Part shown: positions 1-45,562 of the stretch, piece after piece
Position numbering within the stretch: the first letter of the stretch is position 1
How the letters are laid out: each line of letters opens with the position of its first letter
NCBI GenBank assembly: GCA_021776915.1
Contig: JAIQZU010000020.1
Span: forward strand, 1 to 45,562
Length of the DNA: 45,562 bases
Reading direction: 5' to 3'
Source of the DNA: Candidatus Scalindua sp.
GTDB taxonomy: Bacteria > Planctomycetota > Brocadiia > Brocadiales > Scalinduaceae
Notes under the pieces: generated by a model
What the model saw: only the letters and a program-made list of their open reading frames with translations
Databases searched by the model: none
Told to the model about the DNA's origin: nothing
Made by a program: the position numbers and the translations under genes

Positions 1-28
1 GTAAATCTATCCCTACATAATAACTCAT
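1..28 (-). CDS. N-terminus of a leftward gene, possibly a transposase (partial)
   Basis: Only the first nine codons lie inside the window. Reading leftward from an ATG at 28 they give MSYYVGIDL, preceded by a strong Shine-Dalgarno AAGGAGGTG at 42-34 with 5 nt spacing, so a real translation start is likely. An 'xYVGIDL' N-terminus occurs in IS110-type transposases (first acidic residue of the RuvC-like fold) but also in sugar-kinase/ASKHA proteins. The accessory character of the next 1.5 kb favours a transposase, but this cannot be settled from nine residues. Confidence 0.4.
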
Positions 29-50
29 TACAGCACCTCCTTAAAAAATT

Positions 51-93
51 GTTAACAATATAATTAATATCAACATTATGATATATTGTTAAC
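51..93. repeat. 12-bp perfect inverted repeat upstream of the leftward partial gene
   Basis: GTTAACAATATA at 51-62 is repeated exactly in inverted orientation at 82-93, with a 19-nt AT-rich spacer. It begins 9 bp upstream of the Shine-Dalgarno of the partial gene. It could be an operator, or a subterminal repeat of a mobile element. It has no one-sided T-run, so it does not look like a terminator. Confidence 0.5.
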
Positions 94-118
94 TTGCAGA
101 TGCCTACTATATGATTAT

Positions 119-142
119 CAAGTCTGCTGATGGCTTAACTGC
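119..142. repeat. 24-bp direct repeat, copy 1 (copy 2 at 1381-1404)
   Basis: CAAGTCTGCTGATGGCTTAA followed by CTGC is identical at 119-142 and 1381-1404, about 1.26 kb apart. Both copies lie in short frames reading KSADGLTAE (111-197 and 1328-1426, both opened by ATG), so the repeat may be a relic of a duplicated coding segment. The antitoxin remnant, the duplicated repeat and the lipoprotein gene lie between the two copies. Confidence 0.6.
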
Positions 143-222
143 GGAAACGATCTTTAGATTCAGCAAAATGGAAAACATGATATACTTAGAGTATTGATAA
201 ATATTAATATGGAGGTGCAAGA

Positions 223-369
223 ATGTCAGATTTGCTTAACAAAATGAGGAACGAAGCATTATCCTTGCCTGTAGATGATCGTGCGAAATTAGCTCATGAG
301 TTAATCATAAGCTTAGATGAGTGCATTGATTCTGATGTTAATAACAGAAAAATAGGGTCAGGTCTTTAA
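223..369 (+). pseudogene. Truncated addiction-module antitoxin (TIGR02574-like)
   Basis: A 48-codon frame starts at ATG 223 with a good Shine-Dalgarno (GGAGGTG, 211-217). The protein begins MSDLLNKMRNEALSLPVDDR and continues AKLAHELIISLDE. The 'aLsLPvddRakLAheLi.SLDe' pattern is typical of the 70-80-residue addiction-module component family (PF09720/TIGR02574), usually paired with a RelE/ParE toxin. Here the frame runs straight into the repeat that starts at 350 and stops at 369, so the last ~25 family residues (the basic/acidic C-terminus) are missing. No RelE/ParE gene follows. It is best read as an antitoxin remnant broken by repeat insertion; a functional short form cannot be excluded. 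Confidence 0.6.
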
Positions 370-543
370 TCTTGAATTTTATTTTTTTTCTAACAAGTCA
401 CTGGAGGTGACGCCTTTATCTCTTGCGATTTCTACATCTTTGGATTCTTGAAGAGAAATAGGGTCAGGTCTTTAGTCGTGAATTTTATTTTTTTTCTAAC
501 AAGTCACTGGAGCCAACCCCTTTATCTTGTGCGGTTTGATTAC
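350..543. repeat. Tandem duplication of an ~85-bp 'AAATAGGGTCAGGTCTTTA' repeat
   Basis: The segment 350-437 recurs at 456-543 with a 106-bp offset. AAATAGGGTCAGGTCTTTA, the T-rich GAATTTTATTTTTTTTCTAA core and AACAAGTCACTGGAG are shared exactly, and the copies diverge towards their 3' ends. AGGGTCAGGTCTT-type repeats are common near Y1/REP-associated transposases in many genomes (general knowledge), but no such transposase is present here. The first copy supplies the premature stop of the antitoxin at 223-369. Confidence 0.75.
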
Positions 544-631
544 TTTTAAGCTCTTTGTTTATCTTATTTTTTATCTATTATTTAATTTGCCATACGGGGT
601 TGCTCACCTCAGTCGTTATGCGTAAAAAAAT

Positions 632-1279
632 ATGAAAACATACAGCAAAACATCAAGTAGCATCAAAACAATTTGTTCATTCTTTGTTCTTTTCCTAGTA
701 GTTGGGTGCTCAGGAACAAGTACCGACTTTCAGAATGATGCAGACATATTAAGACTTCAGCATCTGAAATATTATGCAGAAATTTTAGACAAATATAAGA
801 AAGTTACTGACAAATATCCATTTCAGGGCAGGAATGATGTCCCGATCTATGTACATATTGCCAATGATGAACAAATAGAATTTACTAAAAAAGGACCACC
901 CTATCCCCATGAAGTGATTCCTTTCAACGATTTTGTGCGAGAAGTTGAATCTGTGCTGGGTAAAGAAATAAATGAATACTATGACCCTCAATATCGACCT
1001 GTCTACAAGCCTAACTTTTATATTTATCTAATCAATAGCGATACATTTTTTCTAGCTGTCCATGTTCACCAGCCATTCCCTTTCGCAAAGAAAATTGCTG
1101 AACACTATTACAAGATTGAAGTTTCAAACCATCCAACTTCCCAAAACCAAGCTATTCTTCCAAAGAAACTATTGGCTAGTCCTGAATTTAATACCGAGTT
1201 AAGCAAACCTGTTAGCAAGCCGGGCTTTTTTAAAGAAAGAGAAAACAAATATTTACATTATTCAAAGTCAACTAATTGA
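632..1279 (+). CDS. Putative lipoprotein of unknown function
   Basis: A 215-residue protein. The N-terminus has a basic start, a hydrophobic stretch (about residues 14-25) and the lipobox LVVGC with Cys26, so it should be an inner- or outer-membrane lipoprotein. The mature part is rich in Tyr, Pro and Lys and resembles no family I recognise. No clear Shine-Dalgarno precedes the ATG; only an A-rich run is seen. It sits alone on the + strand between repeats: the duplicated repeat ends about 90 bp upstream and a copy of the 24-bp direct repeat lies 100 bp downstream. That suggests an acquired single-gene insert. The frame, signal and length make it a credible gene; the function is unknown. Confidence 0.7.
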   Translation: MKTYSKTSSSIKTICSFFVLFLVVGCSGTSTDFQNDADILRLQHLKYYAEILDKYKKVTDKYPFQGRNDVPIYVHIANDEQIEFTKKGPPYPHEVIPFNDFVREVESVLGKEINEYYDPQYRPVYKPNFYIYLINSDTFFLAVHVHQPFPFAKKIAEHYYKIEVSNHPTSQNQAILPKKLLASPEFNTELSKPVSKPGFFKERENKYLHYSKSTN

Positions 1280-1380
1280 TATTATTAATAAATCGCATAA
1301 TGTCGAAATATGAGGAGTTGAGTTATTATGATACATCGAGATATTGTTCTTTTTCCTATACACTTCGAGGGGAAAGGGGA

Positions 1381-1404
1381 CAAGTCTGCTGATGGCTTAA
1401 CTGC
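1381..1404. repeat. 24-bp direct repeat, copy 2 (copy 1 at 119-142)
   Basis: Exact copy of 119-142. It lies in a 32-codon frame (1328-1426) with a weak GAGGAG ribosome site, whose product would end KSADGLTAEFSTL. Apart from this repeat I see nothing convincing in the gap 1280-1504. Confidence 0.6.
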
Positions 1405-1504
1405 AGAGTTTTCCACATTATAAATAAAGAAACATTTTGCGGACAAGAATGAACATTTATGACAAAAAATGAACATATTGATTATTGGCTAAGGAGTATT
1501 ACAA

Positions 1505-1822
1505 GTGGTTAAAATCCCAGATAAAGTAAAAGGAATAATAGATAAATACCTGGAAGCTTTGAAGGACAATAATATTCCAGTTAATCAAGCAATTCTCTTT
1601 GGGAGTTATGCAAAAGGTAATAATGGCGATTGGAGCGATATAGATTTGGCTCTTGTTTCTGAAGTAATTGAAGGTGTTCGCATTAAAGATCGTGGTAAAA
1701 TTAGATTAATAACACTAAATGTAAGCAGTGATATTGAAGTATTGCCTTACAGTCCAAAAGATTTCAATACTGATGACCCATTTGTAAAAGAAATAATGGA
1801 AACAGGAATAAAGATTAAATAG
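1505..1822 (+). CDS. MNT-type minimal nucleotidyltransferase (orphan MntA-like)
   Basis: A 105-residue protein with a GTG start at 1505 and Shine-Dalgarno AAGGAG at 1491-1496. Residues ~32-48 carry the nucleotidyltransferase signature GS-X10-DxD (GSYAKGNNGDWSDID), the catalytic motif of minimal nucleotidyltransferases (PF01909). In MntA/HepT systems such a protein is the antitoxin that AMPylates a HEPN ribonuclease toxin encoded next to it. No HEPN frame is present: upstream is the repeat region, and downstream, 6 bp past the stop, is the end of the oppositely oriented cobD. So this is either a lone survivor of a toxin-antitoxin pair or a solitary enzyme. Family confident; role uncertain. Confidence 0.85.
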   Translation: MVKIPDKVKGIIDKYLEALKDNNIPVNQAILFGSYAKGNNGDWSDIDLALVSEVIEGVRIKDRGKIRLITLNVSSDIEVLPYSPKDFNTDDPFVKEIMETGIKIK

Positions 1823-1828
1823 AATCAA

Positions 1829-2959
1829 TTATCCGGCAATAAACTCCTGTACATTATCTCTCTGACCCGTTTCTTCTGAAACTACATCATCCATAATCAA
1901 ATTCAATGCGTTTAGAAGTTTCTGGTTTTCCTCTCTGGTTCTTACAGCAACACGAAAATACTTATTATTCAGACCAGTAAAATTTGAACAATCCCTGATT
2001 ATAATATTGTCTTTTATCAAAAGGGCCTGAATTCCTGATGATGTTATCTCCGCTTTGTCAATCTTCACCAGAATAAAATTGACTGATGGTTGAAACGGCT
2101 GTATGCCATTTATCCCGGATAGACCGTCATACAGGAAAGCCTTTTCCATGGACACGTATTCTCGTGTATTGACAGCGAACTCAACATCGTTAATGGAAGC
2201 ATAACCTGCAATCTGTGCAAATGTGTTAACGGTCCATGGCTCTTTATATTGCATTAATTTATTAACGATAGATTCATTTGCAACAAGATAGCCAAGCCTC
2301 AAGCCGGGGAAGCCGTAAAATTTTGTCAGCGATCTGACCACTATTAGATTGTCAATTAATGATGCCTCTTTTATAACGCTATATTTCTCGCCATCATCAA
2401 CAAAATCCATAAACGCCTCATCTACAACTATCAACCTGTTTGAATTCCTCTTAACAAGCTCTAATATATCTTTTTTCAGTATAAGCTGCCCTGTTGGATT
2501 GTTCGGATTGCATAAAAATACCATACCATCTTCGATATTCTTCAGGCTTGAGAGATCTGTGTTAATCAGTGGAAAGATTCCGTCATCATTTACAATCTCA
2601 ACCACTTCGACATTTGCGTTGGACAGAGCATCTTTAAATTCACTGAATGTAGGCTGCAGGAGGACGCCCTGTCTGGGTTTCATGGCACGGGGTATCAGAT
2701 AAAACAGTTCATTAGAGCCATTACCAATAATTATGTTTGAGTCATTGCATGAAACTTTATCTGCAATAGCTTTTTTCAGGTTTGTACACTCACTGTCCGG
2801 ATAGTTCTTGATATCGTCAAATCGTTCCAAAACAACCTTGTGTACGTCTTCAGGGCAGCCAAGCGGGTTTATACTTGCGCTAAAGTCAATAATTTCATCC
2901 GGATTTAATCCATGCTTATTACAAATTTGATTTATGTTGCCGCCGTGTCCGTTAAGCAT
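1829..2959 (-). CDS. cobD: Threonine-phosphate decarboxylase CobD (PLP enzyme of cobalamin synthesis)
   Basis: A class I PLP-dependent aminotransferase-fold protein of 376 residues. The N-terminal HGGN and DFSASINPLG stretches are typical of CobD, which makes (R)-1-amino-2-propanol O-2-phosphate for the nucleotide-loop linker of cobalamin. The PLP-lysine region reads RSLTKFYGFPGLRLGYL. The closely related HisC (histidinol-phosphate aminotransferase) is the main alternative, but the N-terminal motif and the position behind cbiO in a cobalamin-riboswitch operon favour CobD. The ATG start is at 2959, 56 bp after the cbiO stop. About 20 extra residues follow the normal end (ending DNVQEFIAG). It is the last gene of the operon and converges with the MNT gene. 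Confidence 0.85.
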   Translation of the reverse strand: MLNGHGGNINQICNKHGLNPDEIIDFSASINPLGCPEDVHKVVLERFDDIKNYPDSECTNLKKAIADKVSCNDSNIIIGNGSNELFYLIPRAMKPRQGVLLQPTFSEFKDALSNANVEVVEIVNDDGIFPLINTDLSSLKNIEDGMVFLCNPNNPTGQLILKKDILELVKRNSNRLIVVDEAFMDFVDDGEKYSVIKEASLIDNLIVVRSLTKFYGFPGLRLGYLVANESIVNKLMQYKEPWTVNTFAQIAGYASINDVEFAVNTREYVSMEKAFLYDGLSGINGIQPFQPSVNFILVKIDKAEITSSGIQALLIKDNIIIRDCSNFTGLNNKYFRVAVRTREENQKLLNALNLIMDDVVSEETGQRDNVQEFIAG

Positions 2960-3015
2960 ATTTCTATATTAATGAGATTTTTAACAACGAAATTTTACAG
3001 AAACAATGTTATAGA

Positions 3016-3882
3016 TTAGGAAATTTCAGGACTAACAAAGGCATTGTCTTCCAATCTGATTAATTGTGACAGATCCTGTCTGGCCTGCCCGATTGTAAGA
3101 GAAAGTGAGTTTATTGGAAACTTCTCTTTATCCCGCAATACTTCCATCAATTGTGCTATCTGTGGCAGTTCCAGCATAAGACCCTCAAGTTTTCTCGAAT
3201 CTGTAAACACGTCTTCCGGAGTTCCTTCCTGGACAATTATGCCTTTGTCCATGATTGCAACCCTATCAGCAAGCACAGGCACAAGGTCAACTGAATTTGT
3301 GGCGAGTATTATGGTAATACCATGTTTCTTATTCAGTTCATTAAGTATTTTCATCACAATCTTGACGCCTTCCGGATCAAGCCCACTGGTTGGTTCATCT
3401 AATATAAGTATCTCCGGCTTCATGGCAAGGATTCCGGCAATACATATCCGTTTGCTCTGGCCGTAACTGAGTGCGTGAATTGCCTTTTTTGCAAACTCCT
3501 TCATCTTGACTAATTCGAGTGCATTATTTACCCTGCTCACAATTTCATCATAGCTCAGGTTCAGGTTTGTCGGGCCAAATGCAACATCCTCTTCAACTGT
3601 GGGTGCAATGAGCTGATCATTGGGATCCTGGAAAACCATACCAACCTTCCTGAAAATATCGCCCGGTTTAGACTTATTTAATTCTTTATTATCTAATACT
3701 ACCGATCCGGAAGCCGGTTTTAAGAGGCCGTTAAAATGTTTAAGCAATGTAGTCTTTCCTGAACCGTTGGCACCGAGAATTGCAAGAAATTCACCCTCTA
3801 CAACATCTATGTTAACGCCATTCAATGCTTGCGTACCATCAGGATATTTATGTATTAAATTTTCGACCTTAATCTTAATCAT
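3016..3882 (-). CDS. cbiO: Cobalt ECF transporter ATPase CbiO
   Basis: ATP-binding subunit of the energy-coupling-factor cobalt importer, 288 residues. It has Walker A GANGSGKTT (residues 37-45), a Q-loop in VGMVFQDPNDQL, the ABC signature LSYGQSKR and Walker B ILILDEPTSGLD. The C-terminal ~60 residues after the nucleotide-binding domain are usual for CbiO-type ATPases. It would sit on the cytoplasmic side and drive cobalt uptake together with CbiQ (T component) and CbiM (S component), encoded just upstream. A 210-bp gap with two palindromic repeats separates it from cbiQ. No strong Shine-Dalgarno precedes the ATG at 3882. Confidence 0.93.
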   Translation of the reverse strand: MIKIKVENLIHKYPDGTQALNGVNIDVVEGEFLAILGANGSGKTTLLKHFNGLLKPASGSVVLDNKELNKSKPGDIFRKVGMVFQDPNDQLIAPTVEEDVAFGPTNLNLSYDEIVSRVNNALELVKMKEFAKKAIHALSYGQSKRICIAGILAMKPEILILDEPTSGLDPEGVKIVMKILNELNKKHGITIILATNSVDLVPVLADRVAIMDKGIIVQEGTPEDVFTDSRKLEGLMLELPQIAQLMEVLRDKEKFPINSLSLTIGQARQDLSQLIRLEDNAFVSPEIS

Positions 3883-3926
3883 TATTATTCATTAAATTTG
3901 TGGCATCTTTATACCACACAAAGAAT

Positions 3927-3954
3927 GTAGGGGCGTATTGCAATACGCCCCTAC
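3927..3954. repeat. 28-bp perfect palindrome, GTAGGGGC/GCCCCTAC family
   Basis: GTAGGGGCGTATTG is followed directly by its exact reverse complement, a 14+14 bp palindrome without a loop. It lies between cbiQ and cbiO. A related element with the same GTAGGGGC/GCCCCTAC ends is at 44141-44192, which indicates a dispersed palindromic repeat family. It could fold in the mRNA and tune the cbiQ/cbiO ratio, but no T-run makes it a terminator. Confidence 0.8.
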
Positions 3955-4016
3955 TTTGCAGTACAATTGAAAAACCTGAAGATCAAGTTAGGTCGCTATC
4001 GCGACAAAAGACTATC

Positions 4017-4060
4017 CTTCGACTCCGCTCAGGATGACGTCACACTGAGCGGAGTCGAAG
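4017..4060. repeat. REP-like inverted repeat, CTTCGACTCCGCTCA family
   Basis: CTTCGACTCCGCTCA (4017-4031) and its exact reverse complement (4046-4060) flank a 14-nt spacer that contains ATGACGTCA. A second copy with the same ATGACGTCA centre and slightly degenerate arms is at 39530-39572. Elements of this look are widespread intergenic repeats in many bacteria. Confidence 0.8.
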
Positions 4061-4092
4061 TGTTATCAACATTGAAATTCCTATGCATTAAA

Positions 4093-4878
4093 TTAAAAAC
4101 AAATCATTTCCAAATAGAATAATGTTGCCAGTAACATTCCACATGACAAGAGTATGGCATAGTCATTTTTTACTAATGGCGTAAGACGGATTGACAACAC
4201 CCTCCCTCCATCATATCCTCTGGATATCATTGCAGTATGAGCGCTCTCAGCCCTGATAATTGACCTGATAATCAGTACACCTCCGAGGTTTCCAAATGAT
4301 TTTATTGTCTTAAACCATGTAACATAGCCCAGTCTGCTTCTCTGCGAAGACATCATTGTCTCAGTTTCTTCTATCAGCAAGAACAGGTATCTATAAACAA
4401 ACGACATTACTTCAATCAACGTCTCCGGTATCTTCATCCAGCGAGCTGCCATGCATATCTTTGAAATTGTTGTGGTGAAGGACAATAAAAGCAAGAGCAT
4501 TACCCCCCCTGCTACTTTTGTGAACAGCAACAGACCAATTAATAACCCCTCTTTTTTCAAAACAAGTTTATAACCCAGGAGTGAACCGGACAACACAGTT
4601 GTCTCACCTTTGTGTAACCCCATTATAAGCATTATAAATACTCCGAAAAAAAGCGGCATTATCATTCGAAGACCCAGGTTCACAAAGGAGACTTTTATGG
4701 ACATTAACAATATTAATGATGTAACAAAGAAAACTAATGGAATTATAATATCATGAGATAAAATATTGAGAATCAAGGCTATTCCAATGTAAAACAGTTT
4801 GACCCTTACCTCTATGTCAGTAAGCCAATTGTTCCTATGCGCAAAATGATCCATGACAACATGCTTTAATATTTCCAT
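4093..4878 (-). CDS. cbiQ: Cobalt ECF transporter transmembrane protein CbiQ
   Basis: T component of the cobalt importer, 261 residues, with several hydrophobic segments between about residues 30 and 165. The cytoplasmic coupling region that contacts the ATPase is visible as RAESAHTAMISRGYDGG around residue 210-225, matching the 'A-R-G' coupling motifs of CbiQ/EcfT proteins. It would transmit ATP hydrolysis from CbiO to CbiM. The start ATG at 4878 has only a poor Shine-Dalgarno. A 194-bp gap with two small hairpins separates it from the cbiN-like gene. Length and motif are normal for the family. Confidence 0.92.
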   Translation of the reverse strand: MEILKHVVMDHFAHRNNWLTDIEVRVKLFYIGIALILNILSHDIIIPLVFFVTSLILLMSIKVSFVNLGLRMIMPLFFGVFIMLIMGLHKGETTVLSGSLLGYKLVLKKEGLLIGLLLFTKVAGGVMLLLLLSFTTTISKICMAARWMKIPETLIEVMSFVYRYLFLLIEETETMMSSQRSRLGYVTWFKTIKSFGNLGGVLIIRSIIRAESAHTAMISRGYDGGRVLSIRLTPLVKNDYAILLSCGMLLATLFYLEMICF

Positions 4879-5007
4879 ATTTATGTGCCTGAGATATTAA
4901 GGAATTTAAGGATTCCCGCCTAATAGTCTGGCGGACAGGTAAGAATTGAGAAATTAAAAGATGCTTCCTGCGAGTCCCAGAATTCCTCATGTATTGTAAA
5001 TGAGATA

Positions 5008-5065
5008 GTCAGGCGAGACGCCTGACCTATATTAATGCTCTAATAGGTCAGGCATCCTGCCTGAC
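5008..5065. repeat. Twin hairpins (GTCAGGC...GCCTGAC)
   Basis: Two small stem-loops, 5008-5026 and 5047-5065, share the arms GTCAGGC/GCCTGAC and lie 20 bp apart in the gap between the cbiN-like gene and cbiQ. They look like dispersed intergenic repeats. A role in mRNA stability inside the operon is possible but not shown. Confidence 0.6.
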
Positions 5066-5072
5066 TTTATCG

Positions 5073-5405
5073 TCAATTCGTCAATTCCTCTTTTTCAACA
5101 AATAGTTTTCTGAAATTGTAGCCGATTATGATGCCGCTGATAAGGCCGAAAAAAGTAAAAACAAACAGTAAAAGATCTCCCTGGTCAGTATTTATGTAAG
5201 GATCCCTTGGCGGATGTCCGTATTTCTCGGCATACTTTCCCACTATACTTACGTCAATTCCCGTCCACTTTTCGGTTTCAGATTCTTTTGTTTCTTTATC
5301 TTCAATACTTTTTATTGTATTGCCAGAGCTTGCTTCAGTTGCACAAAAAACGTTTGAATGGGCAAGACATAATATGAATGTGACAATAATAAGGTATTTT
5401 AACAT
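5073..5405 (-). CDS. CbiN-like accessory protein of the cobalt transporter
   Basis: About 110 residues from the ATG at 5405. A TTG 18 nt upstream is in frame, but GGAGG lies inside that extension and better serves the ATG, and translation from ATG begins directly with a signal peptide (MLKYLIIVTFILCLAHSNVF). Then come a charged periplasmic stretch with WTGIDVSIV and YGHPPRDPYINTDQGDLLL, one transmembrane helix and a short basic/acidic cytoplasmic tail. Signal peptide plus single helix next to cbiM is the topology of CbiN, which assists CbiM in metal loading, but the sequence is not classical CbiN. The PRDPYINTDQGD stretch suggests a conserved variant found with cbiM; this is recalled, not searched. 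Confidence 0.7.
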   Translation of the reverse strand: MLKYLIIVTFILCLAHSNVFCATEASSGNTIKSIEDKETKESETEKWTGIDVSIVGKYAEKYGHPPRDPYINTDQGDLLLFVFTFFGLISGIIIGYNFRKLFVEKEELTN

Positions 5406-5431
5406 AATACCAGAAACCTCCAATCCCTAAA

Positions 5432-6214
5432 TTATTGAACCTTTACAACTTTAAGGTTATGTAAAATGCCTGGACGAACTTTGTAAACATAGGATATAGC
5501 AAAACCTACCACTATACCTTCTGCGACACATAATGGTCCCTGTGAAGTAGTCATGAATACAACAAAGATTTCCAGCATTGCCTTTGCACTATCCATTATA
5601 GCGATCGGAAAAGGTTCTCCCCCTTCGAATACCAAAAGCCCTAATCCGATCGAGGTTCCCATGTAAGTAAATATATCTGATACCACTCCGGCAGCAAAAC
5701 CACACCAGAAAAGTTTCATGCCAATTCTTTGCGCAAGCCTGAATGCAAAATATCCTGAAAATGAGCCGAGTACGCCCATTGAAAAGATATTAACTCCCAG
5801 AGTTGTAAGCCCGCCATGTGCCAGGAAGAGCGCCTGTATAAATAGTGCAATCCCCGCAATCACAACGCTCACAAAAGGCCCTAACAGCATCGCACTCATC
5901 CCAGTCCCGGCAGGGTGCGCAGTTGCCATTCCGTTTAAGCCTACAACAGGAATTGGAAAACACGAAAAAACGAATACGGCAGCCCCAACTAATCCTACCA
6001 GCGGCAAGAAGCCGGGCACCTCTATCTTCTTTTTCTTAAGTTTGAGTGTGCCGATAACAACGAAAGGCATTACCAGAATAAACCAGAAGATAGCCCATTT
6101 TGCAGGCAAAATACCTTCTGTAATATGCATACCAAAGGCAAAATCCGGTATCATAATAATCGAAATCAAGATGAGTGAAAACAGAATTGATCTTTTCATT
6201 TTAAACATATCCAC
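5432..6214 (-). CDS. cbiM: Cobalt transport substrate-binding membrane protein CbiM
   Basis: S component of the cobalt ECF importer, 260 residues. A cleavable signal-like segment (residues 1-28) precedes MHITEG at 29-34. In the CbiM/NikM family the processed N-terminal Met-His supplies metal ligands, so cleavage just before Met29 would give the active form. The following membrane region includes the conserved NGMATAHPAGTGMSAMLLGP and AHGGLTTLGVNIFSMGVLG stretches. It is encoded 26 bp downstream of the porin and 27 bp upstream of the cbiN-like start, so all are probably co-transcribed. Cobalt rather than nickel is inferred from the cobalamin riboswitches and cobD. Confidence 0.93.
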   Translation of the reverse strand: MDMFKMKRSILFSLILISIIMIPDFAFGMHITEGILPAKWAIFWFILVMPFVVIGTLKLKKKKIEVPGFLPLVGLVGAAVFVFSCFPIPVVGLNGMATAHPAGTGMSAMLLGPFVSVVIAGIALFIQALFLAHGGLTTLGVNIFSMGVLGSFSGYFAFRLAQRIGMKLFWCGFAAGVVSDIFTYMGTSIGLGLLVFEGGEPFPIAIMDSAKAMLEIFVVFMTTSQGPLCVAEGIVVGFAISYVYKVRPGILHNLKVVKVQ

Positions 6215-6239
6215 TCCAAATATAAAAATTTACATTAAA

Positions 6240-7589
6240 CTAAAAATTTATCTGAAATCTCACTATAGAAACTACGGCATTATCCAGATCAGGATCTGCC
6301 CCCGGATTGAAAATAGTCTGCACTCCCGGCTGTATAGCAAGCCAGGGAAATATTTGTGCCCTGTATGTTAATTCCACGGCTGTTTCATGACTGTCCATTT
6401 TTTCAATATCTCTCAAATCTTCGCTTATGGAGGCATGTGCCACTGCCAGGCCAAGTATATCATCCTCTCTGGCAGGAATAATCCCCTGATAATGAATCCC
6501 CCCCCCTACATATAAATCAACCTCGTTTCTGTCACTCGGCACTCCTCCGATCTGGAAAAAAGCCCCAAGCCCTTTTTTTCCTTCACCAGGGATCAGCATC
6601 TGGTCGGCAATAAAATAGAGACCGTAATTATCAGAATGTCGAATTGGATTTTCGTTTTCATCCCTGTCCCGGACATCATCAAATTCAGCAGTGTGATACC
6701 ACCATCCCAATTTGTACGTTCCGGGCATGGTTCGGCTCTCTTCCTGATCACCAAAATGATATCCTAATTCATAAAAGTTCACAAAGCCCTCTTTGCTGTC
6801 CAGTTTCCAGTCAAATCCTCCATTGTTCTTGCCCGGATCACCGTCAGATATTTCAGCCATAAAATACAAGTTTTCAGTGGGTTCCCATTTTATTCTGAAA
6901 CCAAGAGCTGCTACCGGAAAATTGGAAACCGGAATATTATTTGAGATCTCATTATTAAAACCGAAAGAAGAGTGTAAAAAAAGCAACCCATACTCGGAGA
7001 TGTTAAACTCGCTATTCAAATCATGTTGCCCTATTAACACGGACAAGTCGGTGCCATACAAATCAAAAGAGTGTTCATACCAAAATTCATACAACTTTGT
7101 CCCCTTTTCAGACTCGAAGTTGTCAGATCCCTGCAAATCACCAATATAGTCTTCTGATGGGTTAGCTCCATGGTGGTTGAAAAAGTGTCCGTGAAATGTT
7201 CCACCCTTCCAGAAACCTGCTTTTTCCGTATCAAATTCAGCTATCAAATCAGTATTTGAAAGATAGCTGATAGAGGTATCAATACCGGAACCAGCCCTCT
7301 TTAATCCTCCTGAGTGATTGGTTACAAAGTCACCTGTGAAAACTATATCAAGTGAAATCCCCTTACTTTCAAGAATGTTCTTTAGCCTAAAATCTAAAAG
7401 ATGCTCATGTTCAAAAAACCTTGGATCAAGAATACCTGATGAATGAACTGTACTGAATAAACCATCAACAGATTCTCTTTCTCCAGCATGAACATACTTG
7501 TCAAATTCCCCATCTGTTACCATAGCAAACGTTGAATCAAAAAAAAGCACAATTAAGAATAGGCGTACTAGACAATATGCATACTTCAT
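6240..7589 (-). CDS. OprB-type outer-membrane porin in the cobalamin-riboswitch operon
   Basis: About 449 residues from ATG 7589, chosen because AAAGGAG lies 6 nt upstream; an ATG two codons earlier (7595) with GGAGGGG is nearly as good. The N-terminus is a signal peptide (hydrophobic core FLIVLFF, then STFA). The rest shows alternating aromatic/polar strands, YHTAEFDD, LGAFFQIGGVP, ETAVELTYRAQIFPWLAIQP and a C-terminal aromatic residue (VRFQINF), as expected for carbohydrate-selective OprB porins (PF04966), which are 400-450 residues. It lies between a cobalamin riboswitch and cbiM, so it probably passes cobalt, or a cobalt or corrinoid complex, across the outer membrane instead of sugar. 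That substrate is inferred from context. Confidence 0.8.
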   Translation of the reverse strand: MKYAYCLVRLFLIVLFFDSTFAMVTDGEFDKYVHAGERESVDGLFSTVHSSGILDPRFFEHEHLLDFRLKNILESKGISLDIVFTGDFVTNHSGGLKRAGSGIDTSISYLSNTDLIAEFDTEKAGFWKGGTFHGHFFNHHGANPSEDYIGDLQGSDNFESEKGTKLYEFWYEHSFDLYGTDLSVLIGQHDLNSEFNISEYGLLFLHSSFGFNNEISNNIPVSNFPVAALGFRIKWEPTENLYFMAEISDGDPGKNNGGFDWKLDSKEGFVNFYELGYHFGDQEESRTMPGTYKLGWWYHTAEFDDVRDRDENENPIRHSDNYGLYFIADQMLIPGEGKKGLGAFFQIGGVPSDRNEVDLYVGGGIHYQGIIPAREDDILGLAVAHASISEDLRDIEKMDSHETAVELTYRAQIFPWLAIQPGVQTIFNPGADPDLDNAVVSIVRFQINF

Positions 7590-7633
7590 CTGCATCTCCT
7601 TTCCCCTCCGGAAACGAAAGAGTAAATAACCAT

Positions 7634-7790
7634 GCAAGATAGGTCTCCTGGCTAGCGTCTCAAACCTACTCTCTGCACCTTCCCGCCAGAACTTATATGA
7701 CAGTCTGTCCTGACAGTGGCATACTTGCAGATTTCGTCAACGCATACAGTTGCGGGGCAGCGTTCTTATGAACTTCCCTTACATCCTGCA
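7634..7790 (-). promoter_or_regulatory. Cobalamin riboswitch 1 (proximal, in front of the porin)
   Basis: Read leftward, it has the conserved core GCTGCCCCGCAACTG (7761-7747) and the B12 box GCCAGGAGACCTATC (7652-7638), with intervening arms in the usual order. Its 3' end is only about 30 nt from the porin's Shine-Dalgarno (around 7596-7608). No terminator follows it, so control is probably at translation initiation by sequestering that site. It is the second of two such aptamers in the same leader. Confidence 0.92.
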
Positions 7791-7854
7791 TAAAATATAA
7801 TATTTATTTTGTAGTGTTGATTTTATCTATAAATCGGTTTCACACCCCCTTTCT

Positions 7855-7901
7855 TTAAATAAAAAAAGCCCGTATCCTTTCATAGTAAAAGGGTACAGGC
7901 T
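7855..7901 (-). terminator. Intrinsic terminator between the two cobalamin riboswitches
   Basis: Leftward reading gives the arm AGCCTGTACCCTTT (7901-7888), a 7-nt loop, the arm AAAGGATACGGGCT (7880-7867), then a run of seven Ts and further T-rich sequence. The 14-bp stem has one C-A mismatch and one G-T pair. The T-run is only on the leftward side, so it acts on transcripts coming through riboswitch 2, about 80 nt upstream. It would stop the operon transcript before riboswitch 1 and the porin. Confidence 0.85.
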
Positions 7902-7983
7902 ATCAGTTAGTCTGCTTTCGAACGAGACTGCAGACTTATTTCTGTTGACCTTCACCTTCTTTACCATCGAAGATTATGTGAAG

Positions 7984-8160
7984 CAATTACAGGCAGGTCT
8001 TCTGACTATCGAATCAACCTACTCATTGCGCCTTCCCATCCACCTTGAGGTGGGCAGTGACTTACAGTCTTACAAATAATCGGTAAGACCGGCAATTTTC
8101 GTCATCGACTACAGCGGCGGGTCCGTTCCCTGTCCTACAAGGGATTCCCTTTTAAATCCC
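7984..8160 (-). promoter_or_regulatory. Cobalamin riboswitch 2 (distal, upstream of the terminator)
   Basis: Leftward reading gives AAAAGGGAATCCC at the 5' side, the core GACCCGCCGCTGTAG (8123-8109), a GC-rich variable hairpin (around 8037-8055) and the B12 box AGTCAGAAGACCTGCC (8007-7992). It is a complete second cobalamin aptamer in the same direction as riboswitch 1. The downstream terminator at 7901-7855 is a natural expression platform, suggesting transcriptional attenuation when the corrinoid is bound. A 46-codon frame (7967-7827) runs through the terminator but has no Shine-Dalgarno and is not called. Confidence 0.92.
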
Positions 8161-8207
8161 ACTCTTTAACTCAAAGAATAGGATTACCTGTAACTTTATT
8201 CTCAAAT

Positions 8208-8213
8208 TGTCAA
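8208..8213 (-). promoter_or_regulatory. Candidate -35 box for the cobalt operon
   Basis: TTGACA on the minus strand lies about 50 bp upstream of riboswitch 2. No good -10 is spaced at 16-18 nt; the nearest AT-rich matches (TAATCC, TATTCT) are at longer spacing. Weak support. The rest of the gap, 8214-8417, holds nothing recognisable. Confidence 0.3.
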
Positions 8214-8417
8214 AATAACTGCTGAATTCTACTTTTTGGTGCATAGTATGTCAACTGATTTCGTATATTGATTCTATATCATGTAAACAGGAATATATTT
8301 TCAGATTATAACATCCATTTGATAGTCACAGATAAATATTATTGTACTGTTTTTCCAAATTTATAAAATAATGATGTAGATGCCAGCGCTTGTTTATTCT
8401 GGGATTTTTACTTATCA

Positions 8418-11400
8418 TTATTTTTCTTTTTTAACATTTGAAATGTAGAAAACAACAGGAATGATGAATATATTTAAGAGGGTAGAACTGAGTAAGCCTC
8501 CTAATATCACTTTTGCCATTGGGCTTTGTATTTCATTTCCGGGCAAGTCGCCTGTCAATGCCAGAGGAACTAATGCCAGGGCGGTTGTAAGTGCAGTCAT
8601 AAGTATGGGACTTAGCCGGTCTAATGAACCTTTAATAATGGTGTCATAGAGGTTAATACCTTGTTGTTGCAAGGTTTGATAGCGGGATACTAACAGTATT
8701 CCGTTTCGGGTGGCTATTCCGAAAAGCGTGATAAAACCAATAATTGAAGGAATACTGATGATGCCTGATGTAAGCCAGATGATCAATACTCCGCCTATCA
8801 GCGCCAAAGGCAAATTGAGGAGAATAATACTAGCTGTTTTTATGTTTTTAAATTCCTGATAAAGCAAAAGGAATATGATAAGTAATGCCATTAAAGAGGT
8901 GAGGAATAATATTTTCGATGCCTTTGCTTCACTTTCAAATTGTCCGCCATATTGAATGCGGTAGTTTTCCGGCAACTGAATATTATCATCTATTTCTTCT
9001 TTAATTTCGTTTACTACGCTTTTTAAATCACGCCCGGCGACATTGGCAGAAACCACAATTTTTCGTTGTACATTTTCCCTGTTGATGGTGTTGGGGCCTG
9101 TTGTTGAAACAATATCAGCTACATAATGTAAGGGGATTTTGAGTTTTGAGTTTTGAGTTTTGAATTGTTGAGTTGGATTGATATTGGCATCAATTAAGAC
9201 GTTGCGGATATTTTCTATTTTGCCCCTGTTTTCATCATTAAACCGCAATACCAAATCAAAACTTTTGTTGCTTTCAAATACCTGTGATACTTTTTCTCCT
9301 GCAAAGGCAACATCAATAAATTCGGTGAATTGCCCGATAGAAATACCATATTTTGCAAGCATATCACGCTTTGCTTTTATCTGTACCTGTGGTATTTCAA
9401 TTTGCTGCTCTACGCTGATATCAACAAGCCCTTCAATGCCTTCAATGTTGCTTTGTATTTGATTGGCAAGTGTGAACATTTTGTTTAAATCGGTTCCGAA
9501 AAGTTTAATTGCTATGTTGGCTCTTGTGCCTGACAGCATGTGGTCAATACGGTGTCCGATGGGTTGCCCGATAGTGATGTTTGCTTCTGAAACAGCACTT
9601 AGCTTTTCGCGCACCTTTTTCATGAATTCTTCACGGTTGCGGTCTTTTAAAACAAAAGGTGCATCTATTTCGGCTGCGTTTACACCTTGTGCGTGCTCGT
9701 CCAATTCAGCCCTGCCTGTTCTTCGTGAGGTAATTGAAATTTCGGGAACGGACAGCAAGATATTTTCAATCCTGTTCCCGATTTTATTTGATTCATACAG
9801 CGATATGCCAGGAACACTTACGGCACTTACCGTTAAAGTACCTTCGTTAAATTCGGGCAAGAAACTTCTACCTAAACCAAACATCAGAAAGCCGACTACA
9901 AGGAATAACACAATAGATAAGCCAAGTACTGTTTTTTTAACCTTCATTACTCTTTCTAAAGCTGTATTGTAATGTTTGTTGAGAAATCTTTCTAACCAAC
10001 TTCCCTTTGCCTGCTTTAAAAGTTTTTTTTCATTGGTGAGCATAAAACTACAAAGGACAGGGGTAAGTGTTACGGCAACAATTAGTGATGCAAACAGGGA
10101 AACGATAAATGATATTCCGAGTGGCTGCAACATTCTGCCTTCCATCCCGCTAAGGAAAAACAGGGGGATAAAAGCTACAATAATGATTAAGGTGGCATTC
10201 AATATGGAAGCCATAATTTCTTTTGATGCGTTAGAAATTACTTTAACAATGCTCTCCTTTTCTTCATCTGGTTTTTGTGCGTTTTGTTTCAAGCGTTTGA
10301 ATACATTTTCTACAACAATAACCGCATCATCCACCAGAGAGCCGATGGCTATAGCCATTCCACCCAATGACATAGTATTAATGGTTAAGCCCAAGAGTTT
10401 AAGTGTAATGACGGAAACTAATAATGAAAGTGGAATTGCTATGAGGGAAATAATGGTGGTCCTGTAATTCACTAAAAACAGGAACATAATTATTACGACA
10501 AAGATTGAACCCTCAATAAGCGCTTTCTGGATGTTGTTTATTGATGCCTGAATAAAATCTGCCTGACGGAATATTTTGGTGTTGATTTTAATGTCAGAAG
10601 GTAGCGTTTTACTGATTTCTATAATGGCATTGTCAATTTTCTCTGTAAGTTCTAATGTATTAGTGCCGGGCTGTTTTGCTACTGTCATAATGACTGCGGG
10701 TTTGCCTTTGAGGGAACCATCTCCGATTTTAGGGATTGCTCCGCCTATTTTTATATCTGCAACATCTTCTATTTTAATCGGGACATTATTGACAACCTTG
10801 ATTACGGCATTGCCGATTTCTTCTGTTTTGTTTGTTCTGCCTATGCCCCTGATGATGTATTCATTTCCAAATTCATTCATAAAACCACCGGAAGCATTAA
10901 GATTACTTTCTTCACTTGCTTTCAGCAGTTCGTTTAAAGAAATATTGTAATATTTCATTTTTTGAGGTGATGCAAGTATCTGATACTGCTTGTATTCTCC
11001 GCCAATTACAATTACCTGCGAAACTCCTCCGGTAGCCAGTAATCTTGGTCGAATATTCCAGTCAGCTATGGTTCTTAAATCCATTGGGTTGGTGCTATCA
11101 GCAGTTAAGCTGACAAGCATAATTTCGCCCATAATGGATGATTGAGGCGCAAGCGTGGGATTGCCTACTCCCTGCGGTAGTTTTTCGGCAATGGTCATGA
11201 GTTTTTCACTGACTATTTGCCTCGCTTTGAAAATATCGGTTCCCCACTCAAACTCTATCCAAACGATTGATATTCCTGCGGCTGATGAAGACCTTACCCT
11301 GCGTACATTGGTAGCGCCATTTACTGCGGTTTCAATCTGGAAAGTTACTAATTTTTCAGCCTCTTCAGGAGCCATTCCGTGCGCTTCGGTTAACACTACT

Positions 11401-11540
11401 ACAGTTGGTGCAGTAAGGTCAGGAAATACATCAACTTCCATTTTAGACGCCGTATAAATACCCACTATTAAAAGCAACGCTGATGCTACAATAATCATTA
11501 AGCGATTATGCAGGGAGTATTGTATGATTTTGTTTAACAT
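8418..11540 (-). CDS. Heavy-metal efflux RND pump, CusA/CzcA family
   Basis: A 1040-residue inner-membrane pump of the heavy-metal-efflux RND family, which exports metal cations (Co/Zn/Cd or Cu/Ag) by proton antiport. It starts with a transmembrane helix (MLNKIIQYSLHNRLMIIVAS), then the porter domain opening with MEVDVFPDLTAPTV. It has the TM4 signature LGGMAIAIGSLVDDAVIVVEN, a second porter half and the final helices (GNEIQSPMAKVILGGLLSST). Length is normal. One oddity: around residue 800 an in-frame run FKTQNSKLKIPL is encoded by a short tandem repeat (TTTTGAG units, about 9139-9164). It is the last gene of a four-gene operon. Which metal it exports cannot be told from sequence alone. Confidence 0.93.
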   Translation of the reverse strand: MLNKIIQYSLHNRLMIIVASALLLIVGIYTASKMEVDVFPDLTAPTVVVLTEAHGMAPEEAEKLVTFQIETAVNGATNVRRVRSSSAAGISIVWIEFEWGTDIFKARQIVSEKLMTIAEKLPQGVGNPTLAPQSSIMGEIMLVSLTADSTNPMDLRTIADWNIRPRLLATGGVSQVIVIGGEYKQYQILASPQKMKYYNISLNELLKASEESNLNASGGFMNEFGNEYIIRGIGRTNKTEEIGNAVIKVVNNVPIKIEDVADIKIGGAIPKIGDGSLKGKPAVIMTVAKQPGTNTLELTEKIDNAIIEISKTLPSDIKINTKIFRQADFIQASINNIQKALIEGSIFVVIIMFLFLVNYRTTIISLIAIPLSLLVSVITLKLLGLTINTMSLGGMAIAIGSLVDDAVIVVENVFKRLKQNAQKPDEEKESIVKVISNASKEIMASILNATLIIIVAFIPLFFLSGMEGRMLQPLGISFIVSLFASLIVAVTLTPVLCSFMLTNEKKLLKQAKGSWLERFLNKHYNTALERVMKVKKTVLGLSIVLFLVVGFLMFGLGRSFLPEFNEGTLTVSAVSVPGISLYESNKIGNRIENILLSVPEISITSRRTGRAELDEHAQGVNAAEIDAPFVLKDRNREEFMKKVREKLSAVSEANITIGQPIGHRIDHMLSGTRANIAIKLFGTDLNKMFTLANQIQSNIEGIEGLVDISVEQQIEIPQVQIKAKRDMLAKYGISIGQFTEFIDVAFAGEKVSQVFESNKSFDLVLRFNDENRGKIENIRNVLIDANINPTQQFKTQNSKLKIPLHYVADIVSTTGPNTINRENVQRKIVVSANVAGRDLKSVVNEIKEEIDDNIQLPENYRIQYGGQFESEAKASKILFLTSLMALLIIFLLLYQEFKNIKTASIILLNLPLALIGGVLIIWLTSGIISIPSIIGFITLFGIATRNGILLVSRYQTLQQQGINLYDTIIKGSLDRLSPILMTALTTALALVPLALTGDLPGNEIQSPMAKVILGGLLSSTLLNIFIIPVVFYISNVKKEK
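9139..9164. repeat. Short tandem repeat (TTTTGAG) inside the RND pump gene
   Basis: Around 9139-9164 the + strand shows consecutive 7-bp TTTTGAG units, which encode KTQNSKLK on the minus strand. The stretch keeps the reading frame and precedes the conserved IPLHYVADI segment. Such low-complexity repeats are common between genes and unusual inside an RND gene. Confidence 0.6.
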
Positions 11541-11552
11541 AATTTTCCTCTT

Positions 11553-13064
11553 TTAATGTTCGTGCCCATGAGCGGGCATTTTACCTGACATTGTTGCTAA
11601 TTTAATCTGGTAGCCACCTTTGGTAACAACTCTTTCACCTTCCTTTATGCCTGACAACACTTGCACATGCAAACCGTCATTGGCTCCGAGTTTTAATTCA
11701 CGCTTTTGGAACCCTTCGCCTGATGTTTGCACATAGGCAAAGTGATTTCCCTGTTCTTCTAAAAGCGCTGAATACGGTATTACCAGAGCACTTTTAATCA
11801 CATTTGTTTTTAGAAAAACCTCTATGAATGAACCGGGAATGATTTCGCCTTTATTGTCAATCTCAAAGTTTACAGGGATATAATAAGCGTTATCTTCGGC
11901 GCTTTTTCCATATGAAATGAGCTTGCCATTTAAGCTGTCAGTACTGTATATTTTACTGTCATAAGCAGTTATGAAATTCGCTGATAAAATGCTATTGAGT
12001 TTTGAGAAATACTTTTGAGGCACTTCGGCTTTTAGAATGAGTTTACGGTTTTGGGAAACACTGGCGATGGGCTGCCCGATTTCAACATATACCCCTTCGC
12101 TTACCATCACATTTTTAATATAACCTTGTATTGGTGATGTGATTTTGTGTCCACCAGCAGTATAGTTTTTTTCAATAGTATTAAAAGTGGATTGAGCATT
12201 TTTGTATAGGAGTTGTATTTCCTGGAAATATTTTTGTGAAATGACGTTGTCTTTTACCAAACCTTTGGCTCTTTCAAAATCTATTTTGCTTTTTTCATAG
12301 TTATTTTTTGCTTCTTTATATTTCGTGTCTAAATTATCTTCTGTTAAACCGGCTCCTGAAATTACAAATAACGTTTCACCTGAATTTACAGCAGAACCAA
12401 TCAGTTTTTTATTGTTTCCGAATGTTATGATACCTCTGCTTCTTGCTGTTATGGTTGTCTCGTCTCCATGTGCAGACAAGATTTGACCTGTGGTCTTGAT
12501 TATTTCTGTAAAGGGCTGTTTTTTTACTTCCATATTGGCAAAATCTATCTTCCATGCCTGTTCTTTTAAATAAACAATTTCTTCGCCGATTGTTTGTTCT
12601 TGTTGATTTACCAGTGCAGTTTTTGTGTCAGGATAAACAGTGATGTTTGCTATAATTATTTTGTCAGAAAACTCCTTAGTCTGGATGTCAAAGACCAACT
12701 GATATGTGCCAGTATCTTCTGGATTCAAAGCCAGTCTAAATATGCCTGGAGATGATGGTTTTTCGGCTTTATCAGTTAAATGTTTATTGTTTCCAATCAG
12801 GCTAACGGTTACCGAACCTTCTGTAACTGCTTTGAAGTTTTTTCCTAATCGGGTAAAGTGGGCGGCGAATTTTGAGACTTCCCCTACAATCAAAGGTTTA
12901 AACTCTACAAATAGTTCTGATTTATCCGTATAGAGAGTGTAAGCAAGCGGTTCGGGCGCATCACCTGTAAGTCGTTCATCTCCGCGTGGAAGTCCGTGTT
13001 CGGCATTATTGCAGCTTGCTAATAAGCCCACAACGATGACGAATGAAATAATTGCTTTATTCAT
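11553..13064 (-). CDS. Efflux RND periplasmic adaptor (CusB/CzcB-like), lipoprotein
   Basis: Membrane-fusion subunit linking the pump to the outer-membrane channel. From ATG 13064 it is 503 residues and opens with a lipoprotein signal (MNKAIISFVIVVGLLASC). An upstream ATG at 13154 has a GAGGA ribosome site and would add 30 basic, non-signal residues. I prefer 13064 because the lipobox must be N-terminal, but the leader ATG may be what ribosomes use. After the signal comes a beta-rich domain (~25-150), then the adaptor core with lipoyl/hairpin pieces (AHGDETTITARSRGIITFG, HKITSPIQGYIKNV) and beta-barrel. The C-terminus is His-containing (GKMPAHGHEH), perhaps metal-binding. The gene lies 12 bp before the pump. 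Confidence 0.87.
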   Translation of the reverse strand: MNKAIISFVIVVGLLASCNNAEHGLPRGDERLTGDAPEPLAYTLYTDKSELFVEFKPLIVGEVSKFAAHFTRLGKNFKAVTEGSVTVSLIGNNKHLTDKAEKPSSPGIFRLALNPEDTGTYQLVFDIQTKEFSDKIIIANITVYPDTKTALVNQQEQTIGEEIVYLKEQAWKIDFANMEVKKQPFTEIIKTTGQILSAHGDETTITARSRGIITFGNNKKLIGSAVNSGETLFVISGAGLTEDNLDTKYKEAKNNYEKSKIDFERAKGLVKDNVISQKYFQEIQLLYKNAQSTFNTIEKNYTAGGHKITSPIQGYIKNVMVSEGVYVEIGQPIASVSQNRKLILKAEVPQKYFSKLNSILSANFITAYDSKIYSTDSLNGKLISYGKSAEDNAYYIPVNFEIDNKGEIIPGSFIEVFLKTNVIKSALVIPYSALLEEQGNHFAYVQTSGEGFQKRELKLGANDGLHVQVLSGIKEGERVVTKGGYQIKLATMSGKMPAHGHEH

Positions 13065-13217
13065 AGTGAATGATTTTAAATGATTAAAAATTTGCTTACG
13101 AATACGCAAATGCTTAACTCTGCAAACCTGATAAAGAATAGATGTTCTTATCATGTAAATATCCTCATGTAAAAAATGTTTTTAATTTTATAGTGATTTT
13201 CAGTGGTAAATATGAAG

Positions 13218-14510
13218 TTATTTAATATCAGAAATCTTAACTCCAACAAGTTTTTCTATCTCTATCATAGATGAAAAAAGCTCATTTAAAATTTTCAAAT
13301 ATGAAATCCTTGTGTTTGCTAAAGTTCGTTGGGCATCCAATACCTCAAGATAGTCGAATTCTCCATGTTTATAACCCTGTTTAGAAATTTTTAAAGATTC
13401 TTCTGCCTGTGGGATAATAGTATCAACAAAATAACTAACCTGTTCACGAGTTGAAGAGTATAAAGAGAAAGCATTGCTTAACTGAAGTAGTAATTCATTT
13501 CTAACATTCGTCTCATCGTCTTTTGCCTTGAATGAGAATGCTCTGGCCTCAATAATTTTGCCCTGGTTTCTATTGAAAATTGGTAAAGGAAGGGCTATTC
13601 CTGCCTGAATTGTATTTTCATCTGTTGCAGAGAGTCTCTTGTATCCAATAGTTGCGTTAATATCAGGTATAGCCATTCTCCTCGCCTCGGAAATCTTTAA
13701 TAATGAAAGGTCAACAACCTTATTTTGGGCTTTCAAAGCGGGATAATTCTTTAAAAGTAAATCATTTAGTTTGTCCAGATTTAGTGACGGTGTATCAGCA
13801 GTGGAAATTGGAAACAGGTTGTTCAAGAAAGTATCTGGTACTCCCATGACTGTCTGAAGCATTTTTGCCGAATTAAGATGTTTTCTTTCAGCTTCTTGTA
13901 CCATCATTTTAGCATTGGACAATTCTATTTCAGCTTTGAGAACCTCAATCTTTGCTATATCACCTGTTTTAAATTTCTTGTTAGAAATAGCCATCAGGCT
14001 CTTTGCAATCTCTAAGGTTTCTTCTGCAAATTTTAATTCATCCTGTGCCGTAAGGACGTTAAAGAAAGACTTTTTAACCTTTGCCGTAATATCTGCTATT
14101 GTAGTCTTATAAACCAGTTCCATTACCTTCTTTTCCTTTTCGGCTGCTTTAACTCTCAGTTTCCTCTTTCCTCCTGTCTCCAGTTTCTGATATAAGGCAA
14201 CAGAGTTCTGACTCTGATCAAAACCTATATTATTTGTTGGCGTTTCCTGTGTGAAGAATTCAATCTCAGGGTTTGGTAACAGTCCTGCCTGTTTTATTCT
14301 TCCTTCATAAGCACCCATATTATGCTTTTTGGACTTTATTAAGGGATTATTATTAATGGCAATCTCAACAGCATGTTCTACTGTCAAATATTCGGTTGCT
14401 GTATTGGTGTCCTGTGCATGAGACAGCAATAAAGTCTGATCGGAACAAACTACAAAATAACAGGCTGTAAGCATAAGACCAATAAGGTAAAACGTTTTAA
14501 ATATGTTCAT
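13218..14510 (-). CDS. TolC/CusC-like outer-membrane efflux channel
   Basis: About 430 residues from ATG 14510, which has AGAGG 8 nt upstream and opens directly with a signal peptide (MNIFKTFYLIGLMLTACY); a longer frame starts 33 nt further upstream. Two outer-membrane-efflux repeats are visible: NNPLIKSKKHNMGAYEGRIKQAGLLPNPEI near the start, and long alpha-helical hairpins with AEETLEIAKSLMAISNKKFKTGDI and SLKISKQGYKHGEFDYLEVLDAQRTL. The latter 'G..dyleVLdAqRtL' is the second repeat's signature in metal-efflux channels. It completes the tripartite efflux complex with the adaptor and pump encoded behind it. Confidence 0.9.
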   Translation of the reverse strand: MNIFKTFYLIGLMLTACYFVVCSDQTLLLSHAQDTNTATEYLTVEHAVEIAINNNPLIKSKKHNMGAYEGRIKQAGLLPNPEIEFFTQETPTNNIGFDQSQNSVALYQKLETGGKRKLRVKAAEKEKKVMELVYKTTIADITAKVKKSFFNVLTAQDELKFAEETLEIAKSLMAISNKKFKTGDIAKIEVLKAEIELSNAKMMVQEAERKHLNSAKMLQTVMGVPDTFLNNLFPISTADTPSLNLDKLNDLLLKNYPALKAQNKVVDLSLLKISEARRMAIPDINATIGYKRLSATDENTIQAGIALPLPIFNRNQGKIIEARAFSFKAKDDETNVRNELLLQLSNAFSLYSSTREQVSYFVDTIIPQAEESLKISKQGYKHGEFDYLEVLDAQRTLANTRISYLKILNELFSSMIEIEKLVGVKISDIK

Positions 14511-14737
14511 TATAATTACCTCTATTAATAATGTTTGTTTCAAAAAACATTGTGAATACTGGTTATTTAAAATAGCGTTGATTTGCCACTTCTGCGAATG
14601 AAGTTTTTCTCATAAAAACATAATCCAAACTGAAAGACCTCTTAAGTTGAATTAGAATAAATGGACAGAGTCCATCATTCTAAAAGGATTATTTAGGTTT
14701 GAGATTCGAGAAAGCAGAGAAGGTCAGAATGAATTGT

Positions 14738-15133
14738 CTAAATCAGATATGATGATTTGAGTTGATACAGATCATAAGTGAAGAAACTACACTTGTTTAA
14801 ATAATGCAGGCTTCCTGAAAAACTGTTAGACAAATTAAAACAGTAATCTAGAAGATGATGAGAACAAAGATATGAATTGAGGCTGGAAAGTATGTTAACC
14901 TGATTAGCGGAATTAACCACTAAATAATCAAGATACAAGATTATGTCTGCGTCCTTATGGTCTGACCCTCCAAGACCATGATCCTTATCATTGTGATGAA
15001 CATGCACATTATCTTGATGAAAATGTGCATCAGATCCAAATAGCAGAGAACCGCCTAGAGTCGCACTTGATAAACAAAATGCGAACAATATCAGCAAAAT
15101 AAGATATTTATTTTTAATAATAGTTCTAAGCAT
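14738..15133 (-). CDS. Small exported His-rich protein leading the metal-efflux operon
   Basis: 131 residues with an N-terminal signal or anchor (KNKYLILLILFAFCLSSATL). Residues 37-61 are a His/Asp cluster (HFHQDNVHVHHNDKDHG, SDHKD) able to bind divalent metal. The rest has no family I recognise, with Tyr/Leu/Ser-rich C-terminal text and several Cys. It is the first gene of the operon, followed after 227 bp by the channel, adaptor and pump, so a periplasmic metal sensor, chaperone or buffer is plausible. A His-rich leader protein of this size often accompanies HME-RND operons; the specific function here is inference. Confidence 0.65.
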   Translation of the reverse strand: MLRTIIKNKYLILLILFAFCLSSATLGGSLLFGSDAHFHQDNVHVHHNDKDHGLGGSDHKDADIILYLDYLVVNSANQVNILSSLNSYLCSHHLLDYCFNLSNSFSGSLHYLNKCSFFTYDLYQLKSSYLI

Positions 15134-15227
15134 TTAATATATACCTTCTAATATTCTACAATAATTTGGATTCGTTTAGGTCTTGATTTTAAAAGGATTT
15201 AACACCTTACTATTCTACGGTAAAATC

Positions 15228-15256
15228 AACTTAACAAAATATTGTATATTTGTCAA
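15228..15256 (-). promoter_or_regulatory. Candidate promoter of the metal-efflux operon
   Basis: On the minus strand TTGACA (15256-15251), a 17-nt AT-rich spacer and TAAGTT (15233-15228) lie about 95 bp before the first gene of the efflux operon. The -35 is perfect and the -10 matches four of six. No obvious metal-regulator operator could be identified. Confidence 0.4.
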
Positions 15257-15263
15257 AAAAAAC

Positions 15264-16313
15264 TTATGCAATTTTGTATTTGCCTTTTACCTTTGCTGAT
15301 AAATCGTGGGTCAGGGTCATTGCCTTTTCCGCCTCCTCTAAAGACATAGTACCAGTGCCGCAACTTGGAGTTATCAATGAATTCTCGATTATCAGTTTTT
15401 GTTCAATACCGCTTTTCACTAAATAATCAACGGCTGGCACAAGTTTTTCCATCAAGTTGTCTATCGTAGCCTCATTAATACTGTCTGTAGTAGGCACAAT
15501 CCCCCATGCCAGAATCCCGCCCCTCTGAAGGAACGATTTAACTTCACCTTTATACATTAACATGGTGTCCATGTATCCAAATGCATCAAAGTTTATAATA
15601 TCTACCTGGGTTTCCATAAGCATAGTCCAGTCGGTATTCCCGCAACAGTGAATGCCTGAAAGAGCTTTTCGATTGTGAATTGACTGGAATATCTCATTTA
15701 AGGATTCAACTATTTGCTCTTTCTTTAGATTGGCAAATGCCGAACCATAGCTCGAAAGGTACGGTTCATCCAGAAATATAATAGTGGGCAAACCAAATTC
15801 AGTATATTTATCAATCTGCCAACAGGCCTTCATCGCCAGTAATTTTACTATTACATCGAAAAGAACCGGATCATGAAGTACGGATACCTGCTCTGGATTC
15901 TTTAAGGTACCGGCAAGTGTTATGGGGCCAACTATCTGCCCCTTGGTTGCACGCAGGTGTTCTGGCTTCCTCTCCTTAAGGAGCCTGACCATGTTTGAAA
16001 ATCCAATAGCGTGACTATCACTCATAGAAAAGAGCTCTGCATCTTCTGATAAATACTTGTTGTAAAACGTCTCTAATTCATCAGTATTGTCGTCAGGCAT
16101 ATCTACATATATCTTCTTCTCCTCTTGGACAATCTTCAGGAAAGGCAGTCCTTCAGTGTATTGAACCAACATTTCCTCCCTCATATCTCTTTCCGGAAGT
16201 TGCGGCCAACACGGTATTTCCGGAAGCGTATTCAGGATAAGATTACATGCGTCATCAACATTCTTATGAGGATAACTACCTATAGCCGTTGCAGAAAAGT
16301 TTCCCTTAAACAA
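15264..16313 (-). CDS. Short MetE-like (UROD/MetE superfamily) methyltransferase
   Basis: A 349-residue TIM-barrel protein, half the length of MetE, so only the catalytic half is present. The start is TTG 16313 with AAGGAGT 8 nt upstream. Zinc-site pieces of methionine synthase are visible: HCCGN near residue 220 and TPSCGTG near 319; the N-terminus SATAIGSYPHKNVDDA matches the 'fpttxiGSyPr' opening. Stand-alone 'core' MetE proteins in anaerobes and archaea are thought to take methyl groups from a corrinoid protein or methylcobalamin instead of folate. The neighbourhood (cobO next but one; cobalamin operon nearby) fits. A methyl-corrinoid:thiol methyltransferase is the main alternative. Confidence 0.75.
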   Translation of the reverse strand: MFKGNFSATAIGSYPHKNVDDACNLILNTLPEIPCWPQLPERDMREEMLVQYTEGLPFLKIVQEEKKIYVDMPDDNTDELETFYNKYLSEDAELFSMSDSHAIGFSNMVRLLKERKPEHLRATKGQIVGPITLAGTLKNPEQVSVLHDPVLFDVIVKLLAMKACWQIDKYTEFGLPTIIFLDEPYLSSYGSAFANLKKEQIVESLNEIFQSIHNRKALSGIHCCGNTDWTMLMETQVDIINFDAFGYMDTMLMYKGEVKSFLQRGGILAWGIVPTTDSINEATIDNLMEKLVPAVDYLVKSGIEQKLIIENSLITPSCGTGTMSLEEAEKAMTLTHDLSAKVKGKYKIA

Positions 16314-16376
16314 TTGTTTTTACTCCTTAGAGCCAGGAAAAAATATTGGATTCCTCCAGAAATGGAGGATATCTTC

Positions 16377-16403
16377 CCCGCTTTCGCGGGAATTCCAGAC
16401 AAT
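16377..16403. repeat. Dispersed hairpin repeat (CCCGCTTTCGCGGG)
   Basis: CCCGCTTTCGCGGGAATTCC in the gap between thyX and the MetE-like gene forms a 5-bp GC stem with a CTTTCG-type loop. It matches a widespread intergenic 'attcccgcgaaagcggg' repeat type. It lies about 22 bp after the thyX stop codon in thyX direction. Confidence 0.5.
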
Positions 16404-16424
16404 GACGAATCAGTTATAAATAAT

Positions 16425-17168
16425 TTACAAATTTTTAAATTTCTCTCTGACCTCATCGATTTTGCCGCAATACATGTCACCCTCTGCACAGGGGCCGGAT
16501 ACACAGTTTGGCCCTGATTTTGAGAAAATTCCGGGGACGACATTTCTGACCAGCCTCAGCATTTCAGTTGCAAGATCCCTGATCTCCCATTGGGCGCGAT
16601 TACAACATCTTACGCTGAAGAAATGAAGGAGCTCTCTGGCATTCATAGTAACAATTATCTTTGTCTCCGCGGCATTAGGCAGGATAAAACGGGCGTCTTC
16701 GTTCGACTTTTCACCGGAATCACCCAGAGCCTCTACAAGTTCATCATACCATTTCTGGATATCCCGCATCTTCTCCACAAACCATTCATTTTTGCCAGCA
16801 GCAGCAATACTCGGCGGTATGATGAAATCAAAGATTTGCCCTTCAGAATTATTTTGCTTCTTACTGTGTTCGCCCACATATCTCTGGCTCTGCTGTGAAT
16901 ATGACGCAACCCTATGCCTGACAAGTTGGTGTGAACATGCTCTGGAAATTCCTTCAACACCGAAACTGAACGAAACATGCTCTAATGGAGACATGTGGCC
17001 CAGTTTAAGGAGTTTTTCAATAAATTTCCTATTGTCTGACTTTTCAACCTTATCTTTGAGTTGTTCTACTGAACTTGGGCTGTAACACAACCTGGCAGCG
17101 TGAGCAATCAAGCCTTCCGGATCTTTCGTGTAATTTAATAATATTACATTTAGTCTTGCCTGTCCCAT
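16425..17168 (-). CDS. thyX: Flavin-dependent thymidylate synthase ThyX
   Basis: 247 residues. The ThyX motif RHR-X7-S is complete at residues 84-94 (RHRVASYSQQS), followed by QRY. The protein uses FAD, NADPH and methylene-tetrahydrofolate to convert dUMP to dTMP, releasing tetrahydrofolate rather than dihydrofolate. The second conserved part, with an Arg/Glu-rich nucleotide-binding region, reads NARELLHFFSVRCCNRAQWEIR and is followed by the late CAEGDMYCGK. ATG start at 17168. Length is typical. No classical thyA is seen in the window. Confidence 0.95.
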   Translation of the reverse strand: MGQARLNVILLNYTKDPEGLIAHAARLCYSPSSVEQLKDKVEKSDNRKFIEKLLKLGHMSPLEHVSFSFGVEGISRACSHQLVRHRVASYSQQSQRYVGEHSKKQNNSEGQIFDFIIPPSIAAAGKNEWFVEKMRDIQKWYDELVEALGDSGEKSNEDARFILPNAAETKIIVTMNARELLHFFSVRCCNRAQWEIRDLATEMLRLVRNVVPGIFSKSGPNCVSGPCAEGDMYCGKIDEVREKFKNL

Positions 17169-17189
17169 TTATCGTTTAGAATTGTTGTA

Positions 17190-17365
17190 AAATTTAAAGT
17201 GCCTAAAGTGAACTAAAGTTATGGCAAAACACCTCAAATCTGTGCATAGCTTAGTCTGCTTTGGTTTAGTTCTTTCCGTGTGGAAGAAATATTTCTTTAA
17301 CTTAAGGCACTTCAAACTTGTTTGCCTGTCCGACTTTGCCATTCAGGCGGGCAGCTATGCTGTCC
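17190..17365. repeat. Imperfect inverted repeat in the thyX-cobO gap
   Basis: AAAGTGCCTAAAGTGAACTA near 17193 is matched in inverted form by ACTTAAGGCACTTCAAACTT near 17299. Related sequence (GAAGTGAACTAGAGTGTCTA, then TTCAGGCACTTCGACCTT) lies at 37049-37118, also in a gap. It is therefore a dispersed element rather than a local regulator. It is followed by GCCTGTCCGACTTTGCCATT and CAGGCGGGC, another common intergenic sequence type. No gene is seen in 17169-17382. Confidence 0.55.
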
Positions 17366-17382
17366 TCTATGGCAAACATTTA

Positions 17383-17910
17383 CTAAAACTCTATCCCCTT
17401 TTGTGCCTTGATACCCTTAGAATACTGGTGTTTTACTTCCTTCATCTCTGTAACTAAATCCGCTTTCTCAACTATACTTTTATGTACGTCCCTTCCTGTC
17501 AGGATGAGGTGTAGACGGTCCGGTTTTTCCTCGAATAACGTTAATACCTCCTCAACAGGTAACAGGCCATAGCTGATAACATAATTAACTTCATCCAGTA
17601 TAACCATATCGTATTCATCTGAAAGGATTTCATTCCTGGCTTGATTCCATGATTGAGTAACGTTCTCTTTAGCTTCATTTTCACTCAATTTTGAATTTGA
17701 GCGAACAAAGCCCTTTCCCAGCGGTTTAATCTTAAAATCAGGCCCAAGTCTCTTTATAGATTCAAGCTCGCCGTAATTCCACGTTCCCTTTATAAACTGA
17801 AGCATTAATATCTTTAACCCCTGCCCTACGGCTCTCATAGCCTGACCAATTGCAGCAGTTGTTTTCCCTTTTCCGTTTCCGGTAAATACAATTATTAGTC
17901 CTTTATTCAA
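17383..17910 (-). CDS. cobO: Cob(I)yrinic acid a,c-diamide adenosyltransferase CobO/BtuR
   Basis: 175 residues with an N-terminal P-loop GNGKGKTT (residues 11-18), typical of CobO/CobA/BtuR adenosyltransferases. Further family features are LKILMLQFIKGTWNYGE, the Walker B-like DMVILDEVNYVISYGLL and the C-terminal LTGRDVHKSIVEKADLVTEMKEVKH. It transfers the 5'-deoxyadenosyl group from ATP to the reduced cobalt of the corrinoid. The start is TTG 17910 with only weak ribosome-binding sequence. It is not in the riboswitch operon but is divergent from the NnrS fusion gene, with a 207-bp shared upstream region. Confidence 0.94.
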   Translation of the reverse strand: MNKGLIIVFTGNGKGKTTAAIGQAMRAVGQGLKILMLQFIKGTWNYGELESIKRLGPDFKIKPLGKGFVRSNSKLSENEAKENVTQSWNQARNEILSDEYDMVILDEVNYVISYGLLPVEEVLTLFEEKPDRLHLILTGRDVHKSIVEKADLVTEMKEVKHQYSKGIKAQKGIEF

Positions 17911-17999
17911 TCCATTGTCAATAAATCACATGATCAATAATATTGCAAGTCATTTTTGTGTAAAAGGCATTTTAGAATGGATTTAACGTTTTTTTTCTG

Positions 18000-18005
18000 T
18001 ATAAT
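18000..18005 (+). promoter_or_regulatory. Candidate -10 box upstream of the RIC-NnrS fusion gene
   Basis: TATAAT at 18000-18005 lies 113 bp before the ATG at 18118. No good -35 sits at normal spacing; a run of eight Ts precedes it. The upstream region was searched by eye for FNR/NNR-type TTGAT-N4-ATCAA sites; only half-site-like sequences were found around 17915-17940. Confidence 0.3.
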
Positions 18006-18117
18006 CATCGACTCATAGCTATTATTTGTTAATAAGCTTAAATTAAGTTTTTTGGTTATAAAAGCTGCTAACGGCAACAGAATCTATCGTTTATTGTATG
18101 AAAGGAGAATCTTTCTA

Positions 18118-20241
18118 ATGAGTCCTGATAAGTCTGTAATAACTAAGGATATGATTGTCAATGAGGTTATTAACAAATATCCAGAAACCGATAAGATATT
18201 TACCAGGTACGGTGTTGACATGTGCTGTGGTGGAGTACAAAGCGTAGAAAAAACAGCAATAGCTTGTAATGTAAAGAATCTTGATGAACTGGTGGATGCA
18301 CTGAATGAAGTAGTTCCGAAGCAGGAACCGGTACAAAGTGCTGTGTCTGCTCCTGTAATGAGCAGTACAGTCGAAGATGCAGCTAAAGAAGAAGTTAAAG
18401 AAACACCTCCCCCACCTCCGGTTACTGAGACTACAGGGCCTGAAAAGCTGGAAATAACTGGAACGGTGACTGTAAAAGACATTATAAAGAACTATCCCCA
18501 AACCAAAGGCGTATTCTCAAAATATGGCCTGCTCGAATGCGGCGGCGAATACGGCCCTGAGGAGGCAGTCTATTTCTTTGCCAGAGTTCATAATGTAGAC
18601 GCTGACTGCCTGATAAAAGAACTTAATGATGTTATTCAGGGAAAAGCTGCTGCACCGGAAGTTTCACCGGAAGATATGGATACGGCATACGAGAATATAT
18701 ACGAAAAGTTCATAAAAGCGGCGATTGTCATAGCGCTGACAACCGGATGTGTTTACGGTGCATTCATGCTTTTCTACATGGGGATTCAACATTCTCTCTA
18801 TGCTGTGTCAAAGGTCTTGATAGAAACCCATGGCCACACACAAATTTTTGGCTGGTGCGGACTCTTCATAATGGGCGTATCATATTTTGTGATCCCGCGT
18901 TTTTATGCTGTCAAATTATATAGTGGACGGCTTGCTAATCTATCTTTCTATTTTATGGTTATCGGTATTCTCCTGGTATTTCTGTTCAGGTCACTTCTTC
19001 CTCTTTTAGATTCCTCTTTCTTCAAGTTACTCATCATTTCAGGATGTCTGTTGGAAGTCCTGGCGATACTGATATTCTTATTAGTTGCTGTTAAGACAAT
19101 ACTATCTGCTGAAAAGCAGGAACTTGAAACGTACGAGGGGTTTTTGATATCCGGTTATTTGTGGTTCCTTGTCCAGGCATTAGTCTTTACAGGTATAAAC
19201 GTGTATACGCTTAAAGCCGGTGAGACTGTTTTGCCTCATATCCTCGTATATCCGCTTCGCCATATACAGGTAATGGGATTTATTACCCTGGTAATATTTG
19301 GTGTCTTGAGCAGGACAATACCTGCCTTTTTAGGCCTGAAAACACCTAATCCAAAGATGAATCTTCTCATTATGCTGGGGTTAAACTTTTCTATCATTCT
19401 CAGGGCAACGTCTCAACCACTAATGGCATACTTTGTAGATGTCAGCCAGCCAGCCTATTACATCTTCAATTCTTTATATTTCACATCGGGGTGCCTTGAG
19501 TTTGTGTTCATCCTGCTATTCGTTTATAATCTAAATATACTTACAAAGCCGGAAGTGGATTTTTCCGGAATGGAGATTGAGAAGAGTTACGAAAAATTTG
19601 TCTGGGCCGGTATTTTCTGGTTGATTTTTGCTGAAGCCGCCGTGCTGATATTTACATTCTTTGAAACATCTGGCACTCCGGTTTCACACGCATTAATTGG
19701 GGCATACAGACACGCAGTTACAATCGGATTCATTACCATGATGATCTTTGGTTTTGCATCAAGAATTATACCTATCAGCCAGGGCATCAAACTTTACAGT
19801 TATACATTATTAACAAAGATATTTATTCTCATTAATGTTGGCTGTGCAATGAGGGTTATATTCCAACCTGTTGCCGTTCATACCGGTTCTACTCCTGCCT
19901 TCTTGCTAATGGGAATAAGCGGTTTTATAGAGTGTCTTGCGATATTATTGTTTGGGTTTAACATATGGAAAACTATAAACAAAGGCAAGAGGCGAGGCAC
20001 TAACGATGATGAAGTTCATGAGGCGATAACCACGGTAACGGCGACAACTAATGTGTATCATCTTATAAAACAACACCCGCAAACAGTAGACGTTCTGATA
20101 AGTAAGGGTTTTGCTCAGCTCAAGAATCCTATTCTTAGAAACACGCTTACAAGGGCGATTAATATAGGCCAGGCGACAAAGATAAACCCTACGAACATAG
20201 ACCAGTTGCTAATAGATTTAAACGAATCACTAAAGACTTAA
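18118..20241 (+). CDS. NnrS-like membrane protein with N-terminal RIC/ScdA-type domain (fusion)
   Basis: 707 residues from ATG 18118 (AAAGGAG 10 nt upstream). Residues 8-66 match the N-terminal DUF542 domain of the iron-sulfur repair proteins RIC/ScdA/YtfE, including the vicinal-cysteine motif MCCGG (Cys36-Cys37). A Pro/Glu-rich linker follows, then a related four-helix domain (112-172, one Cys in LECGGEYG). Residues ~200-630 are about twelve membrane helices with NnrS hallmarks: HGHTQIFGWCGLFIMG, YPLRHIQVMGFITLVIFG and GAYRHAVTIGFITMMIFG. A third small domain closes the protein (~645-705, HLIKQHPQTVDVLISKG). NnrS-type haem-copper proteins protect against nitrosative stress, so the fusion suggests NO handling joined to Fe-S repair. 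Domain family calls are firm; the combined role is inferred. Confidence 0.85.
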   Translation: MSPDKSVITKDMIVNEVINKYPETDKIFTRYGVDMCCGGVQSVEKTAIACNVKNLDELVDALNEVVPKQEPVQSAVSAPVMSSTVEDAAKEEVKETPPPPPVTETTGPEKLEITGTVTVKDIIKNYPQTKGVFSKYGLLECGGEYGPEEAVYFFARVHNVDADCLIKELNDVIQGKAAAPEVSPEDMDTAYENIYEKFIKAAIVIALTTGCVYGAFMLFYMGIQHSLYAVSKVLIETHGHTQIFGWCGLFIMGVSYFVIPRFYAVKLYSGRLANLSFYFMVIGILLVFLFRSLLPLLDSSFFKLLIISGCLLEVLAILIFLLVAVKTILSAEKQELETYEGFLISGYLWFLVQALVFTGINVYTLKAGETVLPHILVYPLRHIQVMGFITLVIFGVLSRTIPAFLGLKTPNPKMNLLIMLGLNFSIILRATSQPLMAYFVDVSQPAYYIFNSLYFTSGCLEFVFILLFVYNLNILTKPEVDFSGMEIEKSYEKFVWAGIFWLIFAEAAVLIFTFFETSGTPVSHALIGAYRHAVTIGFITMMIFGFASRIIPISQGIKLYSYTLLTKIFILINVGCAMRVIFQPVAVHTGSTPAFLLMGISGFIECLAILLFGFNIWKTINKGKRRGTNDDEVHEAITTVTATTNVYHLIKQHPQTVDVLISKGFAQLKNPILRNTLTRAINIGQATKINPTNIDQLLIDLNESLKT

Positions 20242-20571
20242 AAAGACTGAAACTAAGAGATTCTAGCCAACGGCTCATAATAAGGGACAGGTACCCATTA
20301 AATTATAAAGTGTCTGTCCATGTTTATTTATATTTAGTTTTAGGCAATAATTTTTTACCTTTCACCACATACTCAATCCATCAAAGGCCACATGCCTGAC
20401 AGGAATATTTCTTGACACTTTCCAGATCATCGGAGTATATTGATTTCCTTTTAAGTGTTTATTATCTTGCGAGTAAGGACATTGGTTTTATCCAAAAGTT
20501 CTTGTCAGAAAGCATCTGCGAAAATCTGCGTGCTGTTTAATTCTGTCTATCGTATTTTCCATGCATAATTC
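20242..20571. other. Gene-free gap with a GGACAG/CTGTCC hairpin
   Basis: No gene is apparent in this 330-bp gap. GGACAG (20285-20290) and CTGTCC (20314-20319) form a small hairpin within AGGGACAGGTACCC, resembling 'gggacaggtaccc' repeats often seen near transposases. Nothing else stands out; the promoter of recN presumably lies in its right half, but I cannot pick it. Confidence 0.4.
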
Positions 20572-22278
20572 ATGTTAAGCGAACTTTACATCTCTAACTT
20601 TGCTCTGATTGATGATATTACAGTAAAATTTAATAAAGGTTTAAATATCTTTACCGGAACCACAGGTGTCGGCAAATCTCTAATCATCGGAGCTTTAAAC
20701 TTTCTCCTGGGAAGCCGGGTAACAAATGATATTGTCGGAACAGACAAGAAAGACGTTTCAGTAAGCGGAGTATTTATTATCAAAAATAAGCATATTCGTG
20801 AAAGGCTCAAGGTACACTTTGACAGCTTTGATGATGAAGAAATTATTATTCAGAGGAGTTTAGACCAAAGTGGCAGAAACAGGTGCAGGCTCAATAATCA
20901 ACCTATAACCGTTCCTCTATTGAAAGAGATTGGTGAACTATTAGTGAATATACACGGCCAGCATGAACATGAGTCACTGACCAAACCGTTAAACCAACTT
21001 ATTATACTGGATGGATTTGGAAAGTTAGATACCAATCGGGGTAAATTCACAGAGGTGTACACTAAAGCGATCGAGAAAGAAAGATTAATACAATCATTAA
21101 ACGAAAATCAGGAAGCAAGAAAACGGCAGATAGATCTCTACCATTTTGAAATTAATGAAATCGAGAGTGCCTGTCTAAAACCAGATGAACTCGATATACT
21201 GGAAAAGGAACGTCTCATCCTTGTAAATTCGGAGAAGATACAAAACACATTGTCATATTGCACTGACAGTTTGTATGAATCTGACGGTTCTATAATATCG
21301 AGATTGAAAGAAATCTCAAATGAATTGAGCAAGATAAAGGATATTGACAATAGTTTTGAAAATCCACTGGATGCCTGTAATCAATCTCTATTTCAATTGG
21401 AAGACGTTGCTATTGCGTTAAGTAAGTGCATAGAAGGACATGACTTTGAGCCTGAACGATTAGAACAGATAGAGGACAGAATTGAAACCATTCGCCGTCT
21501 TAAAACCAAATATGGTGAAACGATAGAAGACATACTCTCTTATTGTAAAGAATCAAAATCAAAACTGGAACAACTCTTAAAAGATAACGAAGACCTTGGC
21601 AGCACAGAAAAAGAATTAGAAAGATTAAGAAAATCTGTCATTGATTCAGGTAAAAAACTGACTCAATTGCGTAAGAAGGCTGGCACAAAGCTATCTACAC
21701 TTGTTAAGAGTGAGTTATCTGACCTTGGTATTACTAACGGAAGATTTGACATCAACATCTTAACTATAAACATGACTAATTCAGAACAAATGAAATTGGA
21801 AGATGCCGGTAGTTCCGGTTTTGACCGAATTGAGTTTATGTTCTCATCTAATCCCGGCGAAGAACTGAAACCGCTTAGAAAGATCGCCTCTGGCGGAGAA
21901 ATCTCAAGAATAATGCTGGCTTTGAAACGGCATCTGGCATCAGCCGATAATACACCTGTGCTGATATTTGATGAAATTGATGCAAACATCGGAGGCAGGA
22001 TGGGAAGAATCATTGGAGAAAAACTAAGACTGGTCTCACAGTCACATCAGGTTATCTGTATCACCCACCTGCCCCAGATAGCCAGCTATGCAGAACAACA
22101 TTTTAAGGTCAATAAATTTGTAAAAAATAACAAAACTTTTGTGACCATAGAAATACTTTCAACAAAAGAACGTCTAGAAGAAGTGGCAGAAATGATTAGA
22201 GGCACAGAAAAAACGGAGGTAACAAGAAAACAGGCGAAAGAAATGATTGATGATGCTAAAAAGTTTGTAACAACTTAG
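20572..22278 (+). CDS. recN: DNA repair protein RecN (SMC-like ATPase)
   Basis: 568 residues, normal for RecN, which tethers DNA ends during double-strand break repair. The N-terminus MLSELYISNFALIDDITVKF is typical; Walker A is GTTGVGKS (29-36), an unusual variant of the common GETGAGKS but still matching GxxxxGK[ST]. INIHGQHEHESL-type text follows, then a long coiled-coil middle (about 160-370). The C-terminal signature is LRKIASGGEISRIMLALK, with Walker B VLIFDEIDANIGGRMG and the H-loop CITHLPQIASYAEQHF. ATG 20572 was chosen because it starts exactly at the conserved motif. The gene stands alone between two gaps. Confidence 0.96.
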   Translation: MLSELYISNFALIDDITVKFNKGLNIFTGTTGVGKSLIIGALNFLLGSRVTNDIVGTDKKDVSVSGVFIIKNKHIRERLKVHFDSFDDEEIIIQRSLDQSGRNRCRLNNQPITVPLLKEIGELLVNIHGQHEHESLTKPLNQLIILDGFGKLDTNRGKFTEVYTKAIEKERLIQSLNENQEARKRQIDLYHFEINEIESACLKPDELDILEKERLILVNSEKIQNTLSYCTDSLYESDGSIISRLKEISNELSKIKDIDNSFENPLDACNQSLFQLEDVAIALSKCIEGHDFEPERLEQIEDRIETIRRLKTKYGETIEDILSYCKESKSKLEQLLKDNEDLGSTEKELERLRKSVIDSGKKLTQLRKKAGTKLSTLVKSELSDLGITNGRFDINILTINMTNSEQMKLEDAGSSGFDRIEFMFSSNPGEELKPLRKIASGGEISRIMLALKRHLASADNTPVLIFDEIDANIGGRMGRIIGEKLRLVSQSHQVICITHLPQIASYAEQHFKVNKFVKNNKTFVTIEILSTKERLEEVAEMIRGTEKTEVTRKQAKEMIDDAKKFVTT

Positions 22279-22455
22279 AGGCACCAGAGAATAATTTACT
22301 AAGCATAAGTCAACCAGACTGTACAATTGCTGCAGAATTTGGAAAATTTAAAAAAGTTATTGAAATCTTGCAGGTTTTTGTTTTAATACGCTACCGTCCA
22401 TTCTTTAATAGATCAAAAGATCGACTTAATTTCATTTTTTTATTAAACATTTGAC

Positions 22456-23130
22456 ATGAGAACACTGGCAAAATTATTTGCAAAATCTCCATTCGCCCCA
22501 CTGCAAAAGCATATGCAGGAGGTAAATGACTGTGTCATTAAAGTAAAAGAGATATTTGAGGCTCTGGAGAAAAATGATTCAAAGTCTGTCTTACGAATAG
22601 CCAAAGAGATTTCAAAGCTTGAGGCAAAAGCGGATACTACAAAGAATGAATTACGCAATCATTTGCCGGGAGGCCTGTTTATGCCTATCAGCAAGGTTGC
22701 ATTATTAGAAATCTTATCATTACAGGATGATATTGCAGACGATTGTGAGGATATCGGTGTATTGCTTACACTTAAAGAACTCACATTAAAAGACATATTC
22801 AAGGATGATTTTAAAACCTTTTTGAATAAGAACTTTGAGACTTTTGGACTCATTAAAGAGATTATTGATGAGTTTGACAATCTACTTGAAACCTCCTTTA
22901 CCGGCCGAGAGGCTGAAAAAGTCAGGGCTATGGTTAACAACGTAGCTTTAAAGGAGCATGAAACAGACTTGACTCAAAGGAAGCTGCTTAAGAATATATT
23001 CCGCAATGAAGATAACTTTACACATGGAGAATTCCAATTGTGGTTATCAATTCTGAGAGAAATTAGAACGTTATCAAACACTTCTGAAAAATTAGCCCAC
23101 CGTATCCGCAATCTTCTTGATCTTGAATAA
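22456..23130 (+). CDS. DUF47/PhoU-like regulator of phosphate uptake
   Basis: 224 residues, all-helical, TIGR00153/DUF47 family. The opening RTLAKLFAKSPFAPLQKHMQEV and the repeated acidic helices (SLQDDIADDCEDIGVLLTLKEL) resemble PhoU, whose acidic patches bind metal. Genes of this family are nearly always beside a PiT transporter, and here the pit gene begins 19 bp downstream. The protein probably modulates the PiT permease from the cytoplasm. Transcribed alone or from a promoter in the 177-bp gap after recN. Confidence 0.9.
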   Translation: MRTLAKLFAKSPFAPLQKHMQEVNDCVIKVKEIFEALEKNDSKSVLRIAKEISKLEAKADTTKNELRNHLPGGLFMPISKVALLEILSLQDDIADDCEDIGVLLTLKELTLKDIFKDDFKTFLNKNFETFGLIKEIIDEFDNLLETSFTGREAEKVRAMVNNVALKEHETDLTQRKLLKNIFRNEDNFTHGEFQLWLSILREIRTLSNTSEKLAHRIRNLLDLE

Positions 23131-23148
23131 TGCTGGAGAGAGAGTCAC

Positions 23149-24570
23149 TTGAGTCCTGAAACGATACTTATTACAATTGCCCTATGTATCAGTTTTTACA
23201 TGGCATGGAATATCGGTGCAAACGATGTTGCAAATGCTATGGGAACATCTGTGGGTTCGGGTGCATTAACCCTTAAACAGGCTATTCTCGTCGCCGCAGT
23301 CATGGAATTCGCCGGGGCATTCTTTGTTGGTTCTCACGTCACAAACACGGTTAGAAAAGGGATTATCGATCCCCTTATATTTTCCGGAGACCCTAACAGC
23401 TATATCTATGGAATGATAGCTGCGTTATTGGCTGCCGGTGCATGGCTGAACATTGCTTCTTATAAAGGGTGGCCTGTTTCCACCACTCATTCTATCGTTG
23501 GAGCGGTTTTGGGGTTTGGTATTTTATTCAGTGGTTTTGACGCTATTCACTGGAACAAAGTATCACAGATTGCCGCCAGCTGGGTTGTATCGCCTGTTCT
23601 AAGCGGAACAATCTCTTTCTCGATATTTATTCTCTTAAGAAAGATTATCTTTGATTCCAAGACTCCAGTCGAATCAGCGAAAAGGGTAACGCCATTTTTA
23701 GTTTTTTTTGTTATTGCAATACTGACACTGGTGATGGTTTTCAAAGGTTTAAAGAATCTTCACCTTGATCTACCTTTCACTGAAGCCCTGATACTTGCCG
23801 GTATGACAGGACTATTAGGCGCTCTTATCAGTATACCTTTGGTAAAGAGAGTTAAATCTTCCAGACCTGAAAATGATGAAGAGTTTATTGATCCAAAGGT
23901 AGAGAAGAGTATGCAAAAAGTGGTGATGCATCTTAGAAGAGTAAGGGAATCCGTCACCGGAGAACTTTCTGATGATATTACTAAAGTGTTGAATAAATCT
24001 GAAAATATCTCAAACCGATTAGAGAAATACTCTCGTATTAAACACGTCAGTACAGACTATCTAACAGTAGAAAAGATTTTTGTTTATTTGCAAATTCTGA
24101 GCGCCTGCTTTGTCGCTTTTGCTCATGGCGCAAACGATGTGGCCAATGCCATTGGGCCATTGGCGGGTGTCCTTTCTGCAATAAAGTTCGGAGTGGTTGG
24201 AATGAAGGCGCAGATTCCTATACTGGTACTCTTATTAGGAGGGCTGGGTATTGTTATCGGGCTTGCCACATGGGGATGGCGTGTCATCGAAACCATAGGA
24301 AAATACATTACTGAATTAACCCCCACAAGAGGTTTTGCTGCTGAATTCGGGGCTGCCATAACTATTGTATTAGCCTCTAAGCTTGCTTTGCCGGTATCAA
24401 CTACACATACTCTGGTAGGCGCCGTTCTCGGTGTAGGACTAGCCAGGGGCTTAAACTCCTTAAACCTGAGAACCATTCGAGAGATAGTCATTTCATGGGT
24501 GATTACAATTCCTGCCGCAGCCTTATTAACCGCAGTATTCTATCTCATAATTAAATTTTCATTTTCCTGA
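23149..24570 (+). CDS. pit: Inorganic phosphate transporter, PiT family
   Basis: 473 residues, about ten membrane helices in two inverted halves, each with the family signature: NIGANDVANAMGTSVGSGAL near the N-terminus and FAHGANDVANAIGPLAGV in the second half. The matching STTHSIVGAVLGFG and STTHTLVGAVLGVG stretches are also present. It imports phosphate, usually as a metal-phosphate complex, using the proton or sodium gradient. A soluble loop of about 100 residues (~240-310) lies between the halves. TTG start at 23149 with GGAGAGAGAG 8 nt upstream. Operon with the DUF47 gene. Confidence 0.95.
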   Translation: MSPETILITIALCISFYMAWNIGANDVANAMGTSVGSGALTLKQAILVAAVMEFAGAFFVGSHVTNTVRKGIIDPLIFSGDPNSYIYGMIAALLAAGAWLNIASYKGWPVSTTHSIVGAVLGFGILFSGFDAIHWNKVSQIAASWVVSPVLSGTISFSIFILLRKIIFDSKTPVESAKRVTPFLVFFVIAILTLVMVFKGLKNLHLDLPFTEALILAGMTGLLGALISIPLVKRVKSSRPENDEEFIDPKVEKSMQKVVMHLRRVRESVTGELSDDITKVLNKSENISNRLEKYSRIKHVSTDYLTVEKIFVYLQILSACFVAFAHGANDVANAIGPLAGVLSAIKFGVVGMKAQIPILVLLLGGLGIVIGLATWGWRVIETIGKYITELTPTRGFAAEFGAAITIVLASKLALPVSTTHTLVGAVLGVGLARGLNSLNLRTIREIVISWVITIPAAALLTAVFYLIIKFSFS

Positions 24571-24686
24571 TATTTTAATGCATAGTCTTTTCTAACCCGA
24601 ACGAAGCGGAATTATAATATTGAGTGATTAAGGAATTCTTGAATTCCCCAATTCCTAAATTCTTAAATCTTTTTAATTTGGATAAT

Positions 24687-25433
24687 ATGAAAGTATACTT
24701 CATTGGAGCCGGCCCTGGTGACCCGGAACTCATAACTGTAAAAGGGAAAAGAATAATTGAAATGTCAGGATATTGTATATATGCAGGTTCACTGGTTAAC
24801 AAAGATATCCTTAAGTACTGTAATAAAGACACCAAAATTTACGATTCTGCATCTATGGCTCTGGATGAAATCATAAGCATAATAGAAGAGGCGAAGCAAA
24901 ATAATAAAGATGTTGCCAGGGTTCACACAGGCGACCCATCGATATACGGGGCAATACAGGAGCAGATGTCAGAGCTGGACAAACGTGGGATTGATTATGA
25001 AGTAATTCCCGGCGTGAGCTCTTTTCTTGCAGCAGCATCAGCATTAAAACAAGAGCTTACTTTACCAGGCGTATCACAAACTGTGATAATAACACGTGTA
25101 GAGGGAAGAACCCCCGTACCGGAGACAGAAGGATTAGAAATCCTCGCAAAATCAAAAGCAACGTTATGTATATTCCTGAGCATTAAAGAAATTAAGAAAG
25201 TTGTAAACATCCTCAAGCCCGCTTATGGAGCTAATTGTCCCGTTGCAATTGTATACAAAGCAAGCTGGAAAGATGAGAAAGTTATCATTTCCAATCTTGA
25301 TGCAGTTGTTGATGCAATAATCCAGAATGATATTAAGAAGACTGCTATAATCATTGTAGGCAAAGTTCTTTCTAAAAACTTCGAGTATTCAAAGCTATAC
25401 GACAAACATTTCAACCATTCATACCGTCACTAA
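24687..25433 (+). CDS. cbiF: Precorrin-4/cobalt-precorrin-4 C11-methyltransferase
   Basis: 248 residues. The start is ATG 24687, giving MKVYFIGAGPGDPELITVKG, the exact opening of this tetrapyrrole methylase family; an upstream in-frame TTG would add 21 residues of non-conserved text. Further motifs are CIYAGSLV, HTGDPSIYGAIQEQ (SAM-binding GDPSIYG) and YEVIPGVSSF. The enzyme methylates C11 of (cobalt-)precorrin-4 during corrin-ring synthesis. With cobalt uptake, CobD and CobO in the same window, de novo and probably anaerobic (CbiF-type) cobalamin synthesis is likely. The gene stands apart from other cob/cbi genes, and no riboswitch is seen upstream. Confidence 0.93.
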   Translation: MKVYFIGAGPGDPELITVKGKRIIEMSGYCIYAGSLVNKDILKYCNKDTKIYDSASMALDEIISIIEEAKQNNKDVARVHTGDPSIYGAIQEQMSELDKRGIDYEVIPGVSSFLAAASALKQELTLPGVSQTVIITRVEGRTPVPETEGLEILAKSKATLCIFLSIKEIKKVVNILKPAYGANCPVAIVYKASWKDEKVIISNLDAVVDAIIQNDIKKTAIIIVGKVLSKNFEYSKLYDKHFNHSYRH

Positions 25434-25525
25434 TCTCATAATACCACATAATTTTTATAAGTTGATTTTTGACGTCCCTCAATCTATAATTAGTCAGTTG
25501 ATATACATTTGCTCCAGAAAAGACT

Positions 25526-25831
25526 ATGAACGAGTGCCCAGGCTGTTCGAAACCACTACAATTTAAATCAATGACAAGTGTTGTATACGGTTTTGTCCCC
25601 TCTTGTACTAAAAACACTTTTGAATGCACAGACTGCAAGAAAACAATAGTCAGGTTAAATTGGTACTTAATTAATTTTTACTTTTTGCTAGGCACAACAC
25701 TTTTATTAGAAACAATATTTCTTGGCTTTAAAGTGCTACCGTTACTTCTGAATTTGTTTAACATAATGCTTGGATTGGGGGCGTATGCAGTGATTATAAA
25801 GGGTATTCGTTTAAGACTTAAGAGTAGCTAA
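25526..25831 (+). CDS. Zinc-ribbon protein with two transmembrane helices, unknown function
   Basis: 101 residues. The N-terminal part has two CxxC pairs (Cys4/Cys7 in CPGC, Cys34/Cys37 in CTDC) plus Cys27, a likely zinc ribbon facing the cytoplasm. Residues ~48-94 form two hydrophobic helices, and the C-terminus is basic (KGIRLRLKSS). No family could be named. It lies 17 bp before the FmdE-like gene and on the same strand, so the two may be co-expressed. The ATG has no convincing Shine-Dalgarno, but the frame has good domain structure. Confidence 0.65.
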   Translation: MNECPGCSKPLQFKSMTSVVYGFVPSCTKNTFECTDCKKTIVRLNWYLINFYFLLGTTLLLETIFLGFKVLPLLLNLFNIMLGLGAYAVIIKGIRLRLKSS

Positions 25832-25848
25832 ATTAATGGAGGTATACT

Positions 25849-26577
25849 TTGAGAGAAAGCAAAATGAGGTTTAAAGGGATCATACAGATAATTTTATCTT
25901 TCTTATTTTTGATTATAGTATGTGGAGGAAAAATAATGGCAGAAGGACAGACTAAGTTTAACAAAGATTTTTTTGATCAGGTAGAACCAATTAAAATGAA
26001 AGACCCACTTGCTGTGGCATTGGGCGCCATGGACAAGGATGAACCATTTGTGTATAGATATGAAGACGCTGTGAAAACTGCCGGCCATTCATGTCTCGCA
26101 GTCTCAGGTGCATATAGATTAACTCAGACCGCATTAAAGCATCTTTATAGAGATGAAATTCCCACCAGAGGTGGTATAAAGGTAATATTCAGAGGTGGTA
26201 TTGAATACAGAGTTAATGGGCCAATCTCTCAGGTTGTTACGCTTATAACCGGTGCTGCCGGAGAAAGTGGATTTCACGGGTTGGGAGGCGGCAGATTCAA
26301 CAGGCACAATCTCCTGACTTTTGATGAGAACAGCGAAGCTCCTGCAGGCGCAATATGCTCGGCAATCTTTGAAAGAATTGACAACGGGAAATCTGTAGAG
26401 GTTTCCTATAACAATAGTATGCTTCCCGGCGATCCAAAGATGGGAGAGCTAATGCCTCTTGCCGTTAGCGGAACAGGTACCGATGAGGAGATTAAAGAGT
26501 TCGGTAACCTCTGGCATGACAGGGTCAAAATGGTGTTGCTTGGCGACTATGAAGGCATGTTTGTCGTGAAAGAGTAA
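25849..26577 (+). CDS. Exported FmdE-like protein
   Basis: 242 residues from a TTG at 25849 (GGAGG 7 nt upstream). An N-terminal signal peptide (IIQIILSFLFLIIVCGG, then IMAEG) indicates export. The body resembles FmdE/formylmethanofuran dehydrogenase subunit E-like proteins: AGHSCLAVSGAYRLTQTAL occupies the place of the 'GHxCpg...GyR' metal-binding segment, followed by GGIKVIFRGGIEYRVNGP and the glycine-rich GLGGGRFNRHNLLTF. FmdE-type proteins bind a metal or Fe-S cluster via this Cys/His pair. A periplasmic version outside C1 metabolism has no assigned function that I know of. The family call is moderate; function unknown. Confidence 0.6.
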   Translation: MRESKMRFKGIIQIILSFLFLIIVCGGKIMAEGQTKFNKDFFDQVEPIKMKDPLAVALGAMDKDEPFVYRYEDAVKTAGHSCLAVSGAYRLTQTALKHLYRDEIPTRGGIKVIFRGGIEYRVNGPISQVVTLITGAAGESGFHGLGGGRFNRHNLLTFDENSEAPAGAICSAIFERIDNGKSVEVSYNNSMLPGDPKMGELMPLAVSGTGTDEEIKEFGNLWHDRVKMVLLGDYEGMFVVKE

Positions 26578-26674
26578 AGAAGTGTCAATCGTACGTAAGA
26601 GGTCATAGCATGGATTGCCTTATACATCAGGCAAATCGTTGAAACAGCTATCATCCTCACGGCTATTTCATTTA

Positions 26675-27283
26675 TCAGGCGGCCAGCAGGGTCTTTCTAG
26701 CTGAGAATACGTAGGTTATGCCGGAACCAATGGTCACTATAACGGTGATCCATATGAAAGCATAAACTATGTATTCCATCCAGATAATGCCTTTAAAGTG
26801 AGCATAGTAGAGGATCATTGCACAAATAGTTACTGATTGTATAACCATCTTAGTTTTTCCCCACATATTGCTGGCAAATTTAACTCCCTTTGATTCAGAA
26901 AACCCCCTTATACTACTGACAAAAAATTCTCTGGCCACTATTACAATCACCATCCATGGCGCTATAACATCCTTTGCGATATGTATAAAAATAATAAAAG
27001 CTCCACAGATAATGACCTTGTCCACAAATGGATCTACTATGCGTCCAAGGTCTGTTGATAATTCCCACTTTCTGGCAAGATATCCATCCAGCCAATCTGT
27101 AATTACCGCAATAAAAAATACAACTAAAGCCACATTAAAATACCTGTGTGATAATAAAACAAAAAAGATAATAGAAAGCAACAATCTTGAAAGTGTTATT
27201 CTATTCGGGAGATTAAAAGCTGCGCTTTTCAGGAAGCTTAATTTCTCTGTTTGAGCGTTGGTTTTCTGGTATTCTATATCCAT
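26675..27283 (-). CDS. pgsA: CDP-diacylglycerol--glycerol-3-phosphate 3-phosphatidyltransferase
   Basis: 202 residues, a CDP-alcohol phosphotransferase that makes phosphatidylglycerol phosphate from CDP-diacylglycerol. The family motif DG-x2-AR-x8-G-x3-D-x3-D is complete in WLDGYLARKWELSTDLGR followed by IVDPFVDK. The N-terminal NLPNRITLSRLLLS is also typical. Several membrane helices are present. It is encoded 14 bp downstream of ftsK on the same strand, so it is likely in one transcript. ATG start 27283; about 20 extra polar residues precede the conserved NLPN opening. Confidence 0.93.
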   Translation of the reverse strand: MDIEYQKTNAQTEKLSFLKSAAFNLPNRITLSRLLLSIIFFVLLSHRYFNVALVVFFIAVITDWLDGYLARKWELSTDLGRIVDPFVDKVIICGAFIIFIHIAKDVIAPWMVIVIVAREFFVSSIRGFSESKGVKFASNMWGKTKMVIQSVTICAMILYYAHFKGIIWMEYIVYAFIWITVIVTIGSGITYVFSARKTLLAA

Positions 27284-27297
27284 GATTCAACCGCACT

Positions 27298-29499
27298 TTA
27301 TTTCTTCTGTGCCTCCCATACTTCAAGTTCTACGAATACTTCTCTTGCCTGACTCCCCTTATATTCGCCGACAATCCCATCTTCTGCCATCAAGTCTATC
27401 AGCCTTGCCGCACGAGAGTAGCCGATCTCTAATCTCCTTTGCAGTAGCGATACAGACCCTCGCTGTGTTTCCAATACAATTCTTACCGCTTCTTCATAAA
27501 GCTCATCCTTGGCGGCATCATTTCCTTTTAACGATCCCTGCCACACCTTTAATTCAGGACTGAATTCAGGAGCAGCAATTTGTTTTAAATAATCAACAAC
27601 TCTATTGATCTCATTATCGCTGATGTATGTTCCCTGTACTCTTGCCAGCTTTGAGGTGCCTGGCGGCAGAAAAAGCATATCGCCCTTACCTAAAAGCTTT
27701 TCCGCCCCGTTTTGATCCAGAATCGTACGTGAATCAACCTTTGAAAAAACATGAAATGAGATTCTCGATGGCAAATTAGATTTTATCAAACCCGTGATTA
27801 CGTCTACTGACGGTCTTTGAGTTGCGACTACAAGATGAATTCCAACTGCCCTGGACTTCTGAGAAAGCCTGATAATGGAAGCTTCAACCTCTTTTGAGGA
27901 GACCATCATCAAATCAGCCAATTCATCTAAAACAATCACAATACTTGGCAACAGGAATGGAACGTCATCAAGGCTTGCATCTCCTTCCGGATTCAGTTTC
28001 CTCTCCTTCTCTGAATCACTCAATTTATTGTATCCGGTAATATCTCTTACACCAGCTCTTGCCAGAAGGGTGTATCTTTCATCCATCTTATTTACTGCCC
28101 ATTCCAATATTGCAGCCGCCTTCTTCATGTCTGTGACAACAGGCGCAATCAAATGTGGAATATCCTTAAAAGCTGAAAATTCCACCATCTTAGGGTCGAT
28201 CAATATTAATTTCAACTCTTCCGGCCTTTGGAAAAGAAGTATACTCAAGATTATGGAATTCAAGCATACGGACTTTCCAGAACCTGTCGTACCGGCAACT
28301 AATAAATGTGGCATTGCTGCAAGGTCAGAAACTAAAGGATATCCGGCAATGTCTTTACCCAATAGTAGAGGTATGGTACGCTTATTAATATCTTTGTAAG
28401 CAATCTCATATAATTCTCGCACCTGGACAGGTTTTCTATGAGTATTTGGCGCTTCAATTCCAATAGTAGATTTTCCCTCTATAGGGGCAACTACGCGTAT
28501 ACTTTGCGCCTTCAGGGCAATTGCAATATCATCAGAAAGATTTGATATCTTTCCTACTTTTGTACCTGGCGCCAGTTCCAATTCATACATGGTAACAGAA
28601 GGCCCTTTCTCCATTCCTACAACCTCTGCAATAACATTAAACTGCGCTAATGACTCTTTTAATATAGACGCTTTCTCCATGACATGATCATCACTGTCAA
28701 ACTTATGTTTCTTAAGTTCATCCAATAGTGAAATCGGAGGAAGAACATAGCCTTTGCCTTTAGACAAAACATGTTTCTTTACTTTAAATGATGAGTCTCT
28801 CTTTCCGGGTTTTCTCTCCACATAAGATTTTGGTATAACAGTTACAGTACCTGAGTTTTCCTCATCCTCTAAGGCATTATCTTCTATTACATTAGCATCT
28901 TCTTCCAAATCCATCTCAAGAATGTTCTGTGTATCGCCAGCCAATAAAGGTCTTGATATAAACATTTTCTTTATTTTCCTATATCCCCAGCCAAAAGAGG
29001 ATTCCATGGATTTATTGGAAATAAGAGTCAGGGATATAAGAAATCCCATAGCCAACAATATACTGGCGCCGGGTACGCCAAGATATTCTGTCAACCTGAA
29101 GGCGGCAATCATTCCAATAATGCCGCCTGTTTCGAGTGGAAGCTTAAAGTTTGCAAAATTATCAAGTATGCCAAGTATCGGTGAAACTGAAAAGATAAGT
29201 AATATACCACCAAGTATCCTTACCCACAAGATTTCAATCTTTTTCCTTAAAAAGAGCGCAACTCCCAACACTCCTATCAAGAAAGCAAATACATAGGAAG
29301 TTATTCCAATGCAGGTTATCAGATAACCTGATATCCCGGCGCCTATCTTACCACAATAATTCTGAACAGGGTTATTTACAGGATAATTTGCAAATGGAGG
29401 GTCGTTAGGTGAAAATGTTGCTATACTTATCAGAATGAAAATTCCAATAGTAAAGATAATCATTGAATAAGCCGAATGAAAGATTCTTGTTCTTTGCAT
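27298..29499 (-). CDS. ftsK: DNA translocase FtsK/SpoIIIE
   Basis: 733 residues. Four N-terminal membrane helices (about 10-170), a short charged linker, then the motor: alpha domain with GPSVTMYELELAPGTKVGKI, Walker A AGTTGSGKSVC (about residue 400), Walker B LILIDPKMVEF and the IVIVLDELADLMM stretch. The C-terminal gamma winged-helix domain (AVRIVLETQRGSVSLLQRRL) recognises KOPS-type sequences. It pumps chromosomal DNA at the division septum to aid dimer resolution. It has the shorter SpoIIIE-type length, without a long linker. ATG 29499; pgsA follows. Confidence 0.96.
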   Translation of the reverse strand: MQRTRIFHSAYSMIIFTIGIFILISIATFSPNDPPFANYPVNNPVQNYCGKIGAGISGYLITCIGITSYVFAFLIGVLGVALFLRKKIEILWVRILGGILLIFSVSPILGILDNFANFKLPLETGGIIGMIAAFRLTEYLGVPGASILLAMGFLISLTLISNKSMESSFGWGYRKIKKMFISRPLLAGDTQNILEMDLEEDANVIEDNALEDEENSGTVTVIPKSYVERKPGKRDSSFKVKKHVLSKGKGYVLPPISLLDELKKHKFDSDDHVMEKASILKESLAQFNVIAEVVGMEKGPSVTMYELELAPGTKVGKISNLSDDIAIALKAQSIRVVAPIEGKSTIGIEAPNTHRKPVQVRELYEIAYKDINKRTIPLLLGKDIAGYPLVSDLAAMPHLLVAGTTGSGKSVCLNSIILSILLFQRPEELKLILIDPKMVEFSAFKDIPHLIAPVVTDMKKAAAILEWAVNKMDERYTLLARAGVRDITGYNKLSDSEKERKLNPEGDASLDDVPFLLPSIVIVLDELADLMMVSSKEVEASIIRLSQKSRAVGIHLVVATQRPSVDVITGLIKSNLPSRISFHVFSKVDSRTILDQNGAEKLLGKGDMLFLPPGTSKLARVQGTYISDNEINRVVDYLKQIAAPEFSPELKVWQGSLKGNDAAKDELYEEAVRIVLETQRGSVSLLQRRLEIGYSRAARLIDLMAEDGIVGEYKGSQAREVFVELEVWEAQKK

Positions 29500-29647
29500 T
29501 AAATCACTTCCTTTTCAGTCCTACATAATAATTTCTAAAGAAGAGACTTTCAATTAAACATTACAGACGAAACTTGCAAATTAACAATGCTGCCTACACG
29601 CATATCATAGCGTATTAAAGATGTTGTATATAAAACAGTAGATCCTC

Positions 29648-29905
29648 TTATTTCTTTGCTTCTAACCAATTATACAACCAAATAAGTACAAAAAAACCTA
29701 CAAACCCATCTATAAATCCGTATACCAAACCGATAATACTTCCAAACAAACTAATACTATAACCTGGATAAATGCCAGCTATTACATTTAAAAAACCTGC
29801 CGCATAGCCGGTACCTGCTGAAACCAAAGTCATCACCAGTATAGAAAACCCCCACCATATACCCGCCGCTAAACCAAAATTTTTTGCATTTAAAACCATT
29901 TTCAC
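29648..29905 (-). CDS. Small holin-like membrane protein
   Basis: 85 residues with two hydrophobic segments and a strongly patterned glycine-rich middle (YPGYSISLFGSIIGLVYG, then FIDGFVGFFVLIWLYNW). Proteins with this 'G.S..G..iGl.yGFvdGf.gg..ia.LYN' look are labelled bacteriophage holin-like in databases but are widespread chromosomal proteins with no proven role. A very good Shine-Dalgarno (GGAGGTG, 8 nt before ATG 29905) supports translation. No phage genes surround it: it sits alone between ftsK and dut, so lysis is unlikely. Confidence 0.75.
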   Translation of the reverse strand: MKMVLNAKNFGLAAGIWWGFSILVMTLVSAGTGYAAGFLNVIAGIYPGYSISLFGSIIGLVYGFIDGFVGFFVLIWLYNWLEAKK

Positions 29906-29990
29906 ACCTCCATAAAGAAGTATATTAAGGTCATTCTCTTTTCTGTATTATGCGCTGAAGTGATAGTATCAGTTGGGCAGTGTCAACAGA

Positions 29991-30440
29991 TCAATGCCCT
30001 GTATGTCCAAACCCTCCTTCGCCCCTATGAGTATCATCCAGTTCAGCTACTTCTTCCAACTCAGCATGTATAACAGGCTGCACTACTAATTGAGCTATTC
30101 GCATACCTCTTTCAACTACAAATTTATCCTTACCTTGATTACAAAATATAATACCTATTTCACCTCTATAATCGCTATCGATTGTACCTGGTGAATTGAC
30201 TATTGTAATGCCGTGCTTTAATGCCAGCCCGCTTCTTGGTCTAACCTGCGCCTCATAACCATGAGGCAACGCAATAAAAATTCCTGTTGGAATTAATATG
30301 ATTTCATTTCTTTCTACGACTGTTTGATCATCAACTGCTGCGTATAGATCCATGCCGCTAGCAGCCGGACTCATATAACCTGGTAATGGCAGGTCCTCGC
30401 AACCTTTTTTTCTCTTTATCTTCAGTTTTACTCTTTGCAT
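29991..30440 (-). CDS. dut: dUTP diphosphatase
   Basis: 149 residues from ATG 30440; a TTG 12 nt upstream is also possible, and GAAGAGG sits just before the ATG. All five trimeric dUTPase motifs are present: [21 protein letters not shown], a third-motif stretch [21 protein letters not shown] and the C-terminal GEGGFGHTG. It hydrolyses dUTP to dUMP, keeping uracil out of DNA and feeding ThyX. Its first 83 bp overlap the end of coaC in another frame, an unusually long overlap for bacteria. Confidence 0.96.
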
Positions 30441-30972
30441 TAACCTCTTCAATTATTGTCTGAATTATCAATTCTATGTCTGCCATACGTCCAACACCCA
30501 TCTTGCCGGAGGCTAATCTGCCTTTTTCCGGCCCAACAAACTTAAATCCCACTTTACGAAGAATCTCTATATTCCTCTGTGTTATTGGATTAGTGTACAT
30601 TCTCTCCTCCATTGCAGGAGCAATCAATACAGGAACATTTGATGCCATTACAATGCTGGTCAGAGCATCATCAGCAATACCAGATGCCATCTTACCAATA
30701 ATATTAGCAGTTGCAGGTGCAATAACGACTATATCTGCTTTATCTGTAATGGAGACATGTTGAGGATCATACTCGTTATCATCAATAAATATATCTGTGA
30801 TAACCTTATTTTGCGAAAGTGTCCTGAAAGTCAATGGATTAATGAAATTCTGTGAGGATTTTGTCATTATAACCGTAATATCAAAATCCTGACTTTTCAG
30901 CCTGGATACTATTGATGCAGCTTTAAATGCAGCAATACTACCGGTTACACCGTATATTACATTCTTAGACAT
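30358..30972 (-). CDS. coaC: Phosphopantothenoylcysteine decarboxylase (stand-alone CoaC)
   Basis: 204 residues: only the flavoprotein half of the usual bifunctional CoaBC. The FMN-fold opening [19 protein letters not shown], the active-site His region ([20 protein letters not shown]), APAMEERMY (the 'PAMNxxMW' motif) and the [13 protein letters not shown] flexible flap are all visible. The CoaB synthetase half, normally fused behind it, is absent; the last ~28 residues are charged, non-conserved and overlap dut. A separate coaB would be needed elsewhere for coenzyme A synthesis. It follows gmk by 13 bp; rpoZ, which often sits between gmk and coaBC, is missing. Confidence 0.88.
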
Positions 30973-30985
30973 TCGGATCCTTGTT

Positions 30986-31546
30986 TCAGGTTAGATTCAA
31001 AATACCTTCAATCTCTTTTACGGCATCGTCTAGCCTGTCATTAATAACACAGTAATCATAATGCTTGCTATATTCCATCTCCTCCTTGGCAGCAATAAAT
31101 CTTTTACCAATAACGGAGTCATCATCTGAAAGCCTGTTCTTCAGTCTTAGTTTCAGCGTTTCGTCATCGGGTGCATTTATGAATATAGATAATGCCTCTG
31201 GCATTTTTTCCATAATCTGCAATGCCCCCTTTACATCAATAGCAAGTATTAGTATCTCTTCGTTATCAATTGCTTCTTTAACCGGCATGACAGGTGTTCC
31301 ATATAAATGGCCACAGTATTCAGCGTATTCTATGAATTTATTTTGATCAATAAGTTTCTCAAATTCGCTTCTTTCTATGAAACAATAATCAATGCCGTTT
31401 CTTTCACCATCTCTGGGCTTTCTTGTGGTATAAGAAACCGATTGCTTTATTTTAGAACTTTTTGTCAGTATTTTACAAATTGATGTTTTGCCACTCCCCG
31501 ATGGCCCTGAAATAATTACCAGTTTGCCTTTTCCACCTTCACTAAT
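30986..31546 (-). CDS. gmk: Guanylate kinase with a probable ATT start codon
   Basis: 186 residues if read from ATT at 31546. The P-loop SGPSGSGKTS (13-22), the GMP-binding SYTTRKPRDGERNGIDYCF and EYCGHLYGTP are unmistakable, followed by DVKGALQIMEKMPEALSIFI and the lid RLKNRLSDDD. It makes GDP from GMP. No ATG, GTG or TTG exists between the in-frame TAG at 31558-31556 and the P-loop; the first internal ATG (31288) would delete the active site. AGGAG lies 6 nt before the ATT, so ATT initiation (as in infC) is the best reading; CTG at residue 9 is a poorer alternative. A base error is also possible. Confidence 0.88.
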   Translation of the reverse strand: MSEGGKGKLVIISGPSGSGKTSICKILTKSSKIKQSVSYTTRKPRDGERNGIDYCFIERSEFEKLIDQNKFIEYAEYCGHLYGTPVMPVKEAIDNEEILILAIDVKGALQIMEKMPEALSIFINAPDDETLKLRLKNRLSDDDSVIGKRFIAAKEEMEYSKHYDYCVINDRLDDAVKEIEGILNLT

Positions 31547-31583
31547 AACACTCTCCTAAAACACAAATTTAAGAATTGTTCCA

Positions 31584-32477
31584 TTATTCTACATTAAGTA
31601 CCTGTTCTTTTATTCTTTCAATCTCAGTCTTGATCGTAATTACGTCTTTGATGATATCAGCGTTGTTTGCTTTGGACGCAATTGTATTCGCCTCGCGGAA
31701 CATTTCCTGTAATATAAATTCTAATTTTCTGCCATTCGGTTCTTCATTTTCTATCACATTGTCGAATAATGAAATATGGCTTCGCAGCCTCCCCAGCTCC
31801 TCAGAAATGTCACATCTATCGGCAAAGATTGCAATCTCTCTGTTTAAATCATTCTTTTCTATTTTGTTTTCCGTATCTTTCAGCAGAGAAAAAACCCTCT
31901 CCTGAATTCGTTTGCTATACTCCAGGACTACATTTGGAGCCATAGTTTCTATTTCATCCAGTAATTCTAAAATCCTGGTTTTCCATTTTTCAATTTCTAT
32001 TTGCAGATTTCTGCCCTCAGCCGCTTTCATAGTATTTAAATCATCAACTGAAAGCCTGATCAATTGCTCCAATTCTTTCCAGAAACCATCATTCTGTATC
32101 TTTCCGTTTCCTGCTTCCTTCTTAAACTCAAGTACGCCTGGAAGAGAAATAAGATTATCTAATGATATATCCTGCCTGGAGAACACTTCCTTGCCAGCTT
32201 CACTTATCACGTTGTGGTACTCTTTTAGTGCATCTTTGTTGATCACACATTTTGGTACCAGGTCACACACTTTGTACTCTATTGTCAGGTTAATAGTTCC
32301 CCGTACCAATTCTTTCTTTAATAACCTCTCAATCCTGTCTTCGTAACCCATTAACGATTCTGGTATTCTTGTATTAATCTTCAGATATTTATTATTAACA
32401 GAACGTAGTTCGACGAGAATTGTATTCTCGTCGTCTTTTATTTCTGCCCTTCCAAAACCGGTCATACTCTTAATCAT
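31584..32477 (-). CDS. yicC: YicC family endoribonuclease-like protein
   Basis: 297 residues, the usual YicC length. The N-terminus MIKSMTGFGRAEI and the middle VELRSVNNKYLKINTRIPE are diagnostic, as is the C-terminal GRKLEFILQEMFREANTIASKANNADI (DUF1732). YicC proteins are metal-dependent endoribonucleases implicated in small-RNA decay and stationary-phase survival. Position directly upstream of gmk is the common arrangement in many bacteria. Gap to the gmk start is 37 bp, so the two are co-transcribed. Confidence 0.94.
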   Translation of the reverse strand: MIKSMTGFGRAEIKDDENTILVELRSVNNKYLKINTRIPESLMGYEDRIERLLKKELVRGTINLTIEYKVCDLVPKCVINKDALKEYHNVISEAGKEVFSRQDISLDNLISLPGVLEFKKEAGNGKIQNDGFWKELEQLIRLSVDDLNTMKAAEGRNLQIEIEKWKTRILELLDEIETMAPNVVLEYSKRIQERVFSLLKDTENKIEKNDLNREIAIFADRCDISEELGRLRSHISLFDNVIENEEPNGRKLEFILQEMFREANTIASKANNADIIKDVITIKTEIERIKEQVLNVE

Positions 32478-32512
32478 TTTCTTCTTTCTTTAGCTATTGA
32501 CTTTAACCTGAA

Positions 32513-33019
32513 TTAATTTTCTTTGCTCTCTTGTTCCGCATCAGTATCATCAACTGCCTTCATGCCCATACCAGCGCCTACCACCCCTTCAGCATTCCCT
32601 GCCGTGCTTTGTGAATGGTCATGGCCGGCATGTTCATCAACAGCACCTTCATGTTCGGAATGGTCGTGCGCCGCTTCCTGAAGTGATGTAGACATTTCAC
32701 TTCTCAGAGTATCTGTTCCATGTATTGACGATAATGTCAGTTTTGTCAGCAAAAGTGTAGAAACAATAAATATTGCACCCACCAGATAGGTAACTTTAAC
32801 CATCACACCACCAGTCTGAGTTCCCATGGCAGATTCGTCAGCCAAACCACCAATAGCTGCCAAACCACCTCCCTTTCCGGATTGTAATAGAACGCTCCCA
32901 ATCAAGACAATACATGAAAATATTAAAGTAGATTTCAAAACTGCTGACCAGTTAAATATATAAAACATAGTCAGCAAGCCAAAAATAATCACTACAGCCG
33001 TAATCCATTTTAATTTCAT
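32513..33019 (-). CDS. secG: Protein translocase subunit SecG with His-rich tail
   Basis: 168 residues, about twice the usual SecG. Two membrane helices bracket the diagnostic VLIGSVLLQSGKGGGLAAIG and MGTQTGGVMVKVTYLVG segments (residues ~35-90), so it is the accessory subunit of the SecYEG channel. The C-terminal ~70 residues form an acidic, His-rich extension (HDHSEHEG and HAGHDHSQ around residues 118-138), which could bind metal; such a tail is not part of the classic family. It lies upstream of yicC and 69 bp after tpiA, in the frequent tpiA-secG order. Confidence 0.92.
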   Translation of the reverse strand: MKLKWITAVVIIFGLLTMFYIFNWSAVLKSTLIFSCIVLIGSVLLQSGKGGGLAAIGGLADESAMGTQTGGVMVKVTYLVGAIFIVSTLLLTKLTLSSIHGTDTLRSEMSTSLQEAAHDHSEHEGAVDEHAGHDHSQSTAGNAEGVVGAGMGMKAVDDTDAEQESKEN

Positions 33020-33088
33020 AAATATATACCTCTTCTAAAACAATCAATAAATTTACAGATAAAATAAAGTTACTCAGAAAACTAAAAT

Positions 33089-33856
33089 CTATGACAACCT
33101 GACTGCCGCAGAAACTATATCTAAAAAAGATCCCGGTTCTAAACTTGCCCCTCCGACCAGAGCGCCATCAATCTCAGGTTGCCCTAGAAGGTTGTCAGCA
33201 TTCTCAGCATTTACACTTCCTCCGTACTGAATTCTGATACACTGAGCCGTGTCATTTTCATATTTGCTTTTAATTGTGTTCCTTATGAAGGAATGTACTT
33301 CATTGGCCTGTTCAGGTGTCGCAGTCTTGCCGGTGCCTATAGCCCAGACAGGTTCGTAGGCAATAGTCAATTCATTAGCCTGCTCTGATGTCAAGCCTGC
33401 CAGCCCCTCCGACAACTGATTTCCAACAACCTCATTAGTTCTCTCCGCATCCCTCTCTTCCTGCTTCTCTCCAACACAGAAAATTGGTTTCAAGCCACAG
33501 GAAAGAGCCGCCTTTAGCTTTGAGTTTATCATTGAATTTGTTTCCCGGAATATTGTTCTTCGTTCAGAATGCCCGATTATTACGTGCGTACAGCCAACAT
33601 CCCTGAGCATTGCTCCTGAAACCTCTCCGGTAAACGCCCCACTCTTTTCCAGATACATATTTTGTGCACCAACATATACCTTGCTGCCACGAAGGATTTC
33701 ACAAACATCCCTTAAAAAAACAAAAGCAGGAAATACTCCAATATCTACTACAGCATCAGAATTATCTGATTCGTCACAAAGCTTTTCTGCCAGGGATCGA
33801 GCCTCACCCATGGTCAGATTCATTTTCCAGTTACCGGCTATAAATTGCTTCTTCAT
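33089..33856 (-). CDS. tpiA: Triosephosphate isomerase
   Basis: 255 residues with all catalytic parts: GNWKMN (active-site Asn/Lys), IIGHSERR (catalytic His), AYEPVWAIGTGKTA (catalytic Glu and loop 6) and the phosphate-gripping IQYGGSVNAENA and GALVGGASL. It interconverts dihydroxyacetone phosphate and glyceraldehyde 3-phosphate in glycolysis and gluconeogenesis. Start ATG 33856 overlaps the pheA stop by 4 bp (ATGA), which indicates translational coupling. Nothing unusual in the protein. Confidence 0.98.
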   Translation of the reverse strand: MKKQFIAGNWKMNLTMGEARSLAEKLCDESDNSDAVVDIGVFPAFVFLRDVCEILRGSKVYVGAQNMYLEKSGAFTGEVSGAMLRDVGCTHVIIGHSERRTIFRETNSMINSKLKAALSCGLKPIFCVGEKQEERDAERTNEVVGNQLSEGLAGLTSEQANELTIAYEPVWAIGTGKTATPEQANEVHSFIRNTIKSKYENDTAQCIRIQYGGSVNAENADNLLGQPEIDGALVGGASLEPGSFLDIVSAAVRLS

Positions 33857-34923
33857 CTGATTGTATTGTCTGACGGAAATGAACCCACTAATTTCATATC
33901 AATACACCTTTTACTGACATCCTTAAGCACACGTTTAACCTTTTCATCAGATGCATGTCCAACGAAATCAATAAAAAAGCAATAATCCCACGCTTTTTTT
34001 CTTGTTGGTAATGGTTCTATATCCGTCAGGTTTATATTATGCTTTTTAAAAGGCTCCAATATCTTAAGAAGTGCGCCTGTCTCGTTCTTAGTATGGCACA
34101 TAATAGCTGTCTTATCATTTCCGGTACGTGGCGGAAATTCACGGCTCAGGACAAAGAACCTTGTTATATTGTTAGCATAGTCCTCAATATTACGTCTCAG
34201 GATTTTTAATCCGCATATCTTTGCTACTTCCGAATGAGCAATCGCAGCTGCATTTTTATTCTTTGCTGCAATCTCTGCCGCTTCAGTCGTACTGCCGACA
34301 TCCAGGAGATCAACCTTCTCAAAATTATTAGCCAGCCACAATCTACATTGAGCAAACGCCTGAGGCTTTGAGTATATTTTCTTTATCTCGCCTATTTTAC
34401 AGTTAGCCATCAGATTGTGATGTACAGGCATGATAATCTCTGCACAAACCTTCACATCACACTCAATGAACATATTCAAGGTTTCCCTGATACCACCCTC
34501 TGTCGTATTTTCTACAGGAACTATACCGTAGTCAGCCCGTTCGCTTGAAACCTCTCTGAAAACCGAATCGATCCCGTTCAAGGGTAAATATTCAACAGAA
34601 GCGCCAAATTTGCCCTTGGCAGCGAAATAGCTGAAGGTACCTACAGGCCCCAAAAATGACACCTTTATAGGCTTTTCCAGCATTAGAGACCCTGCCATCA
34701 GTTCTCTATATATTGCAAAAAGACATTTATCGCTTAAAGGGCCTTTGTTTTTTGCAGAAACCCTCTCGTACACCTTTTTTTCCCTGTCAGGTGCATATAC
34801 TTGTGCATTAGTACGTTTCTTGATGACCCCGATTTCCTTGGCAACATTTGCCCTTTCATTGAAAAGTTCTATAATTTTCGAATCCAAGGCATCAATTTTT
34901 CCTCTTAATTTATTAAGATTCAT
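33853..34923 (-). CDS. pheA: Bifunctional chorismate mutase/prephenate dehydratase
   Basis: 356 residues. Residues 1-80 form an AroQ-type chorismate mutase (LRGKIDALDSKIIELFNERA, then KEIGVIKKR). Residues ~88-270 are prephenate dehydratase, opening with VSFLGPVGTFSYFAA and containing PVENTTEGGIRETL and the catalytic NITRFFVLSRE. The C-terminal ACT domain reads NETGALLKILEPFKKHNINL, with the ESRP-like site replaced by DIEPLPTRKKAWDYCFFID; it senses phenylalanine for feedback inhibition. The enzyme takes chorismate to phenylpyruvate. It is the first gene of a long leftward housekeeping run and is translationally coupled to tpiA. Confidence 0.96.
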   Translation of the reverse strand: MNLNKLRGKIDALDSKIIELFNERANVAKEIGVIKKRTNAQVYAPDREKKVYERVSAKNKGPLSDKCLFAIYRELMAGSLMLEKPIKVSFLGPVGTFSYFAAKGKFGASVEYLPLNGIDSVFREVSSERADYGIVPVENTTEGGIRETLNMFIECDVKVCAEIIMPVHHNLMANCKIGEIKKIYSKPQAFAQCRLWLANNFEKVDLLDVGSTTEAAEIAAKNKNAAAIAHSEVAKICGLKILRRNIEDYANNITRFFVLSREFPPRTGNDKTAIMCHTKNETGALLKILEPFKKHNINLTDIEPLPTRKKAWDYCFFIDFVGHASDEKVKRVLKDVSKRCIDMKLVGSFPSDNTIR

Positions 34924-35432
34924 TTGGAATTATTGGTACAAGAAAACACATAAACATATATCATTTCAGTAGGTTATAGATCATCCACGCTTTTGGGAAT
35001 ATAACAAAACATGTGCAAACTGTCAACAAAATAACAATTCAACAACCATTCTGCTCACCAAATTTTTTTTTAATTGACTGTTGTGCAAAACTGGATAAAA
35101 TGAGATGCTATTAGATAACGTAAATTTCCTTAACCTGTTGAAATACTATCCTTTTCCGGTAGGAATTGGCGAGAAGGATATTATCCGAGTCCACACATAT
35201 CCATTGTTGCTTGCTGTGAGTTATTAGCAGTACGCAGAGAACACAGCGCGAAAATCATTATTCCTGTATGTGTTTGGCTTAGTTGCTGCTAAATCAAACA
35301 TCCCAATTGTGATTTCCATTGTATATATTATTATATTTCCATGTTTTCAAAGAAATGTTATTTTAAGACGCTATTATTGTTAAATATTTGTTTCAGGCAT
35401 TAAGACAAAACCGTATTACAAAGGCATAAGAC
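34924..35432. other. 509-bp divergent intergenic region
   Basis: No gene could be supported in this gap between pheA (leftward) and the NYN gene (rightward). It is AT-rich with a T-run at 35062-35071 and must hold promoters for both sides. A rightward candidate is TTGACT (35074-35079), 16 nt, TAAAAT (35096-35101), which would leave a leader of about 330 nt before the NYN gene, long enough for a small RNA or structured leader; I recognise no known RNA family in it. Confidence 0.4.
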
Positions 35433-35966
35433 ATGACGGGAAAAACAGTTACGATGAACAGGCAAAGATTAGGGATATTTGTTGATGTACAGAATATGTT
35501 CTATTCAGCAAAGGCGCTACACCAATCAAAGATTGACTACAGCAAACTGTTACAGGAAATAGTTGCAAAAAGAGAACTTATAAGGGCTGTGGCATATGCC
35601 GTACATAAACCGGATGTTGACCAATCAGGCTTTTCGGATGCACTCAAACGTTTGGGATACGAAATAAAATCTAAAGAATTACGGCTCAGGCCTGACGGGA
35701 CTGCCAAGGGCGATTGGGACATGGGAATTGCTATTGATACTATTGCAATAGCTCCTAAACTTGATACAATAGTGCTCGTTTCAGGTGATGGCGACTTCGT
35801 GCCCCTGGTAGAGATGCTAAAGGCGCATGGCTGCCGTGTTGAGGTAGTATCTTTCCGTAAGAGCACTGCCGTGGAATTAATCGAGGCATCTACCCAGTAT
35901 ACGGCAATAGAGGAATCAATGTTATTTAAGGAAAAGAAATTCGTTAAAAATGGTGCAAGCAACTAA
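35433..35966 (+). CDS. NYN-domain (LabA/DUF88-type) putative ribonuclease
   Basis: 177 residues, a PIN-like NYN fold. The acidic residues expected for metal binding are visible: GIFVDVQNMFYSAK (first Asp and Asn), DWDMGIAIDTIA (Asp pair in the middle) and LVSGDGDFVPLVEML (the SGDGDF motif). The family includes LabA and other single-strand or structured-RNA nucleases. Start ATG 35433; another Met eight codons in is possible. Its stop overlaps the rnc start by 17 bp, so the two nucleases are made from one mRNA and perhaps act on the same RNAs. Confidence 0.85.
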   Translation: MTGKTVTMNRQRLGIFVDVQNMFYSAKALHQSKIDYSKLLQEIVAKRELIRAVAYAVHKPDVDQSGFSDALKRLGYEIKSKELRLRPDGTAKGDWDMGIAIDTIAIAPKLDTIVLVSGDGDFVPLVEMLKAHGCRVEVVSFRKSTAVELIEASTQYTAIEESMLFKEKKFVKNGASN

Positions 35967-36663
35967 AAAAGAAGAATTGGCGGATAAACTGGTAGATTGC
36001 CAGGAGAAACTGGCTTATTCTTTTAAAAACATAAAACTGCTTGAGAACGCACTGACGCACACATCCTTTAAAACACCTTATAACCCCAGTAATGAAAGGC
36101 TGGAATTCCTCGGCGATGCCATACTTGGAATGGTAATCTCTGAACACCTGTTTAAGAAGTTTCCGGATTATTCAGAAGGAAAATTGACAAAAATAAAATC
36201 TGTGGTAGTGAGTCGCGTAACACTTGCCAAGATTGGAACGAAGATGGGTTTGAAGGAGTACATCTCTGTAGGAAAGGGCTTAAAGGAAAGCAATTCATTT
36301 CCAAGGTCACTTATAGCAAACGTCTTTGAAGCTATCATTGCTGCAATTTATATGGATGGAGGCTTGAAGGTCGCTTATGATTTTACCTTAAAAAGCCTGA
36401 AAGAAGAAATTGATATCGTATGCAACAATAAACACGAAAAGAATTATAAATCCATTCTCCAACACTTTTGCCAAAGGCAGCAGGGGTATATACCCAGATA
36501 CAAAATAATCAAACAAAGCGGTCCGGATCACGATAAGACTTTTGAAGTAGTAACCTTAATCAACACGGTTGAACATTGCACCGGATTAGGAAATAACAAA
36601 AAAGAAGCAGAACAGGTAGCAGCCAGAAAAACATTAGAATATTTAGCCGTAGACATAGAATAA
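35950..36663 (+). CDS. rnc: Ribonuclease III with Asn at a metal-ligand position
   Basis: 237 residues. The RNase III signature ERLEFLGDA is at residues 49-57. The second metal-ligand segment reads ANVFEAIIAAIYMDGG (123-138): Glu127 is kept, but the position usually Asp is Asn124. The dsRNA-binding domain occupies about 163-232 (YKSILQHFCQRQQGYIPRYK, then GLGNNKKEAEQVAARKTL). It would process rRNA and other double-stranded RNA. It overlaps the NYN gene by 17 bp and is followed 18 bp later by a small Cys-containing gene. The Asn may be a tolerated variant, since it occurs in some family members as far as I recall. Confidence 0.94.
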   Translation: MVQATKKEELADKLVDCQEKLAYSFKNIKLLENALTHTSFKTPYNPSNERLEFLGDAILGMVISEHLFKKFPDYSEGKLTKIKSVVVSRVTLAKIGTKMGLKEYISVGKGLKESNSFPRSLIANVFEAIIAAIYMDGGLKVAYDFTLKSLKEEIDIVCNNKHEKNYKSILQHFCQRQQGYIPRYKIIKQSGPDHDKTFEVVTLINTVEHCTGLGNNKKEAEQVAARKTLEYLAVDIE

Positions 36664-36681
36664 TTAATAAAGGAAAATAAC

Positions 36682-36948
36682 ATGGTAAAACGAATAAACA
36701 AAAAGAAAATAGTAAGTATTTGCCCTTCAAGGGTGGCAAGATCACAATGTCCGAGCATAAAAAAGACCAGACAAATAAGACGTGATTTATTCAGGCTGCA
36801 GAGAGATCCATCTATCACCGAGAAGACAATCGATAAGTTACGTTTAAGGTTAAAGCAGAAAAAAAATCAGGGGATTGCAGTAGACTGTGATGGTTGCCCG
36901 TACAATGTAACTACGCATGCAGCTCCAGTACCTGCAGCAACCGCATAA
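36682..36948 (+). CDS. Small basic Cys-containing protein, unknown
   Basis: 88 residues, ATG 36682 with AAAGGA 7 nt upstream. It is strongly basic in the first 65 residues (KRINKKK, KKTRQIRRDL, LRLRLKQKK), suggesting RNA or ribosome contact, with Cys14, Cys23, and a CDGCP pair near residue 70 that could hold zinc or an Fe-S cluster. The Ala/Pro-rich end looks unstructured. I do not recognise a family. Position directly after rnc, same strand, close spacing, suggests an RNA-related role, which is inference. Confidence 0.65.
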   Translation: MVKRINKKKIVSICPSRVARSQCPSIKKTRQIRRDLFRLQRDPSITEKTIDKLRLRLKQKKNQGIAVDCDGCPYNVTTHAAPVPAATA

Positions 36949-37048
36949 GGCAACGTTAAATAAGTGCCTACCCGCCCCGCTTAGCGTGGCCCGCCTGCCA
37001 ATCAGTTCGCCAGCCCGACGTGCATTCTGGCGGGGGCAGAAAAGTTTG

Positions 37049-37118
37049 AAGTGAACTAGAGTGTCTAAAGTTGGGGGAAAGTAGCCGGTAGCGCCTAAGC
37101 TTCAGGCACTTCGACCTT
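37049..37118. repeat. Dispersed inverted element related to 17190-17365
   Basis: GAAGTGAACTAGAGTGTCTA (37049 on) and TTCAGGCACTTCGACCTT (37101-37118) resemble the arms at 17193-17318. It is preceded by a GC-rich stretch (CCCGCCCCGCTTAGCGTGG and nearby GGCGGG repeats, about 36968-37040). No gene is seen in 36949-37126. Confidence 0.45.
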
Positions 37119-37126
37119 GTTGAAAG

Positions 37127-37636
37127 CTATGCGTTGCCGGCGCTAACCTGCGGTGCGCAATTTACCAGTTTACCTATTTCGTCTGTAACCGACAATACCT
37201 CTTCCTTGCTTAACTGCGGTTTAAGAACTTCAGTGTCCTTAGCTTCTTTAACGTTATGAAGCACCAGGTATTCATTCCCGTTTGATTTGTGTGAAGTCTT
37301 TAGTTTCAGAATCTTTTTTCTCATCAGATACAGGGACAACACATATCTGAAATTCACCCTGGATATATCATTCTCATTCTCCAGCTTGTTAAACAAATCA
37401 TAAAAAACATCTATGTTTGCATACCTTTGTACCGTTTCCAGCTTTTTAGGTATTTTTGTCTTCCAGTATGAAAAGATATCTCCATCATCTTTCTTATCCC
37501 AGCACTCTACACAAAAGTCCTTCCTTATAAAGGTGTTGCTTTCATCATAAAGTGCAGACAGATAAACTTCTTCTTCTGTAAACGTTCTCTCACATAGAAA
37601 GCAGGCTTTAGAACCTTTATTAACATACCATTCCAT
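37127..37636 (-). CDS. Conserved-looking hypothetical protein with two CxxC pairs
   Basis: 169 residues. Residues 13-16 (CFLC) and about 42-45 (CVEC, followed by W) form two CxxC pairs spaced about 25 apart, a likely zinc knuckle, with EVYLSALYDESNTFIRKDF between them. The remaining ~120 residues are helical and charged, with no motif I recognise. It starts at ATG 37636, 18 bp after the L,D-transpeptidase stop, on the same strand, so the two are probably co-transcribed. A planctomycete-lineage protein is possible but cannot be confirmed here. Confidence 0.65.
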   Translation of the reverse strand: MEWYVNKGSKACFLCERTFTEEEVYLSALYDESNTFIRKDFCVECWDKKDDGDIFSYWKTKIPKKLETVQRYANIDVFYDLFNKLENENDISRVNFRYVLSLYLMRKKILKLKTSHKSNGNEYLVLHNVKEAKDTEVLKPQLSKEEVLSVTDEIGKLVNCAPQVSAGNA

Positions 37637-37654
37637 CTTTAAATAAATCCTTTC

Positions 37655-38647
37655 TTATTTCTGTATTACAACAGTCGTTTTAGCCTTAACATAGTCAAAA
37701 AGATCCTCAACATCTTCATTTCTTAATCGTATGCAGCCATTCGACATTTCTTTACCGATTGAGTCAGGTTCTGTTGTGCCATGAATCCCATAACCATAAA
37801 GCCCCTCTTTGTCCTCAAAACCAATCCATCGAGTTCCTAATACGTTTTTTGGATCACCAAATTGATAAATCCCATCCGGTGAATACCATACGGGATTTAT
37901 CAATTTATTATCAACAGTAAATTTGCCCTCCGGTGTTTTGTCAGACTTACCGGTGCCAACAGGGTATTGCTTTATAAAGTGTCCATCCAATAACAATGTC
38001 AATGTGAATTCACTTTTGTCAACCAATATCGTAATATCGCCTTTCAATATCTTTAAACGCTCTCCTACCCTAATGCTGGTACGATACTTATCATTTATGC
38101 GCATAATGAATTCGTAATTTGTGTTAAATTCAGAGGCTATCTTTATCAACGAATCTCCCGGTTTTACTATGTAAAAGAAAGCATCCTGACTAGGATTCCT
38201 GGAAAAGACAAGTTCAGCGTTCAGCTCATCAAGCTTGCTTTTTATTTCTGCCCGTCTGGCTTTATCAGTTTCGGCAAAATATAAATCTGACAATTTATTT
38301 CTTGCCTCATATTTCTTCCCATTCTTAAGATACTCAGAAACCAGTTTATGTGAATATGATATTTCCTCCTCATTATCTTTATTTTCTTCGGCAGTCGCTG
38401 TCTTTTCAGAGACTTCCTCATCTGTTGTCGCCTTATCAAGCTCGTCTGTCGTAATGATAATATCATCCTCTTTTATAAAACCGTTATTCCCTGCCCTATC
38501 TTTAACCAGCAAAGAGTCTGCTGCCGCATGACGTGAATAATCTGAAACCTTATCTTTGCCATAAACATTTTCCACCGTATTAAAGCAATGAAACATGAGA
38601 AGACAGGACAGTTTAATTATGATGATTCTATAAATCATATTCTTCAT
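37655..38647 (-). CDS. L,D-transpeptidase with LysM domain
   Basis: 330 residues. An N-terminal hydrophobic segment (IIIIKLSCLLMFHCF) serves as signal or anchor; then an acidic linker, a helical stretch, a LysM peptidoglycan-binding domain (FYIVKPGDSLIKIASEFN, about residues 158-205) and a YkuD catalytic domain. The catalytic motif is HGTTEPDSIGKEMSNGCIRL, with His and the nucleophile Cys in SNGCIR. It cross-links peptidoglycan (3-3 links) or attaches proteins to it in the periplasm. That implies a peptidoglycan wall, relevant to anammox planctomycetes, which are known to have one. Confidence 0.93.
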   Translation of the reverse strand: MKNMIYRIIIIKLSCLLMFHCFNTVENVYGKDKVSDYSRHAAADSLLVKDRAGNNGFIKEDDIIITTDELDKATTDEEVSEKTATAEENKDNEEEISYSHKLVSEYLKNGKKYEARNKLSDLYFAETDKARRAEIKSKLDELNAELVFSRNPSQDAFFYIVKPGDSLIKIASEFNTNYEFIMRINDKYRTSIRVGERLKILKGDITILVDKSEFTLTLLLDGHFIKQYPVGTGKSDKTPEGKFTVDNKLINPVWYSPDGIYQFGDPKNVLGTRWIGFEDKEGLYGYGIHGTTEPDSIGKEMSNGCIRLRNEDVEDLFDYVKAKTTVVIQK

Positions 38648-38830
38648 TTAAATCCCTTATATACTTTTGTTGTTTTAGTACTTTACAAAACTCTGAAAGC
38701 GAAGCTGACTCCCGGTAATGCCGGAAAATAACACAGCAGTATTTTGATGTCAAGATAAAACAGGATGGTGAACTTCTGGATGATAGTTTAAGCATTCTAG
38801 AATTTGCGGGTGATGGAAACATCTGATATT

Positions 38831-39484
38831 TTATACTGCTCTTACAAATATATTCTCTGCAATGTCCTTATCCAGCGCCAATTGTGTCTCTCCATATTGA
38901 ATAATAATACTCGGCCGTTTTTGATGTATTGTGAGTACGAGTCCGGGAATCACTCCTATTGACGAAAGCCTGTCCAGGCTTGCATGAGATTTGGTTGTGA
39001 CATATACCACCTTTACCTTTTCACCGGATTTTATTTCAGATAATGGATTTATTACCGGCCCCAGATTCCTTCTTGCGCTTGTACAGCATTCACCAGGTGG
39101 AATCTTCTTTCCATGAGGGCAGACAGCAGGATGGCCAAGCAATGTGCAGATACTTGCAATAATTTCTTCGTTTACAAAGTGCTCAAACTGGCAGGCGCCA
39201 GCTTCAAACTCGTCACCGCTCATATCCAGTACGTCATTTAGAAGTCTTTCAGCAATACGATGACGCCTGATAATCAACTTTGCCCGATTTCTCCCATTGT
39301 CTGTAAAAGCGATTATGGAATCACTGAAACTAATCAGCTTCTGCTCAACCATTTTATTCAAATAATTTCTTGCTATTTCACTGCCAAACTTATTATCCAT
39401 AAGCGTACTTTCTGCCTTGCCATGATCCTCCTCAAGCAACCAGATATACTCAAGCATCTCTTCTATCTGTACCTCATCAGCCAT
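38831..39484 (-). CDS. DtxR/MntR-family iron-dependent regulator with FeoA-like domain
   Basis: 217 residues. Residues 5-65 form a winged helix, 66-140 the dimerisation and metal-binding domain (EAGACQFEHFVNEEI with Cys/Glu/His ligands and CPHGKKIPPGECCTSAR). Residues ~145-217 form an SH3-like FeoA domain (GEKVKVVYVTTKSHASLDRL, then GVIPGLVLTIHQKRPSIIIQ). It probably represses iron-uptake genes when Fe(II) is plentiful. It is encoded behind feoB, 123 bp after its stop, with a REP-like hairpin in between. No separate feoA gene is seen, so the FeoA-like part here may be the only one. Confidence 0.9.
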   Translation of the reverse strand: MADEVQIEEMLEYIWLLEEDHGKAESTLMDNKFGSEIARNYLNKMVEQKLISFSDSIIAFTDNGRNRAKLIIRRHRIAERLLNDVLDMSGDEFEAGACQFEHFVNEEIIASICTLLGHPAVCPHGKKIPPGECCTSARRNLGPVINPLSEIKSGEKVKVVYVTTKSHASLDRLSSIGVIPGLVLTIHQKRPSIIIQYGETQLALDKDIAENIFVRAV

Positions 39485-39529
39485 TTAAACCAACTCCTAA
39501 CTAAATATTATATTTTAAGAAATTCAATG

Positions 39530-39572
39530 CTTCGACTTCGCTCAGCATGACGTCACTCCGAGCGGAGTCGAG
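39530..39572. repeat. REP-like inverted repeat, second copy of the 4017-4060 family
   Basis: CTTCGACTTCGCTCAGCATG, then ACGTCACTCCGAGCGGAGTC and GAG: same arms and same ATGACGTCA centre as 4017-4060, with a few changes. It lies between feoB and the DtxR-type regulator. Confidence 0.8.
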
Positions 39573-39607
39573 GAGTCAAAGCTGTTCGAATGCCTAATAT
39601 AAACTTT

Positions 39608-41896
39608 TCAAATTGACAGCCACTGTAATATATATCTTAAGATTCCACCGACAAGGAAAGCGAACGGTATTATGAAAGCGAGCATGTAAAATGCCGTCTT
39701 AGCGCCCCTTTCCTTTATCATAACAAAGAAATTTGCAAGGCAAGGCACAAAAAGTGTGATAACAACAAGTGCAACTATAAGTTGATTTGGGTCAATTGCA
39801 AGGTTACCGGCTTTCTCCTCCAATGCCTTGAAAATACTCACAACGGCATAATCCCTGCGCAGGAAACCCAGTATAAAACCACTCGTAGTCTCAACCGGCA
39901 AGCCCAGAAAATGCTTTACTACAGGCCTTGCCGCCGTCTCAATGTACCTTAAAATACCAAGTTTTGTGAGTATAAACAATATAAATGTGCCCAATACAAA
40001 TAACGGCACTGCCTCCTTTAGAAACCATTTAGTCCTGTAATATGTTTTCAACAATATATTAGTCAACTTCGGCCTTCTGAATGGAGGCATTTCCATCAGG
40101 AAATCCGACCCTGTACCCTTAAGAACCTTTGATGAGATATAACCAACCAGTAACATCTGAGAAAATATAACAGCAAAATAAATCGCCAGATGCAACCCGG
40201 ATACACTACCCAGTATCCCTGCAATCACCCCTAATTGAGCTGAACACGGTACTGCAAGGGCAAGCAGCAGGGTAGATATAATTCGTTCCTTCTTCGTATC
40301 AAGGATACGCGTAGTCAATGTGGCCATGGTATCACAACCCAACCCCAATACCATGGGCAATACTGCCTTACCATTTAATCCAAGTATCTTGAAAAACCTG
40401 TTAAGCATCACGGCCAGCCTCGGTAAATATCCGCTGTCCTCCATTAACCCGAAACTTACAAAGAAAAAGCCGACAATGGGCAGTATTATAGCGATGGAAT
40501 AAGTTACACCTACCTGTATAATGCCTGCATCTCTACCCAGGAACAATTCAAAGAAGAAATTATCTGCACTCATAAACTTCTGACACAACCATCCGAGGTA
40601 ATAGTTGATTCCCTGAAAATTTACATGTGTAAACACATATTCTATATTAGTAAACGGTATAAATACTTTGAAATCAAATCCGCCTGACATTTCCAGGGAT
40701 GAACCAAAAATTTTGCTCTCAATAAAATCGACACAATCTCCTGCTCCAAATTCACCTACAATTTTATAAATACCCCATAAAACTACAAGCAGCATTGGCC
40801 AAGCCAGGACAGGATGCATGGTTAAAGTGCCCAGGATACTGGTTATCTTCCGGTCTGTCTTGTATTCTCTTGAGAACAGATAAAATGAATAATAGCCAAC
40901 GGATACTCCGCCGCCCGCAAGCTTCAATATCAAGGCCGTCTGTCCACTAGCCACCACATAATTTGCAATCATAAACATCAGCAGATCCATAACCTTAAAT
41001 CCTATAAAGAAAGAAACCAGAGGCATAATGAAGAAGAAGAATGCATTTCTTGATATCGCACCTGCCTTTTCCTCCTTATCTCTGTAGCTTACAATCCCTT
41101 TCAACAAATTATCTACATATTCACTGCGTTTCCTGATTATTACATAACTTAAAGAATGGCCGTATTTACTCTGCACATCGTCCCTGACCTTGTGTATGCT
41201 GTCAATAACCTGCTTATCAAATTTCAAGGTCTCCTCTAAATCCGCATCGTAAGACAGCAGCATTACGGCTACTGCCTTTTTCTTAATAGTAAGGTTGTCC
41301 GGCAGCAATTCCTCAATCTTCTTTATGCCATCCTCAATAACATCTCCGTAATCTATTTTTATCTTTGGGATTTTCACCGAGCTAACCGAGTTTCTTAATG
41401 TGTTGATTCCATACTTTTGAGTTGCAATTGTCTTTGTTAAAGTCACCCCCAGTGTCTTCTCTAATTTATCAGTATCAATGGTCATCCCCCTGTCCAGCGT
41501 CTCATCCCACATGTTTAAACCTATCGATACTGGAAGGCCCATTTCTGCTAACTGAGTAGTGATCAATAACCCCCTCTGTATATTCTTGGCATCTATTATC
41601 TGGATTATCTTCTGCTCTTCATCTCTCAGAAGAATATCGCGCGCAACCCTCTCATCTTCAGAGTGTGAAATCAGGCTATTGGCCCCGGGTGTATCAACCA
41701 CCTCAACCGTTTCATTAGAACCCACATACATGCCACGGGAAACCTCTACTGTTGTTCCCGGATAGTTTGAGACAGTTACATACTTTCCGGTAAGCAGGCC
41801 AAACAGTACGCTTTTTCCTACATTCGGATTACCAACCAGCGCAATTCGGTAATCAATTGCCGTAGAATCAAAAATTTTTGTTTTTGCGTCTTGCAT
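39608..41896 (-). CDS. feoB: Ferrous iron transporter FeoB
   Basis: 762 residues. The N-terminal G domain has G1 GNPNVGKS, G2/switch I in VSNYPGTTVE, G3 DTPGANS and NMWDE in the G4 position (NxxD). Residues ~280-760 hold the membrane part with two Gate-type repeats, e.g. PIVGFFFVSFGLMEDSGYLP and the Cys-containing VLGLGCDTMATLTTRILDTK and LAVPCSAQLGVIAGILG. It imports Fe(II), important for the many haem and Fe-S enzymes of an anaerobe. Start ATG 41896, with little Shine-Dalgarno. A Fur-like box lies about 63 bp upstream. feoA is absent as a separate gene. Confidence 0.96.
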   Translation of the reverse strand: MQDAKTKIFDSTAIDYRIALVGNPNVGKSVLFGLLTGKYVTVSNYPGTTVEVSRGMYVGSNETVEVVDTPGANSLISHSEDERVARDILLRDEEQKIIQIIDAKNIQRGLLITTQLAEMGLPVSIGLNMWDETLDRGMTIDTDKLEKTLGVTLTKTIATQKYGINTLRNSVSSVKIPKIKIDYGDVIEDGIKKIEELLPDNLTIKKKAVAVMLLSYDADLEETLKFDKQVIDSIHKVRDDVQSKYGHSLSYVIIRKRSEYVDNLLKGIVSYRDKEEKAGAISRNAFFFFIMPLVSFFIGFKVMDLLMFMIANYVVASGQTALILKLAGGGVSVGYYSFYLFSREYKTDRKITSILGTLTMHPVLAWPMLLVVLWGIYKIVGEFGAGDCVDFIESKIFGSSLEMSGGFDFKVFIPFTNIEYVFTHVNFQGINYYLGWLCQKFMSADNFFFELFLGRDAGIIQVGVTYSIAIILPIVGFFFVSFGLMEDSGYLPRLAVMLNRFFKILGLNGKAVLPMVLGLGCDTMATLTTRILDTKKERIISTLLLALAVPCSAQLGVIAGILGSVSGLHLAIYFAVIFSQMLLVGYISSKVLKGTGSDFLMEMPPFRRPKLTNILLKTYYRTKWFLKEAVPLFVLGTFILFILTKLGILRYIETAARPVVKHFLGLPVETTSGFILGFLRRDYAVVSIFKALEEKAGNLAIDPNQLIVALVVITLFVPCLANFFVMIKERGAKTAFYMLAFIIPFAFLVGGILRYILQWLSI

Positions 41897-42361
41897 TTCT
41901 TAAACCGTTACATATAAGTGTTAATCGCTCAAGGAGTTACAACATCATAATACAAATTGACAATGAGTCTCAATTACGTTTATTATAATATATGAATATT
42001 CTATAAAGTCAATTCATTTTAAATTTAGGCATAGGAATTTCAAAGTTTTGGTAGGAGCCAACTCCTGTTGGCGTTCGCCTGCCATGGCGGGCTCCTATCG
42101 TGTAAAAAGTCGCCGAAGGCCTTGATGTATGAGGAATTTCAAAGTCGGCGGGTAACCTGCCCGACTTCGCTATTCAGGCGGGGAAACCCGCCCTACAAAA
42201 ATATTAAATTATTACGCGTAGGTCGGGTTTCTTACCCGACACTTGTTATCAGAAAGAATGAAGACATAAAAATTTCGCCGAAGGCTTAACTTGTCAATCT
42301 GCATATCTTGCATGGTTTCCACTTGGGGGTGGGTTGGTAACAAATAAATAGTTACATTTTG
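41897..42361. other. 465-bp repeat-rich gap upstream of feoB
   Basis: No gene was found. The left part holds the feoB promoter area. From about 42050 it is a mosaic of dispersed palindromes: GTAGGAGCC...GGCTCCTA (42051-42098), a GGCGGG/CCCGCC-rich piece (about 42140-42195) and GTCGGGTTTCTTACCCGAC (42222-42240). These are typical intergenic repeats of this genome type. Nothing else stands out. Confidence 0.5.
41959..41977 (-). promoter_or_regulatory. Fur-like box in front of feoB
   Basis: GACAATGAGTCTCAATTAC (plus strand) matches 12 of 19 positions of the classical Fur box, including the central AATGA...TCA symmetry. On the minus strand it overlaps a possible -35 (TTGAGA) with a TATTAT about 15 nt on. 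Iron-dependent repression of feoB by Fur or by the DtxR-type protein encoded behind it is plausible. Confidence 0.45.
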
Positions 42362-42712
42362 CTAACGTCTCTTTTTAGGAGCAAACATCCTTACGTATTT
42401 TACCATAGCCTTAATCTCCTCCGGACTCAGATTGTCTTTCTGACTCGGCATTTTCTTTTTTCCGTTAGTTACAGATGCAATCAGTTGTTCATCGGTTACA
42501 GAAGCCTGCCATTCAGCATCTGTGAAATCAGGGGAGCCGAGTTTCTTTCCTCTTTTTGACCTTTTGCCATCCCTTCCGTGGCATTTTTCACAATCATTTC
42601 TAAATATTTTTTTATAATCAATTTTATCGCCAAATGTAATTGATGAGTCAATCATGACTAAAGACAAAAACAACGTAATTGACAGGCTTAAAATAAGATA
42701 TCTTTTCAACAA
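42362..42712 (-). CDS. Small periplasmic c-type cytochrome
   Basis: 116 residues. A signal peptide (LILSLSITLFLSLVMIDSSITFG) precedes a class I cytochrome c domain with haem motif CEKCH at residues 41-45 and a probable distal Met in KKKMPSQKDNLSPEEI, followed by the C-terminal helix VKYVRMF. The tail is basic (APKKRR). One-haem electron carriers of this size shuttle electrons in the periplasm. The gene sits 45 bp after the desulforedoxin-like gene, on the same strand; its redox partner cannot be named. Confidence 0.92.
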   Translation of the reverse strand: MLKRYLILSLSITLFLSLVMIDSSITFGDKIDYKKIFRNDCEKCHGRDGKRSKRGKKLGSPDFTDAEWQASVTDEQLIASVTNGKKKMPSQKDNLSPEEIKAMVKYVRMFAPKKRR

Positions 42713-42757
42713 AGTAATTTCTCCTTTAAATGAATTAGAAAATATCCGGCGAGATAT

Positions 42758-42877
42758 TTATTCTTTCAACGTCATTGGCTGTCCGCAACAGTCTAAGGTG
42801 CCGGCGCCGCCTTCTTTTACTTCTACTACTGCACCGCAAATTTCACATTCATATTTTTCGTCTGTTTCAGTTGGCAT
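42758..42877 (-). CDS. Desulforedoxin-like 39-residue iron protein
   Basis: A very short gene with a strong Shine-Dalgarno (AAAGGAG 8 nt before ATG 42877). The product begins [20 protein letters not shown] and ends with a CCGQPM stretch. Cys11-x2-Cys14 plus the vicinal Cys30-Cys31 reproduce the FeCys4 site of desulforedoxin and of the N-terminal domain of desulfoferrodoxin (CxxC...CCGxPM). It probably holds one Fe(Cys)4 centre and transfers electrons, perhaps for superoxide reduction. It lies between the CDF transporter and the cytochrome c, all leftward. Confidence 0.85.
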
Positions 42878-42924
42878 ATTGTATGCTCCTTTCTGCTTAA
42901 TCGGTTCTTTATTGAATAAAATAT

Positions 42925-44115
42925 TCAATACGAAAACTTTGGTGTTATATAGAAATTGCTGTAAAGAACGTGATCGATTTCTTTCTTAACTTGAATACCA
43001 AGATCTTTTGATATCTGGGCGAAATTATCTTCTGCTACATCTTCTTTCAGGTCAATATCAGCTACGATAATAATTCTCCCCTGAGTTCCCGCAACTATAC
43101 GAAAGTCGTGGTAACTTATAATTTGTGAAAAAGTTTTAACGATTTGCCTGAACCTGTCCTCAATAGCCTTGATTTCAGGGGTCATTTCCATCATCGGGTC
43201 CATATGACAAACTGCTTCACCGCCAAAAGTTTTTCTCAGTTTGTGTTCGCATCTTTCGGTAATCTCATGCATCTCAACAGCTCCAACTTCAGCCGGAATT
43301 TCCGCATGTAATGAAATCAAATACATTGAACCATAGTCATGTACGATGATTTCATGAACATTTTCAACTCCTTTGACAGATTGAGCCGTTTCTCGAATCT
43401 TATTTATAATATCCTTGCTGGGGGCCTGGCCGAGGAGAGGGACTATAGCTTCTCTACCATGAGTATATCCGAGGAATAACAGCCATGCAGAAACCAGAAT
43501 ACCAATATAGCCATCCACTTCCGGATGATGCAGGTAATGACCAACTAACAACCCCCCAATAACAGTAAGTGTCATTACCATTTCTATGTTATGGTGAGCG
43601 GCATTTGTTAGAATAGCATGTGAATCAACACTCTTGCCAAGAAAAGTTACAAACCGTGAAAGCCATTGTTTCACTACAATTGTAAAGAGCAGAATCCATG
43701 GTAATGCCGGCCAGTAGTGTAGTTCGTGTGGTTTAATAGCCTGATGAAGTGAATGCTCTCCTATCTGGATACCTGAGATAAATAGAAATATAGACATAAT
43801 AAGCGGCGCTATATGCTCCATCCTTCCGTGTCCAAAAGGATTCTTTGCTGTAGCAGGGCGGGCAGTCAGCTTAAAGCTGATTACAAGGATAATTGAGTTG
43901 GCCAGGTGCGAAAGAAGATGAAATGCATTAGCAATCATAGACACAGATCCCGATAATACTCCAAGTGTCATCTTCAGTACAAAAAGTAAAAAAGTTGAAT
44001 AAATTCCAAACCAGCCGGCTAGCAGGCCATACTTGATGCGTACTGATTTGTTATCCGTATTCTCAAAGTCTTTTATGAATAGTTTTGCTAATTTTTTGTT
44101 GAATTCAATCTTCAT
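42925..44115 (-). CDS. Cation diffusion facilitator family protein with altered metal ligands
   Basis: 396 residues. Six-helix CDF layout with FGHGRMEH after helix 2 (the FGHGK/R motif) and an enlarged C-terminal cytoplasmic domain holding [23 protein letters not shown]. Two normally conserved metal-site helices differ: helix 2 reads NAFHLLSH (His66-x3-His70, with Asn63 where Asp is common), and helix 5 reads AHHNIEM (His174-x3-Glu178 in place of HxxxD). CDF proteins export Zn, Mn, Fe or Co by proton antiport; the changed ligands suggest another metal or specificity. The C-terminal ~100 residues after the usual CDF domain form a second ferredoxin-like half ([20 protein letters not shown]). 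Confidence 0.88.
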
Positions 44116-44140
44116 ATTATTTCAGTTTGAATTGTTTGTG

Positions 44141-44192
44141 GTAGGGGCAAACCCGCCAAACTGCCGTCGGGCAGGCGGCGGTTCGCCCCTAC
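44141..44192. repeat. GTAGGGGC/GCCCCTAC inverted repeat
   Basis: GTAGGGGC (44141-44148) and GCCCCTAC (44185-44192) enclose a GC-rich core with nested GCCGTCGGGCAGGCGGC. Same ends as the palindrome at 3927-3954. It lies upstream of the CDF gene. Confidence 0.75.
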
Positions 44193-44225
44193 TTTAGACT
44201 TTTATTGTATCAGAAGAGGATGCCT

Positions 44226-44684
44226 TCAGGCTTCTTCTCTACAGTCGATTTCACCAACACTTTGCAGCAAAGGTGCATTTGTACCGGAGAGGTAACGCGC
44301 TTCTTTATCAGGGTCTGTATTAAAATGCTGGTGCCATGACCATGGTGGAATGTAAAGGGCATCGCCTGCTTCCCATTCTACCTTTTCTCCCTCAATAATC
44401 GAGTAACCACTGCCTTCCAGAATAAAGATTAATGCTTCATAATAATGACGGTGCTTCCTGTCATTACTAGATGGGCGTAACAACGTAATGTCGACACCTA
44501 CTGTATAAGAGGGGAGATCAGCAATAGAAACCGAACATTGCCTTTCCTCTGAATATGAAGAATTTATCTGCTTTTCAAGCTGACAAATAATTACTTTCTC
44601 AGGCATCTTGACTTTAACATCATCCGTTGTCTTTCCAAACTCGGCAGATGTTGCTCTGGAATCAAATTCTGTTTTCATACCCAT
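44226..44684 (-). CDS. Cupin-domain protein, paralogue 1
   Basis: 152 residues with a single cupin barrel. Metal-ligand motif 1 is HRHYYEALIFILEGSG (His-x-His-x2-Glu), motif 2 is PPWSWHQHFN (His). The ~50 residues in front are charged and variable. Close similarity to the next gene (45170-44730) shows a tandem duplication: PPWSWHQHFNTDPD is identical in both, and both end in NAPLLQ followed by xVGxIxxREEA. The 'WHQHFNTDPD' text resembles gentisate-dioxygenase-type cupins, but no enzyme can be named. ATG 44684, with GGAGA 9 nt upstream. Likely cytoplasmic; no signal peptide. Confidence 0.88.
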   Translation of the reverse strand: MGMKTEFDSRATSAEFGKTTDDVKVKMPEKVIICQLEKQINSSYSEERQCSVSIADLPSYTVGVDITLLRPSSNDRKHRHYYEALIFILEGSGYSIIEGEKVEWEAGDALYIPPWSWHQHFNTDPDKEARYLSGTNAPLLQSVGEIDCREEA

Positions 44685-44729
44685 AAATCTTGTTCTCCAT
44701 TTAGTTGATTTTACAAGGTCCTGACAAAA

Positions 44730-45170
44730 TTACGCAGCTTCTTCTCTCCTTGCAATTCCTCCAACATTTTGCAGTAGTGGCGCATTAGTGTAGGCAACAT
44801 AACGGACCTCATTATCAGGATCTGTGTTAAAGTGTTGGTGCCATGACCATGGCGGTGCATAGATGATGTCACCGGATTCCCAGTCTACCTTATTCCCCTC
44901 TACGACGGAATACCCTTTGCCTCTAATAATATAAATTAAGCTTTCATAGTAGTGGCGGTGATTGCCAGAGGTCCCGCCTGCCACTACGACACCAACATTC
45001 ATACTTGCCGTATGTGAAGGAAGTTTAGCTATATAACACGGATGCTGCCTCTCCTTTGAAAATTGTTCATCCAGAGAATTTTCTATTTGACGATGTATAG
45101 CATACTTTGAAGGTTTAAATTCAGTATTACCAATTGAATTTTCTGTTTCTTCAGAAACGGTTGTGTTCAT
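44730..45170 (-). CDS. Cupin-domain protein, paralogue 2
   Basis: 146 residues, paralogue of the preceding gene, with the same motifs HRHYYESLIYIIRGKG and PPWSWHQHFN and the same C-terminal NAPLLQNVGGIARREEA. Start ATG 45170 with AAAGGAAC 6 nt upstream. It follows cooS by 73 bp on the same strand, so cooS, both cupins and perhaps the CDF gene may share a transcript. A role linked to CO dehydrogenase or to metal handling for it is possible but only inferred from position. Confidence 0.88.
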   Translation of the reverse strand: MNTTVSEETENSIGNTEFKPSKYAIHRQIENSLDEQFSKERQHPCYIAKLPSHTASMNVGVVVAGGTSGNHRHYYESLIYIIRGKGYSVVEGNKVDWESGDIIYAPPWSWHQHFNTDPDNEVRYVAYTNAPLLQNVGGIARREEAA

Positions 45171-45243
45171 TCTTAAGTTCCTTTCTTAAAAAAACATCTT
45201 CGATGCCTGTACATTAGTGTTTGTGACAAAAGGTGTTATGTTG

Positions 45244-45562
45244 TTAATCCTTTTTCCGATGAGAATGAGCGAGCCCCGGTTCACATCCGGTTTCTGCTGT
45301 TTTCAGGTTTTCAGCATCAAGCGCACGTCTGTCAGCCATGTCATAAAGCTTTCTCTCCTTCTTCTCATTTATGCCCAACGCATCCCGCTTCTTCTCTATG
45401 TGATCTATTACAAGCTTTACTACCTTATCAACGTCCGGTTCAAACGCCCATTTTCCACCCACAATATCTTCCAGCCCCTCACTCAGGAATTTATCTACTT
45501 CCGGCGCTCCGGCTGCCGGTGACTTAGTCCCGAATATCGTAAAGACTCCACTGGAAACAAAG
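45244..45562 (-). CDS. cooS: Anaerobic carbon monoxide dehydrogenase catalytic subunit, C-terminus (partial)
   Basis: Only the last ~105 residues are inside the window, open at the right edge; full CooS is ~630. The visible sequence FVSSGVFTIFGTKSP, then PEVDKFLSEGLEDIVGGKWA and FEPDVDKVVKLVIDHIEKKR is the typical end of Ni-Fe CO dehydrogenases, followed by a short charged tail (HSHRKKD). The enzyme interconverts CO and CO2 and, with acetyl-CoA synthase, runs the Wood-Ljungdahl pathway, which needs a corrinoid protein; this links it to the cobalamin genes to the left. The nickel-iron C-cluster residues lie outside the window. Confidence 0.9.
   Translation of the reverse strand, partial: FVSSGVFTIFGTKSPAAGAPEVDKFLSEGLEDIVGGKWAFEPDVDKVVKLVIDHIEKKRDALGINEKKERKLYDMADRRALDAENLKTAETGCEPGLAHSHRKKD

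Follow-up and report, generated by a model that had tools for sequence, protein, structure and literature searches.

A probable bi-mechanism tandem cobalamin riboswitch in the leader of a porin and cobalt-uptake operon of Candidatus Scalindua

Two cobalamin riboswitches with a terminator between them lie in one operon leader of an anammox planctomycete (Candidatus Scalindua, order Brocadiales). The locus raises the question of whether the two act as successive layers of control on one transcript, and how each is wired to its own output. The window is the whole stretch of DNA analysed, 45,562 nucleotides in length; coordinates are positions in the window, and the leader and operon are on the minus strand. 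The whole analysis is sequence-based, and the genomes of relatives are mostly metagenome assemblies. The leader is probably a bi-mechanism tandem cobalamin riboswitch, predicted to switch the operon OFF at high cobalamin.

Leader and operon

The functional unit extends from the promoter at 8254 through the start codon at 7587 (minus strand). The first aptamer, RS1 (7975..8206), matches the cobalamin riboswitch model RF00174 with 79.9 bits (E 3e-18), and the second, RS2 (7621..7803), with 65.1 bits (E 6e-14). Both cover the model at full length (1-189), and in the covariance search both score far above the gathering score of 31.5 bits. RF00174 is the best match of each within its clan, and both possess the complete periphery typical of AdoCbl-type switches. 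A preliminary description had placed two complete B12 aptamers in the same orientation in one leader, at 7634-8213, and had proposed a check against RF00174; both segments pass the model, and the interval is correct to within a few bases. No other RF00174 match was found in the 3.79-Mb assembly, and a permissive search of the surrounding kilobase gave no further credible cobalamin riboswitch match. The linker between RS1 and RS2 is 171 nt long and gene-free.

A sigma-70-type promoter, TTGACA-17-TAGAAT (8226..8254, 11/12 matches), is the only strong promoter before the porin. No strong promoter was found between RS1 and RS2 of the window, where the best linker sequence has 8/12 matches. The sole strong promoter is positioned 5' of RS1, and the two riboswitches may share one transcript.

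Downstream of RS2 the order is Shine-Dalgarno, porin, cbiM, cbiN candidate, cbiQ, cbiO-like ATPase and aminotransferase. The first gene encodes an OprB-family porin (6240..7589, start codon 7589-7587; PF04966, E 3e-65). It is followed by cbiM for cobalt uptake (5432..6208; PF01891, E 6e-46), which has its own Shine-Dalgarno, GGAGT, about 25 nt past the porin stop codon. The cbiN candidate (5073..5423) is assigned by its place between cbiM and cbiQ alone; a Pfam search with it gave zero matches. Next are cbiQ (4093..4878; PF02361, E 7e-37), a cbiO-like ABC ATPase (3016..3882; PF00005, E 9e-34) and a class I/II aminotransferase (1829..2959; PF00155, E 7e-47), which is possibly CobD/HisC-like, the CobD assignment being inferred. 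A corrinoid adenosyltransferase, CobO/BtuR (PF02572), is encoded 9 kb off at 17383-17910 (minus strand) and is without its own riboswitch. An RND-type efflux pump (PF00873; 8418-11540) is likewise encoded on the minus strand, ending about 160 bases before the riboswitch promoter.

Aptamer subtypes, platforms and kissing loops

RS1 is of a terminator-type subtype with the core CCGC-CG-CUG / CAGAAGACC. RS2 is of an RBS-type subtype with the core CCGC-AA-CUG / CAGGAGACC; the window copy has no P2 hairpin. These core signatures hold across the order with few exceptions. In a tree of conserved blocks 94 of 98 aptamers group by position, RS1 or RS2, at low branch support (0.45); the remaining four are RS1-type aptamers in second position. 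By their sequences, RS1 and RS2 are distinct, old subtypes. Recent tandem duplication of a single aptamer was considered and rejected, because RS1 and RS2 cluster by position across families.

An intrinsic terminator with a T-run after the distal aptamer, as described earlier, is present at 7861..7901: its stem (7901-7867) has 15 pairs with one C-A mismatch, is followed by 7 T and folds at -17.7 kcal/mol. A simple terminator scan overlooked it because of the C-A mismatch. Terminators of -12 kcal/mol or better occur in the linkers of 52 of 53 doublets, compared with 1 of 53 shuffled linkers. After the second aptamer a terminator of this strength occurs in only 5/53 doublets, and all five carry the first-type (RS1) kissing-loop key; the subtype of an aptamer is thus linked to the type of its platform. 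Five loci (L095, L098, L104, L111 and L092) are doublets of two consecutive terminator-type riboswitches; L095 and L098 additionally have an RBS-type riboswitch about 2 kb downstream.

The P13 hairpin of RS1 (7954..7974; arms AUCUUC/GAAGGU, fold -4.8 kcal/mol) displays the loop L13, CG-AU-GGU, at 7969-7963, which pairs with L5. The 3' arm of P13 (7947..7962) is the predicted antiterminator strand, able to form 12 pairs with the 5' arm of the terminator at -10.7 kcal/mol, an energy between those of P13 and of the terminator. The antiterminator duplex outscores P13 in 48/48 relatives. Cognate arms pair hardly better than arms exchanged between families (-9.5 and -9.3 kcal/mol, compared with -7.9 for shuffled sequences), because both arms are conserved; therefore the kissing loop was used as the main evidence on wiring. 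Shifting the register as a control for P13 pairing gave no information: the arms are pyrimidine and purine runs, in which pairing by register is not diagnostic. Between P13 and the terminator an accessory hairpin, AGTCTGC...GCAGACT (7909..7936), was read in the sequence; a similar element occurs in single cbiM leaders of relatives.

The P13 hairpin of RS2 (7596..7622, predicted by folding) includes L13, CG-GA-GGG, at 7610-7604, complementary to L5, and the Shine-Dalgarno AAAGGAG at 7602-7596. The Shine-Dalgarno has a mean unpaired probability of 0.18, and this value is low in nearly all relatives; two alternative pairings are available to the window hairpin. The earlier placement of the proximal aptamer shortly before the porin ribosome-binding site stands, while the distance, given as about 30 nt, is about 20-25 nt. 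No terminator was found after RS2 in the window, which sets the leader apart from pseudo-cooperative (two-terminator) tandems.

The kissing loop of cobalamin riboswitches forms between L5 of the aptamer and L13 of the platform, with UCCCG as the L5 consensus (PMC10653944). L5 of RS1 is ACCCG (8118..8122), one half of the predicted kissing loop, and L5 of RS2 is CCCCG (7753..7757); each is complementary to its own L13. Across the doublets RS1 has an L5 of ACCCG or UACCG and RS2 one of CCCCG; L13 consists of CG, 1-2 bases and then GGU, GUA or GGG. Three key pairs of L5 and L13 result: ACC/GGU, UAC/GUA and CCC/GGG. L5 matches the L13 of its own platform in 98 of 100 readable cases and that of the other platform in 2 of 100, with about 4-7% expected for random triplets; the cases come from related sequences and are not independent events. 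The three keys with matched changes on both sides still imply compensating change. Platform and L13 are separate for the two aptamers, so that the shared platform of glycine-type cooperative tandems is absent. An alternative in which the kissing contact would come from an adjacent hairpin loop in each aptamer was abandoned, since it is L5 that carries the conserved CCCG-type sequence.

Distribution and origin of the doublet

Same-strand RF00174 doublets occur in 12/17 genomes of the family of the window and in many genomes of other families of the order. The total for Brocadiales is 54 doublets in 46 of 62 genomes; 53 were analysed together and one more was extracted later. Beyond the order, four other genomes of the class (G063, G068, G071, G074) show the same signature; the RS1 core loop of G063 was unreadable by the search pattern. 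Among 122 genomes sampled from other classes two had adjacent matches, neither with the full signature; genomes with a single match were searched under strict filters only. Since the same pair recurs across the whole order, it is not a local oddity and probably represents a conserved two-stage valve.

A promoter with at least 10/12 matches is located upstream of RS1 in 13/14 Scalinduaceae, 7/8 f2 and 8/28 Brocadiaceae doublets. Several of the Brocadiaceae doublets that lack such a promoter seem, on reading the sequence, to lie directly 3' of another gene. In the linkers such promoters number 1 in 53, with 2.4 expected by chance from shuffled sequences. The earlier reading of two layers, transcription and then translation, is supported by this arrangement of one promoter 5' of both riboswitches and none found between them.

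The first controlled gene in the order mostly encodes an outer-membrane protein, an OprB-type porin in the window. Elsewhere in the order there are apparent TonB-dependent receptors, then CobN-like, ExbB-like, BtuF/BtuCD-like and CbiZ-like proteins, named by sequence reading. All of these putative functions fit cobalt or cobamide uptake.

In relatives, a Shine-Dalgarno and start codon with an immediate or near-immediate stop are found just 5' of an aptamer. The forms are ATGTAA, ATGTAG, ATGTGA, GTGTAG, TTGAGTTAA and TTGCARTAA. Such mini-ORFs occur upstream of RS1 in 16/53 doublets (1.2 expected; for example L102, L103, L106, L112) and in the linker in 12/53 (2.1 expected; for example L062, L115, L116). 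They are absent from the window. One guess is that the mini-ORF is a ribosome parking site.

The RS1 leader of the window, promoter included, is closest, at 86-89% identity, to the single-RS1 leaders that directly precede cbiM in other Scalindua; the best two matches, and eight of the best nine, are single-riboswitch leaders. Four genomes (G002, G008, G011, G012) have a single RS1 with terminator before cbiM, without RS2. The nearest relative of the window RS2 is the RS2 before the same porin in G007. The RS1 leader looks like an ortholog of the single-riboswitch cbiM leaders, and the pair like a mosaic. The simplest account is that a cassette of RS2 plus porin entered the leader behind the RS1 terminator, separating the cbi attenuator from cbiM; RS1 would then gate all genes of the operon, and the direct effect of RS2 would be confined to the porin. 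The translational switch would directly touch only the porin because cbiM has its own Shine-Dalgarno. In one relative (L066, G003:C138) the RS2 before the porin is degenerate, with 26 bits, below the cut-off, and its L13 match is lost. The second layer can therefore be lost, and the sequence suggests that in G003 the translational layer has been.

Predicted mechanism, alternatives and related systems

With anatomy, promoter position, terminator, kissing-loop complementarity and conservation as described above, the ligand, the OFF direction, the switching and the use of each layer are taken by analogy from the riboswitch family. Transcription would start just 5' of RS1. Cobalamin bound to RS1 would bring L5 to kiss L13, and P13 would form; its 3' arm would then be withheld from the terminator 5' arm, the terminator would fold and transcription of the porin and cbiMNQO would stop. 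In ligand-free RS1 the P13 3' arm would pair with the terminator 5' arm and allow RNA polymerase to read through. Read-through transcripts would reach RS2, where in the cobalamin-bound form the L5-L13 contact would stabilise the hairpin over the porin Shine-Dalgarno. RS1 would serve as the operon gate and RS2 as the porin gate, also acting on existing mRNA.

RS2 might sense another corrinoid than RS1, as the preliminary description also considered, or differ from it in affinity, making the leader a two-input or two-threshold device in place of a redundant two-layer one. The core subtypes CG/GAAG and AA/GGAG do stay separate in the order and in the class genomes outside it, and the missing P2 hairpin of the window RS2 points the same way; however, both aptamers match RF00174 best within the clan and both carry the full AdoCbl-type periphery, and to our knowledge no link between this core difference and ligand selectivity is known; the reading is unlikely. 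It is quite improbable that RS1 alone regulates and that RS2 is a passenger of minor effect, brought in together with the porin gene. The orthology of the RS1 leader to single cbiM leaders, the closeness of RS2 to the RS2 before the same porin in another species and the degenerate copy in G003 are consistent with a passenger, but the window RS2 retains an intact B12 box, the L5-L13 match and the hairpin over the Shine-Dalgarno, and the RS2 module shows order-wide conservation. A division into two transcripts, one started at a separate promoter of RS2 and the other no more than a short attenuated or regulatory RNA from RS1 and its terminator, could draw on the A+T-rich linker and its weak promoter-like sequence (best 8/12). 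Against it are the promoter of at least 10/12 located 5' of RS1 in the window and in 20/22 Scalinduaceae and f2 doublets, and the frequency of linker promoters below the shuffled expectation; it is highly improbable.

The bi-mechanism reading can be set beside known systems. A 2022 review defines bi-mechanism tandem riboswitches as acting on transcription and then on translation, and names SAM-II/SAM-V and some SAM-II doublets among them (PMC9481103). The leader of the window agrees with this in having two complete riboswitches with no ORF between them, the first with an intrinsic terminator, and a second without terminator whose Shine-Dalgarno lies in the L13 hairpin, the latter at the level of sequence only. 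As in the SAM-II/SAM-V and SAM-II/SAM-II tandems (PMC9481103), a terminator follows the first riboswitch, the second would control ribosome access, the same gene would be governed and the ligand is presumed the same; unlike there, the leader joins two cobalamin aptamers that differ in subtype and in kissing-loop key. The same review counts 26 AdoCbl doublets, likewise with two cobalamin riboswitches per leader, and lists them as pseudo-cooperative, with platforms not comprehensively typed (PMC9481103); in the present set the second platform is predicted to be translational and the doublets are concentrated in one order. The view of the preliminary description that an intervening terminator is uncommon is not supported: a 2025 survey has one in 805 of 1,442 inter-aptamer sequences (PMC12452182). 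The combination with two control modes is published for the SAM tandems named above (PMC9481103).

The RS1 platform resembles that of P. megaterium metE in its L5-L13 kissing loop and in its antiterminator of P13 3' arm and terminator 5' arm, an arrangement shown there by mutants (PMC10653944); that kissing loop has five continuous pairs and a single aptamer was tested, whereas L13 here has a bulge of 1-2 nt. The RS2 platform resembles E. coli btuB and env8HyCbl, where formation of the kissing loop strengthens P13 and masks the ribosome-binding site (PMC10653944); unlike RS2, these have no attenuating riboswitch upstream. In the literature searched, with subscription papers mostly outside it, no description of a bi-mechanism cobalamin tandem or of tandem anammox cobalamin riboswitches was found. 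The bi-mechanism kind is already known; the conserved cobalamin version with two subtypes seems to be undescribed.

A wider proposal is tentative and rather doubtful: an old, class-wide two-stage cobalamin valve of anammox planctomycetes and their relatives, its subtypes kept distinct and privately keyed for different corrinoids or thresholds, with genes passed between leaders as riboswitch-plus-gene cassettes behind an attenuator. Transcription-then-translation tandems, documented for SAM, now have a large conserved cobalamin set, with 54 doublets in one order compared with 26 in the 2022 survey. The three matched kissing-loop keys are a natural experiment on how sensors of the same class avoid cross-talk in one RNA. 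The window also offers a route of doublet assembly, in which a riboswitch-plus-gene cassette would be placed behind an existing attenuator. Growing anammox bacteria is difficult, and data on their gene regulation are few; a testable B12/cobalt circuit would therefore be useful.
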